From: a virus | Virus record (IMG/VR): IMGVR_UViG_3300030329_005835 | Location: 1 to 39,674 of that record | Direction: 5' to 3' (one strand) | DNA length: 39,674 bases | Shown here: positions 1-39,674 of the stretch, in pieces | Layout of the letters: each line of letters starts with the position of its first letter | Position numbering within the stretch: the stretch's first letter is position 1 | The notes under the pieces: generated by a model | The model's database searches: none | What the model saw: the letters and a program-made list of their open reading frames with translations, nothing else | What the model was told of the DNA's origin: nothing | Made by a program: the position numbers and the translations under genes

Positions 1-100
1 GTGAAGAAGGTGCACGGGCGCAGTGCCCCAACCCCTCAACCGTCCACCCCTCCGGCCCAGCCCCGCAAAGGCAAGGTCGATCGATTGGCCGCCGCCCGGG
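1..100. repeat. Terminal overlap, left copy (matches 39575-39674)
   Basis: Bases 1-100 repeat bases 39575-39674 with one difference, at position 99 (g here, a at 39673). The reading frame of the scaffold-like gene is preserved across the join. This is either an assembly overlap of a circular or circularly permuted genome or a short direct terminal repeat; the sequence alone cannot decide. Confidence 0.9.
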
Positions 101-168
101 AAAAGACCCGCCAGACCGGCACCAGGCAGGCCCTCGCCGAGGAATTCGCCGTGGGAATGGCCGGATGA
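1..168 (+). CDS. 3' end of scaffold-like protein gene (continues from 38507)
   Basis: The window opens inside a gene. Reading frame 1 gives V-K-K-V-H-G-R-S, a Pro/Lys-rich linker and a basic tail ending ...FAVGMAG before TGA at 166-168. The same codons end the window (39575 onward), so this is the last 55 residues of the gene starting at 38507, about 411 residues in total. A basic C-terminus just upstream of the capsid gene suits a scaffolding protein, where that end usually contacts the coat protein; that role is inferred. Confidence 0.75.
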   Translation: MKKVHGRSAPTPQPSTPPAQPRKGKVDRLAAAREKTRQTGTRQALAEEFAVGMAG

Positions 169-186
169 CTCAACTGGCCCCGGTGA

Positions 187-201
187 ACCCGCGAAGCGGG
201 T
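187..201 (+). terminator. Short hairpin between scaffold-like and capsid genes
   Basis: ACCCGC and GCGGGT form a perfect 6-bp stem with a 3-base loop. It lies between the TGA at 168 and the capsid ATG at 254. There is no T-tract, so it is more likely an mRNA-stability or processing element, or an attenuator, than a full intrinsic terminator. Confidence 0.35.
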
Positions 202-253
202 GGCTTGGTAGGCGTTTCGTGAATGCAAGAGCAAGATAACAGAAAGAACTGAC

Positions 254-1273
254 ATGCCTCAGACAACCTCTCAAGACCCCGGCGTGGCCGGTGGGCGTCG
301 GGAATACATACTCGACAAAATCACAACCGTGGAGCCGGAAGCAACGCCCTTCCTCTCCAGTATCCGCAAGATCAGTGGCGCCAAGTCCACGACCGTGGAG
401 ACCCTCGTTGACGACCTACGGCCTGCCCGCAAGAGCGGCACCAAGGAAGGCGAGAAGGCGACCAAGTCCAACAACAAGGCCAAGAATCGCGCCAAGGTGA
501 AGAACAATGTTCATCGCTGGTTCGATGAATGGGCCGTGGGTGAAGTCCAATCCGCCATCGCCAAGAACGGTGGCCAGGCGGCCGTCAACAACGAGGCCGG
601 ACGCGCCAAGGCCAAAATGATCACCGAAGGCAAGCGCGACATGGAAGCCATCCTCCTTTCGGACAACACCCCCAACGAGGGCACTTCGGACGATGACATG
701 CGCAGCCGCGGCGCCTTTGACTGGCACAGCACCGCCGGGGGCGCCGGCAACCTGCTCGTGCCCGAAGGCTATCGCACGCCCGCCGGCAACAACATCGATC
801 ACAGCAGCACCACCACGAACGCCCTCTTCACCGAGGATGCGTTCAACAAGGCGCTCAAGAACATCAAGAGCCAGCACGGATCCAAGCAGACCCTGCAGCT
901 TTACTGCGGCAACGACGTGCAGGAAACGGTGGACAACTTCTCGCGCATCCAGCCGAGCAGCACCAACAACCGTTATCTCGTCAACCAGAACGCGGATTCC
1001 CACGAGATCAACCTCACGGTCACGATCTTCGATTCCTCCTTCGCCCGGGTTGAACTCATCCCGGACGAATTCGTGAAGGTCGATGCGGCTGGTGCCGGAA
1101 CCGGCAACGCCGGTGTCCTCGCCCAGAGCGAATATTGGGAGCTGCATTTCATGGAAGACCTCGTCACCGAGGATCATCCGGACGACGAAGGCGCCGGTCC
1201 CTGGGGCTGGGCGCGGGCCATGTTCGCCTCCCTCAACCTCAACCCCCTGGCTGGAGGCATCATCTACGAATAA
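254..1273 (+). CDS. Major capsid protein (SU10 major-head-protein-like)
   Basis: This 339-residue protein is the main shell subunit candidate. The N-terminal pattern REYILDKITTVEPEATPFLSSI, followed by a Glu-rich arm (about 55-75) and a central helix with AGRAKAKMITEGKRDMEAILLS (about 115-136), resembles the SU10 major head family (HK97 fold), where 'TPF-S-I' and 'KRDME' elements recur. The C-terminal half is beta-rich. It lies directly behind the scaffold-like gene and before small virion genes, the standard head order. No strong Shine-Dalgarno precedes the ATG; the leader is A-rich (aacagaaagaactgac). The family call is by recognition of motifs, not by a search. Confidence 0.85.
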   Translation: MPQTTSQDPGVAGGRREYILDKITTVEPEATPFLSSIRKISGAKSTTVETLVDDLRPARKSGTKEGEKATKSNNKAKNRAKVKNNVHRWFDEWAVGEVQSAIAKNGGQAAVNNEAGRAKAKMITEGKRDMEAILLSDNTPNEGTSDDDMRSRGAFDWHSTAGGAGNLLVPEGYRTPAGNNIDHSSTTTNALFTEDAFNKALKNIKSQHGSKQTLQLYCGNDVQETVDNFSRIQPSSTNNRYLVNQNADSHEINLTVTIFDSSFARVELIPDEFVKVDAAGAGTGNAGVLAQSEYWELHFMEDLVTEDHPDDEGAGPWGWARAMFASLNLNPLAGGIIYE

Positions 1274-1280
1274 TCGATCA

Positions 1281-1300
1281 AGGCGGGGGCAACCCCGCCT
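1281..1300 (+). terminator. Strong GCAA-tetraloop hairpin after the capsid gene
   Basis: AGGCGGGG and CCCCGCCT form a perfect 8-bp stem closed by GCAA, a GNRA tetraloop. It starts 8 bases after the capsid stop codon and lacks a T-run. It could protect the abundant capsid mRNA from 3' exonucleases or partly terminate transcription. Confidence 0.5.
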
Positions 1301-1348
1301 GCGATCAACTCAAGACACTATCAACTCTCAACGAAGAACGAACGAATC

Positions 1349-1813
1349 ATGAACATTCAACGCATCAAATGCCCCGGCGATTTCAACGGGGCCACCCACT
1401 TCGCCGAGGTTTCCTACACCAATGGAGACTTCGACGCAGCGGCCACGACCGAAACCATCACCCTGAAATCACTCGCCAAGGGAGACATCGTCTTCCCTGC
1501 CGGCTGTTTCGTGGTGGTCGAGGACGGCCTCAACGGCGGATCCGTCTCCGCGGCCACCGTGGAATTGGGGTTGACCGGCGATACCGACCGCATCCTGGAC
1601 ACGGCGAACTGCTTCGACACGACCGACGAAGGCAAGACCCTCGTGCAGTCAGTGTCTGCCGACAACCTGAACTACGCGGCCACCTCGGCGATCGATCTGC
1701 TCTGCACGGTCAAGCTGACCGGCGGCAACAGCAGCACGCTCACCGGCGGGAAGTTGTGGGTTTACCTCAACATCGCTGAAGCTGCGAAGATCAATACCGA
1801 TCTCGAGGCTTAG
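1349..1813 (+). CDS. Putative head decoration / minor virion protein
   Basis: A 154-residue protein with no helix-rich or enzymatic signature. Alternating Thr/Val/Gly stretches (GDIVFPAGCFVVVEDG near 45-60, TVELGLTGDTDRILDT near 70-85) suggest an all-beta fold. Its place directly after the capsid gene is where decoration or cement proteins are usually encoded, so that role is likely but inferred from position and size. The ATG follows an SD-less CA-rich leader (caactctcaacgaagaacgaa). It ends with TAG, showing that TAG acts as a real stop in this phage. Confidence 0.6.
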   Translation: MNIQRIKCPGDFNGATHFAEVSYTNGDFDAAATTETITLKSLAKGDIVFPAGCFVVVEDGLNGGSVSAATVELGLTGDTDRILDTANCFDTTDEGKTLVQSVSADNLNYAATSAIDLLCTVKLTGGNSSTLTGGKLWVYLNIAEAAKINTDLEA

Positions 1814-1855
1814 GCATTGCGTGCCGGCCAAAGCGCTTCGCGCGCTCGCGCAGGT

Positions 1856-2290
1856 ATGATCATCCAAGCGACCAAATACGCCTCTGTTTCCCGGTTGGCC
1901 TCCCAACAGGCCGGCCGGGGACAGGGGACTTCCCGATCCGGGAAACTCCGCGGCCACGTGAAGGCACGGAGCGGTCCGGCGATCCGCGTGAAAGGTCCTA
2001 AAGGCGTTACCTTTGAAGAATGGTGGTCCAAGGAAATGAAGGAGGGGAACATCCTCCACAAATATTTCGACCGGGTCCGGCACAGTGCGCCCAAGCGGTG
2101 GCGCAAAGTCGCCCAACGGGCCAGTCGTCGAACGCAGAACAACCAGAGTGATCACCGCGTCCTCGCCCAGGTGCCCCTCAATGACTACCTCCGCTGGAAA
2201 CAGGTCGATGAACATTTCTGGCAGGACGACAACAACCTCCGAAAACTCCGGCAGGACAACCCCGACCTCCGCGAGTGCATCAGGATATGA
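1856..2290 (+). CDS. Hypothetical basic virion-region protein
   Basis: 144 residues starting MIIQATKYASVSRLASQQ. The N-terminal third is rich in Arg, Lys, Gly and Ser; the rest is helical and charged, ending in a Trp/Asp-rich segment (RWKQVDEHFWQDDNNLRKL). The frame is open upstream to a TTG at 1817, but the ATG at 1856 is preferred because the upstream part is low-complexity Arg/Ala translation. It sits between the decoration-like and adaptor genes, so a head-completion role is possible. I do not recognise the family. Confidence 0.55.
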   Translation: MIIQATKYASVSRLASQQAGRGQGTSRSGKLRGHVKARSGPAIRVKGPKGVTFEEWWSKEMKEGNILHKYFDRVRHSAPKRWRKVAQRASRRTQNNQSDHRVLAQVPLNDYLRWKQVDEHFWQDDNNLRKLRQDNPDLRECIRI

Positions 2291-2304
2291 CCCTCCCCCT
2301 CGCG

Positions 2305-2432
2305 GTGCCCGCCGTTGAACACAGACACCCGTTCCATTGTGAGAGGAACGCGGATCGCATGACCGGCGCCGGGTTATTGGCTGTGGGCCGGTGCCAGACC
2401 CAGCGATTCAGTCTGTGTTCAACCGTGGGCAC
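2305..2432. repeat. Long intercistronic inverted repeat
   Basis: Two arms (2305-2326 and 2411-2432) are reverse complements over 22 bases: a perfect 13-bp core (GTTGAACACAGAC / GTCTGTGTTCAAC), a short mismatched stretch and a 6-bp outer match (GTGCCC / GGGCAC). The 84-base insert is GC-rich and carries further self-complementary pieces (ccggcgcc, ggccggtgcc). It fills most of the 185-base gap between 2290 and 2476. A structured RNA, a processing site or a small non-autonomous element are all possible. Confidence 0.55.
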
Positions 2433-2440
2433 CAGGCCAT

Positions 2441-2450
2441 TCGTAAATCG
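2441..2450. repeat. GATTTACGA-type intergenic motif, copy 1
   Basis: TCGTAAATCG lies 26 bases upstream of the adaptor ATG. The same motif recurs only in non-coding leaders that I noticed: 33055-33086 (twice), 34153-34183 (three times) and 38322-38346 (twice, one degenerate). It may be a regulatory site or a host-type simple intergenic repeat. Confidence 0.4.
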
Positions 2451-2475
2451 TCAGCCGAATCAGCCATAAATCTCG

Positions 2476-3756
2476 ATGACCCAGGAATCCCTCACCGACG
2501 TTCTGAACGACGCCCTGACCTACTCGGGGCGGACCTCCGCGGCCAAGGCTACGGACCAGAACCTCGCCCTGCTCTTCCTGAACCGATGCCTCAAGAAATT
2601 CTGGGAGTTCGCCTGGTGGCCCGGCATCACCCACGTCGAGCCGCGCCACTTCGCCCCCGTCTGGTCCTCCGCCGGTGGCTACATCACCGGGGATGTCGTT
2701 TATTACCCCGCCACCAACCAGCACTATGAATGTCTCGGCACCGGTGGCACCGAACCCGTCGATTCCGACAACAACATCAACGCCCAGCATTGGGCCACGT
2801 CCGCCACCGAATTCACCGCCTCCGACTGGGATTCCACCAAGACCTATGCCCAGGGCGACCTTGTGACCCTGCGCTCCACCGGCCGCGTCTACCAGAGCCG
2901 CGTGGATTCCAACACCTTAACCCCCGTCGGCAATGACGGAGCCTGGGGCATTCGCACCCCCTTCCACTGGCGCATCGATTTCGAGCAGAGCGAACCCGCC
3001 CGGGCGCTGGACGCTTCACCCTCCGTCGCCTACGTCTCCCCGAAGGCCTTCGTCTACGGCAACCAGGAAGTCCCGCTCGAACCCGGCGCGGCCATTCTCC
3101 TGCAAAACGTCACCGATCAGGAATGGAACGGCCTCTGGCAGTCCGACGTGCAAGAATGGCGCGGCACGGACATCATCTTCACCCCCGGCATTAACCTCGC
3201 CAGCACCAGCACCAACGGCACCGTCACCACCTGGCGACGGCCCGTTGGCCATGTGCGCAACATTTTTGCCAGTGATCCCCGCCACCACGGATTCAACGCT
3301 GGCCACAAGGCCACCCGGCTCGTCAATGGATTCGTCTCTCCCCTCCGGCAGGGCACCGTCTGGCTCGAATACCGCGAGCGCGTCCCGGTGATGTCCAACA
3401 CCGCCTACAGCGCCACCACCGCCTACAGCGCCGACGACACCATGCTCTTTACCGATGGCCATTGCTACCAGGCCGTGCTCGCCACCACCGCCGGCCAATC
3501 CCCTGCCACCCATCCCGGCAAGTGGCGCAAACAATTCATCCCCGGCTACCTTCGCGAAGCCCTCGCCCTCGGCGTCTCCGGCAGCCTGAAGGAGCACCAC
3601 AACGGGAACCAGGACGGTGCCATTGACCGCAACCGGGCGCAGGCCGAACTCCGATCCCAGATCCGAGAACTTCAAATCGATCAATCGCAAACCCGCAACA
3701 TCCGGGTGCCCTGGGCCAGCCAGCCCAGCGGCAACGGACAGCGCGTAGCCGCCTGA
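2476..3756 (+). CDS. Head-tail adaptor-like protein with inserted carbohydrate-binding-like modules
   Basis: 426 residues. The N-terminus (LTDVLNDALTYSG...LLFLNRCLKKFWEFAWWPG, 6-50) and the C-terminal helix bundle (PGYLREALALGVSGSLKEHH, about 356-375, then an Arg/Gln-rich helix) resemble podovirus adaptor/gatekeeper subunits (T7 gp11 or P22 gp4 type), whose halves pack together. Between them are three short repeats of the pattern Y-x-x-G/D-D-x-V/M ... Y-x-x ... P ... W, near 68-87, 123-160 and 313-350, similar to CBM5/12-like modules. The middle of the chain is beta-rich. I infer an adaptor displaying surface modules at the head-tail joint; the alternative is a separate tail-tube or adhesin protein. 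Confidence 0.6.
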   Translation: MTQESLTDVLNDALTYSGRTSAAKATDQNLALLFLNRCLKKFWEFAWWPGITHVEPRHFAPVWSSAGGYITGDVVYYPATNQHYECLGTGGTEPVDSDNNINAQHWATSATEFTASDWDSTKTYAQGDLVTLRSTGRVYQSRVDSNTLTPVGNDGAWGIRTPFHWRIDFEQSEPARALDASPSVAYVSPKAFVYGNQEVPLEPGAAILLQNVTDQEWNGLWQSDVQEWRGTDIIFTPGINLASTSTNGTVTTWRRPVGHVRNIFASDPRHHGFNAGHKATRLVNGFVSPLRQGTVWLEYRERVPVMSNTAYSATTAYSADDTMLFTDGHCYQAVLATTAGQSPATHPGKWRKQFIPGYLREALALGVSGSLKEHHNGNQDGAIDRNRAQAELRSQIRELQIDQSQTRNIRVPWASQPSGNGQRVAA

Positions 3757-3795
3757 TACAAACCCTCAACTCCCAGCTCCTGACTGCCACGTAAT

Positions 3796-4161
3796 ATGAA
3801 CTCAAGAATATCCCTCTCCGGAACCGAAAACTCACCGGTGCCCATCTACGCCGGGGACCAGTCCGCCGATCTTGCGGCCATCGACATAAGCAGTGCGGCC
3901 ACCGTCATCACCGCCACCAGTGGCAAGACCGTGCGCCTGGTCGCCGTTGAATTCAGCGTGAGTGCTGCGAGTGCGGTGGTCTTCCAGACCGCCACCCTCA
4001 ACACCGTTTTCTATCGCACCCCCTCCCTCGCCGCCAATACGCCCTACACGATGATCCTCGGAAACGGCCACGGCAAACTCGCCCCGGCCGCCGATGACAT
4101 CGAGGCATTGTCCAGCGCCGCCGCCTCCATCACCGGCACCCTCTGGTACACCGAACAGTAA
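3796..4161 (+). CDS. Hypothetical small beta-rich virion protein
   Basis: 121 residues, rich in Ala, Ser and Thr, with alternating hydrophobic strands (TVITATSGKTVRLVAVEFSV, SAVVFQTATLNTVFY) and no catalytic motif. It begins 39 bases after the adaptor stop behind a CA-rich leader without Shine-Dalgarno and ends 27 bases before the lectin-like gene. Size and composition fit a small decoration or tail-accessory subunit. I do not recognise a family. Confidence 0.55.
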   Translation: MNSRISLSGTENSPVPIYAGDQSADLAAIDISSAATVITATSGKTVRLVAVEFSVSAASAVVFQTATLNTVFYRTPSLAANTPYTMILGNGHGKLAPAADDIEALSSAAASITGTLWYTEQ

Positions 4162-4188
4162 TCCAACGCCGAACTCTCAACTCCCGCC

Positions 4189-5568
4189 ATGCCCCTCCCA
4201 TTCCTGCAGGTTCCCGTGCTGTCCCGGATCTCCGGGGCCGCCGTTGAACCCGCTGATTTGAACGACGGGCTCTATTCGCTATACCTGTTTGAGGAAGGTA
4301 TTGATACTGGGTCTGAATACCAGGTGGCGGATGTCATCGGCGGGCGGCACCTGGATGATTCGAACAACGGCTATTCGATTTCAATCGAGGGCGGTGGAAC
4401 GCGGGGCAATCGTTGCGGGTTCGGTGCCAGCAGCTTTGCGGAGTTGACGAGTTCGGCCTTCCCGGTGAACGGAGACCGGACCTTCTGCTTTGACATCAAC
4501 TTCACGACGCAGGACACGAGCGGTTCGGACGTGAAGGTGTTCCACTACCTGAGCGGCACGAGCAAGATCAAGCTGGAGTGGTTGGGGAACAACAAGCTGA
4601 AATACACCTACAACGGCGTGAGCATCACGACCTCCGTTACGGTTGGCGGGCAGCTGCGCAATGTGGCTTTCGGGCATGGGGATGGAAAGGCCTTCCTGTA
4701 TCTGGACGGGACCCTGGTGGGGGAATCGACGGTGGCGCAGTTGACGGATACGACGGGGACGATCACCTGGTTGAACACGGATGAGAGTGGGGACTATGAG
4801 TTTTACATCGATCAATGTTCGGTGCACGCCCGCCGGCTGACGGCAGCTGAGATCACGCTGCGGCAGACCTTGTTCATCGGCGGCTTCCATTACCAGCTGG
4901 ACGGCAGCAATGACTACGTGGCGTTGAGCAATGAGGACACCACGCTGGCCTTGTCCGGCGAGATGAGCATCTCGGCATGGATCAAGGCGGACAGCGATTC
5001 GGGGAATGCGATCGTGGCCAATGCGACGGGCTCCACGGCGATTTACTCGTTCAGTTATGGACAGTCTGCCTCCGGTAAGCTGGAGATGTGGCACACCGGC
5101 GCCGGACCGGTGGCCAGCAGCACCGCGGGCCTGGCCTTGGCGGGGGATTGGCATCATGTGGTCGTCACGCGCTCGGGAAGTGCCGGAGACTGGACGGTTA
5201 GCTTCTATGTGGATGCGGTCGCCAAGGGCTCGACTGCGGGCATCTCGACGGACCCGACATCAAGCGGATCGCAGGAGGCGGTGATCGGTCGGTTTGGGTC
5301 TTTCAGCGGGGCATACTTCGACGGATCCGTCGCGGATGTTCGGCTCTACGATGATGTGCTGACCTCCGGTGAGATCAGCTGGCTGAAGAATTTCGGAACG
5401 AGCGGCGATGATCCCACCAGCGCGAACCTCGTGGCGCATTATTACTGTGCTGAGGGCACCGGGACCGTCGCCAAGGACAGTGAGGGTTCAAGTGACGGGA
5501 CGCTGACGAATGGGCCGGCGCATGGGGTGAATGACAAGACTCCCTATGCGCAGGTTTCGACCTCTTGA
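4189..5568 (+). CDS. Virion protein with two LamG/concanavalin-like lectin domains
   Basis: 459 residues with two tandem jelly-roll modules. The first (about 25-225) has the strand pattern DRTFCFDINFTTQD...IKLEWLGNNKLKYTYNG...AFLYLDGTLVGE...YEFYIDQCSVHARRLTAAEI. The second (about 232-400) is a clear LamG-3 type: LDGSNDYVALSN, MSISAWIKAD, DWHHVVVTRSGSAG, VSFYVDAVAKG, DGSVADVRLYDDVLTSGEI. Such domains bind glycans or proteins and occur on receptor-binding or decoration proteins. Position among structural genes suggests display on the particle. Codon use here has more G-ending codons (ttg, gcg, ggg) than the C-ending genes on either side, hinting at a different origin for this module. Confidence 0.75.
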   Translation: MPLPFLQVPVLSRISGAAVEPADLNDGLYSLYLFEEGIDTGSEYQVADVIGGRHLDDSNNGYSISIEGGGTRGNRCGFGASSFAELTSSAFPVNGDRTFCFDINFTTQDTSGSDVKVFHYLSGTSKIKLEWLGNNKLKYTYNGVSITTSVTVGGQLRNVAFGHGDGKAFLYLDGTLVGESTVAQLTDTTGTITWLNTDESGDYEFYIDQCSVHARRLTAAEITLRQTLFIGGFHYQLDGSNDYVALSNEDTTLALSGEMSISAWIKADSDSGNAIVANATGSTAIYSFSYGQSASGKLEMWHTGAGPVASSTAGLALAGDWHHVVVTRSGSAGDWTVSFYVDAVAKGSTAGISTDPTSSGSQEAVIGRFGSFSGAYFDGSVADVRLYDDVLTSGEISWLKNFGTSGDDPTSANLVAHYYCAEGTGTVAKDSEGSSDGTLTNGPAHGVNDKTPYAQVSTS

Positions 5569-6243
5569 GTGAATTTCCCTGACTCCATCAATACACAACA
5601 CCAACAAATCCCCCATACTCTCATAAACACACAACAACGAATCCTCGCCACCACCGCCCTCGCGGCCCTCACCCTCCTCTTGGCCAAGGGCTGCGCCACG
5701 CTTAAACCCAACGCGGACCCGGTGGCCGTGCGCGCCGAACAGACGCTTTCCGTCGCCTTGCTCACAGTAGACGCGGCCCTGAAGTTTGAGTCGGAGAACC
5801 GGGAACAGTTGCCGGATTCGATTCGCGAGGCGGCTGCTGCGGTGCGCTCAAACGCGGCCCGGGCCTTCACTTCCGCCGATGATGTGCGGTTGGCCTACAA
5901 GCGCGGTGCCGCCACGGAATCCAAATTGCTTCTGGCTCTGACCTTGTTGGAGGAGCTGGTCATCCAGGTCAAGTGGTGGACCGGTATTTCGCCGGCCTCA
6001 ATGGCCGGTCTGACGGCGACTGAGACACTGGTGATCGAGGCGGAGGTTTATGGCGGTGGTTCCCCGGCCTCATGGAGCGCGGCGATCCCCCTGGCAATTG
6101 AGTTGGCCAAACAAATCTACGGATTGATCAACGGCATTCGAGACAACCTGCGGCAGGACATGCAATGGAACGCCGAGGAAGATGCCGTCTTTCGGTCAAG
6201 ACTGTTGCAGACCATCACCCAGGATCACTGGCGGGCAGGCTGA
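5569..6243 (+). CDS. Membrane-anchored or lipoprotein-like lysis-region protein
   Basis: 224 residues with one hydrophobic N-terminal segment (ILATTALAALTLLLAKGC, about 26-43) ending in Cys, a poor lipobox (Leu-Ala-Lys-Gly-Cys). The rest is helical and Ala-rich. The frame has no upstream ATG: the only obvious start is GTG at 5569, directly after the previous TGA, and the first 25 codons look like one of this phage's CA-rich leaders, so the true start may lie nearer the hydrophobic segment with a non-standard codon. It is followed closely by a cysteine-peptidase-like gene and a small lipoprotein, so a holin- or spanin-like lysis role is possible but unproven. Confidence 0.5.
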   Translation: MNFPDSINTQHQQIPHTLINTQQRILATTALAALTLLLAKGCATLKPNADPVAVRAEQTLSVALLTVDAALKFESENREQLPDSIREAAAAVRSNAARAFTSADDVRLAYKRGAATESKLLLALTLLEELVIQVKWWTGISPASMAGLTATETLVIEAEVYGGGSPASWSAAIPLAIELAKQIYGLINGIRDNLRQDMQWNAEEDAVFRSRLLQTITQDHWRAG

Positions 6244-6245
6244 TC

Positions 6246-6713
6246 ATGGCCAGCGTGATTCCATACGCCCGTTACGTGCAGGAGATTCACACCCTCATCC
6301 GGGACGGGGCGGTGATCAACACCCCCCGGGATGGGTCGGACATTGTCTGCCCCTCGCAGGAGTTCCTGGAACGTGAGTTCCTGCCCGCGCTGGACAAGGT
6401 CACGAAGCCCTACGTGGTGAACACCTATGACTGCGAGGATTTCTGCGCCGAGGCGCACATCCTGATGACCCGCTCCGTGCTGGCCAATGGCGTCTATCAT
6501 GGGAAGGGGCATTCCCTGGGATACGCCGAGGTGATCATTCCCTCCGGAGTGGCCCTGAACGGCGTGAGCGATGGCGTGCATGCCACGAACATGGTGCGAA
6601 CGGACAATGGCGGGTGGTTCTTCATGGAGCCCCAACCCGGCCCGGCCCAACGGCTGGAAAACCCACTGGACGCCTTCGATCGCGGCATCCGCATAAGGAG
6701 GTATGACCCGTGA
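6246..6713 (+). CDS. Transglutaminase-like cysteine peptidase, candidate cell-wall hydrolase
   Basis: 155 residues. A Cys-His-acid layout is visible: Cys63 in YDCEDFCAEAH, His112 in VHATNM and an acidic residue in WFFMEPQPG (Glu128), with spacing like small phage proteins of the transglutaminase/papain-like fold in which D-C-x-D/E-F, H-A-x-N and W-F-x-E-P recur. Such a protein could cut peptidoglycan crosslinks (endolysin) or process virion proteins. It starts 2 bases after the upstream stop and overlaps the next gene by 4 bases. I infer endolysin from its position between two putative membrane-associated proteins; no canonical endolysin is seen elsewhere in the window. Confidence 0.55.
   Translation: MASVIPYARYVQEIHTLIRDGAVINTPRDGSDIVCPSQEFLEREFLPALDKVTKPYVVNTYDCEDFCAEAHILMTRSVLANGVYHGKGHSLGYAEVIIPSGVALNGVSDGVHATNMVRTDNGGWFFMEPQPGPAQRLENPLDAFDRGIRIRRYDP
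6694..6712 (+). promoter_or_regulatory. Strong Shine-Dalgarno deciding the GTG start at 6710
   Basis: AAGGAGGT at 6694-6701 is a perfect anti-16S complement. It sits 8 bases before GTG at 6710 but only 1 base before an alternative ATG at 6703, which is too close. It therefore selects the GTG frame (lipoprotein). It is one of the few canonical Shine-Dalgarno sites in this genome. Confidence 0.7.
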
Positions 6714-6874
6714 GACGCAGCGCAGCCGCCATGGTCGCTTCGCTCCTGATCTGCACCACCGCTTGCAGCACCAAGAGTTTGAACCGGCAGCTGAAGGAGG
6801 CGGACCCGAATCTCCCGTCCCTGAAGGTTCCCTCGGATTACCGGGGCATCACCAACGCCCCACCCCTGCGATAG
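6710..6874 (+). CDS. Small lipoprotein, possible outer-membrane spanin (Rz1-like)
   Basis: 54 residues starting with GTG. The N-terminus is a lipoprotein signal: MRRS, a hydrophobic stretch AAAMVASLLI, then CTTAC with the lipidated Cys at 19. The mature part is short and Pro-rich at the end (PSLKVPSDYRGITNAPPLR). Size, lipid anchor and Pro-rich tail match outer-membrane spanins, which join inner and outer membranes in Gram-negative lysis. It overlaps the peptidase-like gene by 4 bases and precedes a coiled-coil protein by 1 base. The role is inferred; a partner inner-membrane spanin is not certain. Confidence 0.6.
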   Translation: MRRSAAAMVASLLICTTACSTKSLNRQLKEADPNLPSLKVPSDYRGITNAPPLR

Positions 6875-6875
6875 C

Positions 6876-7178
6876 ATGAAACAGGCCTTGGAACATTTGA
6901 AGGAGCGCCACCAGACCTACCTGCTGAGCGTATTGATTGCGGTGGTCGGCCGGGAAGAGTTCCGTGGTGAGGGCTTGTCCAAACAACAGGCGGCGGAGGT
7001 GAACACCATCTCCCACACAAACATCGCCGTGCACTCGATCCGGCCCCACGCCGGAGCCGTGCCCATGACCAAGGTGGAACATCTGGACAAGACCCTCTTC
7101 AGCCTCACCCGCACCGTGGAAGATCTGCGGAAGACCGTCAACGACCTCCGCGTCGAAGTCGCCAAGCGGCGGCAGTAA
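6876..7178 (+). CDS. Small coiled-coil protein of the lysis/tail region
   Basis: 100 residues, mostly helical, with a C-terminal heptad-like segment (KVEHLDKTLFSLTRTVEDLRKTVNDLRVEVAKR, about 65-98). The N-terminal part YLLSVLIAVVG (15-25) is hydrophobic but short for a membrane helix. It starts one base after the lipoprotein stop and ends 4 bases before the nozzle-like gene, so it is co-transcribed with both. An inner spanin-like or tail-assembly chaperone role is possible; I do not recognise a family. Confidence 0.5.
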   Translation: MKQALEHLKERHQTYLLSVLIAVVGREEFRGEGLSKQQAAEVNTISHTNIAVHSIRPHAGAVPMTKVEHLDKTLFSLTRTVEDLRKTVNDLRVEVAKRRQ

Positions 7179-7182
7179 ATCG

Positions 7183-9507
7183 ATGATCACCCCTGATTCA
7201 CAATTTGATGGCGATGCCGGGTTCCGGGGCGTTGATGAGCGCACCCAGCCGGCCCAGTTGGCGCCGGGCTTTGTGAGTGCCGCCCAGAATTATCGATTTA
7301 GGAACGGATACCCCGAACCGCGGGGCGGGGATCAGCTCATCCTCTGCATGACCTCCGGGGGCTCGGTGGCCTTCACCGAGATCTACACCTGCGGCCGCTA
7401 CAAGAATTCAGCCACCGGCCAGGATCTCTGGCTCATCGCAGCCGATGGCAAGGCCTACTACACCTCGCCCGGCGTGGCCGCCCGGGAGTTTCAACTGCCA
7501 GCGGGCGTCACGCTCACCAAGGACACCGCCATTCAGTTCGTGCAGTGCTTCAACGTCGTGGTGCTGATGCGCGGTCCCAGCGAGGAACCCCTGGTGATGA
7601 GGCGCTTCGATGTCGGTTTCCAATATGTGAAACCCTCCCTCGGTGGCACCAGCACCCTGCCGATTCCCAACAGCTCCTTCGGACTCTACTACGGCAACCG
7701 CCTCCTCGTGGCCAATGATCGCGATGAGGTGGCCATCTCCGATCCGCTCGATTACACCAGATACTTCTTCCTCAACGAATTTCGCATCAACACCGGCGAC
7801 AACGACACCCTGGTCAGCATGGCCCCCTTTCAGCAATCCACCATCGTCATGCTCAAGGAGCAGACTGTCTGGCGCGTGGACAACGTGAGCGGGGATCTCG
7901 ACAACGTGCAGCTCCGCAACGTCACCACCAAATACGGATGCGTTGCGCCCTTTAGCGTCGTTGATTACGGCACCGACATCGCCTGGCTCTCCGAACGCGG
8001 CATTGTGACCCTGCGACTGACCGAGGAAAACGAATTGCAGGGCACCGACGTGAGCTTGAGCGATCCGATGGTCAAGACCATGGCCCGGCTCAACTGGGCG
8101 CAGGCCGGCAATTGCGTGGCCGAAAGCTGGGACAACAAACTGTATTTTGCCGTGCCCCTCGATGAGGCGCATCTGCTGGACACCACCAACCTCGCCACCA
8201 CCGGCGGGGCGACCTATGGCGCGAGCGATCTCACCATCACCGGGCTCACCACCGGGGCGACGTATTTCTACGAGCAGAAGGACGATGACGACCTTTACCT
8301 GATCAACGGGAATCATCGGTTGGACGGCAGCGGCTATTTCGTGGCCGATTCCACCACCGCCCAGCTCGGGGGCACCAATGGCGAGAGCGTGACTGCCACC
8401 GTCTACCAGGTGCTGCAGGAAGGCGTGAACAATGCCGTGCTGGTTTATGACAACGTGACCAAGGCCTGGGCCGGTGTTGATACCCGGGATGGATTGAACA
8501 TCCGACGCTGGGTGCGCCTGCCGATCAACGGCCAGACCCGGCTCTGCTACGTGTCCAACGACGGCGAGACCCGCGTGTATGAGGAAGGCATCAACGACGA
8601 AACCTTCCAGACTGTCAGCCCGGCGTATGTGGACGTGATCGCCGTGGATTACCCCGCCAACGGCCAGACGCTGCAGGTGGGCGGAGGCGACATCGTCACC
8701 GCGGACACCTCCACCACCGGCAACACCGGATCCGCCGGCTGGGGCTGCGACAGTTCCCAGACCATCAAGGCCATTGGCGACAATCTGTGGAGCGACAACG
8801 ACCGCGGTTGGGGGGCCAGCAATGGCACCACTTGGAGTTCCGGGGGGACCTACACCGTGGAGCAGCTTGAGGCCGGCGTGCGCTTCATCTCGCCCAATGA
8901 CACCCTGCCCACCATCAAGCTGAACGGGGCCGGCATCTCCACCAGCACCCTCGGCGGGACCAATGCCGACAGCAACCTGCCCGAGGCCTGCGTTTATATC
9001 GACTGCCATTCCGGCAGCCGGCCTCTGCCCTTGGAGATCGCCACCGATCTCACCACCCGAGGCTATCACGGCGCCAAGCCCGTGACCGAACGCTTCGGGG
9101 AATTTCACCTGCAATTCCTCACCCTCGATCCGAACTTCACCATCTCGGTTATCACTCCCGGCGTGGGCGAGGAGGTTACCGCCTACGGCCCCAAGACCTT
9201 CGACCGCAGCAAGACCCTGGGCGGATCCACCGGCGGATACGACACCACCAACGCCAATGACGACCACGCCGGCGCCCAGCGCGAGGATTATTCCGTCCTC
9301 GTGGATCATACGCAGATCGGGATCGACTTCGGCGAGAACGGCGTGGCGGTGGAACTCGAGCAACATTTTGAACTGCACGAAACCTTCGTGAGCGAACGCG
9401 ACTGGTATGCGCAGATCCGGATCCAGAACACCACCGGCCGGCTCTCATTGCTGGCCACCAGCGTCGAGGCCAAACCCGAAGGCCGGTCCATGGCCCTGAG
9501 AAATTAA
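7183..9507 (+). CDS. Tail nozzle-like protein (T7 gp12-type)
   Basis: 774 residues with repeated beta-propeller-like blades. RFRNGYPEPRGG near the N-terminus, then LYYGNRLLVANDRDEVAISDPLDYTRY, FRINTGDNDTLVSMAPFQQSTIVMLKEQTVW and GTDIAWLSERGIVTL are typical of podovirus nozzle/tail-tube B proteins, which form the distal tail tube. Residues about 330-580 hold Gly/Thr-rich insertions, and the C-terminal 200 residues are a separate beta-rich region. Gene order also fits a tail component. The C-ending codon bias matches the head genes. Confidence 0.7.
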   Translation: MITPDSQFDGDAGFRGVDERTQPAQLAPGFVSAAQNYRFRNGYPEPRGGDQLILCMTSGGSVAFTEIYTCGRYKNSATGQDLWLIAADGKAYYTSPGVAAREFQLPAGVTLTKDTAIQFVQCFNVVVLMRGPSEEPLVMRRFDVGFQYVKPSLGGTSTLPIPNSSFGLYYGNRLLVANDRDEVAISDPLDYTRYFFLNEFRINTGDNDTLVSMAPFQQSTIVMLKEQTVWRVDNVSGDLDNVQLRNVTTKYGCVAPFSVVDYGTDIAWLSERGIVTLRLTEENELQGTDVSLSDPMVKTMARLNWAQAGNCVAESWDNKLYFAVPLDEAHLLDTTNLATTGGATYGASDLTITGLTTGATYFYEQKDDDDLYLINGNHRLDGSGYFVADSTTAQLGGTNGESVTATVYQVLQEGVNNAVLVYDNVTKAWAGVDTRDGLNIRRWVRLPINGQTRLCYVSNDGETRVYEEGINDETFQTVSPAYVDVIAVDYPANGQTLQVGGGDIVTADTSTTGNTGSAGWGCDSSQTIKAIGDNLWSDNDRGWGASNGTTWSSGGTYTVEQLEAGVRFISPNDTLPTIKLNGAGISTSTLGGTNADSNLPEACVYIDCHSGSRPLPLEIATDLTTRGYHGAKPVTERFGEFHLQFLTLDPNFTISVITPGVGEEVTAYGPKTFDRSKTLGGSTGGYDTTNANDDHAGAQREDYSVLVDHTQIGIDFGENGVAVELEQHFELHETFVSERDWYAQIRIQNTTGRLSLLATSVEAKPEGRSMALRN

Positions 9508-9530
9508 TCACCCCGAACCCAGAACACCTG

Positions 9531-11003
9531 ATGCCATTCTCTGTAACCATAACCGCCCGCAAGCTCCTGAACCGGGCCACCAAGCTCACCAATGCGAGCC
9601 TCAACTCGCTGGGCTTTCCCACCCTCCTCATGACCGGCTCCGCCGAAACGGCGGACATCGCCAACGACGCCGTCACCCCGGCCAAGATGGAGTTTGGCGC
9701 CTTCTTCTATGCCACCGCCACCGGCACCAACACCATCGCCCTGACCACCGGCAACAGCCTGGCCAGTCTCACCGAGGGAACGGTGATCGCCTTCAAGGCC
9801 GCCAACACCTGCACCGATGCGGTGGATGTGAATGTGGACGGCATCGGCGCGGTGAACCTGTACCGGCACGGCAGCGCCGAACTGCAACCGGATGACCTCA
9901 AGGCCGGAGCGATCTACGAAATCCGCTACGACGGAACAAACTTCGAGATCGTGAGCCAGCTCGGCCAGCCGGAGGTGCACGTCGGCGAAGACGCCGGATC
10001 CACCGATGACTACGCCATCACCTTCTCCCCCGCACCCAGCGCGTGGCGGACGAACCAGACCTTCCTCTTCAAGGCCAACACCGTCAGCGAACCCGGTGCC
10101 ACGCTCAATGCCAACAGTCTCGGCGCCAAGACACTCAAGAAGCAGAAGGACCAGGACCTTTCCCTCGGCGACATCAAGGCCGGGCAATGGGTGAAGTGTG
10201 TTTACGACGGCACGAATCTTCAGCTGCTCACCCCGCCCAGTAACACGCAGGCACCGGGCATTCCGGGCACGAGTGCCGGTCTTCAGCTCGCCCCAAACGC
10301 CAGCAACCCGAACAATCAGATTGACATCGACGCCGATTGGCTGGCCGTGACGGACAGCTCCGGCAATGCCAAGATACTCAAGGACGTGGACTTGACGTTG
10401 GACATCTCCACCACCCCAGCCGCCAAGAACGCGCTGGACACGTCCATCACCGAGGCGGCCAGCACCGGCTATTGGGTTTACGTCTGTTTCGACCAGGCCA
10501 GCGGGGAGGTGTTTGGGTTGTTTTCCACCAACTCCTCATCCCCGGCCACCTCCGTGGCCTACACGCACTGGGCCAAGCTCGGCTGGGTCTACAACGATTC
10601 ATCTGGGCACTTCGCGCAATACGCCGTGCACCGATCGGGCCGCTGGCTCTTCACCTCCGCCGAGATCACGCCGGAAACCACCGGAGGCACCGAGCCCCAG
10701 ACCTGGCAATTGACGCATCCCTTCAACCGGCGGCCCGATCTGGTGCGCTCGGTCGGTCGTTGCGTCACGGCCGACAACGGCTATGTGGCGGGGGAGGAGG
10801 TGGACACCCTCTGTTTCGGCAATAGTGGGGAGGTCAACCATTACAGCGAAGTTTTCGCTCGCGCCAGCATAACGAACATGGTGCTCCTACAACGAATCCT
10901 CGCGTCCTCCATCCGCCTTACCCACGCAGATGGGCCCTTGACCACCGATGCCGACGTTATCGACGGTGACCGTTGGCGGTGGGTGGTCCGGGCTGAATTT
11001 TAA
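9531..11003 (+). CDS. Tail fibre / spike-like protein with a duplicated domain
   Basis: 490 residues. After an N-terminal attachment-like region (ETADIANDAVTPAKMEF, about 40-57) come two related modules: 80-148 (IAFKAANT...VNVDGIGAVNLYRH...DLKAGAIYEIRYDGTNFEIVS) and 170-235 (FLFKANTV...LNANSLGAKTLKK...DIKAGQWVKCVYDGTNLQLLT). This pattern is common in phage tail fibres. The C-terminal half (about 255-490) is a distinct beta-rich region ending RWRWVVRAEF, as in fibre tip domains. Likely role: host recognition. Internal duplication and place after the nozzle gene support the call. Confidence 0.7.
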   Translation: MPFSVTITARKLLNRATKLTNASLNSLGFPTLLMTGSAETADIANDAVTPAKMEFGAFFYATATGTNTIALTTGNSLASLTEGTVIAFKAANTCTDAVDVNVDGIGAVNLYRHGSAELQPDDLKAGAIYEIRYDGTNFEIVSQLGQPEVHVGEDAGSTDDYAITFSPAPSAWRTNQTFLFKANTVSEPGATLNANSLGAKTLKKQKDQDLSLGDIKAGQWVKCVYDGTNLQLLTPPSNTQAPGIPGTSAGLQLAPNASNPNNQIDIDADWLAVTDSSGNAKILKDVDLTLDISTTPAAKNALDTSITEAASTGYWVYVCFDQASGEVFGLFSTNSSSPATSVAYTHWAKLGWVYNDSSGHFAQYAVHRSGRWLFTSAEITPETTGGTEPQTWQLTHPFNRRPDLVRSVGRCVTADNGYVAGEEVDTLCFGNSGEVNHYSEVFARASITNMVLLQRILASSIRLTHADGPLTTDADVIDGDRWRWVVRAEF

Positions 11004-11019
11004 GCCCCTGCGTAGGGGC
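11004..11019 (+). terminator. Hairpin after the fibre gene
   Basis: GCCCCT and AGGGGC pair over 6 bp around a GCGT loop, one base after the fibre stop codon. The downstream sequence is A-rich (caaaaccaagaac) rather than T-rich, so termination would be weak at best. It may act as an mRNA-stability element like the hairpin at 1281-1300. Confidence 0.4.
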
Positions 11020-11048
11020 CAAAACCAAGAACCTATTTCGCTGAGAAT

Positions 11049-11612
11049 ATGGACTGGACCGAAGAACATTTAATGGAAATCGTGAAGGGCGATGAGGAGG
11101 CCCTCCGCCTCTGCCTCGCCTGGCGGGCGCATTGCCACCTGATCGATGACGTGGAGGATTGCGACAACCCGGAGAATTTGCTGGATACGAACGTCATCGG
11201 CACCGAACACGCCTGGTTCCTTGAGACGCAGATGAATCCTTTCTGGATCCGCAACAAGTCGGCGCTCATTCCGCTTGTCGAGATATCCTACAATGCCTGG
11301 CTGGATGCGAATGCCTTCGAAAGTGGCGCGGCCGAAGAACAGGTGGCCGCCGATGTGCTCAAAGGCTGGTATCACGAATTCATCTTCTACGTCGCCCGCC
11401 TCTGTGGCGGCTGGGAGCACTACCGATACATCACCAACAAATACCGCGAATACGATTTCGACTCCCTCAAGAAGATCACCCTCGTCGATCGAGATCGCCT
11501 GGATCCTGACTTAACCACCGAAGTGGCCACGAGGATGGGCAATCCAGCCCGTCCCGCAAGCGACGAGCCGGGCGATGTCACCGAAGAGTCAACCCCAACG
11601 AAAGAAGACTGA
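11049..11612 (+). CDS. Hypothetical helical acidic protein
   Basis: 187 residues, acidic and mostly helical. A recognisable patch is CLAWRAHCHLIDDVEDCDNPENLL (about 22-45), with His-Leu-Ile-Asp-Asp, and two Trp/Tyr-rich helices (EISYNAWLDANAF; LKGWYHEFIFYVARLCGGWEHYRYI). The tail (DEPGDVTEESTPTKED) is disordered. It precedes the ejection-protein genes, ending 2 bases before the next start. I do not know a function; a tail or internal virion component is suggested only by location. Confidence 0.5.
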   Translation: MDWTEEHLMEIVKGDEEALRLCLAWRAHCHLIDDVEDCDNPENLLDTNVIGTEHAWFLETQMNPFWIRNKSALIPLVEISYNAWLDANAFESGAAEEQVAADVLKGWYHEFIFYVARLCGGWEHYRYITNKYREYDFDSLKKITLVDRDRLDPDLTTEVATRMGNPARPASDEPGDVTEESTPTKED

Positions 11613-11614
11613 CC

Positions 11615-12514
11615 ATGGGCTGCTGTGGCGGAGATACAAATATAGAAGCACCGGAACCACGCGATTACTCGCAGGAACAACGAGACACCCTCCTCGCCCA
11701 GATGCAGGCGCAGACCGGCACCGGCCCCTTTGCCGAGGTGGGCACGCTGCCCGAAATCGAGGCGCGCACCCGGCCGCAATACGTGGAGCTGGATCTGCAA
11801 TCCCTCCAGCACATGCTCGGCGGGGTGAACGGCCAGCCAGGCCTGCTCGAGCAATACGCCGAGGTGCAACCCCGGTTGTCCGAACTCGAGAACGCGGACA
11901 AGGAAACCCGGGCGGCCGCCGACCTGGAAGTCCTGCAACGCTACGGCAAGGCCACCGCGGACGCAGTGCGCGATGCCAGTGGCAGCGGGGATTTGCTGGC
12001 CGCGCTCGAGGAGCAGGCGCTCAGTGAACTCGCGGCGGGTTCCGAACTCGACGATTCCACCCGCAAAGAGATTCAACGGGCGGTCCGCTCCGGACAATCC
12101 GCCCGTGGCTTCGGCTTGGGCGAGAATGACGCGCTCATGGAGGCCCTGCAGACGGGTGATGCGGCTTATCGCCGGCGCCGGGAACGGCAGGCACTCGCCA
12201 GCTCGGTGGCCAATCAATTGCAGGCCAGCGGAGGCGATCCCCTACTGGCCCTTTTGGGTCGCTCCAGTGGCGCGGTCGCCAACACCGTGGGCGTGGGCAG
12301 CCAGGCCTACGGCCAATCCCAGAATCTCGGCCCAACGGTTTACAACCCGGAAAGCGGCTACGCCGCGGACCTGTATCGCAGCAATCGTGAGGCGGACCTG
12401 GCCGCTCGCACCGCCACTGCCGCCAATCGGGCCAGCATCGCCGGAGGCGCTCTCAGCATGTTCGGTGCAATGGGTGGCGGCTTGCTCGGCAACAGCGGCT
12501 TGTTCAGAGGGTAG
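11615..12514 (+). CDS. Internal virion / ejection-type protein
   Basis: 299 residues. It begins MGCCGGDTNIEAPEPRDYSQEQRDTL and continues with long Ala/Glu/Gln helices, then a Gly/Ala-rich C-terminus (SIAGGALSMFGAMGGGLLGNSG) that could contact membrane. The N-terminal Gly/Cys start plus a Pro-rich acidic linker and helical body is a pattern I associate with podovirus ejection proteins encoded just before very large internal proteins. Two further internal-type genes follow in order. The call rests on layout and composition. Confidence 0.6.
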   Translation: MGCCGGDTNIEAPEPRDYSQEQRDTLLAQMQAQTGTGPFAEVGTLPEIEARTRPQYVELDLQSLQHMLGGVNGQPGLLEQYAEVQPRLSELENADKETRAAADLEVLQRYGKATADAVRDASGSGDLLAALEEQALSELAAGSELDDSTRKEIQRAVRSGQSARGFGLGENDALMEALQTGDAAYRRRRERQALASSVANQLQASGGDPLLALLGRSSGAVANTVGVGSQAYGQSQNLGPTVYNPESGYAADLYRSNREADLAARTATAANRASIAGGALSMFGAMGGGLLGNSGLFRG

Positions 12515-12546
12515 GACCTTAAACGCAGCACAAAGAACCAAGAACA

Positions 12547-13497
12547 ATGAACAAATCATTCTGGTCACAATATCAAGGCGGGCAGGCGCGCAGCGTTTTG
12601 CCCGCAGGTTTCATGCAGGCGGCCACGATGCCGGGCCGGTCGATCGCGGCCGGGCTGGGCGAGGCGGGCACTGCCCTGGCGCAGGGCTTTCGCGAGATGA
12701 AGCTGCGGGAGGATCGCGAGCAGGCAATGGCCAAGCAGGCGCAGAAGGAAGCCACCGAGGCCAAGGCCGAATTCAACCGCCTCGTCGAAATGTTGAGCGA
12801 TGGCGAGAAGACCACCCGCGATCGCTTGCAGACCATGAGCATCGCCGAGCTCCAAGGCATGGCCCAACGGCAGGAGCTGGAACGCCAGGCCGGCCGGGAA
12901 GCCTTTCAGGAGGCGATGCTGGCCGACAACATGCGCCTTCGGCAGGAAGCCGCCTCCCGCGATTCCGCGCTCTTCAGTCAGCAGCAACGGCGCATGGCCG
13001 ACACCCAGGATTTCCTCCGCCTGGCCGAACTGTCCCTCAACACCGGCAAATCCCCCGACGAGATCCTGGCCGCAGCGGCCGGCTCCGAACGCTACTCGAA
13101 TGCGGACCTGCTCACCGCCCTGAAATACCTGCAGGAAAGGGAGCCCCGAAACGCTGAGCCGGTCTTCGTCGAGGATCCCAAGACCGGCGCCCGCTTCGGG
13201 CTGTTCAACGGCAGCATGCAACCCAGTCGGGCTCCGGAGGTTACTCCGAGTGTGGCGGACTTCAAACAGTTCACCGATCCGGGCACAGGTGAGGTGCTCG
13301 AGCATGTCTACGTGGATCCCAAGGGCAAGGTGGTGGATCTGCGAAAGTCGGAAGATCCGCGGGATCTGCTCATCCGGCAGTTGTTGGGCGAACGCTTCGG
13401 CTCCGGTGGCGCCGGAAGTTCTGGATCCGCCCCGGCTCAACGTGAACCGTCGCAGTCGGGCTTCAGCTACAAGAATTACACGGTGGAGGTGGAGTAA
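12547..13497 (+). CDS. Internal virion protein with long coiled coil
   Basis: 316 residues. Residues about 50-165 are heavily charged helix (REMKLREDREQAMAKQAQ..., RQELERQAGREAFQEAM...), a probable coiled coil. The C-terminal third holds two similar short beta repeats (VFVEDPKTGARFGLFNG near 200 and HVYVDPKGKVVDLRKSED near 257). Its stop overlaps the start of the 1961-residue gene (TAATG), so the two are translationally coupled, as for proteins needed in one complex. It follows an SD-less AAGAACCAAGAAC leader. A DNA-ejection role is inferred. Confidence 0.6.
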   Translation: MNKSFWSQYQGGQARSVLPAGFMQAATMPGRSIAAGLGEAGTALAQGFREMKLREDREQAMAKQAQKEATEAKAEFNRLVEMLSDGEKTTRDRLQTMSIAELQGMAQRQELERQAGREAFQEAMLADNMRLRQEAASRDSALFSQQQRRMADTQDFLRLAELSLNTGKSPDEILAAAAGSERYSNADLLTALKYLQEREPRNAEPVFVEDPKTGARFGLFNGSMQPSRAPEVTPSVADFKQFTDPGTGEVLEHVYVDPKGKVVDLRKSEDPRDLLIRQLLGERFGSGGAGSSGSAPAQREPSQSGFSYKNYTVEVE

Positions 13498-16400
13498 TGC
13501 CCACCTACAAGGTGACTCATCCGGAAAGCGGCAAGGTCTTTCGCATCACCGGAGATCAGCCTCCTTCGGAACGGGAGCTGGACCAGATCCGCATGCGTCA
13601 CGAACAGCTGGCCGCGCAGGCGGATTCCGAGGCGGTGGGCAGCATTGAGTTTGCGCGTCACGCCTCCGAGGGCGATCCGAAGTATTCGGGCAACGCCCGG
13701 ACCCAGGGCGGTCTGGGATTGATCGAGGGTTTCCAGCGTTTGGGCGAACATGGCAACACCCTGCTGGCCGAGCTTGCCAGGGCGAGTGTGGAGCTAGTTC
13801 CATGGGTGTATCCGGGACAGCTGGAGGCGGCCCGGGCGAACAATGTGGTGGCCGATTGGTTTCAAGGCGCTTCAGACATCGCCGGTAAGGCAGCGCAGGA
13901 AACGGCTGAATTGCGGAAGGAGACTGGTGGCCCGCAGGTGGTGGGCGACATCACCACGGCGGGCACCTCCGTGGTGCCCTCGCTGGCTGTGGCTCCGGCG
14001 GGTTTCGCAATGATGGTGGCCACCGCGGGATTGCAGAGCTATGGCGCTACCCTGGCGGAGGCGAAGAAGCATTACGAATCCGAAGGCCTGACTCCGGACG
14101 AGGCGATCGAGGTGGCCCGCCCGCAGGCGCTGGCCGCGGGATTGATCACCGGACTGGTGACCCGTGGGTTTGGAAGGACGGGTGTGGAGGCTGCGGTGAA
14201 CGCGGTGAAGCAGGGCGGGTTCAAGGCATCGGTGCAGGAGATCTTCAAGCAGGCCGGCTATGAGGCGGCCGATGAATGGTATGATGAATTTGGCCAGTCG
14301 ATCGTGGAAGCCCATGCCCGTGGGGAGGAGTTTGATTTTGGCAAGGCGCTCGATCGGGCCGGCAAGGCCGGTGCGCTGGGTGGCATCGTGGGTGGTGTCG
14401 TGCAGATTCCGGGGCTGATTTCGAAGGAGGCCACTGATCCGGGGCGGATTGAGGAAGCGATCATGGCTGCCGGCCGTAAAGCGGTGACGGATCCGGAGTC
14501 GGCCTTGAATAGGTTGAAGGCCATGGTCGTGGAGGAAGCTGGGAGTTCGGAGCTGGAAGATGGGGCAACTGTGAAGGATTCCTTACCAGTTGAAGAGGCT
14601 CCCATTCCGGTGGCGGAGGAATACCATCCGGAACCGGTGGGCGATCCAGGTGGCAACACCTTCCCGATTCCGGAGTCGGTCGCCGAGGAACTGGACAAGG
14701 TGGAGGCTCCCGTTGAGACAGCCACCCCTGAAGACTCGTCGAGTTCTACTGTGGGCGATGTCGCGGTGGAGGCGGTGGCGGACGTGGTCAACACCATGCA
14801 GGCCTATATGGTGTTCCATACGAACAAGAAGATACTCAAGGCGAAGGAATGGCCCAACGGCCAGCCGCTGACTTCGGCGGAGCGCAAGACTTTGCAGGCG
14901 GAGAATCGGCGGCTCAAGAAGGATTATCCGGGCGACATCACCAAGGATTCGCCGTTTGGGGCCACCGGGCAAAGGCCCGGCGCCCAGACGGATAAAGCCG
15001 GGAAGTCAACGTCCGAGACGCCAGAGCCCGACAGTGCGTCCACAATTCCAAGTGAACTCCCTGCTTCCCGGTCTGTCAAGCGCCGGAAGAGTGCATCGCG
15101 GCCGATCATCGGCGATGTGCTCGACGATATTGAACTGGTCGGTGGCATGAAGTCCGCGAGTTCGGCGCGCAGGAACAAGAACTGGTGGAAGGCAAACAAA
15201 TCACTTTATGACGACGCCGGGAAGCTTCCGCCGTCGCACAATTTCATCTATGGCGGATCATTGCATCCAGATCAGGTCCTCAAGGCCTTGTCGGAAAGCA
15301 ATCCCAAGTATTCCGGAATGGAAGTTCCCGGCCTTTGGGCACTGATTTCGGCGGCCAGTGCGGGGCGGGTGGCAACCACTGCGGCCACGAAACGGGAGGC
15401 AAAACAGATCCGGGAAGAATCGACGCAGCGGGAGAACTGGGAAGCGGCCACGGAGTCCGGTGTGCTTGAAGTGGTGGGTGCGGACCTCAATGTGGGCGAC
15501 AAGCTCGATGTGGAGGGAACCCCGTTGGAAGTGATTGCGGTGGATCCGGACACTGGGATGGTGACGCTGGAAGATGGAAAACGTTTTGGCCGGCAACGGG
15601 TGAATGACACGGAGGTGATCTATGTGGAGGAGATGGACCAGGTGGAAACCTCAACGGATTTCCTGCCGGGGGATGATCCTTTCTCGTTGGAAGTGCACGA
15701 CGATGAAAGTTTTCAGGCGCAGGCGGACAAGGAAGCCGCGCAGGCTGAATCCCGTGCGCAACGGGAGAAGTTGGCGGAACGTCAGAACCGATCTCTCAAG
15801 GGAACGTCGGGAGATTTGGGACAGGGTGATTTGCTGGATGGACCCAGTGATTTGTTCGATCCTCCAAGTCCGTCGTCGCGAACCAAGGGCTTGAAAGCAA
15901 ACACCAAGGCGACGAATCCGCAATGGCCCGGCCCGGCTCCGGAAGCTGCGGCCCAGACCATGGCTCCCATTCCGGTGGCGGATGATGTGGAGTACTCAGC
16001 CTTGCCTTTGGGTTTGCCGGAACTGGTGCAGTTGTCCAAAGGTCTGGGCGGTGGGCGCTATCCGAAGTTGAAGAAGCGATTGAGGGATGCCTTGGGATGG
16101 TTCCGGTCAGTTGCTGGAAAGGTGGATTCGGGCAGCATTGAACTTCGGCAGGATTTGTTTCGGTTGATCACCGATCAGGAGAAAGAGCGGATTCAGGCCG
16201 AGGCCAACACGAAGGCCGAACAGGCCATTCCCGGTGAGACGGAAGAGGATTTGAAGGCGCGGGCCGAAATGGCCGGTGAGATTTACGAGCAGGAGATTCA
16301 GGCGCTCACGGAAGAACGTTTGCAGCAGGAACCGGTGCTGGGCTCCAAAGTGCTGGCGCATGAGATCGGGCATTGGGTGGATTTCCTCCCGCAGGCGATG

Positions 16401-19382
16401 ATCGATGGGCGGGGGAATTTGTTGGGCCGGATCGCGTCCTTGAAAGGTCATTTGAAGCGCACCATGCCGGCGGATCCCAATGCGGATGGCGAGCAGTTGC
16501 TCACGCAGAAGGATCGGAATCGGCTGCGCCGGCAAGCGGAGCGCGAGAATGGGCCGCGGCCCAAGAATGAAGATGCGCGCGCGAGTTGGAAGGAGGCGGT
16601 CAAGGCGGATTACCAGTCATTGGTGGAGCTGGAGATTGAGCAACGCGGTTTGTTGAGTGAATCGGAGTTGCGGGAGCAGTTGAAACCGTTGATTGCCTGG
16701 CATCGCGGGGCGGATCAGTTCGAACAGTATTTCAACACGAGCGAGGAGATGTATGCGGAGGCTTTCAGCATCTTCCTGGTGAACCCCTCGGCCTTGGCCA
16801 AGCGGGCGCCGAAGTATTTCCGGGCCTTGATCGATTTCATGGAGCGCAAGCCGGAGGTGGCCAGACTCTATGAGCAGATCCAGAACGAATTGCGCACCGG
16901 GGCCAATCAGGATACGCGCGCCCGGAATCTTCGGGAGTCCTTCGACCGGGACACGGAGCAATGGCGAGAGCGGGTGGAGCAGGCGGAGAACTCGGTGGCC
17001 AATGATTGGACGGACAATATCATCTATCACTTTGACCGGCGCATGGGGCCGATCTATCGCGTGGCCCGGTCCTACAAGGACAAGGGCAAGGTGAAGGAAG
17101 CGGTGGGTTCGTTCCTGTATCGCGGAGCGGAGCATGAACTATTCCTTGGAGAGGTGAATCGCGAGGTGGGTCAGCGCCTGGTGGAGGCTGATCTTGATTG
17201 GAAAGATTTTGGCGCGTATCTCTTTCATCAACGGATCATTGCCAGCGAGCATGACGTGGCGAATCCGTTGGGTTTCAGTGCGAACAGCAGTCGTGAGGCC
17301 TTGCTGCGCATGCAGGAGAATCTTGGGGAGTCGTCGATGCGCACGCTGGAACAGGCGCGGGTGGCGTTCCGATCGATCTATGAGAATCGGGTGGTGCCGT
17401 TGCTTCAGTCGAGTGGCCTGGTGAGTCCGGAGTTGCAGAAGGTGATCGAGGAGAGGGTGTTCTATGCCACGTTCTCAGCGGTGAAGGGCAAGCCGGAGAA
17501 GGACATCGATGCCATGCTGGATGCTCAGTTCGGAAATGGGGTCGGCAGTGGGATTTATCGCCGGGTGGGCAACCTGGGCGACGTGGCGAATCCGGCCACG
17601 GCCACGGTCAACAAGTCGCTTTCGTTGATCTCCGCTGCCCATCGCAATCACGCCAAGCGCGAGGTGGTGGAGATGCTGCTCGAGCAGGAACCGGATTTGA
17701 TTCGTGAAGCGGACAAGCGATGGACGGGCAAGGGCTACGAATACATCCAACGCGGTCAGCCGGGTGAACCGGTGCAGACGATGACGGTCATGGTCGATGG
17801 GAAGCCGAAAGCGTATTATGTGAGGAACTACATTGCGGAGGCGTTCAACCAGGGGAACCCGATCGAGAATCGTTTGTTCGTGCAGTTCCTCAAGGCGAGT
17901 CGCGGGGTGAAGTCGTTGTTTACGCAGTGGAATCCGGGGTTCTGGCTGGTGAATTATCTGCGGGATGCGGTGGGGATCTATCAGCAACTGCCCAAGATGT
18001 CAGCGAGGCAGTATGCGAGACTGTTGCCGCGGGCATTGAAGGCCGCCCGGGCCAGCCTGAATCATTCAAAGCGCAACAAGGATGCCGAGCGTGCCTTGGA
18101 GGAGAGAATATTGATCGCGCAGAGTGATCCACGAGGAATCAAGGGTGACGTGTCCGATGAGTATGAATTCAAACTTGCGAGCTTTGGTCTGGATCCCGCG
18201 CAATGGGACAAGGCCGGCCCGAAATCGCACGCCCTGGCGAAGGCCTGGAACTGGTACCGGGAACAGGGTCAGACGCTCGAGCGGGTTCACAAGATCATGG
18301 GATTGATTCACCTCGAGGAGAATTTTCCCGACATGCCGGAATGGCAAAAACGAGAGATGGTCCGCGAGCGGGCGGGGAGTCCGGACTTTCTTCAGCGGCC
18401 GGCGAGCAAGGCGGAGATTGATGCCTTTGCGCTGTTCTACACGCCTTGGAAGGAAGGACTTCGAAGCGTTGCGAAAGCGGCAAAGCAGAATCCCTGGGCG
18501 TTCAGTGGCAAGCTCGCCATGACCCTGGCCATCCCGTCGATCCTCCAGGCCTTGGCGGAAGCGGGGGGAATGGGAGACGACATTAAGGAGCAGATGAATA
18601 GTGTGTCTGATTACGATCGCACGAACTATCTGGTATTGCCGCTCGGCTGGGATGACAAGGAGCAGCGCAAAGCGAAGTATCTGAGGTTGCCGTTGTGGGA
18701 ACCGGCCCGGGTGATGCATGGCCTGCTGACGCGGGCACTGACTGGGCGGGGTGAGGGTTATCTCAGCTATGCCGGCGGCCAGGTGCCTGGAATGAATCCG
18801 CTGGTGAGTGCGGCCAGCAATTGGGCCACGTTTGCGATCTTCGGGAAGAATCCATATGACTATTTTTATGAGGGGAATGTATTGGACCAGGACAAGTTGA
18901 CCGCCGAGGATCCGAGCGTCTGGACCGATATGCTGAAGCAGACGTGGAATGATTTGGGTGGTGGATTGGCCTATCGATTCAAGGAGCCACACCTCAAGCA
19001 GCCGGATCCGTCGTCCCTCGAGCAGGCATTGCAGACCGTTCCAGTGGTGAGTCCGGTCGTGAATCGATTCCTGCGTGTGAGTAATCGCGGAGTGCTAGAT
19101 CGCGACAAGCGCGAGATATTCAAAGAGACGGAGAAGCACCGGGCGACTGTCCGCCTGGCAGTCAAAGAGATCATGCGCAAAGGGTTTGCCGGTGAATCTC
19201 TGACGAAGGCTGAGCGCAAGCTGATGGTGATGGATGATTACGCTGTCAATTACTGGTTGAACTCGATGCCAGACACGGCCTTGGCAAAGAATTCATTCAT
19301 CCTGGACCGCATTCAACGCGCCCCCAACGCCGAAGCGAGGCTTCAACTCATCCTCAAAATCATAGAAGAAGCCGGACAATAG
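13497..19382 (+). CDS. Giant polyvalent internal virion protein with zincin domain
   Basis: 1961 residues, the largest gene. Visible parts: N-terminal region; Gly/Ala-rich hydrophobic stretches (about 160-185 and 285-305) that may be membrane-active; a variable low-complexity region (about 350-560); a zincin metallopeptidase-like domain with HEIGH at 955-959 and a candidate third ligand Glu1088 in EEMYAEAFSIF; then a long helical region with NKSLSLISAAHRNHAKREVVEML (about 1373) and TQWNPGFWLVNYLRD (about 1477), which I associate with large-polyvalent-protein domains of the LPD38 type. Such proteins are packed in the capsid and injected with the DNA. The peptidase could act on host proteins or wall material, or mature the particle. 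Codon use shifts toward G-ending codons from about 13.5 kb. The TAG stop lies inside an att-type repeat (19371-19390). Confidence 0.75.
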   Translation: MPTYKVTHPESGKVFRITGDQPPSERELDQIRMRHEQLAAQADSEAVGSIEFARHASEGDPKYSGNARTQGGLGLIEGFQRLGEHGNTLLAELARASVELVPWVYPGQLEAARANNVVADWFQGASDIAGKAAQETAELRKETGGPQVVGDITTAGTSVVPSLAVAPAGFAMMVATAGLQSYGATLAEAKKHYESEGLTPDEAIEVARPQALAAGLITGLVTRGFGRTGVEAAVNAVKQGGFKASVQEIFKQAGYEAADEWYDEFGQSIVEAHARGEEFDFGKALDRAGKAGALGGIVGGVVQIPGLISKEATDPGRIEEAIMAAGRKAVTDPESALNRLKAMVVEEAGSSELEDGATVKDSLPVEEAPIPVAEEYHPEPVGDPGGNTFPIPESVAEELDKVEAPVETATPEDSSSSTVGDVAVEAVADVVNTMQAYMVFHTNKKILKAKEWPNGQPLTSAERKTLQAENRRLKKDYPGDITKDSPFGATGQRPGAQTDKAGKSTSETPEPDSASTIPSELPASRSVKRRKSASRPIIGDVLDDIELVGGMKSASSARRNKNWWKANKSLYDDAGKLPPSHNFIYGGSLHPDQVLKALSESNPKYSGMEVPGLWALISAASAGRVATTAATKREAKQIREESTQRENWEAATESGVLEVVGADLNVGDKLDVEGTPLEVIAVDPDTGMVTLEDGKRFGRQRVNDTEVIYVEEMDQVETSTDFLPGDDPFSLEVHDDESFQAQADKEAAQAESRAQREKLAERQNRSLKGTSGDLGQGDLLDGPSDLFDPPSPSSRTKGLKANTKATNPQWPGPAPEAAAQTMAPIPVADDVEYSALPLGLPELVQLSKGLGGGRYPKLKKRLRDALGWFRSVAGKVDSGSIELRQDLFRLITDQEKERIQAEANTKAEQAIPGETEEDLKARAEMAGEIYEQEIQALTEERLQQEPVLGSKVLAHEIGHWVDFLPQAMIDGRGNLLGRIASLKGHLKRTMPADPNADGEQLLTQKDRNRLRRQAERENGPRPKNEDARASWKEAVKADYQSLVELEIEQRGLLSESELREQLKPLIAWHRGADQFEQYFNTSEEMYAEAFSIFLVNPSALAKRAPKYFRALIDFMERKPEVARLYEQIQNELRTGANQDTRARNLRESFDRDTEQWRERVEQAENSVANDWTDNIIYHFDRRMGPIYRVARSYKDKGKVKEAVGSFLYRGAEHELFLGEVNREVGQRLVEADLDWKDFGAYLFHQRIIASEHDVANPLGFSANSSREALLRMQENLGESSMRTLEQARVAFRSIYENRVVPLLQSSGLVSPELQKVIEERVFYATFSAVKGKPEKDIDAMLDAQFGNGVGSGIYRRVGNLGDVANPATATVNKSLSLISAAHRNHAKREVVEMLLEQEPDLIREADKRWTGKGYEYIQRGQPGEPVQTMTVMVDGKPKAYYVRNYIAEAFNQGNPIENRLFVQFLKASRGVKSLFTQWNPGFWLVNYLRDAVGIYQQLPKMSARQYARLLPRALKAARASLNHSKRNKDAERALEERILIAQSDPRGIKGDVSDEYEFKLASFGLDPAQWDKAGPKSHALAKAWNWYREQGQTLERVHKIMGLIHLEENFPDMPEWQKREMVRERAGSPDFLQRPASKAEIDAFALFYTPWKEGLRSVAKAAKQNPWAFSGKLAMTLAIPSILQALAEAGGMGDDIKEQMNSVSDYDRTNYLVLPLGWDDKEQRKAKYLRLPLWEPARVMHGLLTRALTGRGEGYLSYAGGQVPGMNPLVSAASNWATFAIFGKNPYDYFYEGNVLDQDKLTAEDPSVWTDMLKQTWNDLGGGLAYRFKEPHLKQPDPSSLEQALQTVPVVSPVVNRFLRVSNRGVLDRDKREIFKETEKHRATVRLAVKEIMRKGFAGESLTKAERKLMVMDDYAVNYWLNSMPDTALAKNSFILDRIQRAPNAEARLQLILKIIEEAGQ

Positions 19383-19390
19383 CCGGACAT
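19371..19390 (+). repeat. Probable integrase arm site P1
   Basis: GCCGGACAATAGCCGGACAT overlaps the last codons and TAG of the giant gene. It is the same element as 19575-19596 and 19597-19618, one base shorter (GG instead of GGG). Each element is itself two CCGG-ACA half-sites about one helical turn apart. It lies 58 bases left of the att core. Confidence 0.6.
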
Positions 19391-19448
19391 CGTGTGTTGC
19401 AGCGGCGTAAGTCTCTGATTTACAATGCTCTACGGAAATTACAGCGAA

Positions 19449-19496
19449 GGACTCTTAATCAATTGGTTCTAGGTTCGAGTCCTAGCTGGGGTACCA
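19449..19496 (+). other. attP core: 3' part of a tRNA-Lys(CUU)-like gene
   Basis: The sequence reads as the anticodon loop (CTCTTAA), variable loop, a perfect T-arm (CTAGG, TTCGAGT, CCTAG), the 3' acceptor strand CTGGGGT, discriminator A and CCA at 19494-19496. The 5' half is missing: upstream bases cannot form the acceptor or D arm, and the anticodon stem keeps only two pairs. This is the usual structure of a phage attachment site that rebuilds a host tRNA gene after integration. It lies 166 bases beyond the 3' end of the integrase gene and is flanked by the arm-type repeats. Confidence 0.8.
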
Positions 19497-19574
19497 CTTT
19501 CCGTCCATTTTGGCGCCTTTCTCCTACTTTGCCAGATTACTAGGTCTCCATTGTGTCCACTGTATTCCGTTTTA

Positions 19575-19618
19575 GGCCGGGACAATAACCGGACATGGCC
19601 GGGACAATAGCCGGACAT
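19575..19618 (+). repeat. Tandem 22-bp repeats, probable integrase arm sites
   Basis: Two adjacent 22-base units (19575-19596, 19597-19618) of GGCCGGGACAATAACCGGACAT differ at one base (A or G at unit position 14). Together with 19371-19390 they flank the att core on both sides, as arm-type sites do in tyrosine-integrase systems. A fourth copy lies reversed at 25950-25970. Confidence 0.65.
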
Positions 19619-19661
19619 GATTATTCTGCTATTTGCGGTTGGGGGGCCAGCCATGGGGAAC

Positions 19662-20918
19662 TCAGGCGACGGCTGCGAATCTGGGGCGGTCGGTGGTGCG
19701 GGACCATGACCAGGGGAGTTCGGTGGGGTCTTCGGGGGAGAATTGGTCCACGAAATGGCTATAGTTTTCTTCGGTGATCTTGCTGGTGGCGTGGCGGAGG
19801 AAGTCGCGGGCGGCGGGGAGTCCGTAGCGCATGGCGACGGCGCTGCCGGCGTAGGCGCGGAGGGCGTGGGCCTTCTTCCTGGTGGTCCAGCCGTGGTGTT
19901 TCAGGAATTCCGATAGGCGGCGCCATACGTCGGTGCCGGTTTCGGTGGCGCTGCCGGTGAGGATGGGGCCGGTTGCCTGTCGCCAGTGTTTGTTGCGGGC
20001 GGTGGTGATGAGGGTGGTGTGGTAGGGATCCAGCGCCTTGACGGTGAGAGTGCCGGTGCTGTTCTTGACGTCGGCGGCCGCGTCGAGGATTTCGAAACCG
20101 CGCCTGGTGGTGTGCCAGTCCCATTTGGCCTTGATGATTTCGCCTTTGCGGAGGCCGTAGGCGAGGCTGTAGCCGATAGCGAGGAAGAGGTTGCGATCGT
20201 CGAGGGTGGCCCAGGCGTCGAGGGTGGCTTGGATGATTTCTTCGGAGGGTGGGGAGTAGTCTTTGCGGGGGAGTCGGAAGCGGTTGGCTTGGTAGGCGTC
20301 GAGAAATTTGGTGGTGTCGGGGAGCTGCAGGCCGGCGTCGGCATAGGTTTGACGGGCTTTGGGGGTGAGGATTCCGGCGGCGCTGTTGAAGGTGCTGTTG
20401 GCGGTCTCTTTGATGGCTCGTGCCTGGCTTTGGTTCAGGGTGTTGGCGCGGGTGGCGTGGTGATCGAACCAGGCGCGGGCGTTGGCGCTGGTGAGGAGCG
20501 TGCGGGCGTCGGTGTGGCGCAGTTGGTCGTTTGGAAATCCGGTGACGGTTCGCAGGATGTTCAGGATGGCGTTGATGTTGGCGGTGCGGGTGGTTCCGGA
20601 GGCGTCGAGGTGGGTGGCGGTATCGTAGGTGTCGAGGATCTTTCCGAGGGGGCTAGTGGCCACGGTGGTGGGCAGGAGGATGGCCTGGACTTGTTCGATT
20701 TGTTCGGCGGTGATGACTTGGGAAGTGGTGGCGCGATCGATGATCTCGAGGAGTTGGTTGCGGGCGACGTTGGTGGTGTCTTCGAGGCGGGCTTTGCGTC
20801 GGTCTCCAGCGTCCCGGGCGGAGGCTTCGGTGGGGAATCCGCCTTTGCTGTATTCTTGGTTGCGGAGCTGGAAGCGATAGCTCCAAGAGCCGCCGGATGT
20901 GCGCTGTGAGATCTTCAT
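19662..20918 (-). CDS. int: Tyrosine-family site-specific integrase
   Basis: 418 residues. Catalytic residues are visible: Arg257 in GYSLAYGLRKGE, a Lys in the KNSTGTLTVKAL beta-hairpin (285 or 294), His351-x-x-Arg354 in HALRAYAGS, His376 in FLRHATSK and the nucleophile Tyr386 in TEENYSHFV. The N-terminal 200 residues hold an arm-binding start (SWSYRFQLRNQEYSKGGFPTE) and a SAM-like core-binding region. It joins attP with the host tRNA site during integration and, with an excisionase, excises the prophage. It is the last gene of the minus-strand operon, 12 bases after the preceding gene, with its 3' end facing attP. Confidence 0.92.
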   Translation of the reverse strand: MKISQRTSGGSWSYRFQLRNQEYSKGGFPTEASARDAGDRRKARLEDTTNVARNQLLEIIDRATTSQVITAEQIEQVQAILLPTTVATSPLGKILDTYDTATHLDASGTTRTANINAILNILRTVTGFPNDQLRHTDARTLLTSANARAWFDHHATRANTLNQSQARAIKETANSTFNSAAGILTPKARQTYADAGLQLPDTTKFLDAYQANRFRLPRKDYSPPSEEIIQATLDAWATLDDRNLFLAIGYSLAYGLRKGEIIKAKWDWHTTRRGFEILDAAADVKNSTGTLTVKALDPYHTTLITTARNKHWRQATGPILTGSATETGTDVWRRLSEFLKHHGWTTRKKAHALRAYAGSAVAMRYGLPAARDFLRHATSKITEENYSHFVDQFSPEDPTELPWSWSRTTDRPRFAAVA

Positions 20919-20930
20919 GAGGCTGCGCCT

Positions 20931-21257
20931 TTATCTCACTCTCTCGATCGTGGTTTGCTCGCCCCAGACGGCGAAGGTGTCCCCGAGTTCGGATTCGGCT
21001 GCCCAATCGACGAGTTTAATCTCGTTTTCGTCCTCGGCTTCCGCCCATCGGGTGAGGAGGTCTTGCTCGGCTTGGTTGCTGACGTAACCTCGGCCGCTGT
21101 GGTCGCGAACCAAGTATTCAGGTGATTGTCCTAGGCAGATGCGGGCGTCATTGATGGCCTCGGGTTTCGTGGCGCAGTAGCCGGCGCCTTTGCGGGTGCG
21201 CCACTCGATTACGATCTGCCCGGTTTCCGGATTCAGTTCTTCGGTTAGTTCAATCAT
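20931..21257 (-). CDS. Hypothetical small acidic protein upstream of integrase
   Basis: 108 residues, acidic. The N-terminal half is beta-like (GQIVIEWRTRKGAGYCATKPEAINDARICLG), followed by a helical acidic stretch (EQDLLTRWAEAEDENEIKLVDW). Its ATG overlaps the stop region of the preceding gene and it ends 12 bases before integrase, so the three are one transcription unit. No known family recognised. Confidence 0.5.
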   Translation of the reverse strand: MIELTEELNPETGQIVIEWRTRKGAGYCATKPEAINDARICLGQSPEYLVRDHSGRGYVSNQAEQDLLTRWAEAEDENEIKLVDWAAESELGDTFAVWGEQTTIERVR

Positions 21258-21432
21258 TTGCGTCTGCGTGTTTGTTGAGGGTGTCTGTCACCCAGTCGGT
21301 GAGATTGCGGCCGGGTCGTTTGTTGGCGGTGCGGACCCAGCGGGATTTGTCGGCGGGGGTGCAGCGGATGAGGAGGACGGAGGTTTTGCCTCCGTCCTTG
21401 GCTGCGTTCTGGTTGCCTTTGGGGGCGGGCAT
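21250..21432 (-). CDS. Small basic DNA-binding-like phage protein
   Basis: 60 residues starting MPAPKGNQNAAKDGGKTSVL. 'MPAPKGNQ-A' openings followed by a strand and helix (RCTPADKSRWVRTANKRPGRNLTDWVTDTLNK) recur in small phage or plasmid proteins resembling minimal ribbon-helix-helix or homing-cassette proteins. The ATG at 21432 is chosen because GGAG lies about 10 bases upstream and the frame further upstream is Arg-rich noise. Its last codons overlap the next start by 8 bases. Confidence 0.6.
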   Translation of the reverse strand: MPAPKGNQNAAKDGGKTSVLLIRCTPADKSRWVRTANKRPGRNLTDWVTDTLNKHADAND

Positions 21433-21455
21433 GTCAGTCGATCTCCAGTATTTGG

Positions 21456-21779
21456 TTAGCCCACAAGCTCGCGGATCAAAATTGTCTCCGTCTCTACGTC
21501 GTCCTCGGCGGCGTCGTAGACAGTTCGAGTCAGGACCATTTCCAGACCCGGAGCGAACGGTCCGTCCTCGGCGAGCTGGTTGAATGCGTCGCGGGCGTCC
21601 TGCTCCTCGTCCCATTGGCGGGCGTCAAACATACCCTCGCGGAATTGGTCCCCGTCGTATCGGAGGCACGTGGGGCGGTCGTCCAGTCCGCTCCCGCGCA
21701 TGGTGGAGTCCCATGCAGCGGTGCTGCGCAGGGTTATGTCATATGTCGGCGTTTTCATGCTGCGCGTGTTGGTGCTCAT
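21456..21779 (-). CDS. Hypothetical acidic protein downstream of the minisatellite
   Basis: 107 residues, or 100 if the internal ATG at 21758 (MKTPTYDITLRS) is used. Asp/Glu-rich and mixed alpha-beta, with RYDGDQFREGMFDARQWDEEQDARDAFNQL in the middle and a C-terminal strand pair (EMVLTRTVYDAAEDDVETETILIREL). The leader is AACAACAAGAACAACAAC, preceded by seven 9-bp repeats. No family recognised. It ends 23 bases before the MPAPKG gene. Confidence 0.5.
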   Translation of the reverse strand: MSTNTRSMKTPTYDITLRSTAAWDSTMRGSGLDDRPTCLRYDGDQFREGMFDARQWDEEQDARDAFNQLAEDGPFAPGLEMVLTRTVYDAAEDDVETETILIRELVG

Positions 21780-21795
21780 GTTGTTGTTCTTGTTG

Positions 21796-21858
21796 TTCTC
21801 TGTGTTCTCTGTGTTCTCTGTGTTCTCTGTGTTCTCTGTGTTCTCTGTGTTCTCTGTG
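21796..21858. repeat. Minisatellite, seven perfect TTCTCTGTG units
   Basis: Seven exact 9-bp copies of TTCTCTGTG (CACAGAGAA on the transcribed minus strand) lie in the leader of the gene starting at 21779. Degenerate TTGTTGTTCT extends the tract to about 21781. Nine-base units keep the frame, and the copy number can change by slippage. Similar ACACAGAGAA simple repeats are, to my knowledge, common upstream of genes in several GC-rich environmental phyla. Confidence 0.9.
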
Positions 21859-21862
21859 TTGT

Positions 21863-21994
21863 TCAGTCTTCACGAATTTCCGATATTACCACGGCGCACT
21901 CCGCACCATAGGCAAAGCATCCTTGCCAGTTTGTTAGTTTTGGGAGTCGGGAATGCCACTCATCATTCAACCGGAGTGCTCGCTTAATGTCCAT
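21863..21994 (-). pseudogene. Truncated N-terminal remnant of an XF1762-like phage protein
   Basis: 43 residues from the ATG at 21994: MDIKRALRLNDEWHSRLPKL, then WQGCFAYGAECAVVI. 'LN-xWHSRLP' and 'YGAE' match the start of an acyltransferase-like phage family (XF1762-type) whose members I recall as about 150 residues. Here the frame stops just before the expected catalytic body and runs into the minisatellite. The open frame continues upstream through the tRNA gene, but that part is a translation of tRNA sequence and should not be annotated as protein. The family call is from memory of motifs. Confidence 0.4.
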
Positions 21995-22010
21995 GCGCGA
22001 GAATTGAAGT

Positions 22011-22086
22011 TGGAGCGTCGAGGTCGGAATTGAACCGCCATATTCCTCTTGGAAAAGAGGACATGTTACCCTTACATCATCGACGC
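22011..22086 (-). tRNA. tRNA-Gly(UCC)-like with an 8-base anticodon loop
   Basis: Read on the minus strand, 76 bases fold as a tRNA: perfect acceptor stem GCGTCGA/TCGACGC, U8, D-stem ATGT/ACAT with loop AAGGGTA, anticodon stem TCCTC/GAGGA, T-loop TTCAATT with one mismatch in its stem, discriminator T73 and encoded CCA. Glycine identity elements are present (G1-C72, C2-G71, G3-C70, U73 and the CC of the anticodon). The anticodon loop is TTTTCCAA, eight bases instead of seven, an extra T relative to a normal UCC loop. Eight-base loops are known in +1 frameshift-suppressor tRNAs. The T-stem mismatch and one extra base near it could instead mean a decaying gene. Confidence 0.75.
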
Positions 22087-22209
22087 GAAATGCAGAACAA
22101 GACGGCGCACGCGAACCGGCTTCATCGTCCGTAGTTCGGGCGATTCCCCTACTTGATACTGTTGAATGATTGTTCATACCCTGTTTGCTTCGTCCGCCGG
22201 TCGGTGCGC

Positions 22210-22335
22210 TCATACGTTCGCTTCTAAAATTTCATCCTCCAATCGCTCCACAAGACGAGACGCCCCGCAGTCGCCATCCCAGCCCCATCGGATAGCATCG
22301 AAGTCCCGCACAAAACCACGCACGACTTCCTTCAT
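22210..22335 (-). CDS. Hypothetical short protein, translationally coupled
   Basis: 41 residues (MKEVVRGFVRDFDAIRWGWDGDCGASRLVERLEDEILEANV). The ATG at 22335 overlaps the TGA of the upstream gene in an ATGA, so coupling is likely. An in-frame ATG at 22362 would add nine residues. Trp/Asp-rich centre then an acidic helix; no family recognised. About 120 bases separate its stop from the tRNA gene. Confidence 0.45.
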   Translation of the reverse strand: MKEVVRGFVRDFDAIRWGWDGDCGASRLVERLEDEILEANV

Positions 22336-22514
22336 CCTTTCAACCTCGTTCGCTTGATCCATGCCGTTATCTGTGCAGATTGGCTTTTGTCGATCTGTTT
22401 GCATATCGCCCGAAACTTATGCGCGTGTTCTGGTTCGATCTTCACAGTGATCGCCTCTAGCGGAGTTTCTCGGGGCTTTCGCCCCGCTCCTTTTCGTTTT
22501 CCTCCGTGGCTCAT
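22332..22514 (-). CDS. Small basic regulator-like protein
   Basis: 60 residues starting MSHGGKRKGAGRKPRETPLEAITV. The 'GGKRKGAGRKP' opening followed by a strand (AITVKIEPEHAHKF) and helices (RAICKQIDKSQSAQITAWIKRTR) is a recurrent small phage protein type with ribbon-helix-helix character. The ATG at 22514 overlaps the upstream stop (ATGA). Likely DNA-binding; the target is unknown. Confidence 0.6.
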   Translation of the reverse strand: MSHGGKRKGAGRKPRETPLEAITVKIEPEHAHKFRAICKQIDKSQSAQITAWIKRTRLKG

Positions 22515-22771
22515 GAGCAAAACGACTTTTGTTGTTCGTTCTTAATTGCGTTGCTTGCTACTTCCAGTAAACCTAAATGATTAAAACCCTTTCCTGTGAA
22601 TGGAATGAGCACCCAGCCTCCTGTTGCTTTGTGTGGCTCGCCGGAATTGACCCCAGCAAATGCCCGATTTTTAATTTCTTCAATAACGTCTGCTGGGATG
22701 GTTTCGGATGCGGCTTGAAACCGAGCCTTTGATTCTTTTTGGAGGCGGCGGAGTGTTGTGTTTGCTGTCAT
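22511..22771 (-). CDS. Hypothetical protein
   Basis: 86 residues. Helical N-terminal part (TLRRLQKESKARFQAASETIPADVIEEIKNRAFAG), then a Gly-rich middle (GEPHKATGGWVLIPFTGKGFNHLG) and a C-terminal helix. Coupled to the next gene by a 4-base overlap. Lower GC than the late genes. No family recognised. Confidence 0.5.
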   Translation of the reverse strand: MTANTTLRRLQKESKARFQAASETIPADVIEEIKNRAFAGVNSGEPHKATGGWVLIPFTGKGFNHLGLLEVASNAIKNEQQKSFCS

Positions 22772-22775
22772 GGCT

Positions 22776-22889
22776 TTACTTTGCCCGATTCTTGATTTCG
22801 CGCAAGTCTTTTTTCAAGAAAAGTGCAAATAATCCAGAAAGCGAACAAGGGGAAGCAGGGCGACCGCTAAAATAGATTTCATATTTCAC
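22776..22889 (-). CDS. Possible 37-residue protein, GTG start
   Basis: GTG at 22889 lies 5 bases after AAAGGA and opens MKYEIYFSGRP...LFALFLKKDLREIKNRAK, ending 4 bases before the next ATG. An overlapping frame from the ATG at 22882 encodes a 22-residue hydrophobic peptide (KSILAVALLPLVRFL) with a poorer Shine-Dalgarno distance. One of the two may be real; support is only spacing and fit between neighbours. Confidence 0.3.
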   Translation of the reverse strand: MKYEIYFSGRPASPCSLSGLFALFLKKDLREIKNRAK

Positions 22890-22995
22890 TGTGTTCCTTT
22901 CTGGTGCCGGGTGCGGCCCGGTCCGAGGGATCAATTGTTGATCTCTGCCGCTACGGTGGTTGATTTGTATAAACAAGTCAACCCCAAATCGTAAT

Positions 22996-23235
22996 TTATT
23001 TTTGGGTGGCGTAGTTGGGGCGTATCTCGCCGAGCGAGGGGTGGCTTAGCCAGCCGTAGTTTGTGCGGGTGGCAAATGATGACCAGACTTGGCCGGTGGT
23101 GGTGTCGCAGACGATGGGGAGGCCTTTGGTGTCCAGTTGCATCTGGTAGCGGCCGGGTGTTTGCGGCTGCGATGTGGCGGCAATTCCGAGGAGGGTGATC
23201 AGAGCGAGGGTGAGGAGGGTGGATAATTTTCTCAT
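22996..23235 (-). CDS. Small secreted protein with signal peptide
   Basis: 79 residues. N-terminal signal MRKL-STLLTLALITLLGIAATS with a likely cut after about residue 22, then a short soluble domain (GRYQMQLDTKGLPIVCDTTTGQVWSSF) of the 'GRYQ...DTTTG-VW' type seen in small exported proteins of environmental bacteria. As a gene in the lysogeny operon it could change the cell envelope of the lysogen (superinfection exclusion or fitness); that is conjecture. Its leader lacks a Shine-Dalgarno. Confidence 0.6.
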   Translation of the reverse strand: MRKLSTLLTLALITLLGIAATSQPQTPGRYQMQLDTKGLPIVCDTTTGQVWSSFATRTNYGWLSHPSLGEIRPNYATQK

Positions 23236-23360
23236 GTTGTTCGCAAATTATTCCCGGTGGCCTGGGGAGTCTAGTGGATAAGTGTGATGGAAATTTGGTT
23301 GGGTTGGACGTGGGATGTCCGAGGGGTTGGAGGAGTGTGTGGGTATGAAAGAGGTGCAGA

Positions 23361-23744
23361 TTACTTACTCGCGCGTTTCCTGCGAGCCCGCTTTGGAGCG
23401 GAAGGTTGAGACGTTGTCCCCTGCTGAGCGTCGGGCTCTGGCGTCGAAGCTGGAGCGTTGGGTGCGTCAACTGCGGGTGTCGGCGGTGGTCCTGGAGAGG
23501 CAATGTCAACCAACTCCTCGGCGATGTCAGAGACGCGGTCCGTGATCTGCGGGTTGTATTTGGCGCCGTATTCCTGGCAGATTTGGACGGCTTGTTGAAG
23601 GTCCATTGGAATGTCGGGTGTTGTGTCATCTCGGATGAGTTGACAGATGTAGTCGGAGAAGTTGCTGAAGTGCGTTTCAGCCATGCGATTTCTGGCGAGT
23701 TCATAAAGTGACTCTGGAATGGTGATGGAGGTCCGCTTGATCAT
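23361..23744 (-). CDS. Ribbon-helix-helix (CopG/Arc-type) regulator with disordered tail
   Basis: 127 residues. Residues 1-40 (KRTSITIPESLYELARNRM...FSNFSDYICQLIRDD) show the RHH pattern: a strand for DNA contact, helix A, turn and helix B. After a short helical linker the C-terminal 45 residues are Pro/Ala-rich and end in a basic tail (KRARRKRASK). Its ATG overlaps the stop of the preceding RHH gene. RHH proteins bind as dimers to short repeats; the direct repeats in 23953-24010 are candidate operators. Confidence 0.75.
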   Translation of the reverse strand: MIKRTSITIPESLYELARNRMAETHFSNFSDYICQLIRDDTTPDIPMDLQQAVQICQEYGAKYNPQITDRVSDIAEELVDIASPGPPPTPAVDAPNAPASTPEPDAQQGTTSQPSAPKRARRKRASK

Positions 23745-23917
23745 GTAGCCATTTCATCGAACAGATCCTTCCTAAGCAAGGATTGTATGTAATCTGACAT
23801 ACCTGTGTAGCCAAACTTGCGTATTCTGAGGCGCGCTGCGTCAGACAGAACCGGGGTGATGGTAATGGTCGTGCGCACAACTTTGCTCTTCTTCTCCTCC
23901 GGAGGTGTGGTGCTCAT
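23741..23917 (-). CDS. Ribbon-helix-helix regulator
   Basis: 58 residues from the ATG at 23917 (MSTTPPEEKKSKVVRTTITITPVLSDAARLRI); an in-frame ATG at 23947 would add ten residues. The strand VVRTTITIT, helix LSDAARLRIRKFG and helix MSDYIQSLLRKDLF match the RHH fold. First gene of the minus-strand operon, facing the third RHH gene across a short divergent region. With the next gene it may form a pair of regulators deciding lysogeny; no CI-like repressor is seen in the window. Confidence 0.7.
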   Translation of the reverse strand: MSTTPPEEKKSKVVRTTITITPVLSDAARLRIRKFGYTGMSDYIQSLLRKDLFDEMAT

Positions 23918-23924
23918 CGTCGTC

Positions 23925-24012
23925 ACGATAGCCTCAAGTGTATGCATAAGTCAATACAAAGCGAGCTAATCGTATTATTTGGTTTGACTAGGAATACAAA
24001 ATGAGCCATATG
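23925..24012. promoter_or_regulatory. Divergent promoter / operator region
   Basis: Plus strand: TTGACT at 23984-23989, then CATATG at 24007-24012 with a 17-base spacer. Minus strand: TTGACT at 23954-23949, then TATCGT at about 23930-23925 with an 18-base spacer. The -10 boxes are weak. A direct repeat AATACAAA-NN-GAGC occurs at 23953-23966 and 23993-24006, 40 bases apart, and is a candidate operator for the flanking RHH proteins. This is the most AT-rich stretch in the area. Confidence 0.5.
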
Positions 24013-24021
24013 TATGCCTAA

Positions 24022-24195
24022 ATGAGCACAGTAACTGAAGATAAGGTGAAGCGAGTGTGCATCACTCTGCCTGATCGCGTTCACGACCAGGGACGGAAGA
24101 AGGGGGAATCTGAATGCAGAAGTTTCTCAAACTACGTGGAGTGGTTGATTCGGCAGGACGTGCATCAGCTTGCGGATGGAGAGGTGGAGGCATGA
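24022..24195 (+). CDS. Ribbon-helix-helix regulator, rightward
   Basis: 57 residues. After MSTVTEDK comes a strand KRVCITLP, a helix DRVHDQGRKKG and a helix SFSNYVEWLIRQDV, the same layout as the two leftward RHH proteins, so all three may be paralogues. First gene rightward of the divergent region, and its stop overlaps the next ATG. Likely an early regulator acting against the leftward operon or controlling its own. Confidence 0.65.
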   Translation: MSTVTEDKVKRVCITLPDRVHDQGRKKGESECRSFSNYVEWLIRQDVHQLADGEVEA

Positions 24196-24569
24196 ACATC
24201 GGTGGTTTGAATGATGCGCAGTTGGCGGCCGTGTTGGAGGATTTGCGGGCGGAGCGGATGGTGGCGGAGCGGATGGTCCGGAAGTGGGAGCGTTCGGCGG
24301 CCAAGGCGCGGGAGGCTGCGATTCAGGTGGAGGCTGAGCTGGAGCAACGGCAGGTGACGGTTCCGGAGGTGGTGCGGGTGCAGGATTTGAAGGTGGGCGA
24401 CACGTTTGAATGCGTGATTGAGGGGCAACAGTATTTGGCGGAGGTGCAGGCGTTTTCTCGGGATCGGCGGGCGGTCAAATTGATCGGGGATAATGATTTT
24501 GGGGGCGCGGTCGGTTGGATCGATTGCGATCGGGTGGAGGTTTTGCAGACGTTGGAGGTGTCGGAATGA
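24192..24569 (+). CDS. Hypothetical coiled-coil plus beta-domain protein
   Basis: 125 residues from the ATG that overlaps the RHH stop (ATGA). Residues 1-55 form a charged helix (LRAERMVAERMVRKWERSAAKAREAAIQVEAELEQR), the rest a small beta domain (VQDLKVGDTFECVIEGQQYLAEVQAFS...AVKLIGDNDFGGAVGWIDCDRV). Function unknown. Start chosen by coupling; the frame upstream duplicates RHH coding sequence. Confidence 0.55.
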   Translation: MNIGGLNDAQLAAVLEDLRAERMVAERMVRKWERSAAKAREAAIQVEAELEQRQVTVPEVVRVQDLKVGDTFECVIEGQQYLAEVQAFSRDRRAVKLIGDNDFGGAVGWIDCDRVEVLQTLEVSE

Positions 24570-24733
24570 GGGCGAGAACTCGAGAACAGACGCAGGAACA
24601 GATAGAGGGTGCTGTTGTCTCGCAGGTGGACCGGTCGCGGCCGGTGGCGCGTGAGACGGGTAGGCGCCGGTTGTCCGACGAGCGTCTGCGGTGGTGGTTT
24701 CAACAGTTGCACAAGGCGGTGGAGGAGGCCTGA
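24566..24733 (+). CDS. Hypothetical basic small protein
   Basis: 55 residues, basic and Gln/Arg-rich, with a C-terminal helix (LSDERLRWWFQQLHKAVEEA). Overlaps the stop of the previous gene (ATGA) and the start of the next (TGATG). No recognised family; coupling and coding-like composition support it. Confidence 0.45.
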   Translation: MRARTREQTQEQIEGAVVSQVDRSRPVARETGRRRLSDERLRWWFQQLHKAVEEA

Positions 24734-24852
24734 TGGAGAGTGCGTCTCATGTTTCGGATTTTGGACCGGCTGGCGGTGGGTTTTCACCCTCCTCTCCCTA
24801 CCTCAACAGCCTGCTGCTGGCCGGTCCGTTTATTTCGGGAGGTGTGAGGTGA
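24733..24852 (+). CDS. Very small hydrophobic protein
   Basis: 39 residues in the coupled chain: starts in TGATG with the previous stop and ends in TGATG with the next start. Middle Pro/Ser/Gly-rich, then a short hydrophobic run (YLNSLLLAGPFISGG). No family recognised; supported only by the start-stop overlaps on both sides. Confidence 0.35.
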   Translation: MESASHVSDFGPAGGGFSPSSPYLNSLLLAGPFISGGVR

Positions 24853-25055
24853 TGCGGGGGTGGGTGGTGTTTGTGTTGATTGCAGTGGTCGCGTTGGCCA
24901 TGGTGGTCATGAGTGATCAGATGGCGGGTGGGTTCTGGGGTTTTGTGGTTGGAGGTTCGTTGGTGGTGGCGATCAACCTGGCGGATGCGGATTACCAGGC
25001 GCGCCGGTCGCAGTGGTTGGCGCAGAATCCGTGTATCAGGGGAGGTCGCAGGTGA
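24852..25055 (+). CDS. Small two-helix membrane protein
   Basis: 67 residues with two predicted membrane segments, VVFVLIAVVALAMVVM (5-20) and FWGFVVGGSLVVAINLA (28-44), and a basic C-terminal tail (ADYQARRSQWLAQNP). Size and topology resemble small phage inner-membrane proteins such as holins or superinfection-exclusion proteins, but it sits in the early region, not beside the peptidase. Coupled on both sides by overlapping start/stop codons. Confidence 0.5.
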   Translation: MRGWVVFVLIAVVALAMVVMSDQMAGGFWGFVVGGSLVVAINLADADYQARRSQWLAQNPCIRGGRR

Positions 25056-25339
25056 CGGGTGCTGCGATCGAGATGTATTGGAGTCAGGCGCAGCTGGCGT
25101 TGTTGTTCCAGAAATCTCCCCAGGCGATCGCGAATTGGATAGAGCAGGGGAGATTTGGACCGATGAATGACGCCGAGGCGCGTGCTGCGAACCTGGGGCG
25201 CATCCTCAAGGTGGATCGGTCGGTGATGGTGCCGGCGTCGAGGGTGCGTTTTTTTGAGGCTCGGCACAGTATTGAGCGGCCGGCGGTGGATGGTGTCAGT
25301 GCCCGAACTGAGGGTGAGTTGAAGCGGAAGCTGGCATGA
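25052..25339 (+). CDS. Excisionase/AlpA-like helix-turn-helix protein
   Basis: 95 residues from GTG at 25052, which overlaps the previous TGA and follows GGGGAGGT. The core WSQAQLALLFQKSPQAIANWIEQGRF...LGRILKVDRSVMVPASRVRFFEARH is the winged helix-turn-helix of MerR/excisionase-type proteins (helix, turn, recognition helix, wing with G-R-x-L-x-V). It could be the recombination directionality factor for the integrase, bending attachment-site DNA, or an early activator. An ATG at 25073 is an alternative start. The next gene overlaps its end by 4 bases. Confidence 0.65.
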   Translation: MTGAAIEMYWSQAQLALLFQKSPQAIANWIEQGRFGPMNDAEARAANLGRILKVDRSVMVPASRVRFFEARHSIERPAVDGVSARTEGELKRKLA

Positions 25340-25929
25340 GTGAGGAGGAGGACAATTTGCCGGTTTTTTTGGCGGAGAATTTCGAAGTCCTTCCTGGTGA
25401 TCAGCAGGAGCTTTTTGGGCCGTGTGACTATCCAGAGCAGCCGACCTTGGTGAAGGCGTGCAAGGAGTATATCCACACGGGTAAGATCGTGCTCAAGGAT
25501 CAGGGGCGATGCGAGGCGGTAATGAGTGCGCTGATTGCTGGTGTGCCGGTTACTACCGTCATGCGGACGTATCGGATCGGATACCAGTCCATCCGGCGGA
25601 TCGAGGCGGCCTTGGAGGCCGCCGGAAAGTTGGAAACGCTTAAACAAAGAGAGCAGCGGCAGTTGATGAATTTGGGTGCGTTGGCGAAGGAGCGACTCAC
25701 GCAACGGCTGCTTGATGGCAAGGTTCAAGACAACGTGGCAGCTGTGGTGATGGGGATCAGCTATCAAAGAGCAGGTGAGATGGGTTCCGGGGAGATCGAG
25801 CCGGAATCAAAAGGGGAGGACCGCGGCGATCCGGAGGCCTGGGCCAAGCGATTCCAGGCGCTGAAGAACATCACGGCCCGCGCACCAATAGATGTGCAAT
25901 CAACTGAGAATTCCGAAGAATCCCAATGA
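25336..25929 (+). CDS. Helix-turn-helix DNA-binding protein
   Basis: 197 residues. An acidic N-terminus (MSEEEDNLPVFLAENFEVL) leads to a helix-turn-helix-like segment around 68-95 (VMSALIAGVPVTTVMRTYRIGYQSIRRIEAALE) and a long charged helix (KLETLKQREQRQLMNLGALAKERLTQRLLDG). The pattern resembles phage small-terminase-like or replication-accessory proteins. Coupled on both sides by 4-base overlaps. Its place in the early operon favours a regulatory or replication role over packaging. Confidence 0.5.
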   Translation: MSEEEDNLPVFLAENFEVLPGDQQELFGPCDYPEQPTLVKACKEYIHTGKIVLKDQGRCEAVMSALIAGVPVTTVMRTYRIGYQSIRRIEAALEAAGKLETLKQREQRQLMNLGALAKERLTQRLLDGKVQDNVAAVVMGISYQRAGEMGSGEIEPESKGEDRGDPEAWAKRFQALKNITARAPIDVQSTENSEESQ

Positions 25930-26591
25930 ATACAGACAGCCCTACACCAATGTCCGGTAATTGTCCCGGTATGCCCTCCGATCTCGATGCAGATGAGCGA
26001 CAAATTGGCACGTCCACTCAGGAGGCGGGGGGGGGGTGCGCAAATCAACCTGGCGGTGTGGCATCGATGCAACAGACTCCAGACCATTTGGAGACCAAAG
26101 CGCCTTCACCATCTGAATTCACGACTCTAGAGAAGCACCTTCCCGCTAAAATCGGACTCAACCTTGATCGAATTCGAAATTTGCGAAAAACGCACCTGCA
26201 GGTAGGCGTGGATTTCGTCGTCAAAAACCGCCAGCAAAAATTCTACAGCCAAAACGGCGTGAGTCGCCTCAGGGATGCCGCGGGAATCGCCAGCGGCCCC
26301 GAACCCATTTCCGAAAAAAACGCCTCACCTGCCGCGAATGCGGTAGATCTCAGCGTGGTCCATGAGTTCCTGGTGCACTCCTCCCCGGTCAACACGCGCA
26401 TCCTCCTCGCATATCCGCCCGGCGAGGATCTGAACGACAAGAAACAGCACGTTCGCGTTCAAGTCGCCTCCAATCGGAACTTCCGACGCTTCACGACCAA
26501 CGGCCAGCCCATGGTCGTGCGCGCCAGGCATATCACGGCAGACCTCTACACTCTCGAAGGCCATTGCCCTCGATCTCCCGGCCGCTGGTAA
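25926..26591 (+). CDS. Putative DNA-binding protein with a ten-G tract in its coding region
   Basis: 221 residues. The N-terminal 50 residues are low-complexity and include an att-like repeat read as protein (MSGNCPGM) and a run of ten G (26027-26036) coding Gly-Gly-Gly. The middle (KIGLNLDRIRNLRKTHLQVGVDFVVKNRQQKFYSQNGVSRL, about 77-117) looks like a helix-turn-helix/wing unit common in phage regulators. The C-terminal part (HVRVQVASNRNFRRFTTNGQPMVVRA) is beta-rich. Start overlaps the previous stop. A one-base slip in the G-tract would truncate the protein, so expression may be phase-variable. Confidence 0.55.
   Translation: MNTDSPTPMSGNCPGMPSDLDADERQIGTSTQEAGGGCANQPGGVASMQQTPDHLETKAPSPSEFTTLEKHLPAKIGLNLDRIRNLRKTHLQVGVDFVVKNRQQKFYSQNGVSRLRDAAGIASGPEPISEKNASPAANAVDLSVVHEFLVHSSPVNTRILLAYPPGEDLNDKKQHVRVQVASNRNFRRFTTNGQPMVVRARHITADLYTLEGHCPRSPGRW
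25950..25970 (-). repeat. Distant reversed copy of the attP arm-type repeat
   Basis: Reverse complement ACCGGGACAATTACCGGACAT differs from the 19575-19595 element at two bases. It lies in the first codons of the gene at 25926, about 6.4 kb from attP and on the opposite strand. It could be an additional integrase or excisionase binding site, a transcription operator, or a mobile short repeat. Confidence 0.6.
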
Positions 26592-26592
26592 C

Positions 26593-26871
26593 ATGAGACG
26601 CAACTCCTCACTTCCCCAACAAGTTACGCCTCGAATCACCTCGCTGGCGAACATCAAGATCCTCTCACTCGAGCAGAATCTTTGCTGGACGCACATTCAG
26701 AATCAACTCCCGGACCCCGACTCTCGCGTGCTTATCTGCCGCGCCTGCGACGAGCAGCAATTCTTCGCCAACCGCCTTGACGAAGCCAATTGGGAAATCA
26801 CCCCCACCTGCATCATTCCGCTCACCGATGCGCCTCATTGGAAACACCCCATCCCCGGCCCGTCGAAATAA
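26593..26871 (+). CDS. DUF551-like small protein
   Basis: 92 residues; the core WTHIQNQLPDPDSRVLICRACDEQQFFANRLDEANWEI...APHWKHPIPGP (from about residue 32) matches the layout W-x3-LPdp...VL...W...HW-x2-P of small phage proteins of the DUF551 type, whose function I do not know. The first 30 residues may not be translated; an internal non-ATG start is possible. It follows the preceding gene by one base. Confidence 0.5.
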   Translation: MRRNSSLPQQVTPRITSLANIKILSLEQNLCWTHIQNQLPDPDSRVLICRACDEQQFFANRLDEANWEITPTCIIPLTDAPHWKHPIPGPSK

Positions 26872-26876
26872 ACGCC

Positions 26877-27110
26877 ATGACTTCGGACGACATTATCCAA
26901 CGGCTCGAAGCTCTCTTCCATGAGCAATACAACGATTGCGTCTTGCTGGAGCCGGATCTCGAACTCGGCTGCGACCTCGCGCTCGACGAGAACGAAGTGC
27001 GGGCCTTCCTGTTCGCCATTGAGAATGCGTTCACGATCGAACTTCCCGAAGCTCTCACGCCGAACACCGTGCAGGATCTGATCGTTGCCATCAAAGAGGC
27101 GCATGAATAA
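26877..27110 (+). CDS. Acyl-carrier-protein-like protein lacking the carrier serine
   Basis: 77 residues, the usual ACP length. Acidic and helical: helix 1 DDIIQRLEALFHEQY, an ELGCDLALDENEVRAFLFAIENAFTIELPEAL stretch resembling ACP helix 2 and loop 2, and a last helix TVQDLIVAIKEAH. ACPs carry phosphopantetheine on Ser in D-S-L; here the equivalent reads C-D-L-A-L-D with no Ser nearby. It may be a structural adaptor that kept the fold, or a look-alike. The ATG at 26877 is 5 bases after the previous stop. Confidence 0.5.
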   Translation: MTSDDIIQRLEALFHEQYNDCVLLEPDLELGCDLALDENEVRAFLFAIENAFTIELPEALTPNTVQDLIVAIKEAHE

Positions 27111-27119
27111 CACCGAGTC

Positions 27120-27356
27120 ATGAACCACTTCAGGCACACCGAACTCCCCGCCATCGCGCGTTACCATGACGCCAACACCCGGCTCGACGTGATCGTTAAG
27201 CTCGTCCATGCCCACGTTGGAAACCTGTTCAGCTGCATCGCACTGGACGATCAGGCAAGTGCTTATGATGGGCGCGACCACACCATGCCCACTGTTCACC
27301 GGGGCCAGGAACTCACCTGCCACGCCGACTCACTCACCCCCATCAATTCCAGGTAA
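27120..27356 (+). CDS. Hypothetical small His-rich protein
   Basis: 78 residues rich in His, Asp and Ala (FRHTELPAIARYHDANTRLDVIVKLVHAHVGNLFSC). It follows the ACP-like gene by 9 bases. Many His and Cys residues could bind metal but no defined motif is visible. No family recognised. Confidence 0.45.
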   Translation: MNHFRHTELPAIARYHDANTRLDVIVKLVHAHVGNLFSCIALDDQASAYDGRDHTMPTVHRGQELTCHADSLTPINSR

Positions 27357-27419
27357 ATCAGATCAAAAAATTACACCCCGTCAGCACTACCGCACCTCCG
27401 AAACCCACTGAAAAGCATC

Positions 27420-27845
27420 ATGGCATCATTCAACAAAGTCATTCTCCTCGGCAACCTCACCCGCGATCCCGAGATGCGCTACACCCCCAGCGGGACCGCC
27501 ATCGCCAAGCTCGGACTCGCCTGCAACCGACACTGGCGCGACAGCGAAGGCCAATCTCAGGAAGAAACCACCTTCATCGATGTCGATGTCTTCGGGCGCA
27601 CCGCCGAGAACGTCGGGCAATACCTGCGCAAAGGCCGGCCCATCCTCATCGAAGGCCGACTCAAGCGCGACCAATGGGACGATCGCGATAGCGGCCAGAA
27701 ACGCTCCCGCCTCGGCGTCGTTGCTGAAACCGTCCAATTCCTCGGCGGCCGCGGAGACGATGCCCCAACAACTCACGCGACGGAGTCGCAATCGCCGTCC
27801 CGAAGTGACCCCAAGCCCAGCGAGATGGACGAACCACCGTTTTAG
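27420..27845 (+). CDS. ssb: Single-stranded DNA-binding protein
   Basis: 141 residues. The OB-fold signature is clear: FNKVILLGNLTRDPEMRYTPSG near the start, TTFIDVDVFGRTAENVGQYLRKGRPILIEGRLK in the middle. The C-terminus is a disordered Pro/Ser linker ending MDEPPF, the acidic tip by which bacterial SSBs recruit partners. It coats single-stranded DNA at the phage fork and sits upstream of initiator and helicase. The leader contains CGAAACCCACTGAAAAGC without a good Shine-Dalgarno. Confidence 0.95.
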   Translation: MASFNKVILLGNLTRDPEMRYTPSGTAIAKLGLACNRHWRDSEGQSQEETTFIDVDVFGRTAENVGQYLRKGRPILIEGRLKRDQWDDRDSGQKRSRLGVVAETVQFLGGRGDDAPTTHATESQSPSRSDPKPSEMDEPPF

Positions 27846-28034
27846 ATGCCCCTGAATTGGATCCCAATCACCACCGCCAACCTGCATCGGCTGACCGAGA
27901 CATTCCCGCCTCACCTGCGATGGACCTGGACCCAGCACAAAACCCACAAGACATGCCTCCTCACACCCCGACGACAACTCTGGAAATTCCACCTCTCACA
28001 CGGACCACTCCTCGCTCGCATCAACGAGGAATAA
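27846..28034 (+). CDS. Hypothetical basic protein
   Basis: 62 residues, basic and Trp/His-rich (LRWTWTQHKTHKTCLLTPRRQLWKFHLSHGPLLARINEE). The ATG is immediately after the SSB stop codon, so the two are probably read together. No family recognised. Confidence 0.5.
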   Translation: MPLNWIPITTANLHRLTETFPPHLRWTWTQHKTHKTCLLTPRRQLWKFHLSHGPLLARINEE

Positions 28035-28076
28035 TCCAGCCCACCGGCCTCACCTGCGAGCCCTCATAGAAGCCCC

Positions 28077-29042
28077 ATGTCCCATCAAGCCATGACCTAC
28101 GTCCTCGACCACAGCAAAGCCAGCAATCGCGCCCTACTCGTGCACCTCGCCCTGGCCGATCGCTGCGTGCAGCAGGATCCCGGGGATGGCGAATGGCGCG
28201 GACCCTACACCTGCTGGCCCGGCTTCAATGAACTCGCCAAACGCAGCCGCGTCACCTCCCGCCGGCAGATTTCCCGACTGATCGCGGACCTCAAACAGCT
28301 CGGAGAAATCGAGGAAATCGAATGTCGAAAAGGCCGCCTCAAAATCTACAAACTCACCGGCTTTGCCCGCCATCACGAGGAATCCCAGACCCCAGAAAGG
28401 CACCCAGATGTCCCCTCACAGGGCACCCAGATGTCCCCTCACCAGACCGTGACGGGACATCTGCGTCCCCCTGACGGGACATCTGCGTCACTCCAACGGG
28501 ACATTCAGGTGCCTGTGAGGGGACATCTGCGTTCCCCCTATATAACGGATAAACAGAAGGAACAGGAAGGAACGGTGTTAAGCACCCCACCCCCCGCCGT
28601 GGAACTCCCTGACCGATTTCCACAGACCGCCGAGCAGGCCAGGCAATGGACCCTCACCCCCGTCCCGCAGGATTTCATCGATCAATGGTGGTCCGAAGCC
28701 GCCGGGGCCGGTGGCAAAGACCCCTACACCGGCAAGCCCATCCACAACTGGTCCCACTGGATCGCGGCCAAGCACAACCGCCTTCGTTCCAGGGAATCAG
28801 AAGGCGGCCCGGACGCCAAAAATCCCGCCCGCAAAAAGAGCCGGGCCACCTCCGAAACCGCTCTCCGGATCGAACTCGACCGGCTGGAAAAGGAAATCCA
28901 CCAGATGCCCGGCCGACCCGGCAGCGAACACCTGCCCACGCCCGGCCAAAAAGCCGAATACCAGACCGCCCGCGAGCGGCGATCCCAGATCCTCGCCCAA
29001 CTCAGTGCTCCGGGCCTTCAATCCCTCAACCTCACCTCATGA
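28077..29042 (+). CDS. Replication initiator with winged-helix domain and internal iterons
   Basis: 321 residues. Residues 1-95 (SKASNRALLVHLALADRC...TCWPGFNELAKRSRVTSRRQISRLIADLKQLGEIEEIE) match the N-terminal winged helix of phage initiators of the lambda O / DnaD type. Residues 100-160 are encoded by repeated DNA (28399-28535) and read as Pro/His-rich low-complexity sequence, the organisation found when the origin lies within the initiator gene. The C-terminal part (QDFIDQWWSEAAGAG...YTGKPIHNWSHWIAAK) resembles the helicase-loading end of such proteins. Stop overlaps the helicase ATG (ATGA). It should bind the iterons and bring in DnaB. Confidence 0.8.
   Translation: MSHQAMTYVLDHSKASNRALLVHLALADRCVQQDPGDGEWRGPYTCWPGFNELAKRSRVTSRRQISRLIADLKQLGEIEEIECRKGRLKIYKLTGFARHHEESQTPERHPDVPSQGTQMSPHQTVTGHLRPPDGTSASLQRDIQVPVRGHLRSPYITDKQKEQEGTVLSTPPPAVELPDRFPQTAEQARQWTLTPVPQDFIDQWWSEAAGAGGKDPYTGKPIHNWSHWIAAKHNRLRSRESEGGPDAKNPARKKSRATSETALRIELDRLEKEIHQMPGRPGSEHLPTPGQKAEYQTARERRSQILAQLSAPGLQSLNLTS
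28399..28535 (+). repeat. Origin iterons inside the initiator gene
   Basis: Six related elements with core GGGACATCTG: two perfect 21-bp copies in reverse orientation (28399-28419, 28422-28442), then two perfect 17-bp GACGGGACATCTGCGTC copies (28451-28467, 28473-28489), and two diverged ones (28495-28513, 28519-28535). Periods are 22-24 bases, about two helical turns. This is the layout of a theta origin recognised by the initiator. Confidence 0.85.
28536..28557 (+). other. Candidate DNA-unwinding element beside the iterons
   Basis: Directly after the last iteron the sequence turns AT-rich (ctatataacggataaacagaa), unlike the GC-rich surroundings. Such a stretch next to iterons is where strand opening begins in lambda-type origins. 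Confidence 0.5.
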
Positions 29043-30475
29043 CCACCGCCAAACCAAGAACCAAGAACGAAGAACGCCTCCCCCCCCACTCCCTGGAAGC
29101 CGAGCGCGGCGCCCTCGGCTGCATCCTCCTCGATCCCGACCGCAGCCTCCCCGATTGCATCGAGCAACTCCCCGCCCTGGGCAAGGTCTTCTACGACCTC
29201 CGCCACCAGCTCATCTACGACCAATGCGTCGAGATGCACCACGCCGGGGAAGCCGTCGATCTGACCACCCTTGCCACCCGTCTCAAGGATGCCGGCCGCC
29301 TCTCCGAACTCGGCGGCATCGGCGGACTCACCGAACTGCAGGACACCGTTCCCAGCGCCCTCAACCTGCCCGCCTACCTCGAGATCCTGCGCGAAAAACA
29401 CACCACCCGGGAAATCCTGCGCGCCTGCTCCCTCACCATAGAAAACGTCTTTGACACGGCTGTTCAAGGCGGCTCTGCGAAACTGCTCGAGGAAGCCAAC
29501 CGCATCTTCACCGGCGTTCAGGAAACCCGACCCGAATCCACCCTCGTCACCGCCAGGGAAGGCGCCAAGAAACTCTGCGACATCCTCGACACCTACACCC
29601 GCGGCATTGGCATCCCCGGCGGCCTCAAATCCGGCCTGCACTACTACGACAAAATGCTCGGCGGCATGTTCCCCCAGGAATACGCCGTCCTCGCCGGCCG
29701 CCCCGGCTCCGGCAAGACCTCCTTCGCACTCAACCTCATCGAAGCCGTCGCCCTCGGCCAGGAACAACCCTGCGGCCTCTTCAGCCTCGAGATGACCACC
29801 GCCCAGCTCATGCTCCGCTGGGCCTGCCAGCACGGCCGCGTCAACCTCCAGAAATTCCGCACCGGCTACCTGGACAACGCCGACTTCCCCAAACTCACCA
29901 CCGCGTCCCTCAAGCTCGCCAACGCACCCATCTGGATCGACGACCGCTCCGGCATCACCGTCCACGAAATCCGCAGCAAAAGCCGGCGCCTCGTCAAGGA
30001 ACACGGCGTCAAGTTCATCGTCATCGATTACCTCCAGCTCATCCGCTCCTCCGATCCCCGCCTCGTCCGCGAGCAACAGGTCGCTGAGATCTCCGCTGAA
30101 CTCCTCGCCATGGCCAAGGAACTCCACATCCCCATCCTCGTCCTCGCCCAGCTCAACCGGCAGAGCGAAAGCGCCGACCGCGGCAACCACGGCCCCAAAC
30201 TCTCCGACCTCCGCGAATCCGGATCCGTCGAGCAGGACGCCCACAACGTCACCATCCTCTGGAACCCCAAGCCCAAGACCGACGACGAAGAAGCCCGGCT
30301 CGAACAATGGCAGGAACGCTTCGGCGGAGCCGCCGACGACTGGGCCGACAAGGTCCAATGGGTCCGCGCCCGCATCTGCAAAAACCGCAACGGCCCCACC
30401 GGAGACTGCGACCTCGTCTTCCGCAAGGCCCACATGAACTTCCTCGACCCCAACGACCGGCACCACCACCAATGA
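29039..30475 (+). CDS. dnaB: Replicative DNA helicase (DnaB family)
   Basis: 478 residues. N-terminal primase-interaction domain (PPHSLEAERGALGCILLDPDRS...) then the RecA-like ATPase: Walker A GRPGSGKTS (about 219-227), the 'FSLEMTTAQLMLR' motif, Walker B-like FIVIDYLQLI, and LAQLNRQSE...LRESGSVEQDAHNV near 380-405. The ring unwinds DNA at the fork ahead of the polymerase. The ATG at 29039 overlaps the initiator stop; sequence upstream in the same frame is a shadow of the initiator gene. The first codons sit in an AAGAACCAAGAACGAAGAACG-type repeat. Confidence 0.95.
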   Translation: MTTAKPRTKNEERLPPHSLEAERGALGCILLDPDRSLPDCIEQLPALGKVFYDLRHQLIYDQCVEMHHAGEAVDLTTLATRLKDAGRLSELGGIGGLTELQDTVPSALNLPAYLEILREKHTTREILRACSLTIENVFDTAVQGGSAKLLEEANRIFTGVQETRPESTLVTAREGAKKLCDILDTYTRGIGIPGGLKSGLHYYDKMLGGMFPQEYAVLAGRPGSGKTSFALNLIEAVALGQEQPCGLFSLEMTTAQLMLRWACQHGRVNLQKFRTGYLDNADFPKLTTASLKLANAPIWIDDRSGITVHEIRSKSRRLVKEHGVKFIVIDYLQLIRSSDPRLVREQQVAEISAELLAMAKELHIPILVLAQLNRQSESADRGNHGPKLSDLRESGSVEQDAHNVTILWNPKPKTDDEEARLEQWQERFGGAADDWADKVQWVRARICKNRNGPTGDCDLVFRKAHMNFLDPNDRHHHQ

Positions 30476-30822
30476 CCCTCACCCTGACCCACATCCTCAC
30501 CGAATGCGCCCGCGCCTTCAACGAACCCGCCGGACGCATCCTCGGCTCATCCCGCGCCGAGATATACGTCCACCCCCGATTCGCCTACTACCACCTCGCC
30601 ACCCGGCACACCTACGAGACCCTCGTTGAGATCGCAGAATTCTGCGGTGGCCGCGATCACGGCGTCGTTATTCACGGCGTCAAGCGCGTCAAGGACTGGC
30701 TCGCCAGCGACGACCGCAGCTATCTCGCCTTCCAGACCCGATACGCCCTGGCAGACCGGCGCCTCACCGAGATCATGCGCGAATTTCCCGCCGAACACCT
30801 CCCGTCACCCGCCACCCCTTGA
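30472..30822 (+). CDS. Standalone DnaA domain IV-like protein
   Basis: 116 residues. The segment VHPRFAYYHLATRHTYETLVEIAEFCGGRDHGVVIHGVKRVKDWL (about 32-78) is the DnaA C-terminal helix-turn-helix with its signature G-G-R-D-H-x-x-V-I/L-H-x-V. The ATPase and oligomerisation parts of DnaA are absent. Domain IV recognises DnaA boxes, so the protein could compete with host DnaA, mark the phage origin or regulate genes. Starts in an ATGA overlap with the helicase gene and ends 6 bases before the terminase. Confidence 0.8.
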   Translation: MTLTLTHILTECARAFNEPAGRILGSSRAEIYVHPRFAYYHLATRHTYETLVEIAEFCGGRDHGVVIHGVKRVKDWLASDDRSYLAFQTRYALADRRLTEIMREFPAEHLPSPATP

Positions 30823-30828
30823 CCCACC

Positions 30829-32703
30829 ATGCCCTCAACCCAGCCGAAGGCGAAAACGCCGTCCCGCGGTGATGTTACCCCCCATCCCTTGGAACCTTGG
30901 TTCACCGAGGAGGAGATCATGCGCATCATCCGCAAGGCCGGCGGACCCGAACAGCTCGGTCAACTCGCGGCCGAACGCGAACGCCGCATTGCAGCCGCCG
31001 ATCCCGAGACCGGTGATCCTCTCAAATACGGCTACGACCTCCCCCACTGGCAAGACGCCGACGACCTCCTCGCCCAGGGCATCCTCTTCCTCATCCTTCT
31101 TGGCGGCAACCGCTCCGGCAAATCCGAATATGCCGCCAAACGCATCATGCAATCCGCCGTCGAGAACGGAGGCGCCACCATCCTCTGCCTCGCCGAGAAC
31201 ATCGAAGCCAGCAACGAAACCCAGCAGGCCCTCATCTGGAAATACCTGCCCCGCCACCTCAAGACCCTAAACAAGAAACGCGATCGACGCGGCATCTACT
31301 CCATCAACTACACCCTCAAGGACGGCTTCCACGACAACAAGATCGTCCTCCACAACCGCACCAAGATATTCTTCAAGACCTACCAGCAGGATGCCGCCGA
31401 TGTCGAAGGCTGGATGTTCGGCCACAAAGACAAACTCATCCCCGCCATCTGGCCCGACGAAAACCTCCGCCTCCCCTGGCTCCAGGTCTTCGACCGACGC
31501 CTCCGCTATCAACCCGCCCAGATGATCTGGGCCTTCACCCCCATCAACGGCATGACCCCCACCATCAAGGAAGCCGTCGGAGCCGCCAAGACCCTCGTTC
31601 ACAAGGAAAGCGAACTCCTGCCCCACACCCAGAACGTCGAAGACTGCCCCATCGGCCACATGCCCTACATCCAGCAAAGCGCCCTCACCAACTCCCGCAC
31701 AATCTACTTCTGGTCCCAATTCAACCCCTTCGGCCCCAGCCTCTACAACGAACGAACCTTCTATGACGGAGTCCGGGAAACCGTCGAAGGCAAAGCCAGC
31801 AAGATCATCAAGCAAGTCGCCTACGGCTACTGCGAAGACACCATTGGAAAAGCCTTCCCCAACTTCAGCGCCATCCACCAGGTCAAGCCCGAACACCTCC
31901 CCGCCACCGGCACCAACTACATGATCACCGATCCCGCCGGAGCCCGGCGCTGGGCCACCATCTGGATCCGCGTTGCCACCGACGGCACTCTTTACGTCTA
32001 TCGCGACTGGCCCGACGCAGCCACCTACGGCGAATGGGCCATCCCCACCGCCAAAGCCGTCACCGACTCCAGCCGAGCCGGCTGGGATGGCGACCGCGGA
32101 CCCGCCCAGCACGACACCGAAGGCCTCGGCATCATCGATTACAAACGCATCTTCCTGAACGCCGAAACCGTCGGCCCCGAAGAATCGGATCCGTACCGCG
32201 CCCGCATCTGGACCCAGAACACCGGTGGCACCAGCGTCATTGAGATTCAGGCGGACGCCGATGCCGATCCCCCCAAGGAACACATCCACCGGCGCATCAT
32301 CGATCCCCGCGCCGGCGTCAACCCCCACGTCGCCGAACACGGAGGCACCAACATCATCGACGACTTTCGCAAGGTGCAGACCGATGCCGAAGGCAAGATC
32401 CTCGGCCCCAAGATGATCCTCCGCACCGGATCCGGAGTGAAGGAAGACCTCGGCACCAGCGCCATCAAGACCCGGCTCAGCTACGACAAGCAACGCCCCC
32501 TCGACGCCGTCACCAACTTTCCCCGCCTCCTCGTAAGCACCCAATGCCGGCAGCTCATCTGGTCCCTCAACAACTACACCGGCCGCGGCGGCCCCGACGG
32601 CGCCTGCAAAGACTACATCGACCTCCTGCGATACGCCGTCCTCGGCCGCCTCAAACACATCGATCAAACCCAACCCCGCGCCACCGGCACCGGAGCCTAT
32701 TGA
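30829..32703 (+). CDS. terL: Terminase large subunit
   Basis: 624 residues. ATPase domain with a Walker A-like GGNRSGKSEYAAK (about 92-104) and a Walker B region GHKDKLIPAIWPDE (about 198-211); nuclease (RNase H-like) domain starts at MITDPAGARRWATIWI (about 365) and includes EGLGIIDYKRIF and a later acidic cluster FRKVQTDAEG...SAIKTRL. It pumps DNA into the prohead through the portal and cuts concatemers. Downstream genes are a helix-turn-helix protein and, after a methyltransferase gene, the portal. Confidence 0.9.
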   Translation: MPSTQPKAKTPSRGDVTPHPLEPWFTEEEIMRIIRKAGGPEQLGQLAAERERRIAAADPETGDPLKYGYDLPHWQDADDLLAQGILFLILLGGNRSGKSEYAAKRIMQSAVENGGATILCLAENIEASNETQQALIWKYLPRHLKTLNKKRDRRGIYSINYTLKDGFHDNKIVLHNRTKIFFKTYQQDAADVEGWMFGHKDKLIPAIWPDENLRLPWLQVFDRRLRYQPAQMIWAFTPINGMTPTIKEAVGAAKTLVHKESELLPHTQNVEDCPIGHMPYIQQSALTNSRTIYFWSQFNPFGPSLYNERTFYDGVRETVEGKASKIIKQVAYGYCEDTIGKAFPNFSAIHQVKPEHLPATGTNYMITDPAGARRWATIWIRVATDGTLYVYRDWPDAATYGEWAIPTAKAVTDSSRAGWDGDRGPAQHDTEGLGIIDYKRIFLNAETVGPEESDPYRARIWTQNTGGTSVIEIQADADADPPKEHIHRRIIDPRAGVNPHVAEHGGTNIIDDFRKVQTDAEGKILGPKMILRTGSGVKEDLGTSAIKTRLSYDKQRPLDAVTNFPRLLVSTQCRQLIWSLNNYTGRGGPDGACKDYIDLLRYAVLGRLKHIDQTQPRATGTGAY

Positions 32704-32705
32704 CC

Positions 32706-33056
32706 ATGAACACCACCCCGCCATTCACCCAGGAACGCTTCGAATCCCTGCCCGTTCTCCTGCCCGTCGCCGTCATGCAGGCCTGGACCGGTCTGCGCAG
32801 CGAAGTCCTGGCCGCCATGGCCAAGGCCGGGGAGATCGACCGCCTCGAAGTCGCCGGCATGCTGCCCCGCTACTACAAATACGACCTCGCCAAGCTCGGC
32901 GGCTTCCAGCTCAGCCACACCCCCTCCGACCGCCTCCGCCTCACCTGCATCAACCAGCACTATCAACGCCTGCGAACCCCCCTCTTCACCCGCGAAACCA
33001 TGGACCTCGATCAACTCCGGCAGTGGACCCGAGAGCTGGGGGAAATACTGGGGTGA
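32706..33056 (+). CDS. Helix-turn-helix protein next to terminase, possible small subunit
   Basis: 116 residues. The segment LLPVAVMQAWTGLRSEVLAAMAKAGEIDRLEVAGMLPRYYKYDLAKLGGF (about 16-66) looks like an Xis/MerR-type helix-turn-helix with a wing. It starts 2 bases after the large-terminase stop. A packaging-site recognition role is possible, although the small subunit usually precedes the large one; a regulator is equally likely. Confidence 0.55.
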   Translation: MNTTPPFTQERFESLPVLLPVAVMQAWTGLRSEVLAAMAKAGEIDRLEVAGMLPRYYKYDLAKLGGFQLSHTPSDRLRLTCINQHYQRLRTPLFTRETMDLDQLRQWTRELGEILG

Positions 33057-33086
33057 TTTACGAATGATTCGAATGACGATTTACGA
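33055..33086. repeat. Paired GATTTACGA motifs upstream of MTase 1
   Basis: GATTTACGA occurs at 33055-33063 and 33078-33086, separated by atgattcgaatgac. With 2441-2450, 34153-34183 and 38322-38346 it marks the leaders of four late genes or operons. Confidence 0.4.
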
Positions 33087-33106
33087 CCCCAACCCTCAAC
33101 CCTTCA

Positions 33107-33745
33107 ATGAATGAGCTGGCACTATTCGCAGGCGCTGGTGGCGGAATACTCGGCGGGAAACTCCTCGGATGGAAGACCGTCTGTGCCGTCGAAATCGAAG
33201 ACTACTGCCGCCGGGTGCTCATGCAGCGGCAGGACGACGGAATCCTCGATCCCTTCCCCATCTGGGACGACGTGCGGAGCTTCGACGGACGGCCCTGGCG
33301 TGGCGTGGTGGATATCGTCACTGGCGGCTTCCCCTGCCAGGACATCTCAGTCGCCGGCCAAGGCGCCGGGATCACCGGCGAACGCAGCGGACTCTGGGCC
33401 GAAATGGCAAGGATCATTCGCGAAGTGGGACCACGGCACGTCCTCGTGGAAAACTCACCAATGCTCACTTCTCGGGGGCTGGGAGTCTTACTTGGAGACC
33501 TGGCCCAAATGGGGTTCGATGCGGAATGGGGCGTGCTGGGAGCGGCAGACGCCATCTGGCTTGACGGCATACCGTGCCTGGATCACCTCCGTGATCGCAT
33601 CTGGATCCTCGCAACGCATGCCGACGCCCTGCGCCATGGAGCCGGAGAAAGATCTACTGAAGCTGGAACAAAAGCGGGCCCTTCCGCGCTCCGTTCGGGG
33701 CGGAGGCGCGGACAGCAATCGCGGCCACGTGACCAGCACCGATAG
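33107..33745 (+). CDS. Cytosine-C5 DNA methyltransferase 1, N-terminal part (motifs I-VIII), ends at in-frame TAG
   Basis: 212 residues before TAG at 33743-33745. Motif I FAGAGGG (7-13), the catalytic Pro-Cys-Gln in GGFPCQDIS with Cys77, motif VI-like ENSPML (115-120) and the motif VIII Arg in LRDRIWILA (161-169) are all present, so cofactor binding and catalysis look possible. The frame resumes after the stop and includes motif X (33746-34060). The enzyme would methylate cytosine C5 in phage DNA; the target is not predictable. A +1 overlapping frame (33111-34052) covers the whole gene. It lies between terminase and portal genes. Confidence 0.75.
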   Translation: MNELALFAGAGGGILGGKLLGWKTVCAVEIEDYCRRVLMQRQDDGILDPFPIWDDVRSFDGRPWRGVVDIVTGGFPCQDISVAGQGAGITGERSGLWAEMARIIREVGPRHVLVENSPMLTSRGLGVLLGDLAQMGFDAEWGVLGAADAIWLDGIPCLDHLRDRIWILATHADALRHGAGERSTEAGTKAGPSALRSGRRRGQQSRPRDQHR

Positions 33746-34052
33746 CACCCAAAGGCGCGAGGAGAACGGACAGGCGAACCTTGCGGAATGGATCGTGAAC
33801 CATCCGCAACGGATTCCCACACCAACCAATCAGGATTCCAAGAACTGCACCCTGCCACCCTCGCAGAAGGATCGGGATTCAATCCCAGGGTGGCTTCTGT
33901 CGAATACCCCGACGAAGTCGGCTGGTGGCAGTCTGAACCCGACGTGGGTCGAGTGGCTCATGGGGTGGCCCATCGGGTGGACCGACTCAAGGCCATTGGC
34001 AACGGACAGGTTCCCGCAGTGGCTGCTCTCGCATGGGAAATACTGCACGTGA
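33111..34052 (+). CDS. Overprinted +1 frame of MTase 1 (MSWHYSQAL-type ORF)
   Basis: 313 codons starting 4 bases after the MTase start. Its first residues MSWHYSQALVAEYSAG, middle TSSWKTHQCSLL...ETWPKWGSMRNGACWE and C-terminus GGSLNPTWVEWLMGWPIGWTD...RFPQWL form a protein-like pattern that I recall as a recurrent phage ORF, with E-W-L-M-G-x-P-x-G-W resembling methyltransferase motif IX. The paralogous locus keeps the same ORF (37123). Unlike the main frame it has no stop here. Length alone is weak evidence in this GC-rich genome; see findings for the codon comparison. Confidence 0.45.
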   Translation: MSWHYSQALVAEYSAGNSSDGRPSVPSKSKTTAAGCSCSGRTTESSIPSPSGTTCGASTDGPGVAWWISSLAASPARTSQSPAKAPGSPANAADSGPKWQGSFAKWDHGTSSWKTHQCSLLGGWESYLETWPKWGSMRNGACWERQTPSGLTAYRAWITSVIASGSSQRMPTPCAMEPEKDLLKLEQKRALPRSVRGGGADSNRGHVTSTDSTQRREENGQANLAEWIVNHPQRIPTPTNQDSKNCTLPPSQKDRDSIPGWLLSNTPTKSAGGSLNPTWVEWLMGWPIGWTDSRPLATDRFPQWLLSHGKYCT

Positions 34053-34060
34053 AACAATGA
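33746..34060 (+). pseudogene. MTase 1 C-terminal part after the TAG (motif X)
   Basis: Same frame as 33107-33745. The last 40 residues (WWQSEPDVGRVAHG..., then LKAIGNGQVPAVAALAWEIL) are the standard methyltransferase C-terminal motif with G-N-x-Q-V-P, while the region just after the TAG looks non-protein-like in this frame. Either a nonsense mutation, a split enzyme with a second start near the ATG at 33788, or a product made by readthrough or frameshifting. Confidence 0.55.
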
Positions 34061-34091
34061 ACACCTATCAGGCGGCGAAGGTGCAAGCCGC

Positions 34092-34119
34092 CTGATTGAG
34101 GGATGCGATCCTCAATCGG
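34092..34119 (+). terminator. Hairpin after the MTase 1 locus
   Basis: GATTGAGG (34094-34101) and CCTCAATC (34110-34117) form a perfect 8-bp stem with an 8-base loop, extended by a G-T and a C-G pair outward. No T-run follows. It sits 32 bases after the last MTase frame and before the CA-rich portal leader. Confidence 0.45.
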
Positions 34120-34148
34120 CAGAACGCACAAGATCAGGCATGAGCACC

Positions 34149-34209
34149 CCACCGTAAATCGTAAATCGAATCACTCGTAAATCCCCCACATCCACTACCC
34201 TCCACTACC
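34149..34209 (+). repeat. Duplicated CA-rich late leader, copy A (portal)
   Basis: This segment (ccaccgtaaatcgtaaatcg...tcactcgtaaatccccca...ccactaccctccactaccctc) is closely similar to 38312-38370 upstream of the scaffold gene. Both follow a methyltransferase locus and precede a head gene, so a cassette (MTase plus leader) seems to have been duplicated or inserted twice. The downstream CAACTACACCCCCAACTCCC run has no Shine-Dalgarno. Confidence 0.65.
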
Positions 34210-34272
34210 CTCAACTACACCCCCAACTCCCAACTCCCAACCCGAACTTCCAAACCATGCTACCCGAACGGG

Positions 34273-36426
34273 ATGCATTCCGAATCAGCCCTGGCTGAAC
34301 GCCCCACTGAGGACGAGATCTCCGAACTCGCCTCCGAGTTCCATCGATTCTCCTCCCAGCGGGATTCACTCAGCGCCGATCGCGACCGGCTCAACTACGA
34401 CACCCGCCATTGCATCTGGCGCAACCAGAGCCCCGACGGACGCAAATGGGCCGGCCCGGACGGCAAGGTCTGGCCCTGGCCCGGCGCCGCCGACCACCGC
34501 GTCAAGCTCACCGACAAGCTCATCCGCGAAGACGCGGCCCTCCTCATGGTCGCCTGGTCCCGCATGCGCATCCATGCCAATCCGATGGATGCCAGCGATG
34601 CGGAGTGGGCCAACAAGGCGACCTCCCTCCTCAAGTGGATGAAATTCTCCCAGATGACCGAGTCCCGGCGCGAAGCCGAACTCACCGCCAACTGGATGCT
34701 CGAGCGCGGCAAATCCATCATGAAAATCTGCTGGCAACGCGAACAGCAGCTCGAGCGGGTGGAGGTGGACCTCGAAGACGTGCGCGCCACCGCCATGGCC
34801 GCCATTGCCCAGATCCGCCAGATGGCCGATCGCGGACAATCCATCCCCGACGAACTTTCCCTGCAGGCCGAACTCCCCGACCTCATTCTTTCCCAGGAAC
34901 GCGAATCCGAAGCCGTGGAAGCAGCGGCCGACTTCGCCCCCCACCTCGACGCCAAGCGCCGCCGGAAGGTCATCCGCGATCTTCGCGAGAACGGCGTGGC
35001 CACCTTTCCCCGGCCCTATGTCGTCACCGACCGGCCCATGCTCACCGCCCTGCCGCTGAACGAGGAAATATTCATCCCGCCCGAATGCTCCGACCTGGAG
35101 AAAGCCAGCGCCATCTACCAGCGCGAACTCATCACCGAGACCGACCTGCGCGACCGCGAACGCAGCCACGGTTACGCCGCCGATTGGATCGAATACGCGG
35201 CCGGACATCTCAAGGGCAAGCACACCAACCTCATCGAGGCCCTGCAAACCCGCACCAAGGTCCGGCGCGGGCTCAACCTCTGGAGCGAGCAGGGCACCGA
35301 GAAGCTCTACGAGATCATCCACTGCTGGTCCCGGCGTTATGATGAAGACGGCATCCCCGGCATCTACTACACCGTCTTCAATCCCGGGTATCCGGAGGCC
35401 GTCGCCTATCACAACATTCTCAACTACGACCACGGCAAATACCCATTCGTCCTCTTCCAGAACGAATATCTGAGCCGGCAGCCCGATGATTCCCGCGGAT
35501 ACGGCGAGATCAGCATCACCGCCCAGAACGCGATCAAGGTGCAATGGGATTCGCGGACCGATCGCACTGCTTTGACCACCGTGCCGCCCATGTACTACCC
35601 TGAAGGCGAAGAGGTCAATGAATGGGGACCAGGCTCCCGTGTCGCCACCAGCCGCCCCACCGAATTCGGCTATCTCGACGTGCCGCGGCATGACCTGGGC
35701 TCGCAGGAAATCGAGCACACTGTCCGCGAATTCGAGGAGGAATACCACGGGCGCCTCGCCCGGGGAGGATCCAACGTCGTGCAATCCACCTCCCTCCGGC
35801 AGCAGAAGGTGGACAACTGGCTCGCCTCCTGGAAACAGGTCGATGTTCAGACCCTGCAGCTCTGCCAGCAATACCTGCCCGCCCAGACCCACGTTCGCCT
35901 CACCGGAGCCGGTCGCCAGGGCGAATCCCTCCGCCTCTCCCGCGCCGAGATCCAGGGCAACTTCGATCTGGACCTCGGATACACCGCCGAAGACCTCATT
36001 CCCGAAGTCGTCAAGGAGAAGATAGGGCTCATGCGCGACACCCTGCAGATCGATCGCAACGGCCGCATGGACCCCGACGCCGTCATTGAAGCCTGTTTCG
36101 ACCTGGTGGATCCCTCCCTCGGCGATCGCGTGCTCATGCCCGGCCAGGACGCCAGCACCCGGATGCGCGAGAAAGTCCGCGCCGACGTGCTACAGATGTT
36201 CGCCGGCAACGAAGTTGACTATGTGGAGAACGATCCCAGCGCCAGCGGCAAGCTCGACTACCTCAACGAAGTCTTCGCCGAGAACCCCAACTACCAGCAG
36301 GCCTACCAGGAAGACCAGCGTTTCCACGACCTCATGGACAACTACTTCAAGAACCTCATGCACTCCGTCCAGCAACTCGGCGCCAATGCCTTCGCCGGCC
36401 GCTCCGGAGTCAAGGAACTCTCATGA
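34273..36426 (+). CDS. Portal protein
   Basis: 717 residues, the size of large podovirus portals. Recognisable parts: helical N-terminus (SSQRDSLSADRDRLNYDTRHCIWRNQSPDGRKW), the wing region with AADHRVKLTDKLIREDAALLMVAW, a central beta region (YTVFNPGYPEAVAYHNILNYDHGKYPFVLFQNEYLSR), the stem/crown helices (RRYDEDGIP..., EYHGRLARGGSNVVQSTSLRQQKVDNW) and an acidic C-terminal helix set. Twelve copies would form the DNA channel at one vertex and bind terminase. Order terminase-portal-scaffold-capsid is standard. Stop overlaps the next small gene (ATGA). Confidence 0.85.
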   Translation: MHSESALAERPTEDEISELASEFHRFSSQRDSLSADRDRLNYDTRHCIWRNQSPDGRKWAGPDGKVWPWPGAADHRVKLTDKLIREDAALLMVAWSRMRIHANPMDASDAEWANKATSLLKWMKFSQMTESRREAELTANWMLERGKSIMKICWQREQQLERVEVDLEDVRATAMAAIAQIRQMADRGQSIPDELSLQAELPDLILSQERESEAVEAAADFAPHLDAKRRRKVIRDLRENGVATFPRPYVVTDRPMLTALPLNEEIFIPPECSDLEKASAIYQRELITETDLRDRERSHGYAADWIEYAAGHLKGKHTNLIEALQTRTKVRRGLNLWSEQGTEKLYEIIHCWSRRYDEDGIPGIYYTVFNPGYPEAVAYHNILNYDHGKYPFVLFQNEYLSRQPDDSRGYGEISITAQNAIKVQWDSRTDRTALTTVPPMYYPEGEEVNEWGPGSRVATSRPTEFGYLDVPRHDLGSQEIEHTVREFEEEYHGRLARGGSNVVQSTSLRQQKVDNWLASWKQVDVQTLQLCQQYLPAQTHVRLTGAGRQGESLRLSRAEIQGNFDLDLGYTAEDLIPEVVKEKIGLMRDTLQIDRNGRMDPDAVIEACFDLVDPSLGDRVLMPGQDASTRMREKVRADVLQMFAGNEVDYVENDPSASGKLDYLNEVFAENPNYQQAYQEDQRFHDLMDNYFKNLMHSVQQLGANAFAGRSGVKELS

Positions 36427-36593
36427 CCCTGATCGTGACTCAAACGGCGGACCGGGGATGCCTCAAGATGCTCCAAGCCACAGACAACATGATTCGCGCG
36501 CGTAAACCCCGGCGGCAGAAATACTGGACCGCCCAGATGATCCGCTGGTTTCACTCACCAGTCCATTCCCCATCTCGTCCTCATCGAGTTTGA
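36423..36593 (+). CDS. Small basic protein coupled to the portal gene
   Basis: 56 residues, starting in an ATGA overlap with the portal stop. Middle section MIRARKPRRQKYWTAQMIRWFHSP is strongly basic. No family recognised; the overlap and an uninterrupted frame to a natural stop are the support. Confidence 0.4.
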   Translation: MTLIVTQTADRGCLKMLQATDNMIRARKPRRQKYWTAQMIRWFHSPVHSPSRPHRV

Positions 36594-36609
36594 ACTCGTC
36601 AACTCCCCC

Positions 36610-36933
36610 ATGAAATCCCGCAGCCAACAACTTCAAGCCCTCGGCCGCGAGATGAGCCCCGAGGAAATCCACGGCGCCATCCACGAACTCTCCCGGTTGG
36701 ACAAATTTGGCGCCATTTACGCCTTGCTCGCCCAGGAGGAACGGCAGGTGGACAACGTGCTGTGCTCCCTGGAGACCGTGCTGGACCACGCCATCCTCGC
36801 CCGGGCCGCCGGAGCCAAGCGGGCCTTCAAGCTCACCCTCCCTGGCGCCCTCAATCGCCACGTCGATCCCCGCCCCGAATCCCAACCCCACCCCGAAGAC
36901 CCCATCCACGACGAGGAAGGCGGTATGGGGTGA
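36610..36933 (+). CDS. Hypothetical acidic-tailed helical protein
   Basis: 107 residues. Helical N-terminal two thirds (LQALGREMSPEEIHGAIHELSRLDKFGAIYALLAQEERQVDNVLCSLETVLDHAILARAAGAK) followed by a Pro/Glu/Asp-rich tail. Between portal and MTase 2; could be a head-assembly factor or part of the MTase cassette. No family recognised. Confidence 0.5.
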   Translation: MKSRSQQLQALGREMSPEEIHGAIHELSRLDKFGAIYALLAQEERQVDNVLCSLETVLDHAILARAAGAKRAFKLTLPGALNRHVDPRPESQPHPEDPIHDEEGGMG

Positions 36934-37118
36934 CCGGCGATGTATCGCCAAGGACGCCTCTGTTCAGCCTAGCTGCGCCCGACAACTCAAAACGCATCAG
37001 GCCAGCCACACCAGACGGGAGCCAGCGATGATTGAAATAAGAACCATTGAACAGGGTGAAGCGCAAGACTCAAGGGGGTCTGGTGTTGGTCTGCGCCGTC
37101 TTGTTCTGCACTTTTGCG

Positions 37119-37901
37119 ATGAATGAGTTGGCACTTTTCACAGGCACTGGAGGCGGAATACTTGCAAGCAAATTGCTTGGATGGAAAACGATCTGCGCGG
37201 TCGAATACGAGGAACACGCAAGGGAACTGCTTAAAGCAAGACAGAACGATGGATGTCTCGACCTGTTCCCAATCTGGGACGACGTTACCACCTTCGACGG
37301 CATGCCGTGGAAAGGACGTGTTGACGTGGTTTCTGGGGGTTTTCCCTGTCAGGACATCAGCGCGGCGAACTACAAAGCGGAAGGGATTAGCGGTAAGCGA
37401 TCCGGCCTCTGGTCAGAAATGGCGCGAATTGTATCTGAAGTGCAACCGGGATGGGTATTCGTTGAAAACTCTCCAATGCTTGTGGGACGAGGACTTGCCG
37501 TGGTCTTGTGTGACCTTGCCGAAATGGGGTATGATGCGGTCTGGGGAATTGTGGGAGCTGGACACATCGGCTATCCCCATCTGCGTGAACGGTGTTGGGT
37601 ATATGCCCACAATCCTGAAAACGCAGATCCTGGAAAAGACCGATCCCATAGCGGTCGGGCAGGTGAAAGCAAACCACCAAACGGGATACGTCCAAAAAAC
37701 CTCAAAGAATGGGAAGGATGGCTCAGCTCCCTGGCCGCTGTGGATGTTGTATCACGGGTTCCTTCCTACTCCGAAGGCCGCCGAATGTTTTATGGGATTC
37801 CCGGAGGGTTGGACAGACTTGCAAGGCTCGGCAATGCTCAAGTTCCGGCAGTGGCTGCGGAAGCGTGGAAAATTCTTGAGCAACTACACACTGAAAAATG
37901 A
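37119..37901 (+). CDS. Cytosine-C5 DNA methyltransferase 2
   Basis: 260 residues from the ATG at 37119, intact. Motif I FTGTGGG (7-13), catalytic Cys77 in GGFPCQDIS, ENSPML (motif VI-like), LRERCWVYA (motif VIII Arg) and a C-terminal RLGNAQVPAVAAEAWKIL (motif X). It is about 60% like MTase 1 by eye over the N-terminal 150 residues, with a different target-recognition region. The upstream in-frame extension from TTG at 37047 is less likely. GC is lower than in the neighbours, suggesting separate acquisition. Its stop overlaps the next ATG. Methylation of phage DNA against host restriction is the likely purpose. Confidence 0.8.
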   Translation: MNELALFTGTGGGILASKLLGWKTICAVEYEEHARELLKARQNDGCLDLFPIWDDVTTFDGMPWKGRVDVVSGGFPCQDISAANYKAEGISGKRSGLWSEMARIVSEVQPGWVFVENSPMLVGRGLAVVLCDLAEMGYDAVWGIVGAGHIGYPHLRERCWVYAHNPENADPGKDRSHSGRAGESKPPNGIRPKNLKEWEGWLSSLAAVDVVSRVPSYSEGRRMFYGIPGGLDRLARLGNAQVPAVAAEAWKILEQLHTEK

Positions 37902-38091
37902 GAAAACGAACACCACAAACGACGACGGAATACCTGGAGGAGTATCAGCCGGACATGGAAGCGGCAACGATGGAGCTTCTGAAGATGATCCGAGCGGACA
38001 AACCACGGGAGGAAATCATGGAGATGGTGGATTACATCTCGGAATTTTGGCAGGAGAGCGATCCGGTAGCGATGGGTTGGGTGGGAGCTGA
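37123..38091 (+). CDS. Overprinted +1 frame of MTase 2 (MSWHFSQAL-type ORF)
   Basis: 322 codons, +1 to MTase 2 and starting 4 bases later, as in locus 1. It aligns with the locus-1 second frame: MSWHxSQALxAEY, SGTT, RTSA/Q, the block K-T-x-Q-C...T-x-P-K-W-G-x-M-R-x-G...W-E, and the E-x-x-M-G-x-P-x-G-W-T-D block near 37790-37820. The last 60 codons run on over the next gene in a third frame and look like noise (Gly/Ser-rich), so a functional product, if any, may end near the KRGKF segment at about 37873. Staying open for 322 codons in lower-GC DNA is less expected by chance than in the rest of this genome. Confidence 0.4.
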   Translation: MSWHFSQALEAEYLQANCLDGKRSARSNTRNTQGNCLKQDRTMDVSTCSQSGTTLPPSTACRGKDVLTWFLGVFPVRTSARRTTKRKGLAVSDPASGQKWRELYLKCNRDGYSLKTLQCLWDEDLPWSCVTLPKWGMMRSGELWELDTSAIPICVNGVGYMPTILKTQILEKTDPIAVGQVKANHQTGYVQKTSKNGKDGSAPWPLWMLYHGFLPTPKAAECFMGFPEGWTDLQGSAMLKFRQWLRKRGKFLSNYTLKNEKTNTTNDDGIPGGVSAGHGSGNDGASEDDPSGQTTGGNHGDGGLHLGILAGERSGSDGLGGS

Positions 38092-38104
38092 CGGGAGACC
38101 GTGA
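37898..38104 (+). CDS. Hypothetical small acidic protein behind MTase 2
   Basis: 68 residues (acidic, helical: EYLEEYQPDMEAATMELLKMIRADKPREEIMEMVDYISEFW). Starts in an ATGA overlap with MTase 2, so translation is coupled. It may assist or regulate the methyltransferase; no family recognised. Confidence 0.5.
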   Translation: MRKRTPQTTTEYLEEYQPDMEAATMELLKMIRADKPREEIMEMVDYISEFWQESDPVAMGWVGADGRP

Positions 38105-38130
38105 TTTCCTAGCAGAACGTCTAGGATGAG

Positions 38131-38277
38131 TTGCGCGGCGAAAGAATCAAATTTGCAGGATGGACCGGATTCCGCGTCTACTCCATCCCCTTGTTCTGGC
38201 TTTTCGACAACGACGAAGATAAGGGTCAAGAGGTTTGGGACTTCATGGACGAGTGCGATGGAATGTGTGGCGTGTAA
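38131..38277 (+). CDS. Possible small protein, TTG start
   Basis: 48 codons from TTG at 38131, 3-6 bases after an AGGA. The frame reads RGERIKFAGWTGFRVYSIPLFWLFDNDEDKG...WDFMDECDGMCGV, aromatic and acidic, with natural-looking codon use. Upstream in frame are two TAG codons. It could be a short gene of the MTase cassette or the remnant of a longer one. Confidence 0.35.
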   Translation: MRGERIKFAGWTGFRVYSIPLFWLFDNDEDKGQEVWDFMDECDGMCGV

Positions 38278-38506
38278 TTTTTCCAGCCAGAACGATCAAA
38301 GGTGAGCCGCCCACCGAAAACCGTAAATCGAACCACTCGTAACTCCCCCACCCACTACGTTCCACTACCCTCCGCTACACCCGCCTCGCCCCTCGCCCCT
38401 CGGCCCTCGTCCCACCTGCTATAGAGTGCAGCCTGTTAACTGAAACTGGTTCCCTGGCGGGGCCATGAACCAACACCGCCTGGTCCTCTTGCAGACGAAA
38501 AACAGC
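38278..38506. other. Non-coding CA-rich leader upstream of the scaffold gene
   Basis: No gene found. The stretch holds the leader repeat copy B (38312-38370) with GATTTACGA-type motifs (38322-38346), then a CTCGCCCCTCG-type simple sequence and a weak AT patch (gctatagagtgcagcctgttaactg, about 38418-38443) that may contain a late promoter. No Shine-Dalgarno precedes the ATG at 38507; an in-frame ATG at 38465 would add 14 residues. Confidence 0.5.
38312..38370 (+). repeat. Duplicated CA-rich late leader, copy B (scaffold)
   Basis: Matches 34149-34209 (portal leader) at most positions: ccaccg-aaa-ccgtaaatcgaaccactcgtaactccccca then cactac-ttccactaccctc. Both copies lie between a methyltransferase locus and a head gene. 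Confidence 0.65.
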
Positions 38507-39674
38507 ATGTCAACAAAAGCAACCACAACAGCCCGAGCTGAAGCACCGGTTCCCACCGGAGCCAATCAGACCCTGGGCAGCCTCGCCGCCGAGTTCGCCG
38601 TAATGGGATCTCCCGGTCCGGAGGGTGAGGCAGACTCCGATCCCACCATCGTGGAGGATCCCAGCGATTCCTCCGAAACCAATACAGACGCAAACGAAAC
38701 GCCCACCAAGCCTCCTTCGGAGGATGGCAATGCGCCTGACGGCGCGGTGGAAACCGAACCCGACGATCCGTCCGATGAGTCCGATTCGTCAGACCCATCC
38801 GACGAACTTGAAACCGAATCCGAAGAGCCTGAACCCGACCCTGAACCCGACCCTGAACCCGAGTCCACCGAAGAACCCCCGCTCTCCTACAACGAACAAT
38901 TCGAGCAACTCCGATCCGAGATGCTCGAGGCGATCGAGGAGGCCGCACTTCCCGGTGGTCATGGCAAGATGGTCAAGCGCATCCACAAGCTCACCGATCA
39001 ACGCGAGAAGGCCAACCGGCGCGTCGAGGAACTGGAAGGGGAAGTTGCGGAGTTATCCGCCCGCACCCCCGCCACCGCCTCGCCCGGCAATGGCATGGAC
39101 TTCACCGCCTTCGATCCCCGCATGCAGCAGCTGAACCTGGACCGTCAACAGCACGAACAGGTGCTGGGCGCCGTTCCGAAATTCCTGCAGCAGCTGGAAG
39201 ACACTGGTGAAGACGAACTCCGACTCCCTGGCCAGGACGGCAAGGAAATCGTCCTCACCAGGGATCAGATCGAGCAACGCCGAGACGAAGCCAAGGACGC
39301 CATTACCGACCTCCGCCTGGACCAGAAGGTTCTGCGACGGGAACTCGAGCAGAAGTTCGCGGCCGAGGCCGAGGCCTTCAACGCCCGAGCCAAGGAGCTT
39401 TATCCCTGGACCGCGGACCCGCAGGCCGCGGAATGGAAGCAGGTTGCGCCCTTCCTGGAACTCTTCCCGGAACTCCAGCAGCGCGCCCCGGGATTCAAGC
39501 TCATCATCGGTGGCCTGCACCAGCTGCAGGCCCAATGGGCAGAGCCGGCCGCCGAGGCAAAGGTCAAGGTTCCGGTGAAGAAGGTGCACGGGCGCAGTGC
39601 CCCAACCCCTCAACCGTCCACCCCTCCGGCCCAGCCCCGCAAAGGCAAGGTCGATCGATTGGCCGCCGCCCGAG
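38507..39674 (+). CDS. Scaffold-like protein, 5' part (continues at 1-168)
   Basis: 389 codons in the window and about 411 in all after closing the circle. N-terminal 120 residues are disordered and very acidic, with a Glu-Pro-Asp-Pro repeat run near 105-122; then helices (LSYNEQFEQLRSEMLEAIEE; VKRIHKLTDQREKANRRVEELEGEVAEL), a middle segment (FLQQLEDTGEDEL...KEIVLTRDQIEQRRDEAK) and a helical C-terminal half ending in a basic Lys/Arg tail. Acidic start, coiled coils and basic end directly before the capsid gene are what scaffolding proteins of podoviruses look like; it would guide prohead assembly and leave before packaging. Confidence 0.75.
   Translation, partial: MSTKATTTARAEAPVPTGANQTLGSLAAEFAVMGSPGPEGEADSDPTIVEDPSDSSETNTDANETPTKPPSEDGNAPDGAVETEPDDPSDESDSSDPSDELETESEEPEPDPEPDPEPESTEEPPLSYNEQFEQLRSEMLEAIEEAALPGGHGKMVKRIHKLTDQREKANRRVEELEGEVAELSARTPATASPGNGMDFTAFDPRMQQLNLDRQQHEQVLGAVPKFLQQLEDTGEDELRLPGQDGKEIVLTRDQIEQRRDEAKDAITDLRLDQKVLRRELEQKFAAEAEAFNARAKELYPWTADPQAAEWKQVAPFLELFPELQQRAPGFKLIIGGLHQLQAQWAEPAAEAKVKVPVKKVHGRSAPTPQPSTPPAQPRKGKVDRLAAAR
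39575..39674. repeat. Terminal overlap, right copy (matches 1-100)
   Basis: Identical to 1-100 except one base (39673 a against 99 g). It keeps the scaffold-like reading frame open through the junction. Confidence 0.9.

Follow-up and report, generated by a model that had tools for sequence, protein, structure and literature searches.

Two viral loci that probably encode a C5-cytosine methyltransferase as two polypeptides in overlapping frames

In single-chain C5 methyltransferases, such as M.HhaI and the phage protein RitaG gp71, all motifs lie in one frame and the +1 frame is unprotected. M.AquI-type split methylases and the gp78/gp77 pair of mycobacteriophage Eagle consist of two polypeptides, with motifs I-VIII on the first and motifs IX and X on the second; the Eagle genes overlap by only 23 nt. 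For the two-polypeptide YGGCCR C5 methyltransferase M.EcoHK31I (and M.EaeI), the beta ORF reportedly lies within the alpha gene, in another frame. The M.EcoHK31I beta ORF is internal and comprises roughly 180 codons. In this enzyme the recognition region is assigned to alpha. Its large subunit carries motifs I-VIII and X, and motif IX is located on a second, smaller polypeptide (PMC3404938).

The window analyzed here (39,674 nt, positions 1 to 39,674 of IMG/VR virus record IMGVR_UViG_3300030329_005835) contains two loci with a similar layout of motifs and ORFs, a likeness that involves no sequence comparison. Alpha carries motifs I-VIII and X and beta carries motif IX (intact at locus 2, with an interrupted alpha at locus 1), and the beta ORF occupies the other frame inside the alpha gene. 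However, beta begins 4 nt after alpha and spans the whole gene, and the recognition region is conserved best in beta. With the M.AquI-type and Eagle systems the loci share the separation of motifs I-VIII from motif IX on two polypeptides, and Eagle gp77 falls into PHROG 1008, as does beta. By contrast, motif X resides on alpha, so that the M.AquI-type criterion is not met, and the overlap is nearly complete. The catalytic fold and a homologous motif IX block are common to the single-chain enzymes, of which RitaG gp71 combines an alpha-like half and a phrog_1008 half. The overlapped loci are best read as encoding enzymes like M.EcoHK31I, in a form that is new, widespread and fully overlapped. 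The open-access literature (subscription papers and REBASE were outside the scope) yielded no earlier description of the overlapped family beyond M.EcoHK31I and M.AquI.

Paired starts and distribution

At both loci the alpha ATG is followed by a second ATG (33107/33111 and 37119/37123) and, as the initial annotation had stated, both +1 ORFs begin MSWHxSQALxAEY; they comprise 313 and 322 codons (Table 1). The beta ATG, 4 nt downstream of the alpha start, is conserved in all 185 homologous loci, and TGA or TAA immediately precedes it in 178 of them. The alpha start is variable (ATG 85, GTG 51, TTG 27, no start codon 22). No Shine-Dalgarno site is evident at either window locus. The overlapped arrangement is conserved in hundreds of loci, in phages and prophages of roughly ten bacterial phyla, and beta ranges from about 230 to 376 codons. 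Pfam and NCBIfam contain no model for beta, which is usually omitted from annotations. On Bacteroides finegoldii plasmids, beta genes that seemed to stand alone proved on inspection to be overlapped again, with alpha interrupted, and plasmid searches gave no clear E. coli counterpart.

Table 1. Coordinates of the features at the two loci
Feature	Position	Strand	Support
Locus 1 ATGAATG double start (alpha ATG, beta-frame TGA, beta ATG)	33107..33113	+	beta ATG in 185/185 homologous loci
Locus 1 alpha, motifs I-VIII	33107..33745	+	Pfam PF00145 E=7e-26; phrog_363 E=6e-50
Locus 1 alpha, PCQ	33323-33343	+	
Locus 1 alpha, ENSPML	33449-33466	+	
Locus 1 alpha, RDRIWI	33590-33607	+	
Locus 1 alpha frame past TAG, motif X and C-terminal helix	33788..34060	+	phrog_32758 E=2e-15; phrog_363 E=5e-7
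Locus 1 motif X RLKAIGNGQVPAV, alpha frame, beyond TAG	33983-34021	+	
Locus 1 beta (P0001, 313 aa), +1 frame	33111..34052	+	phrog_1008 'DNA methyltransferase' E=2e-21; family-wide stop avoidance and start conservation
Locus 1 beta, SWKTHQCSL	33444-33470	+	
Locus 1 beta, WPKWGSMRNG	33501-33530	+	
Locus 1 motif IX-like block LNPTWVEWLMGWPIGWTD, beta frame only	33933..33986	+	hhalign vs motif IX region of single-chain RitaG gp71, prob 93; beta leads in 87 pairs
Locus 2 ATGAATG double start	37119..37125	+	beta ATG in 185/185 homologous loci
Locus 2 alpha (P0002, 260 aa), intact	37119..37901	+	Pfam PF00145 E=3e-27; AlphaFold2 model vs M.HhaI Z 19.8, 193 residues
Locus 2 alpha, PCQ	37335-37355	+	
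Locus 2 alpha, ENSPML	37464-37481	+	
Locus 2 alpha, RERCWV	37584-37601	+	
Locus 2 alpha, motif X	37815-37853	+	
Locus 2 beta (P0003, 322 aa), +1 frame	37123..38091	+	phrog_1008 E=5e-9; P0003 aligned with 59 further betas
Locus 2 beta, SLKTLQCLW	37459-37485	+	
Locus 2 beta, LPKWGMMRSGELW	37516-37554	+	
Locus 2 motif IX-like block CFMGFPEGWTD, beta frame	37786..37818	+	close-pair conservation

Two features of these loci had escaped the initial annotation. At locus 1 an in-frame TAG (33743-33745) limits the alpha ORF to 212 codons and, because it precedes motif X, leaves this alpha without that motif. Recoding of the TAG was rejected: no suppressor tRNA was identified in the window, and TAG also terminates other phage genes. 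Given this stop the locus 1 copy may be damaged, and one of the phage's two loci may be inactive or dependent on the other. At locus 2, beta extends ~190 nt beyond the alpha stop (about 37901), across a separate 68-aa ORF, and this tail is probably outside the conserved protein. The idea that the two loci arose by recent tandem duplication is not supported, as they separate in the alpha tree (with weak support around locus 1).

Purifying selection on both frames

Strong purifying selection acts on each of the two frames along the whole gene. Collection bias was countered by testing beta on homologues gathered by the alpha frame alone, without reference to the second frame, and alpha on a beta-selected set; expected stop counts come from permutation of synonymous codons. 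Second-frame stops, which the initial annotation had named as grounds for refutation, are absent from the 16,016 N-terminal beta codons of 106 non-redundant alpha-selected homologues, against 270±11 expected. None of these homologues has a beta ORF shorter than 229 codons, apart from a single one truncated at the edge of its contig. The window loci alone have 0 beta stops vs 3.3 expected (P=0.008) and 0 vs 5.3 (P=0.0002). Openness by chance from GC content is excluded by the permutation counts, by the GC-rich subset (0 stops vs 73 expected) and the homologues below 50% GC (0 vs 46), and by a GC-rich control family of single-chain and split methylases, whose second frame contains 166 stops vs 188 expected. 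The +2 frame of the homologues contains 814 stops. Alpha is equally protected: conditioned on beta, its C-terminal region has 2 stops vs 232 expected, and it is intact through motif X in 73 of the 77 members of the beta-selected set. Of the other four, two are contig ends and one has a variant motif X that escaped the search pattern.

Conservation specific to beta exceeds what alpha can explain, the Pro and Gly of WPxWG being 100% conserved vs 22-31% expected. The other outcome that would have counted against the second frame, unreduced variation once alpha is accounted for, did not occur, and variation is reduced at alpha-silent, beta-changing positions. The better conserved frame alternates along the gene, a pattern proposed from the two window copies and reproduced in 87 independent close homologue pairs: alpha/beta identity is 0.88/0.72 over motifs I-VIII, 0.27/0.44 in the target-recognition region, 0.72/0.82 in motif IX and 0.77/0.63 in motif X. 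Substitution patterns by codon position switch between the segments where the alternation had been placed. Between the window copies, the 13-codon block ending GWTD retains the 8/13 identities originally counted for beta, with 4/13 rather than 5 for alpha. Alpha leads, as claimed, over 35 codons around ENSPML, with 23/35 vs 11/35 in place of the 24 and 15 first given (the register may be slightly different), and again in motif X.

Motif division and competing explanations

Both alphas meet the criteria for C5-cytosine DNA methyltransferases (PF00145), with motifs I, IV (PCQ), VI, VIII and X and the AdoMet fold; at locus 1 motif X lies past the stop. Motif VI reads ENS, the usual form being ENV. 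The AlphaFold2 model of alpha follows the M.HhaI fold end to end, with pLDDT <50 in the recognition region, and alpha contains neither a motif IX nor an ordered target-recognition domain. The division of motifs is conserved: in 77/78 cases, 14 codons separate the start of the beta IX block from the GN of alpha motif X. Profile alignment shows this block to be homologous to motif IX of C5 methylases that actinophages encode as single chains, and PHROG 'DNA methyltransferase' family 1008, which represents the post-motif-VIII half of those actinophage enzymes, is matched by 60/60 betas tested. Both results speak for the early idea that part of the enzyme comes from the second frame. In profile comparisons, the similarity of beta to single-chain enzymes is limited mainly to the IX block and the PTPxxxD region. 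Pfam gave no credible match for the N-terminal half of beta (60 members), and neither did a PDB sequence search with beta. A tie to canonical EcoRII-type enzymes was rejected, beta having no profile match to E. coli pSYM2 Dcm. The AlphaFold2 model of beta by itself is poor (pLDDT 55, pTM 0.28), too poor for a fold search; it would fit, without showing, folding only together with alpha.

The favored reading, to which a probability of about 0.8 is assigned, is that at each locus one DNA stretch specifies both polypeptides of a C5-cytosine methyltransferase, alpha and beta joining in one enzyme. It is improbable that beta is instead a separate protein (e.g., an anti-restriction or regulatory factor), overprinted by happenstance on a methylase gene and not a subunit. 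Its N-terminal half, conserved in its own right yet matching nothing known in Pfam or the PDB, would suit such a protein, but the only motif IX-like block is in beta, at a constant spacing of 14 codons from motif X of an alpha devoid of IX, and RitaG gp71 has the beta-homologous region fused in frame to alpha-like motifs, which it adjoins in Eagle gp78/gp77. Similarly improbable is programmed ribosomal frameshifting, in which a hybrid chain (alpha motifs I-VIII followed by the recognition region of beta with motif IX) forms the enzyme, without separate initiation of beta. The change of frame would have to occur after motif VIII and before the recognition region, in line with the location of motifs I-VIII and IX in different frames; however, the hybrid would be deprived of motif X, still under selection in alpha, the beta frame is conserved and free of stops upstream of any switch point, and the invariant beta ATG usually has a stop codon immediately before it.

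The stop and start statistics already refute a second frame without present function, whether produced by GC content and codon usage or left over from an old frameshift. Long +1 ORFs do arise in GC-rich DNA, and the N-terminal half is conserved better in alpha than in beta, but neither accounts for 0 stops where 270 are expected (or 46 in members below 50% GC), for the conserved beta start, for beta residues conserved over unconstrained alpha silent sites, or for a +2 frame full of stops.

Proposed mechanism and significance

In the proposed two-polypeptide enzyme, alpha would provide motifs I-VIII, for AdoMet binding and catalysis, together with motif X at its C-terminus; the region for target recognition and motif IX would come from beta. 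The paired start ATG-A-ATG would yield both polypeptides, which would associate as a single active enzyme. This enzyme is probably an orphan methylase of the phage, protecting phage DNA from host restriction. The translation and activity of beta, its assembly with alpha, its recognition of DNA and the protective role are inferred, without evidence from proteomics, ribosome profiling or biochemistry. The long-beta clade sits within a group of relatives in which the beta frame opens later, and this nested position suggests that the first 25-65 codons of beta were overprinted de novo. A wider reading is held with only slight preference: a phage and prophage methylase clade in which the whole gene is obligatorily dual-coding, beta having grown from an internal recognition/IX subunit to the length of alpha via a new N-terminal stretch overprinted on the alpha catalytic core, and the fused ATG-A-ATG setting the subunit ratio.

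Many genes annotated as 'DNA cytosine methyltransferase' probably encode half an enzyme, and recoding the annotated frame for cloning would wreck the partner, leaving an inactive protein. Pipelines that forbid overlaps conceal a conserved protein family. Long gene overlaps are a rare and disputed phenomenon in bacteria and their phages, and this case spans hundreds of loci in about ten phyla. Methylation offers a built-in biochemical readout, and natural relatives exist in single-chain, side-by-side and overlapped forms, so that how dual coding arose and what it costs can be tested directly. If the dual-coding clade is real, few known same-strand overlapping gene pairs would equal these in length and breadth of distribution, and the two products would be partners in one enzyme.

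The two methylase loci and their surroundings

In the window, a phage record, the portal-like gene is flanked by two C5-cytosine methyltransferase loci, one on each side. In each of them the start codon of the methylase frame (α) is followed 4 nt downstream by a second ATG, which opens a long +1 frame (β). At locus 2 α is intact. At locus 1 it contains an in-frame TAG, beyond which the same frame runs on to motif X; this stop may reflect either a genuine mutation or an error in assembly, and β remains intact there despite it. Stops in α before motif X are rare among the homologous loci (e.g., L021, L093, and L258). Locus 1 is bracketed by 35-nt inverted repeats (89% complementary), and partial direct copies of its downstream repeat occur again 3′ of locus 2. 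Both loci may be inserted cassettes. At locus 2 a small ORF overlaps the α stop codon (ATGA) and is covered, in a different frame, by the long C-terminal tail of β.

Features of the window and their coordinates
Feature	Position	Remarks
tRNA-like gene	22011-22086	minus strand; two-base anticodon call, undetermined type (ARAGORN)
DnaB helicase	28646-30475
Terminase-like gene	30829-32703
Inverted repeats, locus 1	33051-33085 and 34153-34187
α start, locus 1	33107
β start, locus 1	33111	313 codons
TAG in α, locus 1	33743-33745
Downstream repeat, locus 1	34132-34238
Portal-like gene	34273-36426
α start, locus 2	37119	260 aa
β start, locus 2	37123	322 codons
Small ORF, locus 2	37898-38104	68 aa
Partial direct copies of downstream repeat	38294-38398

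Genome matches include Pseudomonadota, Verrucomicrobiota, Lentisphaeria, Planctomycetes, Chloroflexota, Spirochaetota, Desulfobacterota, Campylobacterota, Patescibacteria, KSB1, and Omnitrophota (taxa as named in the records). The overlapped methylase is also found on Leptospira plasmids and in phages of Acinetobacter, Salmonella, Vibrio, Pseudomonas, and Microcystis. Usually only one frame is annotated, mostly α and sometimes β as a hypothetical protein; in Paenibacillus phages two overlapping “methyltransferases” are annotated.

Selection on both frames

Only the α frame was used to collect homologues, in viral contigs as well as bacterial genomes, and nearly all of these homologues contain the same β ORF. 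When the synonymous codons of α were shuffled in the 106 sequences starting xNELALF that remained after 90% dereplication, 270±11 stops were expected in the +1 frame and none was found in 16,016 codons; the +2 frame contains 814, with 622 expected. Stops are likewise absent from the +1 frame of members above 58% GC (73 expected) and below 50% GC (46 expected). In a control family (65% GC) that comprises single-chain as well as split methylases, there are 166 +1 stops against 188 expected, and the frame is stop-free in only 5/51 sequences. Taken alone, the window loci give P = 0.008 (locus 1) and P = 0.0002 (locus 2). The tested sequences are related and the counts are not independent, but zero stops in 106 sequences with a median α identity of 64% leave no room for chance.

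In a +1 overlap, the silent third positions of α are the second positions of β. The initial annotation had claimed a mosaic, with conservation alternating between the two frames at both window loci, and this pattern proves general across 87 independent close pairs. Amino-acid identities of α and β are 0.88 and 0.72 over motifs I–VIII, 0.27 and 0.44 between VIII and IX, 0.72 and 0.82 in the LNPxWVEWLMGxPxGWTD block, and 0.77 and 0.63 in motif X; the ratio of third- to first-position changes in α is 1.97, 0.70, 0.49, and 1.52, respectively. β is under its own constraint even inside the half led by α, where W3 (MSW), the P and G of WPxWG, and the W of SWKT are conserved far above the level explained by α. 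Synonymous constraint peaks at α codons 1–10, 111–120, and 131–140, with no peak at 91–100; initiation signals could be a partial cause at codons 1–10. Conversely, α is protected where β leads, with 2 stops between motifs VIII and IX against 232 expected.

Inferred division of the methylase between α and β

α matches PF00145, and its AlphaFold2 model covers M.HhaI end to end (Z 19.8, 193/327 residues). It is predicted to lack an ordered recognition domain, because pLDDT falls below 50 at residues 181–190 and 208–237. β has no credible Pfam match and no NCBIfam match, and no confident fold is predicted for it alone. All 60 βs tested match phrog_1008, the PHROG family “DNA methyltransferase,” positions 132–326 of which cover the half of the single-chain phage methylase RitaG gp71 that follows motif VIII. 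This family also includes gp77 of mycobacteriophage Eagle. In profile alignments the LNPxWVEWLMGWPxGWT block of β aligns to motif IX of RitaG gp71 (probability 93) and of Eagle gp77 (94), and the offset from IX on β to X on α is constant, at 14 codons in 77/78. A role of β in target recognition is inferred from position and homology, without expression or activity data.

In M.EcoHK31I, motifs I–VIII and X lie on the large polypeptide and IX on the small one, whose ORF reportedly sits within the large gene in a different frame. The α/β family meets the testable defining features of this enzyme and would work like it, although activity data are lacking and the sequences were not compared. Unlike M.EcoHK31I, it displays a complete overlap and a double start. 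The M.AquI class is ruled out, since motif X is on α.

Start and origin of β

The β ATG is conserved in 185/185 distinct loci and immediately preceded by TGA or TAA in 178. At the same place α starts with ATG, GTG, or TTG in 163 loci and with none of these in 22. The stop before the β ATG is also the exact end of an upstream ORF of 40 codons or more in 81 loci. This layout is compatible with termination-reinitiation at a pair of starts offset from the stop by one base on each side; the mechanism itself is inferred. The window loci show neither an upstream ORF nor a clear Shine-Dalgarno site.

In the tree of the α core (midpoint-rooted for drawing; canonical enzymes fall outside), locus 1 and locus 2 do not form a group and thus appear to have been acquired separately. 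Related overlapped methylase loci on Bacteroides finegoldii plasmids (L343 and L344) share an early interruption of α at one and the same position. The methylase of a Picosynechococcus plasmid (L179:1498-2608), of a different subfamily, has a long open +1 frame containing a YMGFP block and is possibly an independent case. Eagle gp78/gp77 (L175:1477-2572) is an M.AquI-like side-by-side split C5 methylase with a 23-nt overlap, and annotated pairs like it recur in many mycobacteriophages.

Support is good (100/98) for the clade with full-length β, which lies nested among lineages in which the β frame opens only from α codon 25–65, namely phages of Synechococcus, Paenibacillus, Mycobacterium, and Porphyromonas and a Bacteroides plasmid. 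The likely ancestor, as inferred, was a single-chain enzyme whose reading frame changed twice, first past motif VIII, ahead of the recognition region, and again between IX and X. A different outcome is seen in Eagle, where gp77 carries both IX and X. In the α/β lineages the recognition and IX part would have persisted as β with an internal start, and in one clade β would then have extended upstream across the catalytic core, to the ATG beside the α start.
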